Below are positions 1 to 64,000 of a stretch of 64,000 nucleotides of DNA, piece after piece (position 1 is the first letter of the stretch; each line of letters starts with the position of its first letter). The notes beneath the pieces were generated by a model. That model saw nothing but the letters and a program-made list of their open reading frames with translations, ran no database searches and was not told the origin of the DNA. The position numbers were made by a program, and so were the translations under genes. The DNA is from Streptomyces qinzhouensis (GTDB lineage: Bacteria; Actinomycetota; Actinomycetes; Streptomycetales; Streptomycetaceae), in assembly GCF_007856155.1 (NCBI RefSeq), contig NZ_CP042266.1:4774001-4838000 (forward strand), written 5' to 3'.

Positions 1-680
1 TGCTCTACACCCACGCGGGCCCCGAGGTCGCCGTCGCCTCCACCAAGGCGTTCCTGACCCAGCTCGTCGCCTGCTATCTGGTGGCGCTGTATCTGGGGCA
101 GGCGCGCGGGACCACCTGGGGCGACGAGATCCGTGCGGTCATCCGCGATCTCGCCGGGATCCCGGACGCCCTCGAACGCCTGCTGGCCACCATGGAACCG
201 GTCCGTGCGCTGGCCCGCTCGCTGGCGGGCCAGGACACCGTCCTCTTCCTGGGGCGGCACGTCGGCTATCCGGTGGCGCTGGAGGGCGCGCTGAAGCTGA
301 AGGAACTGGCCTATATGCACGCCGAGGGCTTCGCGGCCGGTGAGCTGAAGCACGGACCGATCGCGCTGGTGGAGCGGGATCTGCCGGTGGTCGTGGTGGT
401 GCCCTCGCCCCGGGGGAGGTCCGTCCTCCATGGCAAGATCGTCTCGAATATCCAGGAGATCCGGGCGCGGGGGGCGCGGACCGTGGTGATCGCCGAGGAG
501 GGTGACGAGGCGGTGGTTCCGTACGCCGACCATCTCGTCCGGATCCCGGCCGTCCCGACCCTGCTCCAGCCGCTGGTGGCTACTGTTCCGCTCCAGGTGT
601 TCGCCTGCGAGCTGGCCACGGCCCGGGGCAACGAGGTCGACCAGCCGCGCAATCTGGCCAAGTCCGTGACCGTGGAGTAG
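1..680 (+). CDS. glmS: Glucosamine-fructose-6-phosphate aminotransferase, C-terminal part (5' end outside window)
   Basis: GlmS makes glucosamine-6-phosphate from fructose-6-phosphate and glutamine, the entry step to UDP-GlcNAc and peptidoglycan. The frame is open from base 3 and reads through the second SIS domain: the stretch [14 protein letters not shown] at the start is the family signature, followed by [22 protein letters not shown] and [16 protein letters not shown]. The C-terminus is the conserved [13 protein letters not shown], so the 3' end is intact. Only about 226 residues are present; the glutaminase domain lies upstream of the window. The stop is 28 bp before acpS on the same strand, so the two probably share a transcript. 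Confidence 0.97.
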
Positions 681-708
681 TGGAGCAGGTGGAACAGAGG
701 GTGATCGG

Positions 709-1077
709 ATGATCATCGGGGTGGGGATCGACGTCGCCGAGATCGACCGTTTCTCGGCGTCGCTCCGGCGGACGCCGGGAATGGCCCGGCGGCTTTTCCT
801 GGAGCGGGAACTGCTGCTGCCCAGCGGTGAGCAGCGGGGGTACGCGTCCCTCGCGGCCCGGTTCGCCGCGAAGGAGGCCGTGGCGAAGGCGCTCGGCGCG
901 CCGCCGGGGCTGCTGTGGACGGACGCGGAGATCTGTGTGGAGGAGTCGGGCCGCCCCCGTCTCGAGGTCTACGGCACGGTGGCGGCGCGGGCCGAGGCGC
1001 TGGGGGTGCGGTCGTGGCATATCTCGCTGAGCCATGACGCGGGGGTCGCTTCGGCGGTGGCGATCGCCGAAGGGTAG
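709..1077 (+). CDS. acpS: Holo-[acyl-carrier-protein] synthase
   Basis: AcpS transfers 4'-phosphopantetheine from CoA to a conserved Ser of acyl carrier protein. The 122-aa length is normal for the AcpS type. Visible motifs are [14 protein letters not shown] at the N-terminus (metal-binding Asp) and [13 protein letters not shown] (Mg2+/CoA-binding Glu and Lys), followed by [17 protein letters not shown] at the C-terminus. The ATG at 709 follows glmS closely. Coupling of acpS to glmS and to the downstream nnr/alr block is typical of Streptomyces. A strong hairpin follows the stop. Confidence 0.95.
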
Positions 1078-1090
1078 GGGACAGCGGTAC

Positions 1091-1139
1091 GCGCCGGGGC
1101 GGCGCGCCTCCGTGAGGGGGAGGGGCGCCGCCCCGGCGC
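1091..1139. terminator. Strong hairpin between convergent acpS and the anchored-protein gene
   Basis: Arms 1091-1105 and 1125-1139 are perfect 15-nt complements, and the inner bases can extend the stem. No clear U tract is seen, as is common in Streptomyces. It lies between two convergent genes and could act in both directions. Just beyond it, 1141-1181 is a short degenerate GGATCGGGGCG-type repeat running up to the stop of the minus-strand gene. Confidence 0.65.
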
Positions 1140-1179
1140 GGGATCGGGGCGGGATCGGGGCGCGGGATCGGGGCGGGGA

Positions 1180-3348
1180 TCAGCGGGCCCGGCGCTGTCG
1201 CCGGAAGGCGTACAGCGTCGTCGCCGCGCCCGCGGCGGCGAGCGCGGTGGCCGCCGTGGTCAGGCCGAGGGCGCTGGTACCGGTGGAGGCGAGGGAACCG
1301 CCACCGCTGCCACCGCCGCTGCCGCCGTTGCCTCCGGTGGAAGATCCGCCGATGGTCCCGCCGCCGCCGGTGCCGCCCGTCGTACCGCCCGTACTTCCGG
1401 CCGCCGTACCGCTCGTGCCCGTACCGCCGACCGACTGGGGTGCCGGGCCGCCGCCCGCCGTGGCACCCGATGACGAACCGGACGACGAACCGGACGACGA
1501 ACCGCCCGCCGTGCCCGGCGGCGGCGGTTTCGGCGGGTCGGTCACCTTGAGCGCGGCCGGGGCCGAGCGCAGCGAGCCGACGGAGTTGGAGAAGACCGCG
1601 CGGTAGCGGTTGCCGTGGTGCGCCTTGGCCGCCGTGAAGGCGAGCCGGGGGCCCGACGCGCCCGCGACCGGCAGCCATGCCGTGCCGTTCGAGCTGACCT
1701 CCCAACCGGTGGTGGGTGCCGGGCTGCCGGTGGCCGAGGCCGTGAACACCGCCTGTTTGCCGACGGCGACCGTGACCGCCTTCGGTGCCGTGGCCGCCGT
1801 CGGGGACATCCGGCGCTGGAGCTGGGTGACCTTGCCCTCCGCGACCGCGAACACGCTCTGTGTCTTCGGGTCGAGGGCCAGCCCGGACGGCCGGTTGCCG
1901 ACGGTCAGTTCCTCCTTGTCGCGCTTCCCCTGCACATCGACCGCGGCGACCACGGGTGCCGTGGTCGATGCCGCGTAGAGGGTGCCCGAACCGCCGTCGT
2001 ACGCGAGTGCCTTCGGGTTGGCGCCCACCTGGAGCGTGCCGGTGACCCGGTTCGCCCGCAGGTCCACCGCGAAGACCGTGCCCGCGGCGAGGTTGGCGAC
2101 ATAGCCCGTACGGCTGACGGGGTCGACGGTCACGCCCATGCTGCCGAGTGCCGTCGTGCCCAGGCTCAGCGGCGTGCCCACGGCCTTGCCCGTCCGGCCG
2201 TCGATCGCGGCCAGCATGTTGTGGAAGGACATGGGCGTGGTGGAGGTGTTGGGGCCGACATAGGTGGCGTAGCCCCGGCGGGCCGCCGAGTCCACGGCGA
2301 GACCGGCGACGGGGAACGGGTGGACGACCGGCTTGCCGGCCTGCCGCCAGCCGGCCGAAGGGTTCCTTCCGGTGGCGAACACCGTCACCGACCGGGCGGG
2401 CTGCACCGCCGCGTACACCCGTCCCCCGCCGGGGTGCGCGGCCAGCAGATGGACATGGCCGGACAGTTTCGCCTTGTTGTCGGCGAGGGCGCCGGTACGG
2501 GTGTCGTAGGTGGCGATCCGGTCCCCGAAGGCCAGATGCAGGGAGCGCGCCGGGGCGTCCAGCGCCATGGCCGAGACCGAATCCGGCAGTTCGACAGGGG
2601 AGCCGACGGTACGGCCCGTGGCCGTCTCGTACGTCGTCAACTGGCGCCGGCTGCCGCTGTCGCTCGCCACATAGAGCCGCCCCGCCGCGGGATCGGCGGC
2701 CGCGTGCTGTGCGCCGCCCACGGCCGGGGTGAGGGTGCGCACGGTCTGGTGGCGCACCGTTCCGGCGGGCACCTCGGGCGTCGGCTCGCCGCCGTTGCCC
2801 GAGGAGAAGGTGACGGGAACGATCACGTCCTGTTCACGGTCGGAGATATGGGTGTGATCGGCCCGGGTGACCACGGCGCACTGGACCTGGGAGCAGTCCG
2901 CGCCGCTGTCCTTGGCCTTGACGGTCAGTTCCAGGGTGAAGCTGCCCTTGCCGTCGGCGCCGACGGTGAACTTCTTCACCAGGCCCTGGCCGTAGGCGGG
3001 CGGGTTGTTGGAGATCCAGTGGGTGGATCCGGAGCCACCGGTGAAGTCGCTGCCGCCGAGGCAGGGGCTGGGCTGCTCGCCGGGGGCGCCGGGCACCCGG
3101 CAGACGGCGAGATAGATGCCCTTGGTGACGTCGTATCCGGTGCCGGTGACGGTGACCTTCAGGCCGGCCGGGTTGATGTTCTTCGTCTCGGAGACGGTCA
3201 GTCTCTGTCCGGTGGGGCCGGTGGCCTCGCCGGGTACGGCCGCCGCGCGGGCCGTTCCCGGCGCCGCCGCGGCCAGGGCCGCGGCGGCGAGCAGGAGCGG
3301 TACGGCGGCGGCCACGGACCGCCTGACGCTCGGTGTGCTGGTGGGCAT
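1180..3348 (-). CDS. Secreted beta-propeller/Ig-like protein with LAxTG sortase anchor
   Basis: 722 aa. An N-terminal signal peptide (RRS plus a long Ala/Leu core, ending about residue 36) is followed by an Ig-like domain of about 130 residues closely related to the whole mature protein encoded just upstream (shared GTGYD..KGIYLAVC, PCLGG and CAVVTRADH motifs). A central region of YVTN/NHL-like beta-propeller repeats follows (about residues 200-510, e.g. GRLYVASDSG, GRVYAAV, GTLYAAST), then a second Ig-like segment. The C-terminus has a Ser/Gly/Thr-rich linker, LASTG, a hydrophobic helix and RRQRRAR, a class E sortase sorting signal. It starts 3 nt after the stop of the 190-aa gene, so translation is probably coupled, and the iron box controls both. 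Exact ligand unknown; iron or heme acquisition at the cell surface is an inference. Confidence 0.85.
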   Translation of the reverse strand: MPTSTPSVRRSVAAAVPLLLAAAALAAAAPGTARAAAVPGEATGPTGQRLTVSETKNINPAGLKVTVTGTGYDVTKGIYLAVCRVPGAPGEQPSPCLGGSDFTGGSGSTHWISNNPPAYGQGLVKKFTVGADGKGSFTLELTVKAKDSGADCSQVQCAVVTRADHTHISDREQDVIVPVTFSSGNGGEPTPEVPAGTVRHQTVRTLTPAVGGAQHAAADPAAGRLYVASDSGSRRQLTTYETATGRTVGSPVELPDSVSAMALDAPARSLHLAFGDRIATYDTRTGALADNKAKLSGHVHLLAAHPGGGRVYAAVQPARSVTVFATGRNPSAGWRQAGKPVVHPFPVAGLAVDSAARRGYATYVGPNTSTTPMSFHNMLAAIDGRTGKAVGTPLSLGTTALGSMGVTVDPVSRTGYVANLAAGTVFAVDLRANRVTGTLQVGANPKALAYDGGSGTLYAASTTAPVVAAVDVQGKRDKEELTVGNRPSGLALDPKTQSVFAVAEGKVTQLQRRMSPTAATAPKAVTVAVGKQAVFTASATGSPAPTTGWEVSSNGTAWLPVAGASGPRLAFTAAKAHHGNRYRAVFSNSVGSLRSAPAALKVTDPPKPPPPGTAGGSSSGSSSGSSSGATAGGGPAPQSVGGTGTSGTAAGSTGGTTGGTGGGGTIGGSSTGGNGGSGGGSGGGSLASTGTSALGLTTAATALAAAGAATTLYAFRRQRRAR

Positions 3349-3351
3349 CGT

Positions 3352-3924
3352 TTAGGAGAACGTCACCGGGACGTAGATGTCGTACTTGCGGTCGTTGCTG
3401 TCGAAGTGGTCGGCGCGGGTGACGATCGCGCAGGTCACGCCGGACTGACCGCAGGTCACGGTGGCTGAGATCTGGGCCTTGACGTGGATGTTGACCGAGA
3501 AGCCGCCGCGGCCGTTGGTGACGGTGTACGGGGAGGAGTTGTTCGGCGACATCCACCACCAGTCGTTGTTCACCCAGTGCGAGGCGCCCGTGGTGCCGGC
3601 CTGGTCCTGGCCGCCGAGACACGGCGTCGGCTTGGCGTTCCAGGTGGACTGGTCGTTGACGTTCACCCCCGCGGGGACGGCACACAGGCCCACGTACACG
3701 CCCTGCGAGGTGTTGTAGCCGCTGCCGGTGACGGTGACGTTCTGTCCGGCCGCGGCGGCGGTGCTCGGGGCGGTGAGGGAGAGGTTGTACTGGACGCTGT
3801 TGTCCGTGACGGTTCTCGCCACGGTCGCCGCGGACGCGGAGGAGGCGAGGCCCAGGGTGAGCGCGGTGGCGCCGAGCAGGGCGACGGCGGCGCGGACGGC
3901 GGTGCGGGGGGCGGCAGCGGGCAT
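3352..3924 (-). CDS. Small secreted Ig/neocarzinostatin-like domain protein, iron-box controlled
   Basis: 190 aa from ATG at 3924, chosen because it gives a clean signal peptide (MPAAAPRTAVRAAVALLG.. to ASA) and has AAAGG upstream; a longer reading would start inside the iron box. The mature part is one all-beta domain with NVTVTGSGYNTSQGVYVGLC, PCLGGQDQ and VTCAIVTRADH, the same domain that opens the downstream anchored protein. Two Cys pairs suggest disulphides as in neocarzinostatin-type folds. No anchor or membrane segment is present, so it is probably released. First gene of a two-gene operon. I cannot name the ligand; iron control suggests a role in iron or heme scavenging (inference). 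Confidence 0.8.
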   Translation of the reverse strand: MPAAAPRTAVRAAVALLGATALTLGLASSASAATVARTVTDNSVQYNLSLTAPSTAAAAGQNVTVTGSGYNTSQGVYVGLCAVPAGVNVNDQSTWNAKPTPCLGGQDQAGTTGASHWVNNDWWWMSPNNSSPYTVTNGRGGFSVNIHVKAQISATVTCGQSGVTCAIVTRADHFDSNDRKYDIYVPVTFS

Positions 3925-3983
3925 GGGTGGGGACACCTTTCGTGGAATGGGGCGAGAAGCGGCTGCGAAGGAACAGCAGCTAC

Positions 3984-4002
3984 TTAGGTAAGGCAAACCT
4001 AA
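3984..4002 (-). promoter_or_regulatory. Iron box (DtxR/DmdR/IdeR-type operator)
   Basis: TTAGGTAAGGCAAACCTAA matches the 19-bp actinobacterial iron-box consensus (TTAGGTTAGGCTAACCTAA) at 17 of 19 positions and keeps both outer TTAGG/CCTAA halves at the correct spacing. It lies 60-78 bp upstream of the ATG at 3924, a suitable place for Fe2+-dependent repression of the two-gene operon. The site also lies between this operon and nnr but is about 300 bp from the nnr start. Confidence 0.9.
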
Positions 4003-4304
4003 GTTGAGCTTGAGGTGGCGTCAACCCTGTGACGTGCGGGGGAGGGTGGGGCAAGTGGGCGGAGGCGGAGCGCATTTGGCTCCGCGCGGCCGATGGGCCG
4101 GTGCCCCGAGGTGGGTCCGGTTCGGGTGCCGGTTCGGACGGGTCCGGTTCGGTCGCCCGGTTCGGATGCCTGGTTCGGTCACCGGGTTCGGGCGCCGGTT
4201 CGGGTTCGGGTGCCCTCCGGCCGGGGCGCGCCGCCCGTGATGCGCCGGGCCTTCGGGCACCCGGCCTCCGGGCGGCCCGGCCGCCCGTACGGCAGACTCG
4301 GAGC

Positions 4305-5783
4305 ATGCGTACCGCCCACACCGTGGACACCGTCCGCCGCGCCGAGGCCGAGCTGATGGCCCGGCTGCCCGAAGGCACGCTGATGCAGCGCGCCGCCGCC
4401 GGACTCACCGCCGCCTGCGCCGAACTCCTGCGAAGCGGCAGCGGCAGCGGCGGCGGCCGGGTGTACGGATCACGGGTCGTCGTCCTCGCGGGCAGCGGCG
4501 ACAACGGCGGCGACGCCCTCTACGCGGGCGCCCGCCTGGCCCGCCGGGGCGCGGGCGTCACCGCCGTACTCCTCGCCGCCGACCGGGCGCACCCGGGCGG
4601 GCTCGCCGCGCTGCGGGCCGCGGGCGGCCGGGTGGCGGACGACCCCTTCGACGCGCTCGACACCGCCGATCTGGTCCTCGACGGCATCACCGGCATCGGC
4701 GGCCACGGCGGACTGCGGCCCGACGCCGTACCGATCGCCCGTGCCGCCCGCGGCTCCCGCGCGGTCGTCGTCGCCGTCGACCTGCCCAGCGGTATCGAGG
4801 CCGACAGCGGCGAGGTGCCCGGCGAGGCGCTCCGCGCGGATCTCACGGTCGTCTTCGGTACGGAGAAACCGGGCCTGCTGGCCGGACCGGCGCGCGAATA
4901 CGCGGGCACGGTACGGCTCGTGGACATCGGCCTCGGCGGAATCCTGCCGTCCGTGCCCGCGCTGGAGGCGCTCCAGCACCTGGATGTGGCGCAACTGCTG
5001 CCCGAACCCGGCGCGGCCAGCGACAAGTACCGCCGCGGGGTGGTGGGGATCGTCGCGGGCTCGGCCCGCTACCCCGGCGCGGCCGTCCTCGCCGTCGCGG
5101 GCGCGCTGCGCGGCGGCGCCGGAGCGGTGCGGTACGTGGGCCACGCGACCGACGCCGTCATCGCCCGCTTCCCGGAGGCCCTGGTCCACGCGGGCCCGCC
5201 GGGGAAGGCCGGCCGGGTCCAGTCGTGGATCGTGGGGCCCGGTCTGGGTGACGACCTCGACGCGGTCGCCGAGGTGCTCGCGGCGCCCGTCCCGGTCCTG
5301 GTCGACGCGGACGGACTGCGCCGCCTCGCCGCCGAACCCGCCCTGCTGCGCGACCGTGCCGCCCCGACCCTGCTGACCCCGCACGCGGGCGAGGCCGCCG
5401 CGCTCCTGGACACCACCCGCGAGGAGGTGGAGGCCGCCCAACTCGCCGCCGTCCGTGAACTCGCGACCCGTTACGGCGCCACCACCCTGCTGAAGGGGGC
5501 GACGACCCTGGTCGCCGACCCCGATCCCCGTACCCCGGTCCGGTCCAACACCATGGGCACGCCCTGGCTCGCGACCGCGGGCAGCGGCGACGTCCTCGCC
5601 GGTCTCGCGGGTTCCCTGCTGGCGGGCGGCCTGTCCGCCCGCGACGCGGGCTCCGCCGCCGCGTACCTCCACGGCCTCGCGGCACGCCGTGCGGCGGCCG
5701 ACGGCGTCCCCGTGACGTCGTACGAGGTCGCGGACGCACTGGGCCGCGCCTGGCGGGACGTCCGGGAGACGGGCGGATCGTAG
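4305..5783 (+). CDS. nnr: Bifunctional NAD(P)H-hydrate epimerase / ADP-dependent NAD(P)H-hydrate dehydratase
   Basis: Repairs damaged NADHX/NADPHX. 492 aa. The N-terminal YjeF_N epimerase domain has VVVLAGSGDNGGDALYAG (phosphate-binding loop) and VVVAVDLPSGIEADSG. The C-terminal carbohydrate-kinase-like dehydratase domain begins near residue 238 (SDKYRRGVVGIVAGS) and contains WIVGPGLGDD, LLTPHAGEAAALL, LLKGATTLV and the ATP-site GSGDVLAGLAGSLL near residue 425. The ATG at 4305 matches the family start MRTAHTVDTVRRAE; the upstream frame (4029 on) is repetitive GGTTCGG sequence and not convincing as protein. alr follows on the same strand after about 200 bp. Confidence 0.93.
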   Translation: MRTAHTVDTVRRAEAELMARLPEGTLMQRAAAGLTAACAELLRSGSGSGGGRVYGSRVVVLAGSGDNGGDALYAGARLARRGAGVTAVLLAADRAHPGGLAALRAAGGRVADDPFDALDTADLVLDGITGIGGHGGLRPDAVPIARAARGSRAVVVAVDLPSGIEADSGEVPGEALRADLTVVFGTEKPGLLAGPAREYAGTVRLVDIGLGGILPSVPALEALQHLDVAQLLPEPGAASDKYRRGVVGIVAGSARYPGAAVLAVAGALRGGAGAVRYVGHATDAVIARFPEALVHAGPPGKAGRVQSWIVGPGLGDDLDAVAEVLAAPVPVLVDADGLRRLAAEPALLRDRAAPTLLTPHAGEAAALLDTTREEVEAAQLAAVRELATRYGATTLLKGATTLVADPDPRTPVRSNTMGTPWLATAGSGDVLAGLAGSLLAGGLSARDAGSAAAYLHGLAARRAAADGVPVTSYEVADALGRAWRDVRETGGS

Positions 5784-5979
5784 CTCCGGGCCCCCGGGCG
5801 AGCGGCACGGACGCGACCAGGCAACACACCAGGCCACGGAGGTGGTGCCTCGCCCCGGTGCCCCGGGGAGCGGCGCCGGCACCGCCGGGCCGGTTCCCGG
5901 TGCGGTGCGTGAGGAAGTGCACAGGTTCCGGCTCTGTGCGCGGGGGCCACCGCGGGGGGCTCTGAGAGACTGGGCCACG

Positions 5980-7167
5980 ATGAACACCACGCCGACCTCC
6001 ACAGACACCCCGCACGGCCTCTCCTCCCGGGCCCGGGCCGAGATCGACCTCCACGCGCTGCGCGCCAATGTGGCGACTCTGCGTGCCCGGACCGGCGGCG
6101 CCGCGCTGATGGCCGTGGTGAAGTCGGACGGCTACGGGCACGGCGCCCTGCCCTGTGCGAAGGCCGCACTGGAGGCGGGCGCGACCTGGGTCGCCACCGC
6201 CACGCCCGAGGAGGCCCTCGCCCTGCGCGCCCAGGGCGTGGAAGCGCCGCTGATGTGCTGGCTGTGGACGCCCGGCGGGCCCTGGCGCGAGGGCGTCGAG
6301 GCCGGTCTTGACATGTCCGTGAGCGGGATGTGGGCGCTGGCCGAGGTGACCGCCGCCGCCCGGGAGGCCGGCCGGCCCGCCCGGATCCAGCTCAAGGCCG
6401 ATACGGGCCTGGGCCGTAACGGCTGCCAGCCCGCGGACTGGACCGAACTGGTCGCCGCCGCCCGGGCCGCCGAGGCCGAGGGAACCGTCCGGATCACCGG
6501 CGTCTGGTCCCACTTCGCCCGCGCCGACGAGCCCGGCCACCCCTCCGTACAGCGGCAGCTCGACACCTTCGGGGACATGCTGGCCCACGCGGAGCGCGAG
6601 GGCGTCGACCCCGAGGTCCGCCATATCGCCAACTCCCCGGCCACCCTCACCCTCCCCGCGTCCCACTACGACCTGGTCCGCACCGGCATCGCCATGTACG
6701 GCATCTCGCCGTCTCCCGAGGTCGGCACCCACCAGGAGCTGGGCCTGCGGCCCGTCATGACCCTCTCCGCGAACGTCGCCCTGGTGAAGGGCGTGCCCGC
6801 CGGACACGGCGTCAGCTACGGCCACACCTATGTCACCGCGGAGGAGACCACCCTCGCGCTGATCCCCGTCGGATACGCCGACGGCATCCCGCGCCACGCG
6901 TCCGGCCGCGGCCCCGTCCTCATCGGCGGCGAGCGCCACACGATCGCCGGCCGGGTCGCCATGGACCAGTTCGTGGTCGACCTCGGCAGCCGCAAGATCC
7001 AGGAGGGCGCGGAGGCCGTGCTCTTCGGGCCGGGGGACCACGGCGAGCCGACCGCCGAGGACTGGGCGCGGGCCGCGGACACCATCGCGTACGAGATCGT
7101 CACCCGGATCGGGAAGCGGGTACCCCGCGTCCACCTCGGCGCCACCGACGGGGACGGGCCCGTATAA
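5980..7167 (+). CDS. alr: Alanine racemase
   Basis: PLP enzyme converting L-Ala to D-Ala for peptidoglycan. 395 aa from ATG 5980. AVVKSDGYGHG contains the PLP-binding Lys. GVSYGHTY carries the second catalytic base Tyr. RTGIAMYGISP and PVGYADGIPRHAS are family signatures. An upstream in-frame extension to 5842 exists but lacks family similarity, while ATG 5980 begins a sensible MNTTPTSTDTPHGLSSRARAEIDLHALRAN region. Part of the conserved nnr-alr-hydrolase-tsaE block. Confidence 0.95.
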   Translation: MNTTPTSTDTPHGLSSRARAEIDLHALRANVATLRARTGGAALMAVVKSDGYGHGALPCAKAALEAGATWVATATPEEALALRAQGVEAPLMCWLWTPGGPWREGVEAGLDMSVSGMWALAEVTAAAREAGRPARIQLKADTGLGRNGCQPADWTELVAAARAAEAEGTVRITGVWSHFARADEPGHPSVQRQLDTFGDMLAHAEREGVDPEVRHIANSPATLTLPASHYDLVRTGIAMYGISPSPEVGTHQELGLRPVMTLSANVALVKGVPAGHGVSYGHTYVTAEETTLALIPVGYADGIPRHASGRGPVLIGGERHTIAGRVAMDQFVVDLGSRKIQEGAEAVLFGPGDHGEPTAEDWARAADTIAYEIVTRIGKRVPRVHLGATDGDGPV

Positions 7168-7270
7168 GAACGGGACGGGCCCGCATAAGAACGGCGTCCG
7201 TGAGGAAGAGGAAAGAGCCGAGAGGCCGACGGCCCCGGCGACTTCACACCGTTCACGGCTCCGGCCGGCC

Positions 7271-7343
7271 ACGGATTCGACCAGACGGATACGACCAGCT
7301 ACGGATACGACCAGCTACGAGTACGACCAGCTACGGGTACGAC
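7271..7343. repeat. Intergenic 16-bp tandem repeat upstream of the hydrolase gene
   Basis: Unit ACGGATACGACCAGCT occurs exactly at 7285-7300 and 7301-7316, with one change at 7317-7332 (ACGAGTACGACCAGCT) and partial copies on each side (7271-7284 and 7333-7343). It ends directly at the ribosome-binding region (AGGAG) of the GTG at 7360, so it forms the immediate 5' leader of that gene. Confidence 0.85.
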
Positions 7344-7359
7344 GACGAGGAGCGGAACG

Positions 7360-8613
7360 GTGACCGAGACCAGCACGGGGGACGCCCTCGCCGGAGCGGC
7401 GGCCGCGGTCTCCGCCGCCGCGGACGCCGCGACCGGCACCGGCACGGCTACCTGGCGCCGCGCCGGGGTCGCGGGCATCGCGATAGGCGTGATCGCCGCG
7501 GGCGCGGCGGCGGGCGTCGCCGTCGAACGACTCACCGTCGGCCGGGGCGTACGGAAGAAGGCACGGCTGGCCCTCGACGCGACCGGCCCGTACGGAGCCC
7601 TGCGCGGCACCCCGGGCAAGGCGGTCGCCGACGACGGCACCCTGCTCTACTACGAGGTCGACGACATCGACCCGGGAGCCGCCGCACCCCGCCGCCGCAG
7701 GCTCTTCGGCCGCCGCGCCCCCGCGCCCGTCACCGTCGTCTTCAGCCACGGCTACTGCCTCAACCAGGACTCCTGGCACTTCCAGCGCGCCGCGCTGCGC
7801 GGACTGGTCCGGACCGTCTACTGGGACCAGCGCAGCCACGGCCGCTCCGCGCGCGGCGTCGCCCAGCAGGGCCCGGAGCGGGTACCGGTCTCCATCGACC
7901 GGCTCGGCCGCGATCTGAAGGCCGTACTCGACGCCGCGGCACCGGAGGGGCCCGTGGTGCTGGTGGGGCACTCGATGGGCGGTATGACGGTGATGGCGCT
8001 GGGTGCGCAGTATCCGGAGTACGTCCGCGAGCGCGTCGCGGGCGTGTCCTTCGTCGGCACCTCCAGCGGCCGGCTGGGCGAGGTCGACTACGGGCTCCCG
8101 GTCGCGGGCGTCGCCGCGGTCCGGCGGATCCTGCCCGGGGTGCTGCGGGCGCTCGGCTCCCAGGCGGAGCTGGTGGAGCGCGGCCGCCGGGCCACGGCCG
8201 ACCTCTTCGCCGGGCTGATCAAGCGCTACTCGTTCTCCTCACGGGACGTCGACCCCGCCGTCGCGCGCTTCGCCGAGCGGATGATCGAGTCGACTCCGAT
8301 CGATGTGGTCGCCGAGTTCTATCCGGCCTTCGACGAACACGACAAGGCGGAGCGGCTCGGAGTCTTCGCGGGCCTGCCGGTGCTCGTTCTGGCCGGGGAC
8401 CGGGACCTGGTCACGCCCAGCGCGCACAGCGAGATCATCGCCGACCGGCTCCCGGACGCCGAACTGGTGATCGTTCCGGACGCCGGTCATCTGGTGATGC
8501 TGGAGCATCCGGAGGCGGTCACGGACCGGCTGGCGGAGCTGCTCGCCCGGGCCGGGGCGGTACCGGCAGCGGCTAACGTTGGCCCGCATGGAAGCACCGC
8601 ACAACCCGGCTGA
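7360..8613 (+). CDS. Alpha/beta-fold hydrolase with N-terminal membrane segment
   Basis: 417 aa, GTG start at 7360 with AGGAG upstream. A hydrophobic Gly/Ala segment (VAGIAIGVIAAGAAAGVAV, about residues 40-58) suggests membrane anchoring or a signal. The hydrolase core has VTVVFSHGYCLNQDSW (oxyanion region), YWDQRSHGRS, the nucleophile elbow GHSMGGMTVMAL, VLAGDRDLVTP (acid) and DAGHLVMLEHPEAV (catalytic His), so the Ser-Asp-His triad is complete. Substrate unknown. It overlaps the start of tsaE by 26 nt, so the two are translationally linked. Confidence 0.88.
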   Translation: MTETSTGDALAGAAAAVSAAADAATGTGTATWRRAGVAGIAIGVIAAGAAAGVAVERLTVGRGVRKKARLALDATGPYGALRGTPGKAVADDGTLLYYEVDDIDPGAAAPRRRRLFGRRAPAPVTVVFSHGYCLNQDSWHFQRAALRGLVRTVYWDQRSHGRSARGVAQQGPERVPVSIDRLGRDLKAVLDAAAPEGPVVLVGHSMGGMTVMALGAQYPEYVRERVAGVSFVGTSSGRLGEVDYGLPVAGVAAVRRILPGVLRALGSQAELVERGRRATADLFAGLIKRYSFSSRDVDPAVARFAERMIESTPIDVVAEFYPAFDEHDKAERLGVFAGLPVLVLAGDRDLVTPSAHSEIIADRLPDAELVIVPDAGHLVMLEHPEAVTDRLAELLARAGAVPAAANVGPHGSTAQPG

Positions 8614-9193
8614 CGCCGCCAGGGCCGCCGGCCTCCCCGACACCGCCCCGCAGAACGGTTCACAGCCCGGTTCACAGCCGGGTTCACAGCCGGGTTCGCG
8701 GCCCGCCCGCGAAGCCCGTATCGCCGTCGACTCGGCGGCGCGGATGACGGAGCTGGGCCGCCGGCTCGCGGCCCGGCTGCGCCCCGGCGACCTGGTGATG
8801 CTCACCGGCGAACTGGGCGCCGGGAAGACGACGCTCACCCGGGGACTCGGCGAGGGCCTCGGGGTCCGCGGCGCCGTCACCTCCCCGACGTTCGTCATCG
8901 CCCGGGTCCATCCGCCGCTGGGCGCCGGCCCGGCACTGGTCCATGTCGACGCGTACCGCCTGGGCGGCGGGCTCGACGAGATGGAGGACCTGGACCTGGA
9001 CGTATCGCTGCCGGACTCGGTGGTCGTGGTCGAGTGGGGCGACGGCAAGGTCGAGGACCTGTCGGACGACCGGCTGCATATCGTGATCCACCGGGTGGTG
9101 GGCGATACGGACGACGACCGGCGGACGGTGACGCTGACCGGGTACGGCGCCCGCTGGTCGGCCGCGGACCTCACGCTGGAGCCGCTGGATTAG
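8588..9193 (+). CDS. tsaE: tRNA threonylcarbamoyladenosine biosynthesis ATPase TsaE
   Basis: ATPase of the TsaB/TsaD/TsaE system that makes t6A37 in ANN-decoding tRNAs. Walker A is GELGAGKTTLTRGLGEGLG; then SPTFVIARVH (switch), LVHVDAYRL (Asp) and VVVVEWGD, all classical for TsaE. 201 aa from ATG 8588; a TTG at 8579 is an alternative. The N-terminal extension carries a 12-bp DNA repeat coding for GSQP (about 8656-8703), followed by GSRP, absent from most TsaE proteins and probably disordered. The start lies inside the 3' end of the hydrolase gene. Confidence 0.93.
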   Translation: MEAPHNPADAARAAGLPDTAPQNGSQPGSQPGSQPGSRPAREARIAVDSAARMTELGRRLAARLRPGDLVMLTGELGAGKTTLTRGLGEGLGVRGAVTSPTFVIARVHPPLGAGPALVHVDAYRLGGGLDEMEDLDLDVSLPDSVVVVEWGDGKVEDLSDDRLHIVIHRVVGDTDDDRRTVTLTGYGARWSAADLTLEPLD

Positions 9194-9323
9194 ACCGTCT
9201 CCTTCGGACCTCGCCGACCCCGCCGGGCCCGCTTCCCGTTCGCATTCCGTTGGATTTTCCGACAAGCCGTCGGGAAGATGTTGCGCGGGGCGTGCCGTGC
9301 GTGGTCACATGGTACGGACGCTT

Positions 9324-9341
9324 GGTTAGGTCTACCTAACC
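9324..9341. promoter_or_regulatory. 18-bp palindrome GGTTAGGT-CT-ACCTAACC upstream of a small gene
   Basis: Perfect 8-bp arms (9324-9331, 9334-9341) around CT. The halves TTAGG/CCTAA resemble an iron box but are 5 bp closer together than in the site at 3984-4002, so a different DtxR-family protein or another regulator is possible. It lies 9 bp upstream of the AGGAGG ribosome-binding site of the 72-aa gene, an operator-like position. Confidence 0.6.
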
Positions 9342-9361
9342 CCGTGATCCAGGAGGCAGCC

Positions 9362-9580
9362 ATGCCGGCATCCGAGCGCGCGTCCGTGCGGCGGCGGCCC
9401 CAGCCGCCGGCCATGCGGGATCTGCTGGCGTCCTGCGCCGCCGCGGCCGCGGTCTCCACCCCGCCGCACGGCCGCGAGGACGCGGTGGCCCCGGCCGACG
9501 GCGAGACCGGTGCCGAGACCGGCGCCGAGAGCGGGTACGGCCCGCGACAGTCCGCCCGGCTGCGGCGCGACGCGGCGTAG
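9362..9580 (+). CDS. Small Ala-rich conserved-type protein of unknown function (72 aa)
   Basis: ATG at 9362 has a consensus AGGAGG at 9351-9356, five bases before the start, among the best ribosome-binding sites in the window. The product has a basic N-terminus (SVRRRPQPP), a core MRDLLASCAAAAAVSTPP and an acidic/polar tail ending RLRRDAA. One Cys, no membrane segment, no recognisable catalytic motif. I do not recognise a function; the MRDLL-CAAA-VSTPP core looks like a small protein seen in other Streptomyces (memory only). The palindrome just upstream suggests regulated expression. Confidence 0.65.
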   Translation: MPASERASVRRRPQPPAMRDLLASCAAAAAVSTPPHGREDAVAPADGETGAETGAESGYGPRQSARLRRDAA

Positions 9581-9717
9581 CGCCGGTCGATTCGTCCGCG
9601 GCCGTTGCGGGCGTCCGGTCACCGGGAGGGTTGCCCGGCGAGGGACGCTGGTACGCGTGTCCTTCGTACGGGCGGTTTTCGGTACGGCTCCGGCACCCCG
9701 GGCGCCGTCGCGGAACA

Positions 9718-9778
9718 CCGGGAACACCGCGCACCGGGAACGAAAACAGGACACCCCGGGAACACCGCGCACCGGGAA
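9718..9778. repeat. 23-bp direct repeat, 38-bp period
   Basis: The 23 bases at 9718-9740 recur exactly at 9756-9778; each copy itself begins and ends with CCGGGAA. The repeat lies just past the 3' end of the YkuD-like gene (stop at 9787), in a 206-bp gap that holds no gene I can support. Confidence 0.75.
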
Positions 9779-9786
9779 ACAGCCGG

Positions 9787-10341
9787 TCAGGGAACGACGA
9801 CGACCTTGGTGCCGACCGTCGCGAAGCTCCACATCGCGTTGCCGTCCTCGCGGGCCATCCGGACCCCGCCGGTCTTCTTCTTCGGGTCCGGCGCCGCCAT
9901 GGAGCCGTTGACCGCCGCGCTGAAGCCGACCGTCACCCCGTCCGCCTTGGCGAACCGCACCACGTGCTCGATCGCGACCCCGTCCGATCCGGGGATCTTC
10001 CCGGCGCGCGAGGTCACCGAGTGCGTCCCCGCCGGCGGGTTCACGGTCGACGGCATGACGGTGAACGTCCTGCGGACCTTGTTGCCCTTCGCCTCGACCA
10101 GCCAGACGCGCCGGGACTGGAGGCCGTAGACGACCCGCTCACCGGTGCCCGAGTTCAGCGGCAGGGCCAGCGGGTTCACCGGCGCCTTGGGCGCGGTCTT
10201 CCCGGGGGCCGTGCTCGCGCCCGGCTTCGCCTTCAGTTCGGAGACACTGGCCTCCGCCTTGTACGCCAGGAAACCGACACCCGCCAGAGCGGCCGCCGTG
10301 AGCCCGGCTACCAGTCCCGAGCTGCGTGTCACCTGCGCCAC
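9787..10341 (-). CDS. Catalytically degenerate L,D-transpeptidase (YkuD)-like protein
   Basis: 184 aa, GTG start at 10341. N-terminal anchor SGLVAGLTAAALAGVGFLAY (signal anchor or signal peptide), then a short Ala/Pro/Lys linker. The remainder aligns by eye with YkuD domains: RVVYGLQSRRVWLVEAKGNKVRRTFTV, PPAGTHSV, and a C-terminal GGVRMAREDGNAMWSFATVGTKVVVV. In active enzymes the last block is SHGCVRM; here Cys and His are replaced (KTGGVRM), and the upstream catalytic His position (usually GFHG) reads GFSA. It probably does not cross-link peptidoglycan and may act as a binding or scaffold protein (inference). It sits antiparallel between tsaE and tsaB. Confidence 0.75.
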   Translation of the reverse strand: MAQVTRSSGLVAGLTAAALAGVGFLAYKAEASVSELKAKPGASTAPGKTAPKAPVNPLALPLNSGTGERVVYGLQSRRVWLVEAKGNKVRRTFTVMPSTVNPPAGTHSVTSRAGKIPGSDGVAIEHVVRFAKADGVTVGFSAAVNGSMAAPDPKKKTGGVRMAREDGNAMWSFATVGTKVVVVP

Positions 10342-10347
10342 CTTTCG

Positions 10348-10376
10348 GATGTACCGATGTACCGATGTACCGATGT
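10348..10376. repeat. 8-bp tandem repeat GATGTACC x3 plus partial copy
   Basis: GATGTACC at 10348-10355, 10356-10363 and 10364-10371, then a decayed copy starting GATGT. It lies directly upstream of the start of the minus-strand YkuD-like gene, so copy-number change would alter spacing in its 5' region. Confidence 0.8.
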
Positions 10377-10502
10377 TCGGATCCCGGCGTCCGTCGGACT
10401 GAACGACTGTCGCATGGGATGTTTCCGTGGCGACGGTAGCAGCAGGCTCCCCCGTTCGAGGGTGAGCCGTGCCCGGGGGCGCCGGAGCCGTAGGCTGTTC
10501 GC

Positions 10503-11216
10503 GTGCTCTTGCTCGCCGTAGATACCGCCACGCCCGCCGTCACCGCCGCCCTTCACGACGGCACGAAAGTCCTCGCCGAGTCCAGCCGGGTGGATGCCAG
10601 GCGCCACGGCGAACTGCTGCTGCCCGCCGTCGACCGGGTGCTGGCCGAGGCCGGGGTCACCCTGGACGCCGTCACCGCCGTGGTGACCGGTGTCGGCCCC
10701 GGCCCGTACACCGGACTGCGGGTCGGTCTGGTCACCGCGGCCACCTTCGGGTCGGCGCTGGGTGTGCCGGTCTACGGGCTCTGCACGCTGGACGGGCTGG
10801 CCTGGGCCGCCGGGCGGGCGGGAGTCACGGGCCCGTTCGTGGTGGCGACGGACGCCCGCCGCAAAGAGGTCTACTGGGCCCGTTACGACGCGCCGCGCGA
10901 GCGCGTCACGGGACCGGACGTCGACCGGCCCGCCGATATCGCCGACCGGGTCGCGGGCCTGCCCGCCGTCGGCGCGGGTGCCCTGCTCTACCCCGATACC
11001 TTCACCACCGTGGTCCCCGGCGGCCCCGAGCACGCCTCGGCCGCCGCGCTGGCCTCCCTCGCCGCCGAGCTCCTCGCGGAAGGCGCGGAAGGCGCGGAAG
11101 GTACGAAGGGCCCGGAAGGCGTGGAAGGCGGGGCGTTCCTGCCGCCGCAGCCGCTGTATCTGCGCCGCCCCGACGCTCAGGTCCCGAAGAACTACAAGGT
11201 GGTCACCCCGCAGTGA
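10503..11216 (+). CDS. tsaB: tRNA threonylcarbamoyladenosine biosynthesis protein TsaB
   Basis: ASKHA-fold partner of TsaD for t6A synthesis. 237 aa, GTG start. N-terminal LLLAVDTATPAVTAAL, RRHGELLLPAVDRVLAEAG and VVTGVGPGPYTGLRVGLVTA are diagnostic for TsaB, as are FVVATDARRKEVYWARYD and the C-terminal PLYLRRPDAQ. Residues near 196-212 form an EGAEGAEGTKGPEGVEGG low-complexity insert typical of repeat slippage. The stop overlaps the GTG of rimI by 4 nt (GTGA). Confidence 0.95.
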   Translation: MLLLAVDTATPAVTAALHDGTKVLAESSRVDARRHGELLLPAVDRVLAEAGVTLDAVTAVVTGVGPGPYTGLRVGLVTAATFGSALGVPVYGLCTLDGLAWAAGRAGVTGPFVVATDARRKEVYWARYDAPRERVTGPDVDRPADIADRVAGLPAVGAGALLYPDTFTTVVPGGPEHASAAALASLAAELLAEGAEGAEGTKGPEGVEGGAFLPPQPLYLRRPDAQVPKNYKVVTPQ

Positions 11217-11749
11217 CCGCCCCGCCCGACCCGGCCGGATCCCGGCCCCCGGCTCCGCCCGTGCTGCGTGAGATGCGCTGGTGGGACCTGGCGCAGGTAC
11301 TGGCCCTGGAGAACGACCTCTTCCCGGAGGACGCCTGGTCCGCCGGGATGTTCTGGGGCGATCTCGCCCATGCCCGCGGACCGCGGGCGACCCGCCGCTT
11401 CGTGGTGGCCGAGGAGCCCGGCCCCGCCGGGGAGAGCGGCCGGATCACCGGATACGCCGGTCTCGGCGCGGCCGGCGGGCTCGCCGACGTGCTGACGATC
11501 GCGGTCGCCCGGGAGCGCTGGGGCACCGGGCTCGGGGCCGCGCTGCTGACCGATCTGCTCCAGCACGCCACCGCCTTCGAATGCGACGAGGTCCTCCTCG
11601 AAGTGCGGGTGGACAACATCAGGGCCCAGAAGCTGTACGAGCGCTTCGGCTTCGAGCCCATCGGAATCCGCCGCGGCTACTACCAGCCCGGCAATATCGA
11701 CGCGCTCGTTATGCGCCATCAGGTGCACGGCACGGCAAGGGAATGTTGA
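11213..11749 (+). CDS. rimI: Ribosomal-protein-alanine N-acetyltransferase (GNAT)
   Basis: 178 aa beginning at GTG 11213, overlapping tsaB by 4 nt. GNAT features: LREMRWWDLAQVLALENDLFPEDAWS, the acetyl-CoA loop RERWGTGLGAALL (R/Q-x-x-G-x-G/A), then LEVRVDNIRAQKLYERFGFEPIGIRRGYY, the RimI signature with the N-x-x-A-x-x-L-Y-x-x-x-G-F pattern. Expected to acetylate the N-terminus of S18 or other proteins. The tsaB-rimI-tsaD order is standard. The stop is 3 nt before tsaD. Confidence 0.93.
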   Translation: MTAPPDPAGSRPPAPPVLREMRWWDLAQVLALENDLFPEDAWSAGMFWGDLAHARGPRATRRFVVAEEPGPAGESGRITGYAGLGAAGGLADVLTIAVARERWGTGLGAALLTDLLQHATAFECDEVLLEVRVDNIRAQKLYERFGFEPIGIRRGYYQPGNIDALVMRHQVHGTAREC

Positions 11750-11752
11750 GAG

Positions 11753-12883
11753 ATGGCTGACGAACCGCTCGTACTCGGTATCGAAACGTCCTGCGACGAG
11801 ACCGGTGTAGGCATCGTGCGCGGAACGACCCTGCTCGCCGACGCGGTGGCGTCCAGCGTCGACACACACGCCAGGTTCGGCGGCGTGGTGCCCGAGATCG
11901 CCTCCCGGGCGCATCTGGAGGCGATGGTCCCCACCATCGAACGCGCCCTGAAGGAGGCGGGCGTCTCGGCGCGCGACCTCGACGGGATCGCGGTCACCGC
12001 GGGCCCCGGTCTCGCGGGCGCGCTGCTGGTGGGCGTGGCGGCGGCCAAGGCGTACGCGTACGCCCTGAACAAGCCGCTGTACGGGGTCAACCACCTGGCC
12101 TCCCATATCTGCGTCGACCAGTTGGAACACGGCAAACTGCCCGAGCCGACGATGGCGCTGCTGGTCTCCGGCGGGCATTCGTCGCTGCTGCTGGCCCCGG
12201 ACATCACCAGTGATGTACGGCCGCTGGGCGCGACCATCGACGATGCGGCGGGCGAGGCCTTCGACAAGATCGCCCGCGTGCTCGACCTGGGCTTCCCCGG
12301 CGGACCGGTGATCGACCGGCTGGCGAGGGAGGGCGACCCGAAGGCGATCGCGTTCCCGCGCGGACTGAGCGGCTCGCGCGACCCCGCGTACGACTTCTCC
12401 TTCTCGGGGCTGAAGACGGCCGTGGCCCGCTGGATCGAGGCGAAGCGGGCGGCGGGTGAGGACGTGCCGGTACGGGATGTGGCGGCGTCCTTCCAGGAGG
12501 CGGTCGTGGATGTGCTGACCCGTAAGGCGGTCCGGGCCTGTCTGGACGAGGGCGTCGACCATCTGATGATCGGTGGCGGTGTCGCGGCCAACTCGCGGCT
12601 GCGGGCGCTGGCCGCGGAGCGGTGCGAGCGGGCCGGGATCCGGCTGCGGGTACCGCGGCCGAAGCTGTGCACGGACAACGGCGCGATGGTGGCGGCACTC
12701 GGGGCCGAGATGGTGGCCCGCAACCGTCCGGCCTCGGATCTGGAGCTGTCGGCCGACTCGTCCCTGCCGGTGACGGATCCGCATGTACCCGGCGAGCACG
12801 CCCACGGGCATGGTCACGGTCACTCTCATCACCACGACCACGACCATGTGCACGAGATCAGCAAGAAGAACCTCTACTCATGA
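11753..12883 (+). CDS. tsaD: tRNA N6-adenosine threonylcarbamoyltransferase TsaD, with His-rich tail
   Basis: Transfers the threonylcarbamoyl group to A37 of tRNA. 376 aa. [15 protein letters not shown], the metal ligands in NHLASHICV (H-x3-H), [40 protein letters not shown] and [11 protein letters not shown] are all present, with a conserved Asp in [10 protein letters not shown]. Residues from about 345 on form an unusual tail, [20 protein letters not shown], not part of the catalytic fold and apparently metal-binding. The stop overlaps the start of the next gene (ATGA at 12880-12883). Confidence 0.95.
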
Positions 12884-13146
12884 CGACGGTCGCGCTGATG
12901 TGGGAGGCGAAGGCGGCCCCCGGCCGGGGCGCCGAGCTGCTGGCGTGGGCCCGGGCGCAGACCCTGCCCGGGGAGCCGCTGCGGCGGGAGACCTTCGGGG
13001 CCGGGGACGACCGGGTGCTGGTGATCACCTGGTGGGAGACGGACGGCGGCCCTGCGGCACGGCTGCCCGAGCTGCCGGATCCGGCGCCGGAGCTGATCGG
13101 CAGGCCCGTGCACCGCTGGCGGTTCACCTCGCTCGGGGTGGGCTGA
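12880..13146 (+). CDS. 88-aa protein translationally coupled to tsaD, function unknown
   Basis: ATG at 12880 shares ATGA with the tsaD stop. The sequence starts [26 protein letters not shown] and contains [12 protein letters not shown], reminiscent in pattern of small ABM-type (dimeric alpha/beta barrel) proteins: a beta strand, a helix, then strands rich in Trp. No catalytic residues can be assigned. The coupling suggests it is made together with TsaD. Confidence 0.75.
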
Positions 13147-13252
13147 GCGGGTCCGGAATAAATCCGGGGAGAAATCTTCGGCGGAGTGTCGAAACCGCTG
13201 TCGGCCGATCGACGGAAGGGTGAGAGGCGGGGAACGCCCCGTACCCCTCTCA

Positions 13253-13284
13253 CCGGACCACCGGACCACCGGACCACCGGACCG
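13253..13284. repeat. 8-bp tandem repeat CCGGACCA x4
   Basis: CCGGACCA at 13253-13260, 13261-13268 and 13269-13276, and CCGGACCG at 13277-13284; then TACAGCAC occurs twice within 20 bp. It occupies the 5' region of the YCII gene, about 50 bp before its start codon. Confidence 0.85.
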
Positions 13285-13337
13285 ACCGGTACAGCACCAG
13301 TACAGCACTGGCACAGCGATCAGCACGAGGAGCCGTC

Positions 13338-13694
13338 ATGCCCCGCTTTCTGACCATCGTCCGCCTCGACGAGAACAATGTGCCCGAAGGGGGTTTCTCC
13401 CCCGAGATGGGGGAGCGGATGGGCGCCCTGCTGAAGGAGATCACCGAAGCCGGCGTGATGCTGGACACCGGCGGTCTCACCCCCACCTCGCAGGGCCGCC
13501 GGGTGACCTTCTCCGGCGGAAAGCTGTCCGCCACGGACGGCCCCTTCACCGAGACCAAGGAGGTCGTCGGCGGCTACTCCATCGTCCAGGCCAAGGACCT
13601 GGCCGAGGCCGAGGAGTGGGCCGGCCGCTTCCTCAAGGTCCACGACGACACCTGGACGGTGACCTGCGAGATCCGGCAGATCGCCGACCACTGA
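13338..13694 (+). CDS. YCII/DGPF-domain protein
   Basis: 118 aa with GAGGAG at -12 from ATG 13338. The central SATDGPFTETKEVVGGYSIVQAKDLAEAEEWA carries the DGPF motif and the G-G-Y/F strand of this dimeric ferredoxin-like family. The biochemical role is not established; in many actinobacteria such genes stand immediately before ECF42-type sigma factors, as here (90 bp to the next gene), so it is probably the cognate effector or sensor. Confidence 0.9.
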   Translation: MPRFLTIVRLDENNVPEGGFSPEMGERMGALLKEITEAGVMLDTGGLTPTSQGRRVTFSGGKLSATDGPFTETKEVVGGYSIVQAKDLAEAEEWAGRFLKVHDDTWTVTCEIRQIADH

Positions 13695-13782
13695 GCCGGG
13701 GACCGGGAGACAGCCGCGGCCGGGTCCGGAGGCACCGCCTCCGGGCCCGGCTTGCCGCGGCCGCCGTCTGTTGCTCTGATGG

Positions 13783-15057
13783 GTGGCCGTGACGACGGCG
13801 AGCGCGGTGGAAGCGGTTTTCCGGATCGAGCAGGCACGCGTGATCGCGGCCGCCGCCCGGATTGTCAGAGATATCGGCATTGCCGAGGAGATCGCGCAGG
13901 ACGCGCTGGTCTCCGCGCTCGAAAAATGGCCCGAGTCCGGTGTTCCGGATAAACCGGGCGCCTGGCTGACGGCGGTCGCCAAGCGCCGCGCGGTCGATCT
14001 CGTACGCCGCAAGGAGAACTACGCGCGCAAACTGGCCGAGGTCGGCCGGTCCCTGGAGCACGCGGCCGAACCCCCGCCCGCCGAACCGTCGCCCGGCAGC
14101 GGCCCCGAGGCCGATATCGACGACGATCTGCTGAGGCTGATCTTCACCGCCTGCCATCCGGTGCTGCCGACCCGGGCCCGGATCGCCCTGACGCTGAGAC
14201 TGCTCGGCGGGCTGACGACCGAGGAGATCGCCCGCGCCTTCCTGGCATCGGAACCGGCGGTCGCCCAGCGCATCGCCCGTGCGAAACGTTCCCTCGCCGC
14301 GGCGGACGTGCCCTTCGAGGTGCCGTACGGACCGGACCGCGCGGCCCGCCTCGACTCCGTACTGGAAGTCGTCTATCTGGTTTTCAACGAGGGGTATTCG
14401 GCGACCAAGGGCGACGACTGGGTCCGTCCGGCGCTCTGCGAGGACGCGCTGAGGCTGGCCCGGGTGCTCGCGGCGCTGCTGCCCGGCGAGTCCGAGGCCC
14501 ACGGCCTTGCGGCGCTGCTGGAGATCCAGGCGTCCCGGATCCCGGCGCGTACCGGCCCCGACGGCAGCCCGGTGCTCCTCGCCGACCAGGACCGGACGCG
14601 CTGGAGCCCGCTGCTGATCCGCCGTGGCTTCGCGGCGCTGGACCGGGCCGCGGTGCCGGGCGTCCCGCCGGGCCCGTACGTCCTCCAGGCCGCGATCGCC
14701 GCCTGCCATGCCCGGGCCCGGCGGTACGAGGACACCGACTGGGCCCTGATCGTCACGCTGTACGGGCAACTGGCCGCCGTCCGGCCGTCACCGGTGGTGG
14801 AGCTGAACCGGGCGGTGGCCGTCGCCATGGCGGAGGGGCCGGCGGCCGGTCTCGCACTGGTGGACGCGATCGCGGCGGAGCCGGAGCTGAAGGACTACCA
14901 CCTGCTGCCGAGCGTGCGCGGGGAACTGCTGGCCGGGCTGGGGCGGCGGGACGCGGCGCGCAAGGAGTTCGTCCGGGCGGCCGGTCTGGCCCGCAACGAC
15001 CGGGAACGGGACCTGCTGCTGGCCCGCGCGGAACGCCTGGCCGGGGAGCCGGAGTAG
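13783..15057 (+). CDS. RNA polymerase sigma factor, ECF42 type with long C-terminal extension
   Basis: 424 aa, GTG at 13783 (another GTG at 13789). The N-terminal sigma-2 region contains ARIVRDIGIAEEIAQDALVSALEKWPESGVPDKPGAWLTAVAKRRAVDLVRR; the sigma-4 region has LTLRLLGGLTTEEIARAFLASEPAVAQRIARAKRSL. The remaining ~230 residues form the DUF6596/TPR-like extension characteristic of ECF42 (VYLVFNEGYSA, AALLEIQASR, LYGQLAAVRPSPVVELNRAVAVAMAEGPAAGLALVDAI). It pairs with the YCII gene upstream. No anti-sigma gene is adjacent, consistent with control through the extension. Confidence 0.92.
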   Translation: MAVTTASAVEAVFRIEQARVIAAAARIVRDIGIAEEIAQDALVSALEKWPESGVPDKPGAWLTAVAKRRAVDLVRRKENYARKLAEVGRSLEHAAEPPPAEPSPGSGPEADIDDDLLRLIFTACHPVLPTRARIALTLRLLGGLTTEEIARAFLASEPAVAQRIARAKRSLAAADVPFEVPYGPDRAARLDSVLEVVYLVFNEGYSATKGDDWVRPALCEDALRLARVLAALLPGESEAHGLAALLEIQASRIPARTGPDGSPVLLADQDRTRWSPLLIRRGFAALDRAAVPGVPPGPYVLQAAIAACHARARRYEDTDWALIVTLYGQLAAVRPSPVVELNRAVAVAMAEGPAAGLALVDAIAAEPELKDYHLLPSVRGELLAGLGRRDAARKEFVRAAGLARNDRERDLLLARAERLAGEPE

Positions 15058-15177
15058 GCGCGGGCCCGCCGGGGAGCCGGAGCGGGCGCGGGGCTCCGCG
15101 GCACGGCCTCGCCCCCGGGAACCGGAACAGGGCGGGCCCCGGGCCCGCCCCGCGGCCGTGGCGGATAGTCTCCGCGC

Positions 15178-15840
15178 ATGTCTGAGCTCCCTTCGCCGCC
15201 ACCGGATCCGGACGGCCCGCACGGCATAGCCCCCTGGCCGGACCGGGGCTCCCTGCTCGACGAACGGCGCCGGGTGCTCGACGAGCTGACCCGCCGTTCG
15301 GTCGGCCCGTTCCGGCTGCTCGGGCTGGTGCTGGTGGTCCTCGCCTTCGAACTGGGCTGGGGGCTGGTCGGCATCGGGCTGATGTCGCTCGACGACACCC
15401 TCGACGGGTTCAACCTCGTCTTCGCCGGATTCGTCGGCCTGGTCGGGGCGGTGATCCTGGTCCCCGCGCTGGCCGTGGCGGTCGTCGAGGCCCGCGAGAA
15501 CCGGGCCGTGAGGGCGCTCCTGCGCGCCTGGACGGCGCTCGACCGCGACCCCCGGGGGGACGCCCGGTACGGCAGGGGCTGGCTGAACGCGAGCTGGCTG
15601 ATGGTGTCGTTCGGGTTCGTCGTGGCGGGTCTCGCGGTCTGCGCCGGGCTGCCGGCCTCCCTGGAGGACGGCGGGGGCCGCACCCCTCACAGCACTCTCG
15701 TGTACGTCATGGGCGCGGGCATCGCGCCGGTCGTGGCGGGTCTCGCGGGCCTCGCGAACGCGGTCGCCCACCTCCACTGGCTGGCCCGGCTCCTGAACCC
15801 GGTCCCGGCCGCCCGCCGCCCCGGCGGCGCCCACCGCTGA
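15178..15840 (+). CDS. Membrane protein of unknown function, four predicted helices
   Basis: 220 aa. A Pro-rich, polar N-terminus (about 45 residues) precedes hydrophobic segments at roughly residues 45-65, 78-102, 138-160 and 175-195 (LLGLVLVVLAFELGWGLVGIGL, LVFAGFVGLVGAVILVPALAVAV, WLMVSFGFVVAGLAVCAGL, YVMGAGIAPVVAGLAGLANAVA). No enzyme motif. It is convergent with the methyltransferase gene and separated from it by a hairpin. Confidence 0.75.
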   Translation: MSELPSPPPDPDGPHGIAPWPDRGSLLDERRRVLDELTRRSVGPFRLLGLVLVVLAFELGWGLVGIGLMSLDDTLDGFNLVFAGFVGLVGAVILVPALAVAVVEARENRAVRALLRAWTALDRDPRGDARYGRGWLNASWLMVSFGFVVAGLAVCAGLPASLEDGGGRTPHSTLVYVMGAGIAPVVAGLAGLANAVAHLHWLARLLNPVPAARRPGGAHR

Positions 15841-15900
15841 CCGCCCGTCCCGGACGGCTCTCCCCGGGACCGCCCGCCGCCGCGGGTGGGCTGTCGCCCC

Positions 15901-15926
15901 GCGCCGTCGGTCCGTCCGGACGGCGC
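15901..15926. terminator. Hairpin between convergent genes
   Basis: Arms GCGCCGTC (15901-15908) and GACGGCGC (15919-15926) pair perfectly around a 10-nt loop, in the gap between two convergent genes. Downstream, 15938-15961 is a CCGT/CTGT-type 4-bp tandem stretch. Confidence 0.5.
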
Positions 15927-16005
15927 AGGGCCTGTCTATCCGTCCGTCCGTCTGTCCGTCGGCGCGGCGCGCCCGGCTCCGGCCCCTCGCCCCGTTCCGT
16001 CCGCG

Positions 16006-17244
16006 CTACCCTCCCGCCCCGGCCCGCGCCGGCCGGCCGATCAGCATCGACGGAGCGCCGTCGACCCTGGTCAGAAAGACCGTCGCCGCGTTCGGGCCCT
16101 GCGGCTTCACCTTCCGCCGTACCTCCTCCGGCTCCACCGCCGACCCCCGCTTCTTCACCGTCAGCGAGCCCACCCCGCGCTCCCGCAGCAGCGCTTTCAG
16201 CTTCTTCAGGCCGAACGGGAGCACATCGGTGATCTCGTACGCCGTGGCCGACGGCAGCGGGCGCAGCTCGTCCGCCGTCACATAGGCGATCGTCGGGTCG
16301 ATCAGACCGCCGCCCGCGAGCCCGGCCGCGACCTCGGCGACCAGATGCGCGCGGATGACCGCGCCGTCCGGCTCGTAGAGATAGCGGCCGACCGGCCGGA
16401 CCGGCGGATCCGGCAGCCCCCGCCCGACCAGGGTGTACGCGGTCGACGGCCCGGTGCCGGACAGCAGGGTCGCGGCGACCCGGCCCGGCGCAGGATCCTC
16501 GGTACCGCGCCACAGCACCGCCTCCTTGACCTCGCCCTCGTACGAGATCCACTCCGCCGCGAAGTCCTCGGGGATCAGCTCGTGCGGGATCCCCGGAGCG
16601 ATCTTGAGCGCGGCGACCGGCCGGCCGCGGGCCGCTTCGATCGCCCAGGACAGCGGTGGTGAGTACGCCTCCGGATCGAAGATCCGGCCACGGCCGCCGC
16701 GGCGCGCGGGATCGGTGAAGACCGCGTCGTACGCCGAGGTGTCGATCTCCGTGACGTCCGCGCAGCGCACTTCGATCAGTTCACCGAGCCCGAGAGCGCC
16801 GGCGTTCGCGCGGACGGTGGCGGCGGTCAGCGGATCGCGGTCGACGGCCAGCACCCGGATGCCCGCCCGGGCCAGCGCGATCGCGTCACCGCCGATACCG
16901 CTGCACAGATCCGCGACGCTCCGGACGCCGAGGGCCGCCAGCCGGGCGGCGCGATGGGCCGCGACGGGCGCGCGGGTGGCCTGTTCGACGCCGTTCGGGG
17001 TGAAGAACATGCGGTACGCGTCCGCCGCGCCGAACTTGGCCACCGCCCGCTGCCGGAGCCTGGCCTGTCCGAGCGCGGCCGAGACCCGTTCCGCCGGGTG
17101 GTCGCGGCGCAGCCTGGTCGCCAGGGCCAGTTCCTCGGCGGGGTCGTGGTCGCGCAGCTCGTCGAGCAGGGCCCGGCCCTCGGGGGACAGCAGGGTGGCG
17201 AGGGGCTCGGGGAGCGGGGTGGCGGCGTCGTTCACCCGGCCCAT
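16006..17244 (-). CDS. Class I SAM-dependent methyltransferase with THUMP-like domain
   Basis: 412 aa. The SAM-binding motif VADLCSGIGGDAIALARAGIRVLAVDRDPLTA (motif I/II) is followed by IEVRCADVTEI, DAVFTDPARRGGRGRIFDPEAYSPPL (an NPPY/DPPR-like motif IV), then a C-terminal module with LPFGLKKLKALLRERGVGSLTVKKRG, typical of the THUMP-like domain appended to these proteins. Probably an RNA methyltransferase; target unknown. GTG at 17235 is an alternative start. Confidence 0.88.
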   Translation of the reverse strand: MGRVNDAATPLPEPLATLLSPEGRALLDELRDHDPAEELALATRLRRDHPAERVSAALGQARLRQRAVAKFGAADAYRMFFTPNGVEQATRAPVAAHRAARLAALGVRSVADLCSGIGGDAIALARAGIRVLAVDRDPLTAATVRANAGALGLGELIEVRCADVTEIDTSAYDAVFTDPARRGGRGRIFDPEAYSPPLSWAIEAARGRPVAALKIAPGIPHELIPEDFAAEWISYEGEVKEAVLWRGTEDPAPGRVAATLLSGTGPSTAYTLVGRGLPDPPVRPVGRYLYEPDGAVIRAHLVAEVAAGLAGGGLIDPTIAYVTADELRPLPSATAYEITDVLPFGLKKLKALLRERGVGSLTVKKRGSAVEPEEVRRKVKPQGPNAATVFLTRVDGAPSMLIGRPARAGAGG

Positions 17245-17384
17245 TGTGGGCCAGGTACCGGCCGGATATGGGCCAGGAGGGTCATGGACCGGCGGTGACG
17301 GCGGTGTCGTACGGATCCGGCGGAGCTGTGCTGCCAGGATTCAGCGCCATGCGGCTAGTACGACAAAACGGAAAGATGGCTGAA

Positions 17385-18362
17385 ATGGGTGCGTACGGGC
17401 GAAGGGTCACCCGGCGCTCTCCAGGGGCGCGCGGCGCACTGCGGGGGCGTGCGGTCGCCGCCGCGCTGCTCGCCGGTGTGCTCGGCTCCGCCTGCACCGT
17501 CCCCGGACCCGGGGAGCACGGCGGAGCCCAGCCCCACCCCGGCGCCCAGGCGGAGGCATCACAGCTCGAACGGGTGGAGAAGGACGCCCAGCGGGCCGGC
17601 CCCGCCGGATCCCGCGCCGCCTATGTGGACCAGGTCGAGAAGATCCAGAAGGCCCGGGCGGCCGCGATCGGCAGCTGGGGTCTCCAGAAGGTCCCGCTGC
17701 CCGCCCCGCAGCCGCCCGCGACGAAACCGTTCCTCAACACCCGCAAGGGCTTCGAGGTCGAGGGCGGGGCGGCCCTGCCGCCGGTCTTCACCACCGTGCC
17801 GGTGAAGGAGAAGATCGTCTTCCTGACGGTCGACGACGGGACCGAGAAGGACCCCGACTTCATCCGGATGATGAGCGAACTGAAGATCCCGTACAGCGCC
17901 TTCCTCAGCGACTACGTGATCAGCGACAACTACGGCTACTTCCGGCGGATGCAGGACGAGGGCGTCGCCCTCCACAACCACACCATCAACCACCGCTATA
18001 TGCCCGGACTCTCCTACGAGGACCAGAAGAAGGAGATCTGCGGACAGCAGGACAACCTCCAGCGGCTGTACGGCAAACGCCCGCCGCTGTTCCGGCCGCC
18101 GTACGGCAACTACAACGGGGACACCCTGCGGGCCGCGCAGGAGTGCGGCGTCAAGGCCGTGCCGCTGTGGGCCGCCGAGGCCTTCCCCGATCACATGGAG
18201 TGGCGCGAGTGGGACCGGGATCTCCACCCGGGCGACATCATCCTCACCCACTTCCGGGGGACAGGGGACTGGAAGGGTTCGATGCCCGACATGGTCCGCC
18301 AGGTGATGAAGACGGTCACGGACAAGGGGTACGCCGTCGCCCGGCTAGAGGACTACGTGTGA
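17385..18362 (+). CDS. Secreted polysaccharide deacetylase (NodB family)
   Basis: 325 aa from ATG 17385, chosen because GGAAAG lies 9 nt upstream; ATGs at 17349 and 17376 are in frame. A signal region RGRAVAAALLAGVLGSAC resembles a lipobox, though Gly replaces Leu at -3. The NodB domain runs from about residue 135: KIVFLTVDDG (motif 1, TVDDG instead of the usual TFDDG), HNHTINH (metal-binding His pair), RPPYGNYN (motif 3), then DIILTHF. Likely deacetylates cell-wall or surface glycans. It overlaps the next gene by 4 nt (GTGA). Confidence 0.9.
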   Translation: MGAYGRRVTRRSPGARGALRGRAVAAALLAGVLGSACTVPGPGEHGGAQPHPGAQAEASQLERVEKDAQRAGPAGSRAAYVDQVEKIQKARAAAIGSWGLQKVPLPAPQPPATKPFLNTRKGFEVEGGAALPPVFTTVPVKEKIVFLTVDDGTEKDPDFIRMMSELKIPYSAFLSDYVISDNYGYFRRMQDEGVALHNHTINHRYMPGLSYEDQKKEICGQQDNLQRLYGKRPPLFRPPYGNYNGDTLRAAQECGVKAVPLWAAEAFPDHMEWREWDRDLHPGDIILTHFRGTGDWKGSMPDMVRQVMKTVTDKGYAVARLEDYV

Positions 18363-18787
18363 GGCCGGGCGCGGCCGCGAAGCTCGCGGCCGTGCTGGTC
18401 ACGGGGGCGCTGCTGGGAGGCTCCGGCTGCGCGTCCCCGGCCGTCGACCCCATCGAACGGCTCGGGCGGCGGGCGGTCGGACCCGGGGAGACCCCCGCCG
18501 TCCCCGCGGCGGGCCCCCCGGGCGCACCGGCCGCGCCGGGTGCGCGGGGCGCGGTACCCGGGGCCGGCCGGGACCGGGCACCGGTACGTACCCCCGCCTC
18601 CGAAACCCCGCCCGCACCCGCCACCCACTCCTCCGCGCCTGCCGTCCGCGCGCCCGCATCCGCCTTCCGCGCCCCCGCCTTCCACACCCCCGCGCTCGCC
18701 GAACCGGCCACCCGTCTGCTGGACCGCCTCCACGGCGGCCGAAGCGCCGGAAACACGGGCGACGCGCTCCGCCGGCCCCGCCCCTGA
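18359..18787 (+). CDS. Small Ala/Pro-rich putative lipoprotein coupled to the deacetylase
   Basis: 142 aa from GTG 18359, which shares GTGA with the deacetylase stop. The N-terminus KLAAVLVTGALLGGSGCASPA has the form of a lipoprotein signal with Cys near residue 24. The rest is a low-complexity Pro/Ala/Arg stretch without a recognisable domain and ends at RRPRP. The overlap and signal support a real gene, but composition alone gives no function. groESL control elements begin 100 bp downstream. Confidence 0.6.
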   Translation: MRPGAAAKLAAVLVTGALLGGSGCASPAVDPIERLGRRAVGPGETPAVPAAGPPGAPAAPGARGAVPGAGRDRAPVRTPASETPPAPATHSSAPAVRAPASAFRAPAFHTPALAEPATRLLDRLHGGRSAGNTGDALRRPRP

Positions 18788-18889
18788 GACGTACCAAAGC
18801 CGCCCCGGGAAGAGGTGCCCACGAACGCCGACCGCGGCGACCCGGAGCCCGCACGCCGACACGCGACCGTTCCGCCGAGGGCGGACGCA

Positions 18890-18916
18890 TTGGCACTCCG
18901 CTTGACCGAGTGCTAA
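18890..18916 (+). promoter_or_regulatory. CIRCE operator 1 (HrcA site)
   Basis: TTGGCACTC-N9-GAGTGCTAA closely matches the CIRCE consensus TTAGCACTC-N9-GAGTGCTAA (one mismatch). It overlaps the -35 region of the groES promoter, so HrcA binding would block transcription until heat shock. Confidence 0.92.
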
Positions 18917-18929
18917 TCGCGGTCATAGT
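18902..18929 (+). promoter_or_regulatory. Probable HrdB-type promoter of groES-groEL1
   Basis: -35 TTGACC (18902-18907) lies in the spacer of CIRCE 1, and -10 CATAGT (18924-18929) follows 16 bp later. The expected start near 18936 abuts the second CIRCE. The layout matches other actinobacterial groESL promoters. Confidence 0.75.
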
Positions 18930-18936
18930 CTCAGGT

Positions 18937-18963
18937 CTGGCACTCCCCACTGGAGAGTGCCAA
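18937..18963 (+). promoter_or_regulatory. CIRCE operator 2 (HrcA site)
   Basis: CTGGCACTC-N9-GAGTGCCAA, two inverted 9-bp arms 20 bp after the first CIRCE. It would be contained in the 5' end of the transcript, where it can also fold as a hairpin. Two CIRCE sites imply tight HrcA repression. Confidence 0.9.
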
Positions 18964-19062
18964 CACAGCGACGGGCAGGTCCGGCACCCGCGACGACGGA
19001 TCCACCTGGTCGCCACCTCAGACAGTTAACCCCGTGAGATCTCCGAAGGGGGAGGTCGGATC

Positions 19063-19371
19063 GTGACGACCGCCAGCTCCAAGGTTGCCATCAAGCCGCT
19101 TGAGGACCGCATTGTGGTCCAGCCGCTCGACGCCGAGCAGACCACGGCCTCCGGCCTGGTCATCCCGGACACTGCGAAGGAGAAGCCCCAGGAGGGCGCC
19201 GTCCTCGCAGTCGGTCCGGGCCGCTTCGAGAACGGCGAGCGCCTGCCGCTCGACGTGAAGGTCGGCGACGTCGTGCTCTACAGCAAGTACGGCGGCACCG
19301 AGGTGAAGTACAACGGTGACGAGTACCTCGTCCTCTCGGCCCGCGACGTGCTCGCGATCGTCGAGAAGTAA
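19063..19371 (+). CDS. groES: Co-chaperonin GroES
   Basis: 102 aa, GTG start with GGGGGAGG upstream. Caps GroEL and helps substrate release. [47 protein letters not shown] contains the mobile loop, and [35 protein letters not shown] is the conserved C-terminal half. First gene of the CIRCE-controlled operon; 119 bp separate it from groEL1, and they contain a terminator-like hairpin. Confidence 0.97.
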
Positions 19372-19398
19372 GCCGAGCAGTCTCCGCTTGTTCTTGAT

Positions 19399-19455
19399 CT
19401 GCGCCCCTGGCCCCCGCTGACTTTCTCTGCACCGGGCGCTGGGGGCGCAGTTTTT
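19399..19455 (+). terminator. Terminator-like hairpin plus T5 between groES and groEL1
   Basis: CTGCGCCCC (19399-19407) pairs with GGGGCGCAG (19442-19450), and TTTTT follows at 19451-19455, a rare U tract in this genome. The loop is long (34 nt), so it may work as a partial terminator or processing site that lowers groEL1 relative to groES. Confidence 0.65.
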
Positions 19456-19472
19456 CGCAGTACGTCTCATGA

Positions 19473-21113
<1,641 letters not shown>

Positions 21114-21124
21114 TTTTTTTAAGT

Positions 21125-21360
21125 CTCGGTTCGCCTCCGGGGTGCTTTAGCAGATTTCTTCAGTCGATCGTGCTCGGTCGCTCGTTCCTCGCGACCTGCG
21201 CGCGTTCTCCCTCCAGAAATCCGCGCACCCCTTCGGCTCACTCGCCGGTCCTTCGGGTCGAGCGGGTACTGAGCAGTGGACCCATGGGTTCCTGGGCGGG
21301 ACGGAACGGGATGTATTCCTTCCGCTCACCAGGGCAGACCGGTCCTGAGCAGTGACCCTT
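21125..21360 (+). repeat. Dispersed 3'-UTR repeat, copy A (downstream of groEL1)
   Basis: The 86-bp core at 21125-21210 differs from copies at 30624-30709 (complement) and 34149-34234 at only one or two positions each. It starts 11 nt after the groEL1 stop, in sense orientation. A hairpin GGTCGC (21176-21181) / GCGACC (21191-21196) is conserved. The less conserved tail continues through CTTCGGCTCACTCGCCGGTC and two GAGCAGTG-containing units near 21271 and 21347. The translated reading frames are not credible proteins. Confidence 0.9.
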
Positions 21361-21372
21361 TGGTCCTTGGGC

Positions 21373-21403
21373 GGGCCCGATCCGGTAATGCCGGGTCGGG
21401 CCC
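21373..21403. terminator. Bidirectional terminator between groEL1 and the dehydrogenase gene
   Basis: 13-bp stem: GGGCCCGA (21373-21380) with TCGGGCCC (21396-21403), continued by CCGG/CCGG around the loop TAATG, followed on the plus strand by GTTCTTGT. It lies 15 bp before the stop codon of the convergent gene. Confidence 0.8.
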
Positions 21404-21417
21404 GTTCTTGTATGCCC

Positions 21418-22539
21418 CTACGCCGAACGGTTCAGGGAATCCCTCGTTACCGGCTCCGCGAACGGCAGACCCTTCGCATACCGCTCCAGCTCGTCCAGGG
21501 CCAGATCCGCCAAGCGGTGGAGTTCGGTACCCAGGGAGCCCGCCAGATGCGGGGTCAGCAGAACATTCGGCAGGGAGTAGAGCGGGGAATCCGGCGGCGG
21601 AACCTCCGGCTCGGTGACATCCAGCACCGCGTACAGCCGCCCCGACACCAACTCCCGCACCAGCGCGGGCCCCTCGACCAGGGAACCGCGGGCCGTGTTG
21701 ATCAGCGTGGCGCCGTCCGGCAGCAGCGCGAGCCGGCGGGCATCGAGCAGATGACGCGTCTCGGGCAACTCCGGCGCATGGACGGAGACGGTATCGCTCC
21801 GGGCGCACAACTCGTCCAAACCCACCTGGACCGCACCCGGCGGCGCGGCCGTGTACGGGTCGTACAGCAGGACGTCCAGATCGAAGGGGCGTAGCAGCTC
21901 CACCACCCGGCGGCCGGTCCGGGACGCTCCGACGATGCCGACCGTACGGCGATGATTGCCCGCCCCGGCCAGTTCGGCGCCCCAGTCGTGGGCGGCCCGC
22001 AGCCGCGCGTACCGCCGGGCCGACGAGAGGACCCGCTTCCCCGCGAACAGGATCGCGGCCAGCGTGTACTCCGCGACCGGGACGGCATTGGCCGACGCCG
22101 CCGACGACACCACGATGCCCCGCTCCCAGCAGGCGTCCGTGAGATGCCCCTTCACCGAACCGGCGGCATGCACCACCGCCCGCAGCCCCGGCGCCGCGGC
22201 CAGCGCCCCGGCATCGAGCACCGGCGCGCCCCAGCAGGTCAGCAGCACCTCGGCGGTGGCCAGAGCATCCCGTACCGCGGGCGACGGGTTCCGCAGATCA
22301 TGGGCGACCAGGTCCGGATCGGTGCGGGCGAGAGCGGTCAGCCGGGCCCGGTGCGGTCCGGCGAAAAGCCGCCCGGCGACCTCCGGTCCCATGGCCAGCA
22401 GCACCCGCGGCCGGGCCGCGGCCGGACGGCCCGCCCGTACCACCGGATCCCCGCCGCCGTCCGGCCGGCCTCCGGCCCTCGGGGGACCCCCGCCGTCGCC
22501 GGTCCGCCGTGGGACCCCGTCCCGCCCCGTACCGTCCAC
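21418..22539 (-). CDS. D-isomer-specific 2-hydroxyacid dehydrogenase family protein
   Basis: 373 aa, GTG at 22539. NAD-binding fold HRRTVGIVGASRTGRRVVELL, and the catalytic set is present: Arg in LINTARGSLVEG, Glu in DVTEPEVPPPDSPL and His in LLTPHLAGSLG. The glycine-rich loop reads GASRTGRRV rather than G-x-G-x-x-G, which may reduce nucleotide binding. Substrate unknown. A Gly/Arg-rich N-terminal extension of about 40 residues may be spurious; ATG 22401 (MGPEVAG) is an alternative. Same strand as the SDR and MOSC genes. Confidence 0.85.
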   Translation of the reverse strand: MDGTGRDGVPRRTGDGGGPPRAGGRPDGGGDPVVRAGRPAAARPRVLLAMGPEVAGRLFAGPHRARLTALARTDPDLVAHDLRNPSPAVRDALATAEVLLTCWGAPVLDAGALAAAPGLRAVVHAAGSVKGHLTDACWERGIVVSSAASANAVPVAEYTLAAILFAGKRVLSSARRYARLRAAHDWGAELAGAGNHRRTVGIVGASRTGRRVVELLRPFDLDVLLYDPYTAAPPGAVQVGLDELCARSDTVSVHAPELPETRHLLDARRLALLPDGATLINTARGSLVEGPALVRELVSGRLYAVLDVTEPEVPPPDSPLYSLPNVLLTPHLAGSLGTELHRLADLALDELERYAKGLPFAEPVTRDSLNRSA

Positions 22540-22575
22540 GCCGACCGCCCTCCTGCCTCCGCCGGGGCCCGCGGC

Positions 22576-23349
22576 CTACCGCGGCCCGTACTTGCGCCCC
22601 GTCCTCGACGTGACACCACCCAGCAGCCCGCGCGGCGCCAGCTTCACCACACCCATCAGCGCCTTGTACCGCGGGTCCGGGATCGACACCGTCTTGCCGC
22701 GGGCCAGATCGGCGAGGGCCGCCGCCACCAGCTTGTCCGCGTCGAGCCACATCCACCCCGGGATGTTCTCCGTCCCCATCCCGGCCCGCTCATGGAACTC
22801 GGTGCGGACGAAACCGGGGCAGAGCGCCATCAGCCGTACACCCGTACCCGCCAGGTCCCGGGCCGCGCCCTGGGTGAACTGGACCACCCACGCCTTGGAC
22901 GCACCATAGGTGCCCCGGGGCACGAAGGCCGCCACCGACGCCACATTGACCACACCGCCCCTGCCCCGCTCCCGCATCGGCCCCACCGCCGCCGAGGTCA
23001 GCCGCAGCACCGCCTCGCAGTGCACCTTCAGCATCGTCAGCTCATCGGCCATGGAGACTTCGAGGAACCGGCCCTTGTTGCCGAAGCCCGCATTGTTGAT
23101 CAGCAGGTCCACCGCGTTCCTGCGGTCGCCGAGCCGCCGTTCGACGGCCGCGATGCCGTCCTCCGCCGACAGATCGGCGGTCAGCACCTCCGCCTCGATA
23201 CCGTGCCGGTCGTGCAATTCGGTGGCCTGCGCCCGGAGCCGGTCGGTGGAGCGGGCCACCAGGACCAGATCATGCCCGTCGGCGGCGAGCCGGCGGGCGA
23301 ACGCGGCGCCGATGCCGGCCGTCGCGCCCGTAATCAGTGCGGTCGTCAT
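22576..23349 (-). CDS. Short-chain dehydrogenase/reductase
   Basis: 257 aa from ATG 23349 (MTTALITGATAGIG); GTG 23358 is possible. Rossmann motif TGATAGIGAAFA, structural LLINNAG, catalytic Ser in VVNVASVAAF, and YGASK (Tyr and Lys). The C-terminal part has FVRTEFHERAG and WMWLDADKLVAAAL, common in the SDR subgroup with a membrane-associated C-terminus. Substrate unknown. It lies between the MOSC gene (60 nt upstream) and the dehydrogenase gene (36 nt downstream), so the three may be one operon. Confidence 0.88.
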   Translation of the reverse strand: MTTALITGATAGIGAAFARRLAADGHDLVLVARSTDRLRAQATELHDRHGIEAEVLTADLSAEDGIAAVERRLGDRRNAVDLLINNAGFGNKGRFLEVSMADELTMLKVHCEAVLRLTSAAVGPMRERGRGGVVNVASVAAFVPRGTYGASKAWVVQFTQGAARDLAGTGVRLMALCPGFVRTEFHERAGMGTENIPGWMWLDADKLVAAALADLARGKTVSIPDPRYKALMGVVKLAPRGLLGGVTSRTGRKYGPR

Positions 23350-23409
23350 AAGCGGCACGTTAGTGCCCCGGAGGGGGTACGGGCGTACGCGCCCGCACCG
23401 TCCGCTGCC

Positions 23410-24111
23410 TCAGCCGGCCGCGCGTACCGCGCTCTGCTTGCTCAGATACTCCTCGGCCTTGCTCACCAGCACCGGGTTGAGCGCGTCCCCCGCCGCCAGC
23501 AGCGAAGGCAGCAGATCCCGTTCGGTGCTCGCCGCGCGGAACGCCATACCGACCGTGACCTCGTGATCCGGCCGGTGCACGATCTCCACCGGATCGCCCG
23601 CCCGGATCTCCCCGGGCTCTATGACCTTCAGATAGGCGCCGGGCTCCGCCCGCTGGGTGAACCGCTTGAGCCAGCCCTTCTCGGGCAGCCCCAGCTCACC
23701 GAGCCAGCCCGCGAAGGTACGACAGGGGATACGGCCACTGGTCACCTCCAGCACCACCCGCTCGCCGATCCGCCAGCGCTCCCCGATCCGGGCGCCGCTG
23801 ACGTCCAGACCGAGTGTGGTGAGGTTCTCGCCGAACGAACCGTTGGCGATCGGCCGCCCCAGCTCCCGCTCCCAGAAATCCAGGTCCTCGCGGGCGAAGG
23901 CGTACACCGCCTGATGAGTGCCGCCGTGGTGCACCGTGTCACGGACCAGGTCCCCGGCCACCCCACTGCCGTTCTCACCGGCGGGGGCACCCGGATCCGC
24001 CACCAGGACCGGCCCCTCGACCGGCCGCTTGTCGATTCCGGTGACCCCGCCGGGGGTGTTGGTGTAGTCGACGTACTTGGGACGGCCCACATTCACGGTC
24101 AGCAGCTTCAT
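23410..24111 (-). CDS. MOSC domain protein (YiiM-like)
   Basis: 233 aa. VRDTVHHGGTHQAVYAFAREDLDFWERELG, GSFGENLTTLGLDVSGARIGERWRIG and RIPCRTFAGWLG are the MOSC hallmarks, with the invariant Cys in IPCRTF proposed to handle sulphur or molybdenum-cofactor chemistry; YiiM relatives reduce N-hydroxylated bases. The C-terminal EVTVGMAFRAASTERDLLPSLL matches the 3-alpha tail found in YiiM-type proteins. Divergent from the LysR gene across 80 bp. Confidence 0.9.
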   Translation of the reverse strand: MKLLTVNVGRPKYVDYTNTPGGVTGIDKRPVEGPVLVADPGAPAGENGSGVAGDLVRDTVHHGGTHQAVYAFAREDLDFWERELGRPIANGSFGENLTTLGLDVSGARIGERWRIGERVVLEVTSGRIPCRTFAGWLGELGLPEKGWLKRFTQRAEPGAYLKVIEPGEIRAGDPVEIVHRPDHEVTVGMAFRAASTERDLLPSLLAAGDALNPVLVSKAEEYLSKQSAVRAAG

Positions 24112-24191
24112 GGACCAACGCTAAACCCCACAGCCCCAAAGCTTCCAGGGAGTAAGTCGCCTCGGACCCAAGAATCTCTTATATTCAAGGG

Positions 24192-25118
24192 ATGATCGAG
24201 GCCCGTCATCTCCGAGTCCTGCGCGCGGTGGCCACCACCGGCTCCTTCTCCGCGGCGGCCCGCGCCCTGGGCTGCACCCAGCCCGCGGTGAGCCAGCAGA
24301 TGAAGGCCCTGGAGACCTCGGCGGGCACCCCGCTGCTGATCCGTACCGGCCGTGAGATGCGGCTGACCCAGGCCGGCGAGGCGCTGGTCCGCCATGCCGC
24401 GGGCATCCTCGCGGGGCTCACCGCCGCCGAGGAGGAGGTCGCCGCCATCGCGGGGCTGCGGGCCGGGCGGGTACGGCTGGTCTCGTTCCCCAGCGGCAGC
24501 TCGACCCTGGTGCCCACCGCGCTGGCCGCGCTCCGGGCGGCGCATCCCGGCACCCGGGTCTCCCTCGTGGACGCGGAACCGCCGCGTTCGGTGGAGATGC
24601 TGCGCGAGGGTGACTGCGATGTGGCACTGGCCTTCCGCTACGGCGACCGGGACGGGGCGGCCGGCACCGGGGACCCCGCGGGTCCGGACGCCGAATGGGA
24701 CGATCTGGTGGTCCGCCCCCTCCTCTCGGACCGGCTCGTCGGACTGGTCCCGGAAGGGCACCGCCTCGCCGGAGCCGGCACGGTCGCCATCGGGGACCTC
24801 GCCGAGGACCCGTGGATCGCGGGCTGTCCCCGCTGCCGCCGTCAGCTGGTCGACGTCTGCGAGAGCGCGGGCTTCACCCCCCGTATCGACTTCGCGACCG
24901 ACGACTATCCGGCCGTCGCCGGGCTGGTGGGCGCGGGACTGGGCGTCGCCGTCCTGCCCGAGCTGGCGCTGGAGTCGGTACGGGCCAGGGGCGCCGTCAC
25001 GGTCGCGCTCGCGCCGCGGGTGGAGCGGGAGATCGTCGCCCTCACCCTGCCCGATCTTTCGCAGGTGCCCGCCGTGGCGGCCACCCTGGACCAGCTCACC
25101 CTGGCCGCCGCCCGCTGA
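24192..25118 (+). CDS. LysR-family transcriptional regulator
   Basis: 308 aa. N-terminal winged HTH: MIEARHLRVLRAVATTGSFSAAARALGCTQPAVSQQMKALE. The effector-binding region has VRLVSFPSGSSTLVPTALAALR and a CPRCRRQLVDVC cysteine cluster (near residues 216-225), unusual for this family and a possible metal or redox site. Divergently transcribed from the MOSC gene; GAAT-N7-ATTC (24173-24187) in the gap could be part of its operator. The likely target is the MOSC-SDR-dehydrogenase set (inference from divergence). Confidence 0.92.
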   Translation: MIEARHLRVLRAVATTGSFSAAARALGCTQPAVSQQMKALETSAGTPLLIRTGREMRLTQAGEALVRHAAGILAGLTAAEEEVAAIAGLRAGRVRLVSFPSGSSTLVPTALAALRAAHPGTRVSLVDAEPPRSVEMLREGDCDVALAFRYGDRDGAAGTGDPAGPDAEWDDLVVRPLLSDRLVGLVPEGHRLAGAGTVAIGDLAEDPWIAGCPRCRRQLVDVCESAGFTPRIDFATDDYPAVAGLVGAGLGVAVLPELALESVRARGAVTVALAPRVEREIVALTLPDLSQVPAVAATLDQLTLAAAR

Positions 25119-25193
25119 GCGGCCCGCCCGGTGCGTCCGGGCATACGGGTGCCCTTAGGGAAACGTTTCTTCGGTAGCCGGATGCGGTACGGG

Positions 25194-25541
25194 TCAATGC
25201 CGCGCCGCCGCCCCCGGTGCCCCGCTCGCGGTGCCCGCGCCGCTGGTCGCCGGGACCAGCCGGTGCCGCGCCCGGCCCATCAGCTCCTCGCGTTCGTCCT
25301 CGGTCAGCCCGCCCCAGACGCCGTACGGCTCCCGCACCGCCAGGGCGTGCGCCGCGCACTGCGCGCGGACCGGGCACCGCATGCACACCTCTTTCGCGGA
25401 ATTCTCCCGCGCGCTCCGGGCGGCACCCCGCTCGCCCTCGGGATGGAAGAAGAGGGAACTGTCCACCCCGCGGCAGGCGGCGAGGAGCTGCCAGTCCCAC
25501 AAGTCGGCGTTCGGTCCGGGAAGGCGGGAGAAATCTGCCAT
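25194..25541 (-). CDS. WhiB-family iron-sulphur regulator (Wbl)
   Basis: 115 aa from ATG 25541 with AAGGGG upstream. Four Cys ligands for a 4Fe-4S cluster: LLAACRG, then CMRCPVRAQC (C-x2-C-x5-C), followed by the G(V/I)WGG turn in EPYGVWGGLTEDEREEL and a basic segment MGRARHRLV. Wbl proteins act with the principal sigma factor to control development or stress genes. Divergent from bldM over 418 bp; conserved side by side with bldM in Streptomyces. I do not assign a wbl letter. Confidence 0.93.
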   Translation of the reverse strand: MADFSRLPGPNADLWDWQLLAACRGVDSSLFFHPEGERGAARSARENSAKEVCMRCPVRAQCAAHALAVREPYGVWGGLTEDEREELMGRARHRLVPATSGAGTASGAPGAAARH

Positions 25542-25641
25542 GGCTTGCCCCTTGAATCCGTGCTCAGTGGGTCCGGTCGGGTCGTGCGGGCGAGGAGCTG
25601 TGCCCGCGCCGCATCGATGTACGCACCATGTCTCACGACCG

Positions 25642-25666
25642 TACATCTACTATCTAAGTAGATGTA
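25642..25666. promoter_or_regulatory. Inverted repeat TACATCTAC-N7-GTAGATGTA in AT-rich wbl-bldM gap
   Basis: Perfect 9-bp arms 25642-25650 and 25658-25666 with a 7-bp spacer, in a roughly 100-bp AT-rich patch (about 25640-25740) that stands out in this GC-rich sequence. It is about 100 bp upstream of the wbl start. It fits the size of an operator; the protein that binds it cannot be told from sequence. Confidence 0.6.
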
Positions 25667-25799
25667 AATATGATTCATTGGGAATCTTGCCCCAGACACT
25701 ATCCAAAGTGAAGAAAAAGCATCTAAATGGGGCATAGCTTTCAGGTAAACCCCGCCGCCGCGCGGTCTCGCAGGGAGTGCCGAAGAGGTTCCGGGAACC

Positions 25800-25827
25800 C
25801 GTAACTCTTTCGAGTGACCATCGTTGG
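25800..25827 (+). promoter_or_regulatory. Sigma-BldN-type promoter of bldM
   Basis: CGTAAC (25800-25805), 16 bp, then CGTTGG (25822-25827). This closely resembles the BldN consensus CGTAAC-N16-CGTTGA, and bldM is a known direct BldN target. It lies about 130 bp upstream of the bldM ATG, leaving a leader with a good GGAGG site. Confidence 0.82.
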
Positions 25828-25959
25828 TAGGTCGGAGGCGGTTGAAGAACGAGCACTCGGGCGCATGTCCGAGAGCGTTCAACCGCACAGGTGACGATAC
25901 GTACCAGCCTGGAGGCTCAAGGTGACGCGCTTTAGCTGCGAGCGCCACGGAGGTCAGTC

Positions 25960-26571
25960 ATGACTTCCGTCCTCGTCTGCGACGACTCCCCGCTCGCCCG
26001 AGAGGCGCTCCGCCGCGCGGTGGCAACCGTGCCCGGCGTCGAGCGTGTGACGACCGCGGCCAACGGTGAGGAAGTCCTCCGCCGCTGGGGCGCGGACCGT
26101 TCGGACCTCATCCTGATGGATGTCCGGATGCCCGGTCTCGGCGGAGTCGAAACCGTCCGGCGGCTGCTCTCGGCCGATCCCGGTGCCCGGATCATCATGC
26201 TCACGGTCGCCGAGGACCTCGACGGTGTGGCCCTCGCGGTCGCCGCCGGCGCCCGCGGCTATCTGCACAAGGACGCCTCCCGCGCCGAGCTGCGCGCGAC
26301 CGTCACCCAGGCGCTGGCCGACCCGACCTGGCGGCTCGCCCCCCGGCGGCTGCGCTCGGCCGAGATGGGGGCCGCCCCCACCCTCACCGCGCGCGAGATC
26401 CAGGTGCTGGAAGGCATGAGCCACGGCCGGTCCAACGCCGAGATCGGCCGGGAGCTCTTCCTCTCGGAGGACACCGTCAAAACCCACGCCCGCCGGCTTT
26501 TCAAGAAGCTGGGCGCCTCGGACCGGGCGCACGCCGTCGCGCTCGGTTTCCGCTGGGGCCTGGTCCGCTGA
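25960..26571 (+). CDS. bldM: Developmental response regulator BldM
   Basis: 203 aa. The receiver domain has CDDSPLAREAL (acidic pocket), LILMDVRMPGLGG (phospho-acceptor-position Asp), MLTVAEDLDG and GYLHKDASRAEL (Lys). The C-terminal LuxR-type HTH is LTAREIQVLEGMSHGRSNAEIGRELFLSEDTVKTHARRLFKKLGASDRAHAVALGF. BldM controls aerial development alone or as a heterodimer with WhiI, and is reported to work without phosphorylation. Its position between a wbl gene and an ECF sigma factor is the conserved Streptomyces arrangement. GGAGG before ATG 25960. Confidence 0.96.
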   Translation: MTSVLVCDDSPLAREALRRAVATVPGVERVTTAANGEEVLRRWGADRSDLILMDVRMPGLGGVETVRRLLSADPGARIIMLTVAEDLDGVALAVAAGARGYLHKDASRAELRATVTQALADPTWRLAPRRLRSAEMGAAPTLTAREIQVLEGMSHGRSNAEIGRELFLSEDTVKTHARRLFKKLGASDRAHAVALGFRWGLVR

Positions 26572-26743
26572 GGCCGTGCCCTTCGCCGGGCACGGGTCCC
26601 TGAACGCATCGCGACCCCGCTCGCCGTACGGTGGTGGGCGGGGAGACGGAGCGCAGCGGGCGTCGGTTTCCCACGCGATGCCGCATCCTTGAGATGTGGA
26701 GTTCCTCGGGGAGTCGGTCGAGCGGAAGGGGAGGGCGACGGCA

Positions 26744-27409
26744 ATGAGTTCCGGCGTACCTGCTCATAACGCTTCGGTGCACAACATGGGACGCGGTGCC
26801 ACGGAAGAGCGGCCACCGAGGCACCATGGACCGATGCGTGATGACAGAAGCACGGTGATCGGTGCACTTGTCCATCGCGCCGTCGACGGCGACGAACGGG
26901 CCACGCACGACCTGCTCGCGCATGTCCACCCCCTCGCGCTGCGCTACTGCCGGACCCGGCTCAGCCGGCTTCCCGGTGATGCCCGTCACTTTGTGGAGGA
27001 CCTCGCGCAGGAGGTCTGCGTCGCGGTGCTGATGGCCCTGCCGAAGTACCGGGACACCGGTCGGCCCTTCGAGGCCTTCGTCTTCGCCATCGCCTCCCAC
27101 AAGGTCGCGGACCTCCAGCGGGCCGCCATGCGGCACCCCGGCTCGACGGCCGTGCCCTCCGACGAGATGCCGGAGCGCCCCGACGACTCCCTCGGCCCCG
27201 AGGAGCGCGCGCTGCTCAGCAGCGATGCCGAGTGGGCCAAGAAACTGCTGGCCAATCTGCCCGAGACCCAGCGCGAGCTCCTCGTGCTGCGGGTCGCCGT
27301 GGGGCTGACCGCCGAGGAGACCGGACAGATGCTGGGCATGTCGCCCGGTGCCGTCCGGGTCGCCCAGCACCGGGCGCTCAGCAGGCTGCGGGCCCTCGCC
27401 GAGCAGTGA
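26744..27409 (+). CDS. shbA: ECF sigma factor, probable ShbA
   Basis: 222 aa from ATG 26744, chosen for GGGAGG 9 nt upstream; ATG 26834 ([13 protein letters not shown]) is a plausible shorter start. Sigma-2: [64 protein letters not shown]. Sigma-4: [50 protein letters not shown]. Next to bldM and guaB, the conserved place of ShbA, which drives transcription of hrdB in S. griseus (from memory). The symbol rests on synteny plus family. Confidence 0.85.
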
Positions 27410-27608
27410 CCCCGCTCTCCTCCGCACCCCCGCCCGGATCCCTGTTCGGATGCCGTGCGGAGGTGCGTACGGCATTGGTACGAGGCTCCCGGCCCGCCCC
27501 TACGCCGTTCTCGGGGCGCCGTCTATCCGTGCGTACGACATGTGGACCATCGCACAAAGCAGCCGGGTGATCTTGATCGTGGAATGAGACGGCGTCCCGG
27601 GCCGTTAG

Positions 27609-29153
<1,545 letters not shown>

Positions 29154-29187
29154 CCACCGCACACCGGCACCCGGTCTCCGTTGCCTC

Positions 29188-29263
29188 GTGACGGCGTGCG
29201 GGCCGTCACGCCCGTGGAGGGGCGGTACGGGGCGTTCCGAGGGAACGCCCGGGCCGCCCCTCC
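29188..29263 (+). terminator. Two consecutive hairpins after guaB
   Basis: First hairpin: GTGACGGC (29188-29195) with GCCGTCAC (29202-29209). Second: GGAGGGGCGG (29216-29225) with CCGCCCCTCC (29254-29263), containing an inner GGGCGTTCC/GGAACGCCC stem. No U tract. They separate guaB from guaB3, suggesting that the latter has its own promoter. Confidence 0.75.
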
Positions 29264-29318
29264 GTCATGCGTCGGGGATACTGGTGGGTGCTGACACAGA
29301 GGGAAAGGCCCAGACAAG

Positions 29319-30443
29319 GTGACTGAGATCGAGATCGGGCGCGGCAAGCGCGGACGGCGGGCGTACGCGTTCGATGACATCGCCGTCGTACCGAGCCGGC
29401 GCACGCGGGACCCGAAGGAGGTCTCGATCGCCTGGCAGATCGACGCCTACCGCTTCGAGTTGCCCTTCCTCGCGGCTCCCATGGACTCCGTGGTCTCCCC
29501 GCAGACCGCGATCCGCATCGGTGAGCTGGGTGGCCTCGGCGTACTGAACCTCGAAGGCCTCTGGACCCGGTACGAGGACCCGCAGCCGCTGCTCGACGAG
29601 ATCGCCGAGCTGCCCGAGGAGGCGGCGACCCGCCGTCTTCAGGAGATCTACGGCGCTCCCATCAAGGAGGAGCTGATCGGCCGGCGGATCAAGGAGGTGC
29701 GCGACTCGGGTGTGGTCACGGCCGCCGCGCTCTCCCCGCAGCGGACCGCGCAGTTCTCCAAGGCGGTCGTCGAGGCGGGTGTCGACCTCTTCGTCATCCG
29801 CGGCACCACGGTCTCCGCCGAGCATGTTTCGGGCGCGGCCGAGCCGCTGAACCTGAAGCAGTTCATCTACGAACTGGACGTTCCCGTCATTGTCGGCGGC
29901 TGCGCCACCTACACGGCGGCGCTGCATCTGATGCGGACCGGCGCGGCCGGTGTCCTCGTCGGTTTCGGCGGCGGCGCCGCCCACACCACGCGCAATGTCC
30001 TGGGCATTCAGGTGCCGATGGCGACGGCGGTGGCCGATGTCGCCGCGGCCCGCCGCGACTACATGGACGAGTCCGGTGGCCGGTATGTCCATGTCATCGC
30101 CGACGGCGGTGTGGGCTGGTCGGGCGATCTGCCGAAGGCGATCGCCTGCGGTGCGGACGCCGTGATGATCGGCTCCCCGCTGGCCCGGGCCACGGACGCG
30201 CCCGGCCGGGGCCGTCACTGGGGCATGGAGGCTGCGCACGAGGACGTACCGCGTGGGAAGCTCGTCGACCTCGGCATCGTCGGCACCACGGAGGAGGTCC
30301 TCAGCGGCCCCTCGCACACGCCGGACGGTTCGATGAACTTCTTCGGCGCGCTGCGCCGGGCGATGGCCACGACGGGCTACAGCGAGCTGAAGGAGTTCCA
30401 GCGCGTCGAGGTCACGATCGCGGACTCGCAGCACAAGCGCTGA
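29319..30443 (+). CDS. guaB3: GuaB3 family IMP dehydrogenase-related protein
   Basis: 374 aa, GTG start after AAGG. TIM-barrel of the IMPDH/GMPR family without CBS domains: GRKGRRAYAFDDIAVVPSRRTRD-like start, MDSVVSPQTAIRIGELGGLGVLNLEG, VIVGGCATYTAALHLMRTGAAGVLVGFGGGAAHTTRNVLGIQVPMATAVADVAAAR and ADGGVGWSGDLPKAIACGADAVMIGSPLA. Where IMPDH has GPGSICTTR, this protein has GGGAAHTTR, so the nucleophilic Cys is replaced by His. True IMPDH activity is therefore unlikely. The exact reaction in Streptomyces is unclear to me. Confidence 0.9.
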   Translation: MTEIEIGRGKRGRRAYAFDDIAVVPSRRTRDPKEVSIAWQIDAYRFELPFLAAPMDSVVSPQTAIRIGELGGLGVLNLEGLWTRYEDPQPLLDEIAELPEEAATRRLQEIYGAPIKEELIGRRIKEVRDSGVVTAAALSPQRTAQFSKAVVEAGVDLFVIRGTTVSAEHVSGAAEPLNLKQFIYELDVPVIVGGCATYTAALHLMRTGAAGVLVGFGGGAAHTTRNVLGIQVPMATAVADVAAARRDYMDESGGRYVHVIADGGVGWSGDLPKAIACGADAVMIGSPLARATDAPGRGRHWGMEAAHEDVPRGKLVDLGIVGTTEEVLSGPSHTPDGSMNFFGALRRAMATTGYSELKEFQRVEVTIADSQHKR

Positions 30444-30454
30444 ATTCCGAGCCT

Positions 30455-30498
30455 CACAGGGCCCGGCCCCCTTGTTTTCAGGGGGGCCGGGCCCTGTG
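30455..30498. terminator. Long terminator after guaB3
   Basis: A 17-bp stem: CACAGGGCCCGGCCCCC (30455-30471) pairs with the segment ending CCGGGCCCTGTG (30498), loop TTGTTTTCA. The strongest stem in this part of the window; it starts 11 bp after the guaB3 stop. Confidence 0.88.
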
Positions 30499-30534
30499 CG
30501 TATTTGGGGGCCGGACCCGTGGGGTCGGCGCGTG

Positions 30535-30709
30535 CGCCCTGGGAGTTCATGGGTTCACTGCTCACGAGGCGTCCGACCCCCGGGACCGGCGAGTGAGCCG
30601 AAGGGGCGCGCGGATTTCTGGAAGGAGAACGCGCGCAGGTCGCGAGGAACGAGCGACCGAGCACGATCGACTGAAGAAATCTGCTAAAGCGCCCCGGAGG
30701 CGAACCGAG
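30535..30709 (-). repeat. Dispersed 3'-UTR repeat, copy B (downstream of the sugar dehydrogenase gene)
   Basis: Core 30624-30709 on the minus strand, starting 9 nt after the TAA of the minus-strand dehydrogenase gene. It differs from copy A by one base in 86. The tail continues through CTTCGGCTCACTCGCCGGTC to a GTGAGCAGTGAACCCATGAA unit near 30545-30570, nearly the same as in copy C. It is thus oriented with the gene it follows, not with guaB3. Confidence 0.9.
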
Positions 30710-30718
30710 CCTTGAAAA

Positions 30719-31972
30719 TTACAGCCTGTGGGCGGCGCCTGCCGGGGTGGCGCCGCGGGTGTCCAGCAGGAGTTGTGCCTTCGCGGCCAGGCCTTGGAGG
30801 TCGTAGGTGTGGTGGTGCTGGAGGAGCACGGTGAGATCGGCGTCGGCGGTGGCTTCGTAGAGCGCGTCGGCCCGGGGGACGGGGTTGCCGTGGAGGTGCC
30901 ATTCGGGGATGTAGGGGTCGTGGTAGGTGACCGTCGCGCCCAGTTCTGTCAGCCGGTGGGCGATTTCGGTCGCCGGGCTGCCCTGGACGTCGGCGATATC
31001 GGGTTTGTAGGTGATGCCGAGCAGGAGTACCCGGGCGCCGCGGGCCGATTTTCCGTGTTCGTTGAGGAGGGCGGCGCAGCGTTTGGTCACATAGCCCGGC
31101 ATGCGGTTGTTGATTTCGCGGGCGAGGCCGGTCAGCCGTAGGCCGGGTCCGGGGTCGGTGCCGGGGGTGCGGCCGGGGGGCAGCAGGGTGCCGGGGTCCG
31201 GTGGGGTGCCGTGGCCGCCGAAGCCGGGTCCCGGGCGGAAGGCCAGGAAGCCGTAGGGCTTGGTTTCGGCGCAGCGGATGGCGTCCCACAGGTCGACGTC
31301 GAGGTCGTGGCAGAGGACTGCCATTTCGTTGACGAGGGCGGTGTTGACCAGGCGGAAGGTGGTTTCCAGCAGTTTTACGGTTTCGGCTTCGCGGGGGCCG
31401 CGGGCGCGGACGACCTTGTCGGTGAGGCGGCCGTAGAAGGCGGCGGCGGCTTCGGTGCAGGCGGGGGTGAGGCCGCCGATGACCTTGGGGGTGTTGGTGT
31501 AGTCGTGGGTACGGCTGCCGGGGTCCACCCGTCCGGGCGAGTAGGCCAGATGGAAATCGCGGCCGGCCCGCAGTCCCGAGCCCGTTTCGAGGAGGGGGCG
31601 CAGAAAGGTCTCGGTGGTGCCGGGGCGGACGGTGGATTCCAGCAGGACGGTGGTGTGGGGGCGGAGCCGGGCGGCGAGGGTGCGGGCGGCGTCGGCGAGG
31701 GCGGTGAGGTCGGGGTCGCCGCCGGGGTCGAGGGGGGTGGGGACGCAGAGGGCGGCGGTGCGGACTCGGCCGAGTTCGGTGGGGTCGGTGACGGTTCTGA
31801 AGCCGCCGGTGACCATGCGGCGTACGTCGGCGGGGGTGCGGCCGGCCGCGGGTTCGGCGAGCCGGCGGGGGTCGGGGTCGTAGCCGACGGTCCGGAAACC
31901 GGCGGCGACGGCGGCCTGGGCGAGTGGGAGGCCGTCGTGGCCGAGTCCGATGACGGCGAGATCTGCGGGCAT
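30719..31972 (-). CDS. UDP-glucose/UDP-ManNAc dehydrogenase family protein lacking the catalytic Cys
   Basis: 417 aa from ATG 31972. NAD domain LAVIGLGHDGLPLAQAAVAAGFRTVGYD; VPTPLDPGGDPDLTALADAARTLA; LLESTVRPGTTETFLRPLLE; YSPGRVDPG; VKLLETTFRLVNTALVNEMAVLC (conserved Lys and Asn); and the UDP-binding end VLLLGITYKPDIADVQGSPATEIAHRL. The active-site loop, normally GGHC(I/L)P(V/I)DP, reads GGHGTPPDP: a GGC Gly codon stands where TGC or TGT Cys is required. Oxidation to the uronic acid should fail unless another residue substitutes. The coding strand is rich in A- and C-ending codons. Divergent from glpD. Confidence 0.88.
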   Translation of the reverse strand: MPADLAVIGLGHDGLPLAQAAVAAGFRTVGYDPDPRRLAEPAAGRTPADVRRMVTGGFRTVTDPTELGRVRTAALCVPTPLDPGGDPDLTALADAARTLAARLRPHTTVLLESTVRPGTTETFLRPLLETGSGLRAGRDFHLAYSPGRVDPGSRTHDYTNTPKVIGGLTPACTEAAAAFYGRLTDKVVRARGPREAETVKLLETTFRLVNTALVNEMAVLCHDLDVDLWDAIRCAETKPYGFLAFRPGPGFGGHGTPPDPGTLLPPGRTPGTDPGPGLRLTGLAREINNRMPGYVTKRCAALLNEHGKSARGARVLLLGITYKPDIADVQGSPATEIAHRLTELGATVTYHDPYIPEWHLHGNPVPRADALYEATADADLTVLLQHHHTYDLQGLAAKAQLLLDTRGATPAGAAHRL

Positions 31973-32435
31973 GGTGTGGCCGTCCTTCCCGTAACCGGTG
32001 GGGGGTGTTCGCGCAAGCCGGGTGGGCGGAATGAGCGAGTGCAATGTCAGACTAGGCGTAAATATGACCGTTATGTCGGATTGTGTGGGTGTGGGATACG
32101 GAGTGTTATCCACAGGCGGTGGCTGAAGTCGCGGAGTGCGGACAGAATCGTGGTGTGAGTCCGGCCGGATCATGGAGCGACGCAGGCCGGGGCCGGGTGC
32201 GAACCCCGCCCCGGCCCGGCGCGACGGCGGCCGAAACAGCAGTGCGAGTCGGCCGGGGCGCGGTCCGGTCCCGGCCGGGTCGCCGGGCACGGCGCATGGG
32301 CGCGGTGTGCGCGGGCACGCGCACACAAGGGCCCCGCGCCGGTTCCGGAGCGGCGCCCGCCGGCGCCGCCCCGGGACACGACCCCAGGCGGGACAGAACC
32401 CCCGCGGGGCAGACGGGGGCGACGGGAGGCACGCA
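31973..32435. other. Divergent promoter region, dehydrogenase gene / glpD
   Basis: 463 bp without a supportable gene. The first ~130 bp are AT-richer (about 32040-32115) and include TTATCCACA (32106-32114), identical to the E. coli DnaA box but isolated. The remainder is GC-rich. GGGAGG at 32424-32429 serves the glpD GTG. No clear -35/-10 pair could be assigned with confidence for either gene. Confidence 0.5.
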
Positions 32436-34142
32436 GTGAAGACAGCGGCACTTGGACCCGAGGAGCGCACCCAGGCGCTCACCGCCATGGCGGAGCGGGA
32501 GCTGGACATCCTGGTCGTCGGCGCGGGTGTGGTCGGCGCCGGGACCGCCCTGGACGCGGTCACCAGAGGACTCTCCACCGGTCTCGTGGAAGCCCGTGAC
32601 TGGGCCTCCGGCACATCGAGCCGGTCCAGCAAACTCATCCACGGCGGACTGCGCTATCTGGAGATGCTCGATTTCGCGCTGGTCCGCGAGGCGCTGAAAG
32701 AACGCGGACTGCTGCTGGAGCGGCTCGCCCCGCATCTGGTCAAGCCGGTCCCCTTCCTCTACCCCCTCCAGCACAAAGCCTGGGAGCGGTTCTACGCAGG
32801 CGCCGGCGTCGCTCTGTACGACGCGATGTCGGTCTCCTCGGGCCACGGCAGAGGCCTGCCCGTCCACCGCCACCTCTCCCGACGGCACGCCCTCCGAGTG
32901 GCACCGTGCCTGCGGAAAGACGCCCTCGTCGGCGCCCTCCAGTACTACGACGCCCAGATGGACGACGCCCGCTTCGTCGCCACCCTGGTACGCACCGCCG
33001 CGACCTACGGCGCCAAAGTCGCCAGCCGGGCCCGAGTCATCGGCTTTCTCCGCGAAGGCGAACGAGTCGTCGGCGCCCGAGTCCAAGACGTCGAAGGCGG
33101 CGGAGAGTACGAGATCAGAGCCCGACAGATCGTCAACGCCACCGGAGTATGGACGGACGACACCCAGGCACTGATCGGGGAACGCGGCCAATTCCACGTC
33201 CGGGCCTCCAAAGGCATCCACCTCGTCGTCCCCAAAGACCGGATCCACTCCACGACCGGACTGATCCTCCGGACCGAGAAATCAGTACTGTTCGTCATCC
33301 CCTGGGGCCGCCACTGGATCGTCGGCACCACGGACACCGGCTGGGACCTCGACAAAGCCCACCCCGCCGCCTCCAGCGCCGATATCGACTACCTGCTGGA
33401 ACACGTGAACTCCGTACTGGCCGTCCCCCTCACCCGCGACGACGTCCAAGGCGTCTACGCCGGCCTGCGCCCACTGCTGGCCGGAGAGTCGGACGCCACC
33501 AGCAAACTCTCCCGAGAACACACAGTCGCCCATCCCGCGCCGGGCCTGGTCGTCGTAGCCGGCGGCAAATACACGACCTACCGCGTCATGGCGAAAGACG
33601 CCGTCGACGAAGCGGTCCACGGCCTCGACCAGCGAGTCGCCGCCTGCGTCACCGAAGAAACCCCCCTGGTCGGCGCCGAAGGCTACCCCGCCCTATGGAA
33701 CAAACGCGCCCGAATCGCCGCACACACCGGCCTTCACGTCGTCAGAGTCGAGCATCTGCTCAACCGTTACGGTTCACTGGCCGAAGAAGTCCTCGCCCTG
33801 ATCACCGAAGAACCCGGCCTCGGAGAACCACTGAGCGCCGCAGACGACTATCTCCGCGCCGAAATCGTCTACGCCGCCTCGCACGAGGGAGCCCGCCACC
33901 TCGACGACGTCCTCACCCGCCGGACCCGGATCTCCATCGAAACCTTCGACCGCGGGACCCGCAGCGCCCGCGAATGCGCGGAATTGATGGCACCCGTACT
34001 CGGCTGGGACGCCAAGCAGATCGAAAAGGAAGTCGAGCACTACGAGAAGCGCGTCGAAGCCGAACGGGAGTCGCAGCGCCAACCGGACGACCTCACGGCG
34101 GACGCGGCCCGCCTGGGCGCACCGGACATCGTGCCGCTCTAA
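32436..34142 (+). CDS. glpD: Aerobic glycerol-3-phosphate dehydrogenase
   Basis: FAD enzyme oxidising glycerol-3-phosphate to dihydroxyacetone phosphate at the membrane. 568 aa from GTG 32436 with GGGAGG upstream. FAD-binding ILVVGAGVVGAGTALDAVTRGLSTGLVEARDWASGTSSRSSKLIHGGLRYLE is diagnostic; also IVNATGVWTDD, WIVGTTDTGWD, VYAGLRPLLAG and VVVAGGKYTTYRVMAKDAVD. The C-terminal DAO_C region spans residues ~410-540. Codon choice is unusual: many A-ending codons (GGA, GAA, AAA, CGA) in the middle of the gene. Directly followed by repeat copy C. Confidence 0.95.
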   Translation: MKTAALGPEERTQALTAMAERELDILVVGAGVVGAGTALDAVTRGLSTGLVEARDWASGTSSRSSKLIHGGLRYLEMLDFALVREALKERGLLLERLAPHLVKPVPFLYPLQHKAWERFYAGAGVALYDAMSVSSGHGRGLPVHRHLSRRHALRVAPCLRKDALVGALQYYDAQMDDARFVATLVRTAATYGAKVASRARVIGFLREGERVVGARVQDVEGGGEYEIRARQIVNATGVWTDDTQALIGERGQFHVRASKGIHLVVPKDRIHSTTGLILRTEKSVLFVIPWGRHWIVGTTDTGWDLDKAHPAASSADIDYLLEHVNSVLAVPLTRDDVQGVYAGLRPLLAGESDATSKLSREHTVAHPAPGLVVVAGGKYTTYRVMAKDAVDEAVHGLDQRVAACVTEETPLVGAEGYPALWNKRARIAAHTGLHVVRVEHLLNRYGSLAEEVLALITEEPGLGEPLSAADDYLRAEIVYAASHEGARHLDDVLTRRTRISIETFDRGTRSARECAELMAPVLGWDAKQIEKEVEHYEKRVEAERESQRQPDDLTADAARLGAPDIVPL

Positions 34143-34148
34143 ATGGGG

Positions 34149-34345
34149 CTCGGTTCGCCTCCGGGGCGCTTTAGCGGATTTCTTCAGTCGATCGTGCTCG
34201 GTCGCTCGTTCCTCGCGACCTGCGCGCGTTCTCCTTCCAGAAGCCCCCTACGCCTTCGGCGTGGGGGGACCCCCAGCGCGCCCCTTCGGCTCACTCGCCG
34301 GTCCCGGGGGGCGGACGCCTTGTGAGCAGTGACCCATGAACTCCC
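34149..34345 (+). repeat. Dispersed 3'-UTR repeat, copy C (downstream of glpD)
   Basis: Core 34149-34234, 6 nt after the glpD stop, sense orientation; one base different from copy B. Relative to A and B it carries an insertion containing an 11-bp hairpin at 34244-34268 (arms starting CCCCCTACGCC). After the insertion the shared CTTCGGCTCACTCGCCGGTC segment resumes, ending in a GAGCAGTGACCC unit. Confidence 0.9.
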
Positions 34346-34490
34346 AGGGCGCACGCACCGGGACCAGGGGGGCGGGTCCTGGGTAGTGAACCGATCGCGC
34401 CTCCGGCGCACGCACCAATCTCAGGGGGGCAGGCGGTCCTGAGCAGTGAACCGTTTTCTCCTGGGGGGCGTGCACCGGATTCCGGTGGGG
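34321..34490 (+). repeat. Three degenerate 57-60-bp tandem units after glpD
   Basis: The motif (GAGC/GGGT)AGTGA(A)CC recurs at about 34324, 34381 and 34441, each followed about 20-30 bp later by GGCG(C/T)(A/G)CGCACC-like or GCGTGCACC sequence and a run of G. The same unit ends copies A (twice) and B. Spacing and sequence vary, so it is not a CRISPR array. The rest of the 622-bp gap (34143-34764) holds a GC-rich promoter region without a gene. Confidence 0.7.
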
Positions 34491-34764
34491 TGTGTCCGTT
34501 CCCTCGCTCTGTATCCGCTCGCGGCGGGCGCGAAGGCGGCCCGTCGCAAGCGGCCATGGCTCGTACGGGGTGGGGGCCCGGCTGGTTCCGTACTACCCTC
34601 GCCACCACCCTCGGGGAGCGCGGCGCGGTGAACCGGATCAGGAATTGACCCGGAAGCGGCGCCCCTCTTGGAGTGAGGGACAATGAATGCTCTGCCAGGG
34701 CGTGTTACCGCATCGCGCGGGAGCGACAGGCGCGGGCGAAGACCAGGGATCGCAGAGGGGACGC

Positions 34765-37329
34765 ATGTCGGAGGCAGAGCAGTCGCGGAAGCCCCAGCGG
34801 GACGGCTCCGAGGAGCGTGCGTCTGCGGCGGCGAAGAGCAGCGGTAGCGGCTCCGGCGCCCGGTCCGGCACGGGCGGAGACACCGACCGTGCCGCCGGTG
34901 CGGCGGACGGCCGAGACGGTGCCCGCTCCACCGCGGCCGGGAGCCCGGACACCACAACCGGGGGGAAACCCTCCGGCAAGACCGGACTCCGGACGTCGAC
35001 AGGCGCCGAATCCCCCTCCGCCGACGGGGAGTCGCCCGCGGGCGACGAGACCGCGGAGTACGAAGGCGGGGAAGCCGTCGCCGGACGCGGCCGGGCCACC
35101 GGGACATCCCGGCGGACCGCGGGTAAGGCCGCGGACGGAACGGGCGCCGCCGGCCCCGCCGGCAAGAGCGCCGGGCCCCGGGCCGGTGCGGAACCGGTGA
35201 TCGGTCCTCAGGCCGACCGGCGGGCGAAGGAGAAGCCGGACCCGGCACCGAAACCGGCGGCCAAGGCGGCGAAGACGGCACCCGCGGCCGCGGACGATCG
35301 TGCCGCCGAGACCGCGAACAAGACCGCCGGCGCGGGGGAGAAGGACGCCCCGGCCGCCGACGACCGCGCGAGCGGCCGCGGTTCGGAGCGGTCCGGGACG
35401 GACGGCGGCGCGAAGAAGGGCGGGGACACCCCCGCGCGGGGCAGAGCGACGGACAGCGGAAAGCCGGGCGGCACCGCACGAGGTTCCGGTTCCGGTTCCG
35501 GTTCCGGGTCCGGTGACTCCGAAGGGCGGCTGCTCGCCGGGCGGTACCGCCTCGGCGGGGTCCTCGGCCGGGGCGGCATGGGCACCGTCTGGCGCGCCGA
35601 GGACGAGACCCTCAGCCGGACCGTGGCCGTCAAGGAACTCCGCTTCCCCCACCAGATCGACGAGGACGAGAAGCGACGGCTCATCACCCGGACGCTGCGC
35701 GAGGCCAAGGCCATCGCCCGGATCCGTAACACCAGCGCCGTCACGGTCTACGACGTGGTCGACGAGGACGACCGGCCGTGGATCGTGATGGAGCTGGTCG
35801 AGGGCAAGTCGCTCGCCGAAGTCATCCGTGAGGACGGCACCCTGACGCCCCGCCGGGCCGCCGAGGTCGGCCTCGCGATACTGGACGTGCTGCGTTCCGC
35901 GCACCGCGAGGGCATCCTCCACCGGGATGTGAAGCCGTCGAACGTCCTGATCGCGGCGGACGACGGCCGGGTCGTGCTCACCGACTTCGGTATCGCGCTC
36001 GTCGAGGGCGACCCCTCGATCACCTCCACCGGCATGCTCGTCGGCGCCCCCTCGTACATCTCGCCCGAACGGGCCCGCGGCCAGCGGCCCGGCCCCGCCG
36101 CCGACCTCTGGTCACTGGGCGGACTGATCTACGCGAGCGTCGAGGGATCCCCGCCGTACGACAAGGGCTCGGCGATCGCCACCCTGACCGCCGTCATGAC
36201 CGAACCCCTCGACCCGCCCAAGAACGCGGGCCCATTGGAAGAGGTCATCTACGGGCTGCTCGCCAAGGACCCGGCGCAACGGCTCGACGACGCCGGTGCC
36301 CGGGCACTGCTGACCCGCGCCCTCAACGCGCCGGACGTGCCCGTGGAGCCCCCGCTCCCGCCCGACGCCACCCGGGCCATGACACTGCCGACGATCCCGC
36401 CGCCCGAGCCGGCGGCCCCCGCCCGGACCGAGCCGCCCCGCGGCCCCGTCCGGCCCGCCCGTAACGCCGCTCCGGCCGCGGCGGCAGCGGCTCGCCCGCC
36501 GCAGCAGCCCCCGAGCCCCCCGGTGCAGCGGGCCGCGCCCCGGCGCGCGCCCCTGACGGACGTGGTGCCCCGCCGTACGCTGGTGCTGCTCGCGGTCGGG
36601 ATCGCGCTGGCGATCCTCGGCACCGTCATGTATTTGACGATCGGCAGGAACAACGACGGCGACGGGAGCGGGAACGCCGGCGGCGACCGGACCACCTCCG
36701 CCGGAACAACCCCTGAAACCGGTACGAAGGACGGCAAGACCGCAGGCGGCGGGGAGAAGCCCGCCGACACGACCGACGGCAAGGGCACGAGCGACGGAGC
36801 GACGGGCAAGGACGGCGCGACCGGCGCTTCCAAGCCTCCGACGGGCACGGCCCCGGGGAAGGGCGCCCTGCCCGCCGGTTACGCCGAGAAGACCGACGCC
36901 AGGTTCCGGTTCTCCATGGCGATGCCCGCGGGCTTCAGACTCACCGACATAGCCGGGGCGAGTTCGGGCGGTATCTACAACACCGGCAAGGGCGCATTCC
37001 CCCGGGTCCAGGTCGACTTCAACAACAAGCCCGGCACCGATGCCGTGGCCGCCTGGGAGAACTCCGTCGCCGGGACCCGGGGCGCCAGCACCAACTACCA
37101 GCACCGGGGCATAAAAGCCGTCCAGTACAACGGCTATCGGACCGTCGCCGACTGGGAGTTCGAGCGCGACCACGACGGCAAGCGGATGCGGGTCCTCAAC
37201 CGCGGCTTCGTCGTCGACGACAAGCGCGGCTACTCCATCATGGTGTCCTGCCCGGTGGCCGAGTGGGACGCGGCCGCGTGCAAGACGCTGCGGGAGACCG
37301 CGTTCGCGACATTCAAGCCCAAGGACTGA
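34765..37329 (+). CDS. Transmembrane Ser/Thr protein kinase with long disordered N-terminus
   Basis: 854 aa from ATG 34765 (GAGGGG upstream). Residues 1-~250 are Lys/Glu/Ala/Gly/Asp-rich and disordered, unusual because most bacterial PknB-type kinases begin with the catalytic domain. The kinase domain (~255-525) is intact: LGRGGMGTVWRA, VAVKEL, HRDVKPSNVL, DFG, APSYISPERARG, ADLWSLGGLIY. A Pro-rich linker, TM helix (LVLLAVGIALAILGTVMYLTIG, ~605-627), a Gly/Thr linker, then an extracellular domain (~705-854; LPAGYAEKTDARFRFSMAMPAGF, one Cys pair). The first of three homologous genes in a row. Confidence 0.93.
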   Translation: MSEAEQSRKPQRDGSEERASAAAKSSGSGSGARSGTGGDTDRAAGAADGRDGARSTAAGSPDTTTGGKPSGKTGLRTSTGAESPSADGESPAGDETAEYEGGEAVAGRGRATGTSRRTAGKAADGTGAAGPAGKSAGPRAGAEPVIGPQADRRAKEKPDPAPKPAAKAAKTAPAAADDRAAETANKTAGAGEKDAPAADDRASGRGSERSGTDGGAKKGGDTPARGRATDSGKPGGTARGSGSGSGSGSGDSEGRLLAGRYRLGGVLGRGGMGTVWRAEDETLSRTVAVKELRFPHQIDEDEKRRLITRTLREAKAIARIRNTSAVTVYDVVDEDDRPWIVMELVEGKSLAEVIREDGTLTPRRAAEVGLAILDVLRSAHREGILHRDVKPSNVLIAADDGRVVLTDFGIALVEGDPSITSTGMLVGAPSYISPERARGQRPGPAADLWSLGGLIYASVEGSPPYDKGSAIATLTAVMTEPLDPPKNAGPLEEVIYGLLAKDPAQRLDDAGARALLTRALNAPDVPVEPPLPPDATRAMTLPTIPPPEPAAPARTEPPRGPVRPARNAAPAAAAAARPPQQPPSPPVQRAAPRRAPLTDVVPRRTLVLLAVGIALAILGTVMYLTIGRNNDGDGSGNAGGDRTTSAGTTPETGTKDGKTAGGGEKPADTTDGKGTSDGATGKDGATGASKPPTGTAPGKGALPAGYAEKTDARFRFSMAMPAGFRLTDIAGASSGGIYNTGKGAFPRVQVDFNNKPGTDAVAAWENSVAGTRGASTNYQHRGIKAVQYNGYRTVADWEFERDHDGKRMRVLNRGFVVDDKRGYSIMVSCPVAEWDAAACKTLRETAFATFKPKD

Positions 37330-37486
37330 GTGGGTACACGTATCGTGAGAAGGCGCGGACGGCACCTACCGTACGGCGCCGCGGACCGGCCGGAAGGCCC
37401 GCCCCGGGGGTGACGGTCCGGGCGGCGGAGCGGAGGCTGCCGCTCCGCCGTGGGGACCGTTGACCGGGGGCAGGAGGGGAGGCGAC

Positions 37487-40453
37487 ATGGACGACTACGC
37501 GGGCAGGGTGCTCTCCGACCGGTACCGTCTGCCGCTGCTCCCGCCCGACGAGTACGAACCCGCCGAGCTGCGTGCCTTCGACACCTACAGCGGCCAGGAG
37601 GTGCTGGTCCGTCAGGTGCCGCTGCCGGAGACGGTGGACGCCGAGTTCGTCGGCCCCGACGAACTCCCGGGACCGGCGGGCAGACCCGGAGTACCGGGTG
37701 CCGGGCGTTCCGCGGGGCGTATCACCGCCGGGCCCGCCGACCCCGCCGTCCTGCGGGCGGTCGAGGCGGCCAGAGCCGCGGCACAGGTGCCGGACCACCC
37801 CCGGCTGGACCAGGTCTTCGACGTCTTCGCCGAGGACGGTTCGCTGTGGATCGTCAGTGAGTGGGTCGAGGCGCGGCCGCTCGCCGTGTACTTGGCGGAG
37901 AAGCCGCTGACGCCCTACCGCGCCGCCGAGGTCGCCTCCGATGTGCTGACCGCGCTGGGCGCGGTCCACGCGTACGGCTGGACCCATCGCAACATCACCG
38001 CGAGCACCGTCCTGGTCTGCGAGGACGGGCGCATCGTGCTCACCGGTCTGGCCGCCGGGGCGGCGGAAGAGGCGCTGTGCGGCTATGCGCCGGTGCCGAC
38101 CGGTGCGCCCCGGGATCCGCACCTGCACTTCGAAAGTGTCGAAAGTGCCGAGAGTGTCGAAGGTGCCGAAGACACTGAAGGCGTCGTCGGCTTTGACGGT
38201 GAGTACGGAGAAGACGGAGCGTACGAGGAGTACGAAGGCGAGTTCGCCGACGAGCCCGACCCGGACGACGAGGACGGGGACGAGAGCGAGGACGGGGAGT
38301 ACGGGGAGGAGTCGGCGGAAGCCGAAGTCTCCCCGGGGGACGGTGGTCCGTGGCGGGCCGCGCCGGACGTCCGGTCCGCCCGGTCGGGCGCCATCGCGGC
38401 GTACCGTGCGGGCGCGGCGGCCGCGGGCCGGGGCGGCGACGAGCGGTCACCGGGCGGTGGGGACCGGCCGGTGCAGTCGGGCGACGACCCCGACTGGTGG
38501 GCCCGTAAGCCCGGCGCCCCGGGCCCCGGTGCCGCCGATGCCTCCCTGCCCGGTCCGCCGGGGTCCCCGGAGTCCGGCTCCGGCACAGCCCGCACGGAGC
38601 AGCACGAGGGGCCCCTCTACCGCGACCATGTGACCACCGGCGACGACGCCCCCGAGGGGCCCGGCGAGCACACGCCGCACCACCACGACCCTTACGGGCA
38701 TGTGGCGTACGGACGCGACCCCTACGGCACCGGCGGACCGGACGCGCTCGGCCCCGCGCATCTCACCGGCGTCTGGCAGGACGGCCCGCTGCCGGGCGGC
38801 GACGGGCCGCGGCCGCTCTCCGTGGGCGGCACCTCCGCACCGCCGCCGCTGCCGGTCGTCCCCGACCGCAACCCCCACCGCTACAGCGATCCGTACGGGG
38901 TCCGGGCCCTGCCCCCCGCGGGCTCCACCCACGCGACCCCGCCCGACGGAACCGCCCCCGGCGGGCTGCCCGCCCTGCCCGTGGCGCGCGCCGGACGGCC
39001 CGGGGGCGCCCCCGCACCCCGCGGCGACCGCCCCGCCCTCCCGCCGGCCGACCCGGGACGCGACCGGGGCGGCGCGGGCCCCGACGCCCTGCGGGCCGAC
39101 GCCCGGCGCACCGCCGCCCCCCGCGCGGTCCCCGCGCAGCCCGCCCCCGGCCGCTGGGACGAGGAACCGGCCCCCGTGCCGCCCGTCCACCGCGGCCCGG
39201 CCACCCCGCTCGCCGCCGAACGGGCCCGGCAGGCCAGGATCACCGTGGTCGGCGCCGTCACCGAACGCTGGGCGCCCGAACAGGCCGGACCCGTCCACGA
39301 GAACTGGCAGCTCGCCGCCCCCGTCGGCCCCGCCACCGACCTGTGGGCCCTCGGCGCCCTGCTCTACCGCTCGGTCCAGGGCCACGCCCCCTACCCCGAG
39401 GACAGCGCCGCCGAGCTGGTCCAGCTCGTCTGCGCCGAACCGCCCGCCTTCGCCGAGGAGTGCGGGCCGCTGCGCCCGGTCGTCGAATCGCTCCTCCGCC
39501 AGGACCCGACCGAACGCCCCGACACCGAGGAACTCCGCGGCTGGCTGCGGTCCCTGATCCGCTCCGCCCCCGAGCCCGACGCGGGCATCGACGTGGTGGC
39601 GCTGCCCGCCGCCCCACCCGGCGGCGGCACCAGACTGCCCATAGTCCGCCGCCGGGGCGAGCTGGTCCGCAAGCGCCGCGGCGGCTCCACCGAGGTCGTC
39701 CACGGCCGGCACCGCCACAAGAAGCCCCGCCCCCAACGGGAGCGCGGCCCCAGGTCACTGGGCCGCACCCTGCTGGTCGGAGTGCTTCTGCTGCTCACCG
39801 GCGCCGTGTTGTACGCGGTGCTGTTCATGCCGAAGGCCGACGAGACCGGGGACCGCACCCTGCCGCAGGGCAATCCCCGGCCCACACCGAGCGGCGCCCC
39901 GAGCCCCGGCGCCGAACAGCCCGGGACCGCCACCCCCTCGGGCGAGAAGACCAGCGGCTCCGCGACTTCGGACGCCCCCGCCGCACCCGGCTCGGGACCG
40001 CTGCCGAAGGGCTACGAACTGCGCACCGACCCGGAGGGCTTCAGCGTCGCCGTCCCGAAGGGCTGGCAGCGCCGATCGATGAACGACGCGGGCCAGATCC
40101 GTTACGGCGACGGTGACTTCACCCTGATCGTGGTCCCCGGCCGGGACCGGGCCCGGGACGGTGAGGACCCCCTCGACTACCAGCGCGACCGCGAGCGGGA
40201 GCTGGAGCCCTTCCGGGGTTCGTCCTGGTCGACGTCGAGCGGGCTGCGCCGGATCGAAGTCGGTCAGCGGGTGATGGCGGAGGGTCAGTACACCTGGCAG
40301 GACAGCAGCGGACGCGAGGTGTACGTCCGCAACCGTGTCGTCGTCATCGAGGGCCGCTATCACGTACTTCAGGTCATCGGCCCCGGAGACCGCCGTGAGA
40401 GGGTTTCGGAGGCGTACGAACAGGCCGTGGCCGTCTACCGAAAGAGCGGCTGA
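37487..40453 (+). CDS. Transmembrane pseudokinase with kinase domain split by a ~420-aa insert
   Basis: 988 aa from ATG 37487 (GGGAGG). Begins DYAGRVLSDRYRLPLLPPDEYEPAELRAFD: no glycine loop. The catalytic loop reads WTHRNITASTVLV instead of HRDxKxxN (Asp and Lys lost) and the DFG position reads LTGLA. Phosphotransfer is thus very unlikely. Residues ~190-610 are an acidic then Pro/Ala/Gly-rich insert, after which the kinase C-lobe resumes (VGPATDLWALGALLYRSVQGHAPYPEDSA, LLRQDPTERPDTEELRGWL). A basic segment, TM helix (~762-782) and an extracellular domain (LPKGYELRTDPEGFSVAVPKGWQRR) match its neighbours. Likely a scaffold or regulator of the adjacent kinases (inference). Confidence 0.9.
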   Translation: MDDYAGRVLSDRYRLPLLPPDEYEPAELRAFDTYSGQEVLVRQVPLPETVDAEFVGPDELPGPAGRPGVPGAGRSAGRITAGPADPAVLRAVEAARAAAQVPDHPRLDQVFDVFAEDGSLWIVSEWVEARPLAVYLAEKPLTPYRAAEVASDVLTALGAVHAYGWTHRNITASTVLVCEDGRIVLTGLAAGAAEEALCGYAPVPTGAPRDPHLHFESVESAESVEGAEDTEGVVGFDGEYGEDGAYEEYEGEFADEPDPDDEDGDESEDGEYGEESAEAEVSPGDGGPWRAAPDVRSARSGAIAAYRAGAAAAGRGGDERSPGGGDRPVQSGDDPDWWARKPGAPGPGAADASLPGPPGSPESGSGTARTEQHEGPLYRDHVTTGDDAPEGPGEHTPHHHDPYGHVAYGRDPYGTGGPDALGPAHLTGVWQDGPLPGGDGPRPLSVGGTSAPPPLPVVPDRNPHRYSDPYGVRALPPAGSTHATPPDGTAPGGLPALPVARAGRPGGAPAPRGDRPALPPADPGRDRGGAGPDALRADARRTAAPRAVPAQPAPGRWDEEPAPVPPVHRGPATPLAAERARQARITVVGAVTERWAPEQAGPVHENWQLAAPVGPATDLWALGALLYRSVQGHAPYPEDSAAELVQLVCAEPPAFAEECGPLRPVVESLLRQDPTERPDTEELRGWLRSLIRSAPEPDAGIDVVALPAAPPGGGTRLPIVRRRGELVRKRRGGSTEVVHGRHRHKKPRPQRERGPRSLGRTLLVGVLLLLTGAVLYAVLFMPKADETGDRTLPQGNPRPTPSGAPSPGAEQPGTATPSGEKTSGSATSDAPAAPGSGPLPKGYELRTDPEGFSVAVPKGWQRRSMNDAGQIRYGDGDFTLIVVPGRDRARDGEDPLDYQRDRERELEPFRGSSWSTSSGLRRIEVGQRVMAEGQYTWQDSSGREVYVRNRVVVIEGRYHVLQVIGPGDRRERVSEAYEQAVAVYRKSG

Positions 40454-40478
40454 CGGACCGCCACCTCAGCCCGCCGCG

Positions 40479-40533
40479 GCGGACAAAGGCCGGACAAGGG
40501 CCGGACGAGCGCCGGACGAGCGCCGGACGAGGG
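40479..40533. repeat. 11-bp tandem repeat x5
   Basis: Five adjacent 11-bp units at 40479, 40490, 40501, 40512 and 40523, with consensus CCGGACGAGCG (the first two have GACAA). It lies 25 bp after the pseudokinase stop; 11 bp is close to one helical turn, so the repeats face the same side of the DNA. Confidence 0.8.
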
Positions 40534-40744
40534 AGGGCTGGGGGAGGGCCGAGGAACCGTTTGTTTCCTCAGGTCGTCCCCTCCCATGGCCCGGGTGACA
40601 ATCCGGCATCCGAACCGGGAACGAACGCAACGGCGCGGTGAGTTATCGGAGAGGCGCCGCGGCAGCGCGCGGTGGAGCCGTGATACCGGCGGGACAACGG
40701 GGGCGGACAGTGCACGGAGAACGGGGCGGGGAGACGTCGGCGAC

Positions 40745-42595
40745 GTGGAGAACAGGCAGAACGCGGGCGGGGGGCTGGTGCTCGCCGGCCGCTACCGGCT
40801 GGGCGATTGCATCGGCAAGGGCGGTATGGGCCGGGTCTGGCGCGCCCGTGACGAGGTGCTGCACCGCGTCGTAGCCGTCAAGGAACTGACCGCCGGGATC
40901 TACGCCGCGGAGGCGGACCGGGTCCTGCTCCATGCGCGGACGCAGAAGGAGGCCCGGGCCGCCGCCCGGATCACCCACCCCAACGTCGTCACCGTCCACG
41001 ATGTACTGGAGCACGACGGCCGGCCGTGGATCGTCATGCAGTACGTCGAGGGCCGTTCGCTCGCCGACGAGGTCAAGAAGTCCGGCAAGGTGCCCCCGCT
41101 GGAGGCCGCCCGGATCGGGCTGCGGGTGCTGGGCGCGCTGGGCGCCGCACATGCCGCCGGGGTGCTCCACCGGGACGTCAAACCGGCCAATGTGCTCCTC
41201 GCGCGGGACGGGAGCGTGCTGCTCACCGACTTCGGGATCGCGGCCATCGACGGCGATTCGACCATCACCCGCACCGGCGAGATCGTCGGTTCCATCGACT
41301 ATGTGGCGCCGGAGCGGGTCCGGGGCGGCGATCCCGGGCCCGCGTGCGATCTCTGGTCTCTGGGCGTGACCCTGTACGCGGCGCTGACCGGCGAGTCGCC
41401 CTACCGCCGTACGTCACCGCTCGACACGATGCGGGCGGTCGTGAGCGAGGAGCCGCGGCATCCGGCGGGTGTCGGCCCGCTCGGGCCGATCGTGATGGCG
41501 CTGCTGGCGAAGGATCCGGAGACCCGGCCGGCCGCGGCGGAGGCCGAACGACTGCTCGCGGCGGCGGTCGTGGAGCTGGAGAGCACGGGCGGGGCGCCGG
41601 GACCCGACCGCCCCGCCACCGCCGCCACCACGGTCCTTCCGCCGGACTCCGCCGACCGCACCGGCCGGAGCAGTGGCACCGACAGCTTCCCCGACGCGGA
41701 TGTCTTCCTGGCCGCGGACGGTTCCCCGGACGGTTCCCGGGGTACGGGCCGGGGCCGGGGTCTCGGCCGGGACACCAGCCCGGGCGGCAGCGGCTCCGGG
41801 CAGCCGCCCGCCACCCCCACGGCCGTCGCGCCGGTGACCCCGGCCGGTCCACCCGCCCCCGAGCCGGGCCGCCGGGGCCGTAAGGCGGCCGCGCGGGCGG
41901 CCGGGACCGGTGGCCGCCGCGGCGGCCGGATGCGGCTCGCCGCGATCGTCGTGGCCCTCGCCGCGTTCGTCGGCGCGGTCGCCGGAGTCCTGGCCATGCG
42001 GTACGCCGACAGCGGCGACGACCCGGACCGGACCGACCGCAAGCCCGGAGCCGTGACCGCCGGCGGGGGACCCACCCCCGGCAGCCCTACCGGCGGCGGC
42101 CCCTCCGCCTCGGCCGGGGCTTCCCCGGCGGAACAGATCCCGGACGGCTGGAAGCGGGTGAAGGACCCGCTCGGCTTCTCGCTCCTCCTCCCGGAGAAGT
42201 GGCAGCGGATGTCCGAGAAGGACAACCAGGTCGACTACTCGCCCGACGGCGGTCTCCACCGGCTGCGGGTCGGCGTCGCCGAGACCCCGCGGTTTCCCGA
42301 TCCGTACGACCATCTGGTCACCATCGAGCGGGAACTGAGCAAACTGCCGGACTATCGGCAGCTGTCGCTGGACCGAAACACCTTCCAGGGCCGGAAGGAC
42401 GCGGCCCTGCTGGAATTCCGCTGGACGGAGAAGGGCAAGTTCGGCGGTCCACGGCGCGCGGTCGACCAGTTCTACATCGACGAGGGCGGTACGGAGTACG
42501 CGCTGTTCCTCGCCGGACCTGCGGGCTCCTGGGACAGCTTCAGGGCGGACTACGACGGGATACTGAAGGGCTGGCGGGGCCGCGGCGCCGGCTGA
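40745..42595 (+). CDS. Transmembrane Ser/Thr protein kinase
   Basis: 616 aa from GTG 40745 (GGGGAG upstream); an ATG at 40586 would add a basic Arg-rich 53 residues and has no ribosome-binding site. Kinase domain intact: IGKGGMGRVWRARD, VAVKEL, HRDVKPANVLL, LTDFGIAAIDGD, GSIDYVAPERVRGG, CDLWSLGVTLY. Pro-rich linker, TM helix LAAIVVALAAFVGAVAGVLAMRYA (~398-422), then an extracellular domain (IPDGWKRVKDPLGFSLLLPEKWQRM) related to those of the two upstream genes. It is the most compact of the three. Confidence 0.92.
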   Translation: MENRQNAGGGLVLAGRYRLGDCIGKGGMGRVWRARDEVLHRVVAVKELTAGIYAAEADRVLLHARTQKEARAAARITHPNVVTVHDVLEHDGRPWIVMQYVEGRSLADEVKKSGKVPPLEAARIGLRVLGALGAAHAAGVLHRDVKPANVLLARDGSVLLTDFGIAAIDGDSTITRTGEIVGSIDYVAPERVRGGDPGPACDLWSLGVTLYAALTGESPYRRTSPLDTMRAVVSEEPRHPAGVGPLGPIVMALLAKDPETRPAAAEAERLLAAAVVELESTGGAPGPDRPATAATTVLPPDSADRTGRSSGTDSFPDADVFLAADGSPDGSRGTGRGRGLGRDTSPGGSGSGQPPATPTAVAPVTPAGPPAPEPGRRGRKAAARAAGTGGRRGGRMRLAAIVVALAAFVGAVAGVLAMRYADSGDDPDRTDRKPGAVTAGGGPTPGSPTGGGPSASAGASPAEQIPDGWKRVKDPLGFSLLLPEKWQRMSEKDNQVDYSPDGGLHRLRVGVAETPRFPDPYDHLVTIERELSKLPDYRQLSLDRNTFQGRKDAALLEFRWTEKGKFGGPRRAVDQFYIDEGGTEYALFLAGPAGSWDSFRADYDGILKGWRGRGAG

Positions 42596-42729
42596 CCCGG
42601 GTCCGACGGCGACCGGGCCCGGGGTCCGCCCCCGCCCCGGCCGTCCCCGGCCGTCCCCGGCTGTCTACGGCTGTCCACGGCCTGTCGACCGTCCAAGTTT
42701 TCGAACAAGTCGCTGATCAGGGCTTATGT

Positions 42730-42745
42730 GCCAGTCATTACTGGC
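42730..42745. promoter_or_regulatory. Palindrome GCCAGT-CATT-ACTGGC upstream of the aldehyde dehydrogenase
   Basis: Perfect 6-bp arms around CATT, in an AT-richer patch about 75 bp before the ATG at 42820; size and place suggest an operator. A second small inverted repeat, CCGAG-N7-CTCGG (42799-42815), lies next to the start codon and may fold in the mRNA. Confidence 0.55.
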
Positions 42746-42819
42746 GCATTGGTACGGGTCCGGCCAAAGCTGTTACCGACGGGTACCCAAAGGGTGTTCC
42801 GAGGCATACGCTCGGCCTC

Positions 42820-44436
42820 ATGAAGGACGCGAAGGCCCCGGCCAACCCCCTCGGCACCAACCCCAGAGCCGCCGCACCGGCCGGCGCCCGTACCGCCGCG
42901 GACGTGGTCACGCCCGAGGTGGTCGCCCAGCTGACCCGCGGTGTCGCCGGCTCCGGCCGGACGGCCAACCACACCCCCTTCACCGGCGAGAAGCTGGCCG
43001 ATCTGCCCGAGTCCACGCCCGAGGACGTGGCCGGGGCCTTCGACCGGGCCCGCGCCGCCCAGCCCGGGTGGGCCGCCGTCCCCGTGCGTACCCGCGCCGC
43101 CGTCCTGCTCCGCTTCCACGATCTGGTGCTGGCACGCCAGGCCGAGGTCCTCGACCTGATCCAGCTGGAGACCGGCAAGGCCCGTCTCCATGCCCATGAG
43201 GAGATCCAGGCCGTCGCGGTCGCGGCCCGCCACTACGGCCGCCGCGCCACCGCCTATCTGCGGCCCCGCCGCCGGGCGGGCGTCGTCCCCGTCCTCACCA
43301 AGACCACCGAACTGCGCCAGCCGCGCGGTGTCGTGGGCCAGATCGCACCCTGGAACTATCCGCTGGAGCTGTCCGTCGGCGACGCGCTGCCCGCCTTCGT
43401 CTCCGGCAACGCCGTGGTGATGAAGCCGGACACCGAGACCGCGCTCACCGCCCTGTGGGCGCGCGATCTGCTGATCGAGGCCGGCCTGCCGGAGGCGGTC
43501 TTCCAGGTCGTCATCGGCGAGGGCCCGGTCATCGGCCCCGAGGTGGTCCGGCACGCCGACTACGTCTCCTTCACCGGCTCCACCCGCACCGGCCGTGAGG
43601 TCGCCCGGGGCGCCGCGGAACGGCTCGTCGGCTGCTCCCTCGAACTCGGCGGCAAGAACGCCATGCTCGTTCTGCACGACGCCGATATCGAGAAGGCCGC
43701 GGCGGGCGCCGTCCGCGCCTGCTTCTCCTCCGCGGGGCAGCTCTGCATCTCCATCGAGCGGCTGTACGTCCATGCTTCGGTCGCCGATGCCTTCATGGAG
43801 CGGTTCACCACCAGAACGAAGGCGATGCGCCTCGGCAACTCCCTCGCGTACGGCGCCGAAATGGGCTCCCTGGCCGGTGAGCGGCAGCTCGCAACCGTCG
43901 TCCGCCATGTCGACGAGGCCGTCACCAAGGGCGCGACCGTTCTCGCGGGCGGGGTCGCCAGGCCCGATATCGGACCGCTCTTCTACGAGCCGACCATCCT
44001 CGAGGGTGTCGAGGAGCCGATGGCCGTCTGCGCCGAGGAGACCTTCGGCCCGGTGGTCTCCGTCTACCGGTTCACGGACGAGGACGAGGTCGTCGAGCGG
44101 GCCAACGCCACCTCGTACGGCCTCAACGCCAGCGTCTGGACGCGGGACAGCGGGCGAGGGCACGCGATCGCGGCCCGGCTGCGCACCGGCACGGTCAACA
44201 TCAACGAGGGGTACGCCCCCGCGTACGGCAGTGTGCAGTCCCCGATGGGCGGCATGAAGGACTCCGGTCTGGGGCGCCGGCACGGCTCCGAGGGCATCCT
44301 CAAGTTCACCGAGGCACAGACCGTGGCCGAGCAGCGGGTGATGCCGATGGGCCCGGCGTTCGGCATGGACGACGCGAAGTACGCGGACCTGATGAGCCGT
44401 TCGCTCCGGCTGATGAAGGCGTTCCGGCTGCGCTGA
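42820..44436 (+). CDS. Succinate-semialdehyde dehydrogenase (NAD(P)+) family protein
   Basis: 538 aa from ATG 42820. Aldehyde dehydrogenase signatures: RQPRGVVGQIAPWNYPLELSVGDALPAFVSGNAVVMKPDTET, YVSFTGSTRTGREVARGA, catalytic Glu in LELGGKNAMLVL, catalytic Cys in SSAGQLCISIERLYV, and CAEETFGPVVSVYRF. Closest in pattern to actinobacterial GabD2-type enzymes, which oxidise succinate semialdehyde to succinate. There is no good ribosome-binding site directly before the ATG. The GMC oxidoreductase 70 bp downstream is probably co-transcribed. Confidence 0.9.
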   Translation: MKDAKAPANPLGTNPRAAAPAGARTAADVVTPEVVAQLTRGVAGSGRTANHTPFTGEKLADLPESTPEDVAGAFDRARAAQPGWAAVPVRTRAAVLLRFHDLVLARQAEVLDLIQLETGKARLHAHEEIQAVAVAARHYGRRATAYLRPRRRAGVVPVLTKTTELRQPRGVVGQIAPWNYPLELSVGDALPAFVSGNAVVMKPDTETALTALWARDLLIEAGLPEAVFQVVIGEGPVIGPEVVRHADYVSFTGSTRTGREVARGAAERLVGCSLELGGKNAMLVLHDADIEKAAAGAVRACFSSAGQLCISIERLYVHASVADAFMERFTTRTKAMRLGNSLAYGAEMGSLAGERQLATVVRHVDEAVTKGATVLAGGVARPDIGPLFYEPTILEGVEEPMAVCAEETFGPVVSVYRFTDEDEVVERANATSYGLNASVWTRDSGRGHAIAARLRTGTVNINEGYAPAYGSVQSPMGGMKDSGLGRRHGSEGILKFTEAQTVAEQRVMPMGPAFGMDDAKYADLMSRSLRLMKAFRLR

Positions 44437-44505
44437 TCCCGGCCCGGCCCCCGGGCCCCGCCCCGCGTTCGCGGGCCTGTTTCCCTTCGTACGGAGGAGA
44501 GCACC

Positions 44506-46461
44506 ATGTCCGCGATACCCCCTGCCCGCGACACCGGCGCGTACGCGGCCGGAGCGGATCCGTACGACCACGATCACGATCACGATCACGATCGCGACTT
44601 CGACTACGACTACGACGTGATCGTCATCGGCTCCGGGTTCGGCGGCGCGGTCTCGGCGCTGCGGCTCGCCGAGAAGGGCTACCGGGTCGGCGTTCTCGAA
44701 GCGGGCCGCCGCTTCACCCGCGAGACCCTCCCCAGGAACTCCTGGGATCTGCGGAACTTCCTGTGGGCCCCCGCGCTCGGCCTCTACGGCATCCAGCGCA
44801 TCCACCTCCTCGGGAAGGTGATGGTGCTCGCGGGCGCCGGGGTCGGCGGCGGCTCCCTCAACTACGCCAACACCCTCTACGTCCCGCCCGCCCCGTTCTT
44901 CCGTGACCCCCAGTGGAAGGACATCACCGACTGGGAGCGCGAGCTGGGGCCGTACTACGCACAGGCCCGTCGGATGCTCGGTGTCCGGCTGAACCCCACG
45001 ACCACCGCCGCCGATGTCCATCTGAAGGCCACCGCCGAGGCGATGGGCATCGGCGACACCTTCCATATGGCACCGGTCGGCGTCTTCTTCGGTGACGGCC
45101 ACGACGGCCACGACGGTTGTGACCAGGGCGAGGGCGGCGGGGTGCGGGCGGCGCCCGGTGCGGAGGTGCCCGATCCGTACTTCGGCGGAGCCGGTCCGGC
45201 CCGCCGCGCCTGCGTCCAGTGCGGCGAGTGCATGACCGGCTGCCGTCACGGCGCCAAGAACACCCTCAACGAGAACTACCTCCATCTCGCCGAGCGCGCC
45301 GGGGCCGTCGTCCACCCCATGACCACCGTGGTGAGCCTCACCGAGGACGCCGACGGCGGCCATACCGTCGGCACCGTGCCCACCGACCGCCGCCGGAAGG
45401 GGAAGAGCCGGGTGTTCCGGGCCCGCCGGGTCGTCGTCGCGGCGGGGACGTACGGTACCCAGACGCTGCTCCACCGGATGAAGGACACCGGGGCGCTGCC
45501 GGGGATCTCGCCCCGGCTCGGCGAGCTGACCCGTACCAACTCCGAGGCGGTGGTGGGGGCGCAGACCGACGACCGGCGCTACCGCGCGCGCCACGGTGCG
45601 CCGCGCGTCGACTTCACGCGCGGGGTGGCCATCACCTCGTCCGTCCATCCGGACGAGCACACCCATATCGAGCCCGTGCGGTACGGGAAGGGCTCCAACG
45701 CCATGGGGCTGCTGACCACCTTCCAGGTGCCGTACCGCTCGGGCCCCGGCGGGCGGCGGTTCGGGCGCGGCCGGGTCGCGGGCTGGCTCGGCCGCATGGT
45801 CCGGCATCCGGTGACCGCGCTCCGCTCCCTCTCGTACCACCACTGGTCGGAGCGGACCCTGATCTGGCTGGTGATGCAGTCGGTGGACAACTCCCTGACC
45901 GCCTACCGCAAACCGTCCGGTATCGGGAAGGGGCTGCTGACCGCCCGGCAGGGCCACGGCACGCCCAATCCGACCCAGCTCGCCGCCGCCACCCGGGCGG
46001 CGAGCGTGCTCGCCGATGAGATCAACGGTTTCGCCGGGTCGAATATCGGCGAGCTGATCGGTACCCCGCTGACCGCGCACTTCCTCGGCGGCTGCCCGAT
46101 CGGCGCGGACCCGGAGTCGGGGGTGATCGACCCGTACCACCGGCTGTACGGCCATCCGGGAGTCTCCGTCGTGGACGGCGCGGCGGTCACCGCGAATCCG
46201 GGCGTCAACCCGTCGCTGACGATCACCGCGCAGGCGGAGCGGGCGATGTCGCTCTGGCCCAACCACGGCGACGAGGATCCACGTCCGGCACCGGGGGAGC
46301 CGTATCTCGGGCTCGTGCCGGTGGCCCCGAGGACACCGGTCGTTCCGGCGGACGCGTTCGGCGCACTGCGGCTGCCGTTCCTGGGGATGCCCATGGTGCC
46401 GCCGAAGGGCGGGGCGGGCGGTACGGAGGGTGCGGAGCCCGGCGCCGGGGCGGGCGGATAG
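44506..46461 (+). CDS. GMC oxidoreductase (cholesterol-oxidase-like) with Cys cluster
   Basis: 651 aa, ATG 44506 with GGAGGA upstream. FAD-binding DYDVIVIGSGFGGAVSALRLAEKGYRVGVLEAGRRF; MVLAGAGVGGGSLNYANTLY; C-terminal TPLTAHFLGGCPIGADPESGVID, VVDGAAVTANPGVNPSLTITAQAERAM. Residues ~240-260 contain CVQCGECMTGCRHGAKNTLNENYL, a ferredoxin-like Cys cluster typical of this subgroup. The N-terminus has a DHDHDHDHD run coded by a 6-bp DNA repeat (about 44570-44594), and HDGHDGCDQ lies near residue 200. Substrate unknown; a hydrophobic alcohol or sterol is plausible. Confidence 0.9.
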   Translation: MSAIPPARDTGAYAAGADPYDHDHDHDHDRDFDYDYDVIVIGSGFGGAVSALRLAEKGYRVGVLEAGRRFTRETLPRNSWDLRNFLWAPALGLYGIQRIHLLGKVMVLAGAGVGGGSLNYANTLYVPPAPFFRDPQWKDITDWERELGPYYAQARRMLGVRLNPTTTAADVHLKATAEAMGIGDTFHMAPVGVFFGDGHDGHDGCDQGEGGGVRAAPGAEVPDPYFGGAGPARRACVQCGECMTGCRHGAKNTLNENYLHLAERAGAVVHPMTTVVSLTEDADGGHTVGTVPTDRRRKGKSRVFRARRVVVAAGTYGTQTLLHRMKDTGALPGISPRLGELTRTNSEAVVGAQTDDRRYRARHGAPRVDFTRGVAITSSVHPDEHTHIEPVRYGKGSNAMGLLTTFQVPYRSGPGGRRFGRGRVAGWLGRMVRHPVTALRSLSYHHWSERTLIWLVMQSVDNSLTAYRKPSGIGKGLLTARQGHGTPNPTQLAAATRAASVLADEINGFAGSNIGELIGTPLTAHFLGGCPIGADPESGVIDPYHRLYGHPGVSVVDGAAVTANPGVNPSLTITAQAERAMSLWPNHGDEDPRPAPGEPYLGLVPVAPRTPVVPADAFGALRLPFLGMPMVPPKGGAGGTEGAEPGAGAGG

Positions 46462-46479
46462 CCGGCCGGGGAGACAGAA

Positions 46480-46513
46480 GGGCCGCTGCGCCCCCCTCCG
46501 AGCACAGCGGCCC
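46480..46513. terminator. Hairpin between convergent GMC and LAxTG genes
   Basis: GGGCCGCTG (46480-46488) pairs with CAGCGGCCC (46505-46513). It starts 18 bp after the GMC stop and can serve both converging transcripts. Confidence 0.7.
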
Positions 46514-46567
46514 CTCCGGGTCCGCGCCGAAGGTCCGGCGGACCCGCGGCCCGCCGGACGATCGGGT

Positions 46568-47713
46568 TCAGGCGGTCGCGTCGCCCCGGCGGCGCTTCAG
46601 CGCGAAGACGACACCCGCACCGGCGAGTACGGCGACACCGCCGACGGCCCCGATGACCGGGAGGGTGTCGGAGGAGCCGGTCGCGGCCAGATTGCCGGTG
46701 ACCGGCACGTCCTTGCGGCCGCCCTGGGGCTCGCTGCCGCCGGAGGAGCCGGAGGAGCCGGAGGAGCCGGAGGAGCCGGACGTGCCGGGCTTGTTCGGCT
46801 TGCCCTTGCCGGGCTTGCCCTCGGCGTCCCCGCCGGACGGCGTGCTGCCCGCCGGGAGGATCTGGAAGCCGTACTCGACGTCCTTGCCGTATTCGCAGTT
46901 GTTCTTCCGGTCGACGTGCACGCCGAGCGTGATGAGGAACGCGACTCCGGCCGGGGCCTTGCTGTCGACCTTCAGCCGCAGTTCCAGCTCGGCGTACTCG
47001 CCGGCCTCCAGCTTCTCGGTGTCACCGAGATAGCTGTCCTCGGCGTCGAACTTCTCCCAGGTGCCGTCGTACTTCGCCTGGACGGTGAGGTACCGGAGGG
47101 TCTCGTCCTCGTAGTCGTGCGTGTACGCCTCGACGAGGAGATGGGCCGTGACGGACTCCATCACCTTCTCGGAGTCATTGGTGACGCGGTAGGAGAAGTT
47201 CTGCCAGCCGCTGCCCGCGACGACCTTCGACGGCAGACCGCGCAGCGACGTCTTCAGGTCGTTGTTCTCGACCTCGGTGGCACACTCGTCCTCCTCTTCG
47301 CCCTTCTCGCCTTCTTCCTCGCCATTGGGGTCGGGGTCCTTGGGCGGCCGGCCGTCGCCGGGAGCGGTGCCCGGCTCGGTGCCCTCGGGCTTCTCGGCAC
47401 CCGTCCCCGGCTCGGCGGGCTTCTGCTCGCCCGTGCCAGTGCCAGTGCCAGTGCCGGGACCCTCGCCCGTGCCCTTGCCGGGCTCGGTGTCCCCGGCCGT
47501 GCCGCCCTCGGGAGAGCCCTCGCCCGCCGCCCCGCCCTGCTGTCCGGCCGGGTCCTTCGCCGGGTCGGTCTCCGGCGCGCCCGCGGTGCTCGAACCGGCG
47601 GAGGACGCGGGATCGGTCACCCCCGTGGCCAGGGCGGCCGGGGCCGACAGCAGGGCGAGGGGGGCCAGGACGGCGGACGCCGCGGCGACAGCCGCGGCAC
47701 GACGGAGCTTCAT
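46568..47713 (-). CDS. LAxTG-anchored cell-surface protein with Pro/Gly/Glu-rich stalk
   Basis: 381 aa. Signal peptide MKLRRAAAVAAASAVLAPLA to ALA (~30). Residues 30-145 are a Gly/Thr/Glu/Pro low-complexity stalk ending in EEEGEKGEEEDEC. Residues ~145-290 form a predicted all-beta domain (LKTSLRGLPSKVVAGSGWQNFSYRVTNDSEKVMESVTAHLLVEAYTHDYEDETLRYLTVQAKYDGTWEKF, ending YGFQILPAG), similar in style to Ig-like adhesin modules. A GSS repeat (9-bp DNA unit, four copies at 46742-46777) precedes LAATG, a hydrophobic helix and KRRRG, a class E sortase signal. Function unknown; no sortase gene is in the window. Confidence 0.9.
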   Translation of the reverse strand: MKLRRAAAVAAASAVLAPLALLSAPAALATGVTDPASSAGSSTAGAPETDPAKDPAGQQGGAAGEGSPEGGTAGDTEPGKGTGEGPGTGTGTGTGEQKPAEPGTGAEKPEGTEPGTAPGDGRPPKDPDPNGEEEGEKGEEEDECATEVENNDLKTSLRGLPSKVVAGSGWQNFSYRVTNDSEKVMESVTAHLLVEAYTHDYEDETLRYLTVQAKYDGTWEKFDAEDSYLGDTEKLEAGEYAELELRLKVDSKAPAGVAFLITLGVHVDRKNNCEYGKDVEYGFQILPAGSTPSGGDAEGKPGKGKPNKPGTSGSSGSSGSSGSSGGSEPQGGRKDVPVTGNLAATGSSDTLPVIGAVGGVAVLAGAGVVFALKRRRGDATA

Positions 47714-48495
47714 GAAACCTCAGTGCTCGGCGGTGCGAATGCCATGGGATTACGGCATCCGATCATGAAATATCCGGTGGCTTCCGTGATGCGACGGATA
47801 CGAAGACACGGAAGTGATCACGGATACGCCATGAACGACCGAGGAGTGGCTGAAAAGGTTGTAGAAAAACTGACGAGAAATTTATGTGGTCTGTATCACC
47901 GATATCGGAGCCAATGTCACGATCACTGCCGATCACTGCCGATCGCTGCATTCGGGGCATTGCCCACCGGCGGCGGTGAAGCCGTGAAGCCGTGAAACCG
48001 GCAGAACGGCGAGGGCGGACCGTGGAGGGCCCCGCGGGGCGCGTGCCGCGGGGCCCTGGGCGCCGCCGGGGGGTGCGCCGCGGGAGAGAGGTCCGGTGGT
48101 TCGGTGTTCCGGAGGGCAGGGGCGCCGGTGGGATCGGGCCGCTCTCCGTCGTGACGCGGTGGGGAGGAGGGGGACACGGACTGGACGGGACTGCGGCCGG
48201 TTCCGGGCGTCCCCGGAACCGGCCGCCGGAGTGACCGGGCTGCTGTCCCCTGCCGACCGGTCACGCGCGCTGGCGCGAGGTCCCACGACGTACCTGCGTA
48301 CGTCACACGCTCCAGCGGAGCCACGCGTGGTTTTCCTGCGGGGCCGCCCCTGGCTGGCACGGCACCGGGACCAACGAAGCCCCGTCGCCGGCGGTCACGC
48401 GCCGTACGGGTGAGAGCGCACCCGAACTCAGATACGGCTGCCACTTCCGGGTCCCGGCCCGGGCCGGAGAGCGTGCCGGACCGTCCCGAGAGCGT
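47714..48495. other. 782-bp gene-free region with repeats and three strong hairpins
   Basis: Upstream of the LAxTG gene: inverted repeat CTTCCGTG (47781-47788) / CACGGAAG (47807-47814), an AT-rich patch, a 10-bp repeat (GATCACTGCC x2 plus a variant, 47921-47950) and an 8-bp repeat (GTGAAGCC x2 plus GTGAAACC, 47976-47999). Then hairpins: 48027-48056 (11-bp stem), 48193-48226 (15-bp stem, 4-nt loop, probably the chorismate mutase terminator) and GACGTAC-CTGC-GTACGTC (48287-48304). No tRNA and no convincing gene were seen. Confidence 0.7.
48193..48226. terminator. 15-bp perfect hairpin, likely terminator of chorismate mutase
   Basis: GCGGCCGGTTCCGGG (48193-48207) and CCCGGAACCGGCCGC (48212-48226) around CGTC. 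It is the strongest short-loop stem in the region, about 270 bp beyond the minus-strand chorismate mutase stop. Confidence 0.65.
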
Positions 48496-48828
48496 TCAGA
48501 CCCGGCCGCGGCACAGCTCCAGGATCGTCAGCGCGAGCGTCGTCCCGGGCTTGCCGAGCGCATCCCGGAAGTGGGTGAGGACATCCATCTCGCGGGAGAG
48601 GCTGACCCGGCGGCCGCCGGAGGCGACCCGGGCGTTCTGGATGACGGCGGAGATCGCCATCCGTTCCTGGATCAGACCGATGATCCGGTCGTCGAGCGCG
48701 TCGATCCGCTCCCGGGCGCCGGTGATCAGCTCCACCGCCTCCGGGGTGCGGGCACCGGTGATCTCGGCGGGGGTCTGCGGGGCGTTGGGGGCGGCGGTGG
48801 TGGCGGTGGTGGTGGAAACGGCGGACAC
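48496..48828 (-). CDS. Chorismate mutase (AroQ type)
   Basis: 110 aa. Converts chorismate to prephenate, leading to Phe and Tyr. The all-helical CM_2 pattern is present: ITGARERIDALDDRIIGLIQERMAISAVIQNARVASGGRRVSLSREMDVLTHFRDALG, with Arg and Lys/Arg ligands for chorismate (R of GARERID, R of QERM, R/S of GGRRVSLSRE). A Thr/Ala-rich 25-residue N-terminus is extra. GTG start with GAGGAG just upstream. A leader peptide and a terminator hairpin precede it, pointing to control by Phe/Tyr supply. Confidence 0.92.
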   Translation of the reverse strand: MSAVSTTTATTAAPNAPQTPAEITGARTPEAVELITGARERIDALDDRIIGLIQERMAISAVIQNARVASGGRRVSLSREMDVLTHFRDALGKPGTTLALTILELCRGRV

Positions 48829-48881
48829 GGGGGCTCCTCGGTGGGTCGGGGCGCCCGGCCGGAAGGGCCCGGAAACGACAG

Positions 48882-48912
48882 AGCGCCCCGGACCGTTCCC
48901 GGCCGGGGCGCT
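48882..48912 (-). promoter_or_regulatory. Attenuator terminator hairpin upstream of chorismate mutase
   Basis: Transcribed on the minus strand: AGCGCCCCGG, an 11-nt loop, CCGGGGCGCT, then CTGTCGTTTCC. A perfect 10-bp GC stem between the leader ORF stop (48937) and the chorismate mutase GTG (48828). Position after a Phe/Tyr-containing leader ORF is that of a ribosome-mediated attenuator. An alternative antiterminator pairing was not worked out. Confidence 0.75.
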
Positions 48913-48936
48913 GTGTCGAAGTCGCTTGTCAGTAGC

Positions 48937-49008
48937 TCAAGCAGCACGACCATGGCAGCCGGACGGGCCGGTGCCATAGGTAAAGACGAAGGTCGAGTGC
49001 TGACGCAT
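48937..49008 (-). CDS. Leader peptide (23 aa) with FVFTY core
   Basis: The minus-strand ORF encodes MRQHSTFVFTYGTGPSGCHG plus RAA: Phe-Val-Phe-Thr-Tyr at residues 7-11, i.e. three aromatic codons in five. The products of the pathway fed by the downstream chorismate mutase are Phe and Tyr. CATACT (49014-49019) 5 bp upstream with TTGGCG about 18 bp further could be -10/-35, which would make the message nearly leaderless; no good ribosome-binding site is visible. No Trp codon is present, arguing against Trp control. Confidence 0.75.
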   Translation of the reverse strand: MRQHSTFVFTYGTGPSGCHGRAA

Positions 49009-49275
49009 GGCAGCCAGTATGGGCCCCGGCCCCGCCGGACGCCAAAGCCGGGGCCGGATCGTGAGACGCCCCCGGTCGCGGCCCCTCGTGTCCCCGTCCG
49101 GCGGCGGCCTCCCGCGCCCCGTCCGGCGGCGGTCCCATCGGCTCCGCGCGCCCGGCCGGGCGCCGGGGACCCGCTGTGGGCCCGTGCGTACCATCCGTGT
49201 CCGGGCCGCCGGGGTGTCCGGCCCCAGTAGAATCGGATACACCGACCCCCACCAGCTCCCGCCGGAAGGCCGCCA

Positions 49276-50859
49276 GTGTCCTCTGCGTCCCCCGCCGCGC
49301 CCGATGTCGTACTCGTCGTCGACTTCGGCGCGCAGTACGCCCAGCTCATCGCCCGCCGCGTCCGTGAGGCCCGGGTTTACTCCGAGATCGTGCCGTCCAC
49401 CATGCCGGTGGCCGAGATGCTGGCGAAGAAGCCCAGGGCGATCATCCTTTCCGGTGGCCCCTCCTCCGTGTACGCGGAGGGCGCGCCCCGCCTCGACCGG
49501 GCGATCTTCGAGGCCGGGGTCCCGGTCTTCGGCATGTGTTACGGCTTCCAGCTGATGGCCACGACCCTCGGCGGCACGGTCGACAACACCGGCTCCCGTG
49601 AGTACGGCCGTACCCCCCTGAAGGTCACCAAGACCGGCTCGACGCTCTTCGAGGGCACGCCCGCCGAGCAGCCGGTGTGGATGTCGCACGGCGACGCCTG
49701 CTCCGCCGCGCCCGAGGGCTTCACCGTCACCGCCGCCACGGACGTGGTGCCGGTCGCCGCCTTCGAGAACGACGAGAAGAAGCTCTACGGAGTCCAGCAC
49801 CACCCCGAGGTGATGCACTCCACCTACGGCCAGCAGGTGCTGGAGCACTTCCTCTACCGCGGCGCGGGCATCGAGCCCTCGTGGACCACGGGCAATGTGA
49901 TCGACGAGCAGATCGCCGCCATCCGGGAGCAGGTCGGCTCCAAGCGCGCCATCTGCGGCCTCTCCGGAGGCGTGGACTCCGCCGTGGCCGCCGCCCTGGT
50001 CCAGAAGGCCATCGGCGCCCAGCTCACCTGCGTCTACGTCGACCACGGCCTGATGCGCAAGGGCGAGACCGAGCAGGTCGAGAAGGACTTCGTGGCCGCG
50101 ACCGGCGTCCAGCTGAAGGTCGTCGACGCCCAGGAGCGGTTCCTGACCGCACTCGCCGGGGTCAGCGACCCCGAGGAGAAGCGGAAGATCATCGGCCGGG
50201 AGTTCATCCGGGTCTTCGAGCAGGCGCAGGCCGAGATCGTCGCCGAGGGCGCGGCCGGTGGCGAGGATGTCGCCTTCCTCGTCCAGGGCACGCTCTACCC
50301 CGATGTCGTCGAGTCCGGCGGCGGTACCGGCACCGCCAACATCAAGTCGCACCACAATGTCGGCGGACTCCCCGACGACCTCGAGTTCGAGCTGATCGAA
50401 CCGCTGCGGCAGCTGTTCAAGGACGAGGTCCGGATGGTCGGCCAGGAGCTGGGCCTGCCGGAGGAGATCGTCCAGCGGCAGCCGTTCCCCGGCCCGGGCC
50501 TCGGTATCCGGATCGTCGGCGAGGTCACCCGCGAGCGGCTCGACCTGCTGCGCGAGGCGGACGCCATCGCCCGTGAGGAGCTGACCGCGGCCGGGCTCGA
50601 CCGCGAGATCTGGCAGTGCCCGGTGGTCCTCCTCGCCGATGTCCGCAGTGTGGGCGTCCAGGGTGACGGCCGGACCTACGGCCACCCGATCGTGCTGCGG
50701 CCGGTCTCCTCCGAGGACGCGATGACCGCGGACTGGACCCGGATGCCGTACGAGGTGCTGGCCCGCATCTCCACCCGGATCACCAACGAGGTCGCCGACG
50801 TCAACCGGGTCGTCCTGGACGTCACCAGCAAGCCGCCGGGGACCATCGAATGGGAGTAA
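49276..50859 (+). CDS. guaA: GMP synthase (glutamine-hydrolysing)
   Basis: Aminates XMP to GMP. 527 aa, GTG start preceded by GGAAGG. N-terminal class I amidotransferase: [27 protein letters not shown], nucleophile in [13 protein letters not shown], His-x-Glu in [19 protein letters not shown] pyrophosphatase P-loop: [16 protein letters not shown]-terminal dimerisation domain ends [18 protein letters not shown]. Divergent from the chorismate mutase leader. Its terminator is interrupted by an IS30-family element. Confidence 0.97.
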
Positions 50860-50904
50860 GTCCTCCCCGGAGGACTCCCTGAGCAACCTCCCTCAGCAGG
50901 CCCC

Positions 50905-50920
50905 GGTGTGCCCCCGCGGA
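50905..50920 (+). terminator. Left arm of the interrupted guaA terminator
   Basis: GGTGTGCCCCCGCGGA is a perfect reverse complement of 52232-52247 on the other side of the insertion element. It lies 45 bp after the guaA stop. The bases between arm and element (50921-50931) would have been part of the original loop. Confidence 0.85.
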
Positions 50921-50931
50921 ACAGCCTTGAG

Positions 50932-52222
50932 TTCTAGCGGTTGTCGCAACACCCCAGTTCAGGGGATGCGATGGACTTCGAGATCCGCAAGGACCGGAGC
51001 AAGAAGACCGGGCTGAGGCTGGCCCGTGAGCGGGAGGAATACTTCCGCCTCATGGGCCAGGGCGTCAGCAGTCGGGAAGCGTGCCGGATCGTCGGAATCG
51101 ACCGGCGCACGGGCAAACGCTGGCGGAACGGGTTCACTCCGTCGAACAGTAAGAGGTGGAGGCCGCCGGTCACCAGGCTGGTGGCCTCCGCCCCCGGGCC
51201 CTCCAAGCATCTACGGCAAGCCGACCGGATACACATCGCTGACCGGTTGCGGGAGAAGGCGTCTATACGGACCATCGCGGCCGAGCTGAACCGCAGTCCG
51301 TCGACCGTCAGCCGCGAGATCAGCCGCAACCGGCACCCCGTCAACGGCCAGTACCGGCCCTACGCCGCCCAGGCCCGAGCCGACGAGCGCCGGCCCCGGC
51401 CCAAGCCTGGGAAGATCGGGCAGAACCCTGAGCTGCGGGACTACGTCCAAGACCGCCTGGGAAGACGTTGGAGCCCGGAGCAGATAGCCCGACACCTGCG
51501 CCGCGACTTCCCCGACCGGCCGGAGATGCACGTGGTCCACGAGACGATCTACCAGGCCCTCTACGTCCAAGGCCGCGGCGAACTCCGCCGCGAGCTGACC
51601 CGCGCCCTGCGCACAGGCCGAGCAGTGCGCAAGCCCCGCCGCCAGGCCCAGCAACGCCAGCCACGCTATCCGGCTCCCATGGTGATGATCAGCGAGCGGC
51701 CCGCCGAAGCCGCAGACCGGGCCGTGCCCGGTCACTGGGAAGGCGACCTGATCATCGGGAAGGACAACGGGTCCGCCATCGGCACGCTGGTGGAACGCAG
51801 CACGCGCTACCTCATGCTGGTCCACCTGCCCCACGGCCGCGGCACCGAACTCGTCCGTGACGCACTGGTGGACACGGTGAAAACGCTTCCGGCACATCTG
51901 AAGCGGTCGCTCACCTGGGATCAGGGCAGCGAGATGGGCCGCCACCACGAGTTCACCATCGCGACCGACATCCCGGTCTACTTCTGCGATCCGGCCAGCC
52001 CCTGGCAGCGTGGCTCGAACGAGAACACCAACGGCCTGCTGCGGCAGTACTTCCCCAAAGGCACCGACCTGTCGGTCCACAACCGCGAACACCTCTACGC
52101 CGTCGCTGCCGAACTCAACGGCCGCCCACGCAAAACGCTCGACTGGGAAACCCCAGCCGAGCGCCTGCATAAACTGCTCGCCACCACACGTCAGTGATCA
52201 CGTGTTGCGACGATCCCTAGAA
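50932..52222 (+). mobile_element. IS30-family insertion sequence inserted in the guaA terminator loop
   Basis: About 1.29 kb. Terminal inverted repeats: left TTCTAGCGGTTGTCGCAACAC (50932 on), right TTCTAGGGATCGTCGCAACAC (complement of 52202-52222); each pair matches at the outer 6 and inner 10 bases with a variable centre. One transposase gene fills the element. No clear target duplication longer than 2-3 bp can be recognised, in line with IS30-type elements. Ends and ORF look intact, so the element may be active. Confidence 0.88.
50971..52197 (+). CDS. IS30-family transposase
   Basis: 408 aa from ATG 50971 (AGGGG upstream); a TTG at 50941 is inside the terminal repeat. HTH regions: GVSSREACRIVGIDRRTGKRW and the IS30 motif RTIAAELNRSPSTVSREISRN. 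The DDE domain: HWEGDLIIGKDNGSAIGTLVERSTRYLMLV (first Asp), LTWDQGSEMGRH (second Asp), SPWQRGSNENTNGLLRQYFPKGTDLS (Glu), then the C-terminal LNGRPRKTLDWETPAE signature of the family. Full length with no frameshift. Confidence 0.96.
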   Translation: MDFEIRKDRSKKTGLRLAREREEYFRLMGQGVSSREACRIVGIDRRTGKRWRNGFTPSNSKRWRPPVTRLVASAPGPSKHLRQADRIHIADRLREKASIRTIAAELNRSPSTVSREISRNRHPVNGQYRPYAAQARADERRPRPKPGKIGQNPELRDYVQDRLGRRWSPEQIARHLRRDFPDRPEMHVVHETIYQALYVQGRGELRRELTRALRTGRAVRKPRRQAQQRQPRYPAPMVMISERPAEAADRAVPGHWEGDLIIGKDNGSAIGTLVERSTRYLMLVHLPHGRGTELVRDALVDTVKTLPAHLKRSLTWDQGSEMGRHHEFTIATDIPVYFCDPASPWQRGSNENTNGLLRQYFPKGTDLSVHNREHLYAVAAELNGRPRKTLDWETPAERLHKLLATTRQ

Positions 52223-52231
52223 TCCGCCAGC

Positions 52232-52247
52232 TCCGCGGGGGCACACC
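52232..52247 (+). terminator. Right arm of the interrupted guaA terminator
   Basis: TCCGCGGGGGCACACC, perfect complement of 50905-50920, starting 10 bp after the right end of the element. Together they form a 16-bp stem (17 with the next C-G pair) only if the insertion is removed. Confidence 0.85.
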
Positions 52248-52313
52248 GCGTTCCGGGGACCCCGTGGGCGCAGGTCTCTGGTCACCTGTGGGGCCGCGCG
52301 CTACCGTCCGCGC

Positions 52314-53219
52314 ATGACGCAGCAGACGCCCGCGCCGCCGCCGCCTCCGCCCGTCCCCGCGTCGGCTCACCCCGCCCCCGTACCCTCCGCTCCCGCACCC
52401 CCAGCTCCCGTTCCGGTCCCGGTCGAAGAGCTCGGCTTCGAACTGCCGCCCGTTCATGACTCCCCGGCCGCCGAACGGGCCCACCGCAAGGAGCGGCTCG
52501 CCGGGGCGCTGCGGATTCTCGGCGGGTACGGCTACGAGGACGGGGTCTCCGGCCATATCACCGCCCGCGATCCCGAGCTGGCCGACTGCTTCTGGGTGAA
52601 CCCCTTCGGGCTGCCGTTCTCCCTGGTCACCCCCGCCGATCTGGTTCTGGTCAACGCCCGCGGCCATGTCGTCGAGGGGCGCCGGCACATCAACCAGGCC
52701 GCCTTCGCCGTCCACGCCGGGGTGCATCTCGCCCGGCCGGACACCGTCGCCGTCGTCCACACCCACACCGTCCACGGGCGGGCGCTCGCCGCCCTCGGCG
52801 AACTCGTCGAACCCCTCACCCAGGAGGCGTGCGCCTTCTACCAGGACCATGCGCTGGTGAACACGTACACCCGAGTCGCCGTCGACGAGGCGGAGAGCCG
52901 CCGGATCGCCACCGCCCTCGGCCCCCGCAAGGCCCTCGTCCTGCGCAACCACGGACTGCTGACCGTCGGTGGCTCGGTGGACGCGGCCGTCTGGTGGTTT
53001 CTCTCCATGGAGCGCTGCGCCCAGGTGCAGCTCACGGCGCGCGCGGCGGGGAAGCCGGTGCCGATCGGGCACCGGGACGCGGTCGCCACCCGGGAGCAGC
53101 TGGGCACCGATCTCGTGGCATGGATCAGCTTCCAGCCGCTGTGGCGGGCGCTGACGGCCGGCGCGGGCGGCGGACACCGGGGGGAGGGGGACGCGGAAAA
53201 GGGGCACTACTTCCGGTGA
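52314..53219 (+). CDS. Class II aldolase/adducin family protein
   Basis: 301 aa. A Pro/Ala-rich 35-residue N-terminus precedes the aldolase fold: RLAGALRILGGYGYEDGVSGHITARDPE, FWVNPFGLPFSLVTPADLVLVN, Zn ligands in VAVVHTHTVHGRALAALGE and the later His in VLRNHGLLTVGGSVDAAVWWFLSMERCAQ. The adducin-like subgroup often lacks a known substrate; sugar-phosphate aldol cleavage is possible. It now lies just downstream of the insertion element; whether the element affects its promoter is unknown. Confidence 0.9.
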   Translation: MTQQTPAPPPPPPVPASAHPAPVPSAPAPPAPVPVPVEELGFELPPVHDSPAAERAHRKERLAGALRILGGYGYEDGVSGHITARDPELADCFWVNPFGLPFSLVTPADLVLVNARGHVVEGRRHINQAAFAVHAGVHLARPDTVAVVHTHTVHGRALAALGELVEPLTQEACAFYQDHALVNTYTRVAVDEAESRRIATALGPRKALVLRNHGLLTVGGSVDAAVWWFLSMERCAQVQLTARAAGKPVPIGHRDAVATREQLGTDLVAWISFQPLWRALTAGAGGGHRGEGDAEKGHYFR

Positions 53220-53318
53220 GCCGTCAGGGGCCCTCGTACGTATGGTCAATGACGGTGACCGGGGTACGACGAGGTCCGGCGGGGACGGCGGGCCGATCCG
53301 GAGGGAGATTGACGGGCG

Positions 53319-53876
53319 ATGGCGCATACACGGCAGGGCGGCAGTACGGGGGCCGGTACCGGAGGCGGCGGGGTCCGCGCCTTTCCCTCCCGGCCGCGGA
53401 GGTGGTTCGACCGGGCACGGGAACTGGGCTTCCGCTATGCCCTGCTACCGCTGCGGATCTTCCTCGGTGTGACCTTCGTCTACGCCGGGCTCGACAAACT
53501 CGACGACAAGACCTTCCTCGCGGCGCAGGGCTCCGGTTCCATCGGTGAGCTGATGCGGAGCGTCCGGGACACCTCCGCCGTCCCCTGGCTGGTCGACCGG
53601 GCCCTGACGGACCCGGTGGCCTTCGGCGAGGCCATCGCCTGGGGCGAGATCGCCGTCGGTGTCGGCACCCTCGTCGGCCTGCTGGGCCGACTCGCCGCGC
53701 TCGGCGGGGCGCTGATCTCGCTGAGCCTGTGGCTGACCGTCAGCTGGCAGACCACTCCGTACTACTACGGCAATGACCTGGCCTATCTGATGGCCTGGCT
53801 GCCGCTGGTGCTCGCCGGGGCGGCCGCGCCGTCCTTGGACGCGCTGATCGCGAAGCGGCGGCGGCGCAGGGCGTAG
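53319..53876 (+). CDS. DoxX family membrane protein
   Basis: 185 aa from ATG 53319. A Gly-rich, basic N-terminus, then ALLPLRIFLGVTFVYAGLDKLDDKTFLAAQGSGS (DoxX first helix with the A/G-L-D/x-K motif), IAWGEIAVGVGTLVGLLGRLAALGGALISLSLWLTVSW and LAYLMAWLPLVLAGAAAPSLDALI. Four helices, RRRRRA C-terminus inside. Possible role in respiratory or redox membrane complexes. Its last 94 bp overlap, antisense, the 3' end of the gene on the other strand. Confidence 0.88.
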   Translation: MAHTRQGGSTGAGTGGGGVRAFPSRPRRWFDRARELGFRYALLPLRIFLGVTFVYAGLDKLDDKTFLAAQGSGSIGELMRSVRDTSAVPWLVDRALTDPVAFGEAIAWGEIAVGVGTLVGLLGRLAALGGALISLSLWLTVSWQTTPYYYGNDLAYLMAWLPLVLAGAAAPSLDALIAKRRRRRA

Positions 53877-54151
53877 TGGACGAGGCCCGCTCCGGCGGCC
53901 GGCACCAGCCCGCCGAAGACCACCGGGAACACCACGAACCACGGGGTGCTCCAGCTTCCCGCCGCGTCGCCCGCGAACAGCAGGGTCGTGGCCAGGGCGG
54001 CGGTCCCGGCGATGGCCCGGCCGGGACGGAAGCCGTGCAGCAGCGGGCGGCCCTTCCCGCCGCCGGCCGGGGCTCCAGGACCACCGCTCCCGCCGCCGCT
54101 GCCGGCCGGGGGAGCCGTCCGGCGCTCGTGCTCGTGTTCAGGACGCGGCAC
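53783..54151 (-). CDS. Small two-helix membrane protein, last gene of the PspC operon
   Basis: 122 aa, GTG at 54151 overlapping the PspC gene stop by 14 nt. Basic, Gly-rich N-terminus with HEHER, then hydrophobic helices AIAGTAALATTLLFAGDA and WFVVFPVVFGGLVPAAGAGLVHYAL and a polar tail. No known domain. The tail-to-tail overlap with DoxX (53783-53876) leaves no space for a terminator between the converging transcripts. Real-gene status is supported by the overlap start and membrane pattern rather than by family. Confidence 0.65.
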   Translation of the reverse strand: MPRPEHEHERRTAPPAGSGGGSGGPGAPAGGGKGRPLLHGFRPGRAIAGTAALATTLLFAGDAAGSWSTPWFVVFPVVFGGLVPAAGAGLVHYALRRRRFAISASKDGAAAPASTSGSQAIR

Positions 54152-55517
54152 GGGCCACCTCCACCTGTCCGATACCGACCTGGATACGCAGTTCGACCGT
54201 CCCTCCCGAAGCCTTGGCACCCGGGGTCATACCGGCGGGCGCGGGCAGGGTCGCCGTACGCTCCTGGCCGGGGGAGATATCGATATCGTCCTTCGGATCC
54301 TGCGGGAGCCCGATGTCCCCGACCCCGGCCTTCGCGCGCAGTTTCACCTCGGCGTTCGCCGGAACGATCACCTTCACCTTGCCCAGGCCCACCTCGGCGC
54401 CCGTCGTCACGGTCCCGCCGGCCGGCAGCGGCAGTTTCGACAGGTCGAGCACCGCGACCCCGGTGCCCAGCTCGTACGACGGCTTGAGCGCGGTGAGCGT
54501 GGTCGGCCGCCAGGTCGTCCGCTGCCAGTCCGTACCGATGTTCTTGGGGAGTGCGGCGGCTCCGGCCAGCAGCAGGGCGGTGACGATCGTCAGCAGGACC
54601 GTGCCGAAGCCGGTCCGGCCCAGGAACGAGCTGATCACCAGACCCAGAGCGAAGACGCCCAGCGCGGCCACCAGACCGATCTGGAGACTGGTGCCGAGCG
54701 GATTGCCGTCCCAGCTCAGCTTGATACCGAGCAGGCAGGCCAGCGCCGCGAGCCCGAAGAGCACACCGCCGATCGGGCGCGGGCCGCTCAGGTCCTTGGC
54801 CCACCGGGTCCGGGAGCCGCTGTACGGCCCGTTCTCCGGCTCGGTCTCCCGGGCTTCCTCCGGACCCCACAGATACTCCGGTCGCACCGGCGGACCCTCC
54901 TTGCCGATCGGATCCCGCCACCACGAAGGACTCTCCGGTACGGGCGGTGCCTTGGTCTCCGGCGGCGCGTCCGGAACGGCGTGCGCCGCCGCGGCGGCAC
55001 CGGGCGCCCCCGGGGCGGTGTCCGGCGGCGACGATGTACGGCGGCGGGACCAGACGGCCACACCGACGGTGGCGATCGCGAGCTGGACCGCGAACCCGAT
55101 CGTCCCCGGGCTGGTCAGCATGGTCAGGAACAGCCCGCAGCCGATCAGCGCCAGCAGTACGGCGGTCAGCGCCGTACCGTCGACCCGGCCGCCCATCAGC
55201 CTGCGGCCCTCGGACTCCTCCTCGCCCTCGGCGGGGATCAGCAGCCAGGCGAAACCGTAGAAGACCAGACCGAGACCGCCGGTCAGCGCGAGCACCCCGA
55301 CGACCACCCGGAAGATCACCGGGTCGATGTCGCAGTAGCGGCCGAGACCGCCGCAGACCCCGCCGACGACCCGGTGACGCTGCTCACGCCGGAGATACCG
55401 GACCCGCGGATCCGCCCCGGGCCCTTCCCCGGGCGGGGTGTCTTCAGGTCCGGCGGGCGTCTCGGCGGGTGTCTCGTCGGACGGGCCGGGCTGCGCGGTC
55501 GGGGTCGCCTGCTTCAT
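54138..55517 (-). CDS. PspC-domain membrane protein (LiaF-like)
   Basis: 459 aa from ATG 55517. PspC domain near residues 38-98: VRYLRREQRHRVVGGVCGGLGRYCDIDPVIFRVVVGVLALTGGLGLVFYGFAWLLIP. About six to seven further helices follow, separated by a Pro-rich loop (SPPDTAPG to WGPEEARETE). The C-terminal ~140 residues form a soluble domain like the DUF2154/LiaF type (VAVLDLSKLPLPAGGTVTTGAEVGLGKVKVIVPANAEVKLRAKAGVGDI). Such proteins sense envelope stress with the adjacent kinase/regulator pair, transcribed divergently here. Confidence 0.9.
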   Translation of the reverse strand: MKQATPTAQPGPSDETPAETPAGPEDTPPGEGPGADPRVRYLRREQRHRVVGGVCGGLGRYCDIDPVIFRVVVGVLALTGGLGLVFYGFAWLLIPAEGEEESEGRRLMGGRVDGTALTAVLLALIGCGLFLTMLTSPGTIGFAVQLAIATVGVAVWSRRRTSSPPDTAPGAPGAAAAAHAVPDAPPETKAPPVPESPSWWRDPIGKEGPPVRPEYLWGPEEARETEPENGPYSGSRTRWAKDLSGPRPIGGVLFGLAALACLLGIKLSWDGNPLGTSLQIGLVAALGVFALGLVISSFLGRTGFGTVLLTIVTALLLAGAAALPKNIGTDWQRTTWRPTTLTALKPSYELGTGVAVLDLSKLPLPAGGTVTTGAEVGLGKVKVIVPANAEVKLRAKAGVGDIGLPQDPKDDIDISPGQERTATLPAPAGMTPGAKASGGTVELRIQVGIGQVEVARAAS

Positions 55518-55908
55518 ACGTCCATGGTGACGGCACCGGCCCGTCCGCGGGACCGGGGGCGACCCTGGCCCGACCCTGAAATTCCGCCGCCCCGGCCGCC
55601 GCTCCCACCTCCTCCCTGCTCCCGCTCCCGCCGGCCGCCGCTCCAGTCGGCCCCGCTCTCGTCGGTGCGCCACCCCTGCGCGCCGCCGCTGCCGCCGGTC
55701 CCGCTCCTGCCCGCCGCGCCTGCCCGTACGGTGCTCCGCCCCCGTACCGCTCCTGTCTTACCCTGCCCTTTCCCGTCGGCCGGGGTCGGCCGACCCCGCC
55801 CGCCGGAGGCCGTATCGCCCGGCCCGGCCCCCGTCCCGGACCGGCTCAGGGTCGTTCTCGGGGTCGCCCCTGATACCGGCGGCCCCGCGTTCGTGTGACG
55901 ATCGGGGC
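55518..55908. other. Divergent intergenic region with polypyrimidine bias
   Basis: 391 bp between the PspC gene and the kinase. The stretch 55565-55780 is strongly C/T-rich on the plus strand (runs of CCGCTCCC, CTCCTCC, CCGCCG). No gene, no strong hairpin and no clear promoter pair were identified. Confidence 0.45.
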
Positions 55909-57240
55909 ATGCCCGTCGCCCCGCCCCGCCCCACCGCCGAGCCGCCGCGAGCCGAACGCGCCGAGCGGCCGGCGCGTTCCACCGCGCCCGAGGACGGCGC
56001 GCCGTGGCGCAGGCTCTACCGCAGCGCCGACGGCCGGCTCCTCGGCGGGGTGGCGCGGGGGCTCGCCGGGCATCTGGGGGTGCCCGTCGCCTGGGTGCGG
56101 CTGGTCTTCCTCGGTCTGCTGCTCGCCGACGGCCTCGGCATCCTGCTGTACGCGGCGTTCTGGGTCTTCGTCCCCCTCGGCATCGGCGGCCGGGCCGCCG
56201 TCGAACCCCGCCCCCTCTTCGAGACCGCGGAGGACGGCCGCCGCCGGCTCCGCAAACCCGACAAGGGGCAGCTCTTCGCTCTGCTGGCCCTCGCCATCGG
56301 CTGTCTGATCTTCCTCGGCGACCGCAACACCACCGGCAACGCCAACCGCTACCTCTGGCCCACCCTGCTGATCGGCGCCGGTGTGGTGCTGGTGTGGCGG
56401 CAGGCGGACAACGCCCGCCGGGCGAGCTGGGCCGCCGTCGACTCCCGGCACCGCAGGCTGTTCCAGATCGTCCGGGCGCTCGTCGGGGTGGGGCTCGTCG
56501 GCACCGGTCTGACCGTCTTCATGGTGGTCCGGGGCTCCGCCGCCCAGCTCGGCAACGTCCTCACCGCGGCCATCGCCGTCATCGCCGGTATCGCCCTGCT
56601 CGCCGGCCCCTGGCTGGTCCGGATGAGCCAGGACCTGTCCGAGGAGCGGACGATGCGCATCCGCGCCCAGGAGCGGGCCGAGGTCGCCGCCCATGTCCAC
56701 GACTCCGTCCTGCACACCCTCACCCTGATCCAGCGCAACGCCGACGACGCGGGCGAAGTCCGCCGCCTCGCCCGGGCCCAGGAGCGCGAGCTGCGCAACT
56801 GGCTCTACAAACCCGAGGGCACCGGCAAGGAGGAGGACGAGGAGCCCGGCACCCTCGCCGAGGCCGTGAAGAAGTCCGCCGCCGAGGTCGAGGACAAACA
56901 CGGCGTTCCGCTGGAGGTCGTCGTCGTCGGCGACTGCCCGCTCGACGACAAGCTCTCCGCCTGTATGCAGGCGGCCAGGGAAGCGATGGTCAACGCCGCC
57001 AAGTACGGTGGCGAGGGCGGTCCCGTCCAGGTGTTCGCCGAGGTCGACGGCCGGACGGTCTTCGTCTCGGTCCGCGACCGCGGGCCCGGATTCGACCTCG
57101 ACTCCGTCCCCGGGGACAGAATGGGCGTCCGGGAGTCGATCGTCGGCCGGATGCAGCGCAACGGCGGGACGGCCCGGCTCACCTCGGCGCCCGGGGAGGG
57201 CACGGAAGTGGAGCTGACCATGGAGAGGGCGGACGCATGA
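55909..57240 (+). CDS. PspC-fused sensor histidine kinase (LiaS/NarL type)
   Basis: 443 aa. An N-terminal PspC domain (WRRLYRSADGRLLGGVARGLAGHLGVPVAWVRLVFLGLLLADGLGILLYAAFWVFVPLG) precedes four more helices (to about residue 237). The HisKA_3 segment has ERAEVAAHVHDSVLHTLTLIQRNA with the phospho-acceptor His near 262. The ATPase part has EAMVNAAKYGG (N box), VRDRGPGFDLDSVPGDRMGVRESIVGRM (G boxes). It shares ATGA with the response regulator gene. Having PspC in both kinase and LiaF-like protein suggests physical interaction in the membrane. Confidence 0.93.
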   Translation: MPVAPPRPTAEPPRAERAERPARSTAPEDGAPWRRLYRSADGRLLGGVARGLAGHLGVPVAWVRLVFLGLLLADGLGILLYAAFWVFVPLGIGGRAAVEPRPLFETAEDGRRRLRKPDKGQLFALLALAIGCLIFLGDRNTTGNANRYLWPTLLIGAGVVLVWRQADNARRASWAAVDSRHRRLFQIVRALVGVGLVGTGLTVFMVVRGSAAQLGNVLTAAIAVIAGIALLAGPWLVRMSQDLSEERTMRIRAQERAEVAAHVHDSVLHTLTLIQRNADDAGEVRRLARAQERELRNWLYKPEGTGKEEDEEPGTLAEAVKKSAAEVEDKHGVPLEVVVVGDCPLDDKLSACMQAAREAMVNAAKYGGEGGPVQVFAEVDGRTVFVSVRDRGPGFDLDSVPGDRMGVRESIVGRMQRNGGTARLTSAPGEGTEVELTMERADA

Positions 57241-57956
57241 CGTCGCAGCAGGCAGGGCAGACCGGTCCGGCGGGGGAGGACACCGGGGGTCCGGAGCGGC
57301 GGGTCCGGGTCGTCCTCGTCGACGACCACCGCATGTTCCGTACCGGAGTCCAGGCCGAGATCGGCCGGACCGAGGCCACCGGGGTCGAGGTCGTCGGGGA
57401 GGCCGCCGATGTGGACCAGGCCGTGACCGTGATCACCGCGACCCGACCCGAGGTCGTCCTCCTCGACGTCCATCTCCCGGGCGGCGGCGGGGTGGAGGTG
57501 CTGCGCCGCTGCGCCCCGCTGATGGGCACGGCCGAACGCCCCGTCCGCTTTCTGGCGCTGTCGGTGTCGGACGCGGCCGAGGATGTCATCGGCGTGATCC
57601 GGGGCGGTGCCCGGGGCTATGTCACCAAGACCATCACCGGTACCGACCTGGTGGATTCGATTTTCCGGGTCCAGGAGGGGGACGCCGTCTTCTCCCCCAG
57701 GCTGGCCGGATTCGTGCTCGACGCCTTCGCCTCCACGGACGCCCCGCCGATCGACGAGGACCTCGACCGGCTCACCCAGCGGGAGCGCGAGGTGCTCCGG
57801 CTGATCGCCCGGGGATACGCGTACAAGGAGATCGCCAAGCAGCTGTTCATCTCGGTGAAGACGGTCGAGTCCCATGTTTCGGCGGTGCTGCGCAAGCTCC
57901 AGCTCTCCAACCGTCATGAGCTGACCCGCTGGGCGACGGCGCGCCGGCTGATCTGA
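57237..57956 (+). CDS. LuxR/NarL-family response regulator partner of the PspC kinase
   Basis: 239 aa from ATG 57237, overlapping the kinase stop. Receiver: VVLVDDHRMFRTGV, EVVLLDVHLPGGGGVE (phospho-Asp), FLALSVSD, GYVTKTITG (Lys). HTH: LTQREREVLRLIARGYAYKEIAKQLFISVKTVESHVSAVLRKLQLSNRHELTRWA. LiaR-like. Likely target: the divergent PspC gene (inference). Confidence 0.94.
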   Translation: MTSQQAGQTGPAGEDTGGPERRVRVVLVDDHRMFRTGVQAEIGRTEATGVEVVGEAADVDQAVTVITATRPEVVLLDVHLPGGGGVEVLRRCAPLMGTAERPVRFLALSVSDAAEDVIGVIRGGARGYVTKTITGTDLVDSIFRVQEGDAVFSPRLAGFVLDAFASTDAPPIDEDLDRLTQREREVLRLIARGYAYKEIAKQLFISVKTVESHVSAVLRKLQLSNRHELTRWATARRLI

Positions 57957-58050
57957 ACCGGCGGCGGGCCCGGGCCCCGGCCCTCCTGGTCCTGGACCCG
58001 GCCCCGGCGCGGGCCGCGACCGGACCCGCACAGCCCTTCACCTGATCCGA

Positions 58051-58095
58051 TCTCTCTCCGTCCGTTCTCTCTCCGTCCGTTCTCTCTCCGTCCGC
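58051..58095. repeat. 15-bp tandem repeat x3
   Basis: TCTCTCTCCGTCCGT at 58051-58065 and 58066-58080 and with the last base changed at 58081-58095, ending 3 bp before the stop codon of the minus-strand NlpC/P60 gene. Located between the convergent regulator and peptidase genes. Confidence 0.85.
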
Positions 58096-58097
58096 GC

Positions 58098-59156
58098 TCA
58101 CGCGGGCCGCGTCGCGCCCGCGAACGGCATCTCGTCCACGGAGGCGATCCGCACCTGCGCACCCGGCCGGGGCGCGTGGATCATCCGGCCGCCGCCGACG
58201 TACAGCCCGACATGGCTGACGCCCGGATAGAAGAAGACCAGATCGCCCGGGGCCAGTTCGGAGCGGGCGACCCGGCGGCCCGCGCCGATCTGTGTGTACG
58301 TGGTCCTCGGCAGCGACACCCCGGCGGCCCGCCAGGCCGCCCGGGTCAGCCCCGAGCAGTCGTACGAGGCCGGGCCGGTGGCGCCCCAGACGTACGGCTT
58401 GCCCAAGGCTCCGTAGGCGTACGCGACGGCCCGCGCCGCACGCGAGGAGGTCGCCGTCACCGCCGGCGGGCGGCTCTGCGCCCCGAGCCGGTCGGCGCCC
58501 GGCGCGTCGTAGGCCGCGCGCTGCGGGGTGTCCAGGCGCTTGAGCATGCCCTCGGCGGCGGCCAGCTTCCGCTGCACCACGGCCTTGCGGCGGGCCAGTT
58601 CATCCTGGTGGGAGCGGAGCTCGCCGACCCGGTGACCGGCGAGATCCCGCAGTCGGTTCAGATCGGCGAGCCTGCCGCGGACGTCCGCCGCGGCCGCCGC
58701 GTGCCGGTCTCCGACCAGCCGGTCGATCGCGGCCCGCTCCAGAAAGCCGTCGGGGTCGGATTCCAGGGCCAGCCGGATCACGGGGTCGACGGCCCCGGCA
58801 CGGTACTGCGCCGCGGCGATGGAACCGAGCGCGTCGCGACCCGCGTTGAGCCGCTCCGCGCGGCGGGCGCTCTCGTCGCGCAGCCGGTCCAGCTCCTCGC
58901 GGGCCCCGTCGGTCCGCTCCTTCGCGCCGTTGTACTCCTCGGTGGCGGCCTCCGCCTCCTGGTAGAGCTTGTCGACCCGGGCTTTGATCTGCGCGGGAGT
59001 GAGCACGGTGTCGGCGGTGCCGGTGCCGTTGAACACGGTGGCCGTCGCCGCACCCGCGAGCACCAGGCTGGTGGCCGTCCTGGCGGCGGGCCGTGCGGCG
59101 AAGGGATATCGCCGCGTCTGCTTCGGTTTGCGGTGCGCTGCCACGGGGGCGTCCAC
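58098..59156 (-). CDS. Secreted NlpC/P60 peptidoglycan endopeptidase with coiled coil
   Basis: 352 aa. The start GTG 59156 has AAAGGA close by; GTG 59144 is an alternative. Basic N-terminus and a hydrophobic stretch TATSLVLAGAATATV form the signal. Residues ~50-215 are a PcsB/RipA-like coiled coil (VDKLYQEAEAATEEYNGAKERTDGAREELDRLRDE ... LARRKAVVQRKLAAAEGMLKRL). NlpC/P60: YGALGKPYVWGATGPASYDCSGLTRAAWRAAGVSLPRTTYTQ (Cys), APGDLVFFYPGVSHVGLYVGGGRMIHAPRPG (His and third polar His). Likely cleaves stem peptides during growth or division. Confidence 0.92.
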   Translation of the reverse strand: MDAPVAAHRKPKQTRRYPFAARPAARTATSLVLAGAATATVFNGTGTADTVLTPAQIKARVDKLYQEAEAATEEYNGAKERTDGAREELDRLRDESARRAERLNAGRDALGSIAAAQYRAGAVDPVIRLALESDPDGFLERAAIDRLVGDRHAAAAADVRGRLADLNRLRDLAGHRVGELRSHQDELARRKAVVQRKLAAAEGMLKRLDTPQRAAYDAPGADRLGAQSRPPAVTATSSRAARAVAYAYGALGKPYVWGATGPASYDCSGLTRAAWRAAGVSLPRTTYTQIGAGRRVARSELAPGDLVFFYPGVSHVGLYVGGGRMIHAPRPGAQVRIASVDEMPFAGATRPA

Positions 59157-59387
59157 ATCCTTTACGTCCGTACCGTCCGTACCGAGTCGTCCGGGGCAGG
59201 ACGCTAGGCCGGAGGTAACGGTCCGGAGGCGGAACGACTGATTCTGTCCGAAGTCGGCCGACTAGGGCTGCTTACCGTGATCGTTCCCTCACCAAGAGTG
59301 CGGGTGGTGGGCGTTCCCTGACCGAAGCGGCATATGAGGCTCACCTGACCGAAGAGGGGTGATACGGCGGTGGTTAGGCTCCGCCCC

Positions 59388-59741
59388 ATGGACGTACTCA
59401 TCAATGTGTTCGTGGCGCTGCACATCATCGGTATCGCGTCCCTGCTCGGCGGCTTCCTCACCCAGATGAAGGCGATGAGCGAGGGCACCGCCCGCTTCAA
59501 CCACGCGATGCTGCACGGCGCGCTGACGATGCTGGTCACGGGCGTCGCCCTGGTCGGGCTCAACCAGGCCGACGACCAGACGGTCAACAACGTCAAGATC
59601 GGTATCAAGATGGCCGTCCTGGTGGTGATCCTGGCGCTGGTGTACGTCAAGCGGGACGACGAGCGGGTCGAGAAGCCGCTCTTCGGCGCGGTCGGCGGCC
59701 TGACCACGGTGAACATCCTCATAGCCACGATCTGGACCTGA
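59388..59741 (+). CDS. Small four-helix membrane protein
   Basis: 117 aa from ATG 59388. Hydrophobic segments: VLINVFVALHIIGIASLLGGFL, HAMLHGALTMLVTGVALVGL, IGIKMAVLVVILALVYV, AVGGLTTVNILIATIW, with conserved-looking His in ALHIIG and HAMLHG that could bind heme. No domain is named with confidence. GAGG-type site at about -35 only, so the ribosome-binding site is weak. Confidence 0.78.
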   Translation: MDVLINVFVALHIIGIASLLGGFLTQMKAMSEGTARFNHAMLHGALTMLVTGVALVGLNQADDQTVNNVKIGIKMAVLVVILALVYVKRDDERVEKPLFGAVGGLTTVNILIATIWT

Positions 59742-59899
59742 CCCGGCCCGGGACCACGGCCTTTCCCCGGCCCGGGGCGCGTCCGCGCGGGTCCGCGGTC
59801 CGCCCGGGAGGGCGGGGCCCGACGGTCGGTGGGGGTGGCGGCGGGAGTTCCGGCGGACGGCCACCCGCTGTCGGTGCCCCGGCATAGACTCGGAGAGCG

Positions 59900-62374
59900 A
59901 TGAGCAGCCTCTTTGACGAAGACTTCCTGGCGAACCTCCAGCCCGAGGAGGAGCCCCCGCCGCCCGAGGACCGCGAGGGTCCCGAGCCGCAGGCCCGGGA
60001 GGAGGTTCCGGACGACCTCTTCCAGGGCGCTTTCGACCTGCCGCCGGAGCGTGACGCGTACCACCGCGACGGCGCTCCGCGGACCGTCGTCGACCCCGCG
60101 GCCCTGCTCGAAGGGCTGAACGACCAGCAGCGCGCCGCCGTGGTGCACTCGGGCTCGCCCCTGCTCATCGTCGCCGGAGCCGGCTCCGGCAAGACCCGGG
60201 TGCTCACCCACCGGATCGCCCATCTGCTGGGTGCCCGGCAGGTCCACCCCGGCCAGATACTGGCGATCACCTTCACCAACAAGGCCGCCGGGGAGATGAA
60301 GGAGCGCGTCGAGCAGCTCGTCGGCCCGCGCGCCAACGCGATGTGGGTCTCCACCTTCCACAGCGCCTGCGTCCGGATCCTGCGCCGCGAGTCCAAGAGG
60401 CTCGGCTTCACCTCGTCGTTCTCCATCTACGACGCGGCGGACTCCAAGCGGCTGATGGCCCTGGTCTGCCGGGATCTGGACCTCGACCCGAAGAAGTTCC
60501 CCCCGAAGTCCTTCAGCGCCAAGATCTCCAATCTGAAGAACGAGCTGATCGACGAGGAGAGCTTCGCCGACCAAGCGGCCGATGGTTTCGAGAAGACCCT
60601 CGCCGAGGCGTACCGGATGTACCAGTCCCGGCTGCGCGAGGCGAACGCCCTGGACTTCGACGACATCATCATGACCACGGTCCACCTCCTCCAGGCCTTC
60701 CCGGATGTGTCCGAGCACTATCAGCGGCGCTTCCGCCATGTCCTCGTCGACGAGTACCAGGACACCAACCACGCCCAGTACACCCTGGTCAGGGAGCTGG
60801 TCGGCACCGGCCGGGAGGATCTGCCGCCCGCCGAGCTCTGTGTGGTCGGCGACGCCGACCAGTCGATCTACGCCTTTCGCGGCGCCACCATCCGGAACAT
60901 CCTCCAGTTCGAGGAGGACTATCCGGAGGCCACGACGATCCTCCTGGAACAGAACTACCGCTCCACCCAGACCATCCTCTCCGCCGCCAACGCCGTCATC
61001 GAGCGCAACGAGAGCCGTCGCCCCAAGAACCTCTGGACGAACGCCGGCGACGGCGCGCGGATCACCGGCTATGTCGCCGACACCGAACACGACGAGGCCC
61101 AGTTCGTCGCCGACGAGATCGACCGGCTCACCGACGCGGGCGAGGCGAAAGCCGGTGACGTCGCCGTCTTCTACCGCACCAACGCCCAGTCCCGGGTCTT
61201 CGAGGAGATCTTCATCCGGGTCGGCCTGCCCTACAAGGTCGTCGGCGGTGTCCGGTTCTACGAGCGCAAGGAGGTCAGGGACGTCCTGGCCTATCTGCGA
61301 GTGCTCGCCAACCCCGAGGACAACGTCCCGCTCCGCCGGATCCTCAACGTCCCCAAACGCGGTATCGGCGAGCGCGCCGAGGCGATGATCGACGCCCTCG
61401 CGCTCCGCGAGAAGATCACCTTCCCGCAGGCGCTGCGCCGGGTCGACGAGGCGTACGGAATGGCCGCCCGCTCCGCCAACGCCGTCAAGCGGTTCAACGT
61501 CCTGATGGAGGAGCTGCGGACGATCACGGAGTCCGGGGCCGGCCCGGCCGTCGTTCTGGAGGCCGTTCTGGAGCGGACCGGCTATCTCGCCGAACTCCAG
61601 GCCTCGACCGACCCCCAGGACGAGACCCGGATCGAGAACCTCCAGGAACTGGCCGCGGTGGCACTGGAGTTCGAGCAGGCCAGGTCCGAGGAGGAGGGCG
61701 CCGGGACGCTCGCCGAGTTCCTGGAGAAGGTCGCGCTCGTCGCCGACTCCGACCAGATCCCCGACGAGGACGAGGAGGGCTCGGGCGTGATCACCCTGAT
61801 GACCCTCCACACCGCGAAGGGGCTGGAATTCCCCGTCGTCTTCCTCACCGGCATGGAGGACGGCGTCTTCCCGCATATGCGCGCCCTCGGCCAGACCAAG
61901 GAGCTGGAGGAGGAGCGCCGGCTGGCGTATGTCGGCATCACCCGGGCCCGGGAGCGGCTGTATCTGACCCGGTCGACGATGCGCAGCGCCTGGGGCCAGC
62001 CCTCGTACAATCCGCCGTCCCGGTTCCTGGAAGAGATTCCCGTACAGCATCTGGAGTGGAAGCGCACGGGCCCGATGGGTCCGCCCGCCGGTGCGTCGAA
62101 GTCCTTCGGCGGTGGCTCCCGGCTGCCGTCGACGCCGTCGGCGAACGCGGGTGGCCGGCGTTCCGCCGCGTCCGGGTTCGCTACCGGGCGCGGGGCGTCG
62201 GAGCGGCCGGTGATCGCGCTCGCGATCGGCGACCGGGTCACCCACGACCAGTTCGGCCTCGGGACCGTGGTCCAGGTCACGGGGGCGGGTTCGGACGCCC
62301 AGGCGACGATCGACTTCGGGGACACCAAGCCCAAGCGGCTGCTGCTGCGGTACGCGCCGGTGGAGAAGTTGTAG
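59900..62374 (+). CDS. pcrA: ATP-dependent DNA helicase PcrA/UvrD
   Basis: 824 aa. Superfamily 1 helicase motifs in order: Q motif GLNDQQRAAVVHS, motif I IVAGAGSGKTRVL, Ia AITFTNKAAGEMKERV, II VLVDEYQDTNHAQY, III VVGDADQSIYAFRGA, IV EQNYRST, V LMTLHTAKGLEFPVVFLTGMEDG, VI LAYVGITRARERLYLT. A C-terminal Tudor-like module starts near residue 770 (VIALAIGDRVTHDQFGLGTVVQV) and binds RNA polymerase in relatives. An acidic N-terminal extension of 55 residues. Acts in nucleotide-excision repair and in removing stalled polymerase or RecA. Confidence 0.96.
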   Translation: MSSLFDEDFLANLQPEEEPPPPEDREGPEPQAREEVPDDLFQGAFDLPPERDAYHRDGAPRTVVDPAALLEGLNDQQRAAVVHSGSPLLIVAGAGSGKTRVLTHRIAHLLGARQVHPGQILAITFTNKAAGEMKERVEQLVGPRANAMWVSTFHSACVRILRRESKRLGFTSSFSIYDAADSKRLMALVCRDLDLDPKKFPPKSFSAKISNLKNELIDEESFADQAADGFEKTLAEAYRMYQSRLREANALDFDDIIMTTVHLLQAFPDVSEHYQRRFRHVLVDEYQDTNHAQYTLVRELVGTGREDLPPAELCVVGDADQSIYAFRGATIRNILQFEEDYPEATTILLEQNYRSTQTILSAANAVIERNESRRPKNLWTNAGDGARITGYVADTEHDEAQFVADEIDRLTDAGEAKAGDVAVFYRTNAQSRVFEEIFIRVGLPYKVVGGVRFYERKEVRDVLAYLRVLANPEDNVPLRRILNVPKRGIGERAEAMIDALALREKITFPQALRRVDEAYGMAARSANAVKRFNVLMEELRTITESGAGPAVVLEAVLERTGYLAELQASTDPQDETRIENLQELAAVALEFEQARSEEEGAGTLAEFLEKVALVADSDQIPDEDEEGSGVITLMTLHTAKGLEFPVVFLTGMEDGVFPHMRALGQTKELEEERRLAYVGITRARERLYLTRSTMRSAWGQPSYNPPSRFLEEIPVQHLEWKRTGPMGPPAGASKSFGGGSRLPSTPSANAGGRRSAASGFATGRGASERPVIALAIGDRVTHDQFGLGTVVQVTGAGSDAQATIDFGDTKPKRLLLRYAPVEKL

Positions 62375-62387
62375 GACCCGGCGGGCC

Positions 62388-62411
62388 CCCGGGCGGTAGC
62401 CGCCGCCCGGG
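62388..62411. terminator. Terminator between convergent pcrA and M23 peptidase genes
   Basis: 9-bp stem CCCGGGCGG (62388-62396) / CCGCCCGGG (62403-62411), loop of 6. Lies 13 bp past the pcrA stop and the same distance from the stop of the peptidase gene. Confidence 0.75.
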
Positions 62412-62423
62412 CCGGCCGATCCG

Positions 62424-63974
62424 TCAGACCGGGTTCAGGCCCTTGCTCTGGAGCCAGACCAGCGGATTGACGTGGGAGCCGCCGTTCGGACGGACCTCGA
62501 AGTGGAGGTGCGGGCCGGTGGAGTTGCCGGAGTCCCCGGCGTAGCCGATGACATCACCGGCCTTCACCTTGCCGTAGCGCACCTTCGAGGAAGCCAGATG
62601 GCAGTACCACGTCTCGGTGCCGTCCGGCGCGGTCAGGATGACCATGTTTCCGTACGCCCGGTTGAACTGCGTACGGACCGTGCCGTCGGTCGCGGCCATG
62701 ACCTCGGTGCCGTAGTCGACGGGGAAGTCGATACCCGTGTGCAGGGCCATCCAGTTGACACCGGACTGGCCGTAGTAGGTGCTCAGGCCCTTCTGCTGCA
62801 CCGGCAGGGCGAACTTCGGGCGGAGCGCCTCGCGCTTTTTGGCCTCTTCCTCGCGTTTCTGCCGCTCCGCCTCCTGGCGGGCCTTCAGATCGATGCGCTC
62901 CTGGGTACGGGAGGCGCGGTCACCGAAGTCACGGGCCTCGGCGCTGAGCGCGGCGAGCTGGGTGTCCATCCGGGAGTTCGCCGCGATCTGCTCCATGGAG
63001 GTATCGGCGGCGGCCAGGGTGGTGGTGTCCTCTTTCTGCTTCGGCTCGGCACCGATATCGCCGACGGAGGCGGCGGCGATGCCCGCCACCCCCATCACAC
63101 AGGCGGAGGGCACGGCGACGGTCAGCAGCGCCGAACGTTTGGCGGGGGTACGGCGCCGGCCGCGGCCGCCGTTGCCCGCGCGGCGCACCGGGCGCGGGGT
63201 GACCGGGGCGACGCCGGTGATCGAACCGTACGCGTGCTCGTCCTCGTCACCCTGGTGTTCCCGCGGCCCGTCGTGGCCGGGACCGGACTCGCCATGGTGC
63301 GGGATGAGGTCCTCGTCGACCACGGGAACGACGGCGGTCGCGTCGGCCTCGGTGTCGAGGGGCTGCGCGAGTCGGTCCATCAGCTCCGGGCCGAACTCCT
63401 GCGTACCGAATTCCTGCGCCGCGAAGTCTTGGGCCGGGAAGTCTTGGGCCGGGAAGTCCTGGTGTGTGCCGGGGAGTTCCTGCTCCGGCGCGTACTGCTG
63501 GGGTACGAGGGGGAGGGGTTCGGCGTCCGCCGCGGCCGTGTTCCACGCGGTGGCGTCATAGGCCCCCGACTCGAAGGAGGGCGCTCCCCATGAACCGGTG
63601 TTGTCATAGGCGTAGGCGGCGGCCGGGTCCTGGGCCGCGGCGTCCGCGGACCGGGTCCAGGCGGCGGCGTCCCACTGGCCGGTTGTGCCGTACGTCGACT
63701 CGTACCCGCCCCCGGAACCCTCGGCCCGGGAGGTGTCCCCTGCCGCCGGGTCGGCGCCCGGCGCCTCGTAAACGCCCGTGCCGTAGGAGTCGTAGCCGCT
63801 GTACTGCGCGGCGGCGGTCTGCTGGGAACCGGTGTCCCACTGAGCGGCGTCGTAGTGAGCGCCGTGGTCCGTGCCGGACTCGGGAAGAGCACCGAAGAGC
63901 GGGTCGGTGTCGTAGCTGCCGGTGGGGTAAGTGTCGTGGCCGACGTACCCGGCGTGGGCGTGCTGGTCGTTCAC
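62424..63974 (-). CDS. M23 family metallopeptidase with long repeat-rich N-terminal domain
   Basis: 516 aa from GTG 63974. Residues 1-~255 are acidic, Tyr/Ala/Gly/Asp-rich, with internal repeats (DFPAQDFPAQDFAAQEFGTQEFG from a 15-bp DNA unit) and appear to be cytoplasmic. One TM helix (LLTVAVPSACVMGVAGIAAASV, ~283-305), then a coiled coil with RTQERIDLKARQEAERQKREEEAKKREAL. LytM/M23 domain ~400-516: MALHTGIDFPVDYGTEVMAATDG (H-x3-D), GNMVILTAPDGTETWYCHL and GNSTGPHLHFEVRPNGG (H-x-H). Zinc ligands complete, so probably an active peptidoglycan endopeptidase, anchored as a type II membrane protein. Confidence 0.93.
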   Translation of the reverse strand: MNDQHAHAGYVGHDTYPTGSYDTDPLFGALPESGTDHGAHYDAAQWDTGSQQTAAAQYSGYDSYGTGVYEAPGADPAAGDTSRAEGSGGGYESTYGTTGQWDAAAWTRSADAAAQDPAAAYAYDNTGSWGAPSFESGAYDATAWNTAAADAEPLPLVPQQYAPEQELPGTHQDFPAQDFPAQDFAAQEFGTQEFGPELMDRLAQPLDTEADATAVVPVVDEDLIPHHGESGPGHDGPREHQGDEDEHAYGSITGVAPVTPRPVRRAGNGGRGRRRTPAKRSALLTVAVPSACVMGVAGIAAASVGDIGAEPKQKEDTTTLAAADTSMEQIAANSRMDTQLAALSAEARDFGDRASRTQERIDLKARQEAERQKREEEAKKREALRPKFALPVQQKGLSTYYGQSGVNWMALHTGIDFPVDYGTEVMAATDGTVRTQFNRAYGNMVILTAPDGTETWYCHLASSKVRYGKVKAGDVIGYAGDSGNSTGPHLHFEVRPNGGSHVNPLVWLQSKGLNPV

Positions 63975-64000
63975 CAACTTCTCTCTCGCCTCGGCAGCAG

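Follow-up and report, generated by a model that had tools for sequence, protein, structure and literature searches.

We describe a family of short, gene-less repeats in Streptomyces that are very probably mobile and that carry a pyrimidine-rich tract of their own from site to site. The repeat is a sharp-ended 122-nt element, CTCGGTTCGCCTCCGGGGCGC ... GCGCGCCCCTTCGGCTCACTCGCC. Streptomyces qinzhouensis has 20 copies of it in a single-contig genome of 8.15 Mb, and three of these lie in the window, by which we mean the whole 64,000-nt stretch of DNA analyzed here. The best explanation that we can offer is that the repeat is a non-autonomous mobile element built like a SINE, albeit a tentative explanation that stops slightly short of an even chance. 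Movement through an RNA is likewise the best-supported mechanism, unproven at this time, and we lean on it with about the same reserve.

The element in the window

The original prediction described an 86-bp core in three nearly identical copies, and its placement and likeness are confirmed: the cores lie at 21125-21210 (+), 30624-30709 (-), and 34149-34234 (+), and copies 1 and 2 are 98% and 99% identical to copy 3 over 86 nt. A 23-nt inner word occurs three times in the window and in 0 of 100 shuffles (up to three mismatches allowed). The close spacing behind stop codons is also as described, i.e., 11 nt from the TGA of the GroEL1 gene, 9 nt from the TAA of the UDP-sugar dehydrogenase gene on the minus strand, and 6 nt from the TAA of the GlpD gene. 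We take these genes to be groEL1, ugd, and glpD; dehydrogenase and GlpD-type domains were matched in the genes before copies 2 and 3, and the GroEL1 assignment is based on a His-rich C terminus. The extent of the repeat had been drawn too short: the core is indeed shared, but it is enclosed in the longer element of 122 nt, which is laid out in the window as follows.

21114-21124, plus strand: T-rich tract TTTTTTTAAGT of copy 1, directly 3' of the groEL1 stop (TGA-TTTTTTTAAGT); on the minus strand, an A-rich 3' tail
21125-21246, plus strand: copy 1 of the 122-nt element
21247-21372, plus strand: additional sequence that separates the element from the hairpin and includes two units of a second repeat with GAGCAGTG
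21373-21403, plus strand: terminator-like hairpin GGGCCCG...CGGGCCC, found by eye and taken to be the native groEL1 one, now farther from the stop
30588-30709, minus strand: copy 2 of the 122-nt element
30710-30718, minus strand: T-rich tract TTTTCAAGG of copy 2, directly 3' of the dehydrogenase stop
34143-34148, plus strand: tract of copy 3, short and worn (ATGGGG), immediately 3' of the glpD stop
34149-34299, plus strand: copy 3 of the element, 151 nt
34243-34277, plus strand: C-rich palindromic extra piece inside copy 3; a similar piece is present in the S. qinzhouensis copy L020

Copy 3 measures 151 nt rather than 122 because of this internal piece, and comparable pieces break up copies in other species (L055, L056, L066, and L071). 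The second repeat, whose unit of roughly 60 nt contains GAGCAGTGA and GGGGCGCACGCACC, occupies 21247-21372, 30511-30587, and 34300-34480 of the window; by eye, it lies 3' of 10 of the 20 copies in the genome, partly in tandem.

Copies in the genome and a conserved fold

Of the 20 copies in S. qinzhouensis, 19 are full-length core matches, and the match to the remaining one is split in two by an extra piece; a 21-nt inner word is exact in all 20. One more site with a single mismatch in this word is a remnant, another site has three mismatches, and two further sites retain only the joined ends of the element. Full-length copies in this genome are 90 to 100% like copy 3, and in other species no full-length match exceeds 86%, a within-genome likeness of the kind expected after recent spread or after gene conversion.

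The view of the repeat as a structured element is strengthened by covariance among aligned copies, which shows strong compensatory change: 124 cells with changes on both sides versus 42.7 +/- 5.7 in shuffles, a signal that is lost when partners are slid. This alignment comprised 35 of the 42 copies extracted from this and other genomes; the other 7 were excluded, in most cases because of internal insertions. The structure as drawn has a 7-bp outer helix, a 10-bp middle helix (up to 19 bp in one group of relatives, L060), and two short inner helices, and 95.6% of its pairs form. Folding additionally predicts pairing of the ends, in which case nearly the whole element would be one hairpin. The GGTCGC/GCGACC hairpin singled out in the original prediction is present but is just the inner helix of a larger fold. 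Rfam covariance models gave no match in the window at the gathering score. At the same score, eight element loci yielded only Scr2736, in two loci; at an E value of 1 or less, a scan of eight loci yielded only Scr2736, beside one element, and the element itself was unmatched. Separately, at L050 and L140 (one genome), whole elements stand in tandem, repeating every 129 nt, with a T run that is short or missing.

Position and orientation relative to genes

The repeat had been proposed to lie always in the sense direction behind the 3' end of a gene, a rule that fails already across the genome of S. qinzhouensis, where 15 of the 20 copies are so placed and five (L010, L014, L017, L019, and L020) are not. 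This count was read by eye; an automatic caller gave 14 sense and 6 antisense, having placed L016 otherwise and missed the gene before L006. Fourteen of the 15 sense copies start 2 to 20 nt past the stop (L016 being counted from its duplicated head), and at L002 the reading frame ends within the element. In many sense copies of this genome the tract touches the stop codon itself, e.g., at 21111-21124 and 30710-30721.

Across the genus, the upstream neighbor is a sense gene end for 74 of 145 copies and an antisense gene start for the other 71, with the neighboring genes called by length and GC3 only and the 145 being 163 matches less 18 that were repeats of the same copy or had flanks below 300 nt. 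Minus the S. qinzhouensis copies, the split is 60 versus 65 (n = 125). The element is therefore not a dedicated 3'-untranslated-region (3'-UTR) module, a reading that goes unsupported beyond this genome, and the 15 of 20 seen here against an even split in the genus represents a real local bias and no rule. The nearness of the element to gene boundaries is real: 23 of the 74 sense cases lie 0 to 15 nt past the stop, and 19 of the 71 antisense cases lie 15 to 30 nt from the start codon.

Empty sites, filled sites, and duplicated targets

That the repeat might be mobile was part of the original prediction, and this part is borne out by orthologous sites that are empty in some genomes and, in others, filled and flanked by duplicated target. 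For the window loci, the element is absent after groEL1 in all 21 relatives in which the stop was placed (29 were fetched), and there is no T run after the stop in these either; it is absent behind the dehydrogenase gene in 12/12 relatives with a match (the same facing neighbor being clear only in some, e.g., L240 and L242) and behind glpD in 11/11 relatives whose stop was placed. By eye, the groEL1 relatives usually have a G+C-rich hairpin within about 50 nt of the stop; here the element and the extra sequence intervene.

A target duplication flanking the insert was seen at two loci. The clearer case is a junction of two overlapping genes (an operon junction), which run antisense to the element. 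Among the best 30 of 149 genomes with a match, 25 junctions are empty, with the two anchors exactly 57 nt apart and GCTCAYGACAGCGCCTCC, or a close variant of it, present once; this proportion is not a frequency because choosing the best 30 favors empty sites. The remaining five have 89 to 101 nt, and one of these, L406, has the word on each side of a short piece that resembles the left end of the element. The junction of L298, which served as the query, seemed empty but has 92 nt between anchors and may be the scar of an element. Six filled junctions (L056, L088, L178, L200, L278, and L375) carry the 18-nt word on both sides, variably worn: the two copies agree at 18/18 nt in L375, 16/18 in L200, and 14/17 in L278 and at fewer positions in the others (L178 was read by eye). 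In L375, what separates the two word copies is CCTTCTTTTGCGG, the element, and CG. The tract, which lies beside one duplication, is missing from the empty junctions, and because the word there continues into TC(G/C)G-like sequence, the tract was inserted with the body and is not target. Through the duplication, one gene regains its stop and the other its start plus upstream sequence.

The other locus is that of the conserved small RNA (sRNA) Scr2736, for which 58 of 61 genomes gave a match; when the 30 loci with the highest scores were read, 4 carried the element, one of these in degenerate form. Past the hairpin, a T run of at least 6 is present in 4/4 filled versus 1/26 empty loci, and in L068, L295, L346, L157, and L192 the insert lies between AGGGCGCCTTCT-like words. 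The length of the duplication seems to depend on the locus, being about 12 nt in one case and about 18 nt in the other. The Scr2736 (RF02831) terminator is an insertion hotspot for different variants of the element (L263, L272, L273, and others), and a gene cluster that includes Scr2736 loci was met at 18 element loci, in some genomes twice.

Over 198 copies, flanking repeats numbered 5 versus 0.8 expected (score of at least 10) and, with milder scoring (at least 9), 10 versus 1.6 expected; 7 of these 10 come from the operon junction and Scr2736 loci, L368 reflects the spacing of an array, and L065 and L328 are single cases. When flanks were compared with one another, 867 pairs came up, most of them from the Scr2736 locus or from a copy paired with itself or with its array; these were filtered afterwards. 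Among the 20 S. qinzhouensis copies, no target duplication stood out from the control (mean of 7.2 versus 7.6).

The tract and the strand of the element

Aligned on the left end of the element, the flanks of 147 copies are C rich from -17 to -12 and T rich from -12 to -5 (81% T at -7); positions -4 and -3 are mainly purines, and the last two bases (-2 and -1) are GG. To the right of the element, the same copies show no feature save for G at the first base (67%). The left tract varies from copy to copy in length and composition, and the body is fixed. Read on the other strand, the insert is thus a body followed by an A-rich tail, the whole lying between target duplications. Some loci (L358, L330, L141, L155, L178, L326, L319, L354, and L016 of this genome) have the tract with a truncated left part of the element, once or twice, before a full element. 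As proof that each unit brings its own tract, with the right half of the older unit lost, these head-to-tail arrays were considered and dropped, being mostly tandem duplications: by eye, the tracts at the array junction and at the flank share their last 9 to 12 nt in L178, L319, and L354 and are similar in L141, L184, and L095, but not in L016. Such arrays probably arose by tandem duplication at the hairpin.

Which strand would be the RNA? The antisense RNA is more stable in 86 of 89 representatives, by a mean of 10.5 kcal/mol (flanks: 104/177 and 1.5), and this advantage holds with G.U pairs forbidden (89/89) and with DNA parameters (84/89); because it persists when G.U is forbidden, the energy gap comes from loop composition. 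With near-duplicate copies removed, A.C (a wobble on the opposite strand) versus G.U stood at 102:32 under mild thinning, different from the unpaired-site control (p = 3e-10), and at 63:27 under strict thinning, not different from that control (p = 0.65). As strong evidence on the strand, this asymmetry was rejected, since it varies with thinning and control and is suggestive only. Against an antisense RNA, a single pair occurs as U.G on the sense strand in 154 of 163 matches, some copies being counted twice. In total, these strand signs are not decisive but give moderate support for a putative element RNA of the strand opposite to that of the original prediction.

A proposed mechanism

A body, an A-rich tail, and a target duplication are together the signature of target-primed reverse transcription, as in LINEs and SINEs. 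We posit that the active form would be an RNA, 5' GGCGAGTGAGCC ... GGCGAACCGAGCC, with an A/G-rich tail at its 3' end, perhaps a heteropolymeric tail made by polynucleotide phosphorylase (PNPase). A reverse transcriptase acting in trans would copy this tail from a nicked target end, and because the tail would be copied first, the first bases laid down would be the T/C-rich tract. A second, staggered cut would then give rise to the duplication of 12 to 18 nt. Copies would persist at gene edges because a duplicated target can restore the stop or start signals there.

In a published account (PMC5872136), RNA tails in Streptomyces are described as heteropolymeric, poly(A) polymerase I (PAP I) is absent from the genus, and PNPase is thought to be the tail maker. 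The mixed tract of the element fits such heteropolymeric tails. We speculate that this may be a first family of bacterial SINEs, i.e., an RNA of about 122 nt with a mixed, A-rich PNPase tail, reverse transcribed into nicked DNA with a 12- to 18-nt duplication, spread through much of the genus, and shaping gene edges; taken in all its parts, this account is possible, although we would sooner expect some part of it to fail.

Like the SINEs of eukaryotes, the element has a short, noncoding, structured body, an A-rich tail beside a target duplication, an apparently variable duplication length, and a presumed dependence on a helper; it differs in its bacterial host, in a purine-rich mixed tail rather than pure A, and in that no helper retrotransposon was found. 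Group IIC introns, which insert behind terminators, share with it the frequent site just behind terminator hairpins, whereas the target duplications of the element, the lack of any intron-like sequence noticed in it, and the lack of an Rfam match set it apart. The 616 called neighboring open reading frames (ORFs) were clustered, and the 30 largest clusters, judged by eye, resemble shared loci, with none that looks like a transposase or reverse transcriptase. The presence of the element tracks that of the reverse transcriptase domain RVT_1 weakly (30/59 element-bearing genomes versus 30/91 others, p = 0.04). S. qinzhouensis has two RVT_1 matches, one a UG23-type gene filed under defense and the other unclassified; the former lies at 3715847-3716230 (L399; PADLOC match, E = 5.6e-215). 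Old copies may persist without a helper, and the absent helper is the main weakness of the retroposon view, which also leaves the position of the S. qinzhouensis copies directly after stop codons unaccounted for.

Does the element instead move as DNA? The main rival is a MITE-like DNA transposon, moved in trans by a transposase or integrase that makes long duplications, with the tract as its variable left end, and this is a possibility that we take seriously without thinking it probable. The long hairpin, the related GGC...GCC words at both ends, a right end that is well fixed in most copies, and the 29 of 59 element-bearing genomes that lack RVT_1 all suit such an element, and some integrases do make target duplications this long. 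What argues against this rival is a left tract that varies in length and composition while the body is fixed, a duplication that apparently differs by locus (about 12 versus about 18 nt), and the fact that no transposase was recognized by eye beside the copies. No parent with the same ends was recognized among the neighbor ORF clusters. Bacterial MITEs, too, are small, non-autonomous repeats with hairpin potential; the element differs from them in the variable left tract, the long duplication, and the lack of a recognized parent insertion sequence. Palindromes of the REP/BIME type, which a RAYT (Y1) transposase spreads, are likewise multicopy, intergenic, palindromic, near gene ends, and found as species-specific variants. 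This reading was already weakened, and we consider it quite unlikely: PF01797, which matched 5/14 genomes as a control, has no match in S. qinzhouensis despite the 20 copies, so that no Y1 transposase is found there to serve either kind of DNA element; the family has target duplications, which to our knowledge are not expected of RAYT/Y1 enzymes; and 122 nt with a T-rich tract and a larger, fixed fold is unlike a REP.

The conserved fold and the 15 of 20 sense placements in this genome favor the idea that the repeat regulates as a 3'-UTR module, with selection acting on mRNA stability, termination, or sRNA release. This idea is nevertheless very improbable given the 71/145 copies with an antisense gene start upstream, the absence of the element after groEL1, ugd, and glpD in 21, 12, and 11 relatives, and some copies in other species that (by eye) lie behind a terminator hairpin, where the upstream transcript should already have stopped. 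Could gene conversion and replication slippage at hairpins have made the copies without any transposition? The likeness of copies within a genome and the resemblance of the arrays of tract plus truncated head to tandem duplications (by eye, e.g., L178, L319, L354, and L141) agree with it, but these processes do not explain how copies come to stand at unrelated loci, or how a site can be empty in one genome and filled, with its target duplicated, in another, and we give this explanation very little credence as the main route. Retroposition remains our preferred reading.

Spread in Streptomyces and beyond

A DNA search found the element in 28 of 150 Streptomyces genomes, and a covariance model detected it in no fewer than 171 of 392, a minimum because just 9 candidates per genome were scored. 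Across 296 genomes of the class, the model was positive in 17, namely, 12 Streptomyces genomes (S. qinzhouensis included) and 5 weak cases from one other actinobacterial family. These weak matches (L116 to L120) come from 5 genomes of 3 genera, with best E values of 1.4e-4 to 3.3e-6; read by eye, some have a similar hairpin with different loop sequences. In a collection of named sequences, the pattern of tract plus left end was found in 109 stretches, 108 of them titled Streptomyces and one Microtetraspora glauca. The core variant of this genome had 0 matches in that same collection and the right-end pattern 0 in viral contigs, two collections from which records very close to the window were possibly omitted; one variant of the element searched against plasmids and another against phages gave no match. 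The open-license literature on bacterial and Streptomyces small repeats held no description of the element among the matches listed, and a text search of that literature for the letters of the right end returned 0 papers.

What the element may mean

The usual view of small mobile repeats in bacteria, such as REPs and MITEs, is that they move as DNA. If this element is moved through RNA, then SINE-type retroposition would enter the bacteria, and there would be a job for one of the bacterial reverse transcriptases that have no known role. Even if it is moved as DNA, it is a widespread, structure-conserved mobile family with a tract of its own and a hotspot behind Scr2736. Because filled and clean empty versions of one locus exist, the mechanism can be tested directly.
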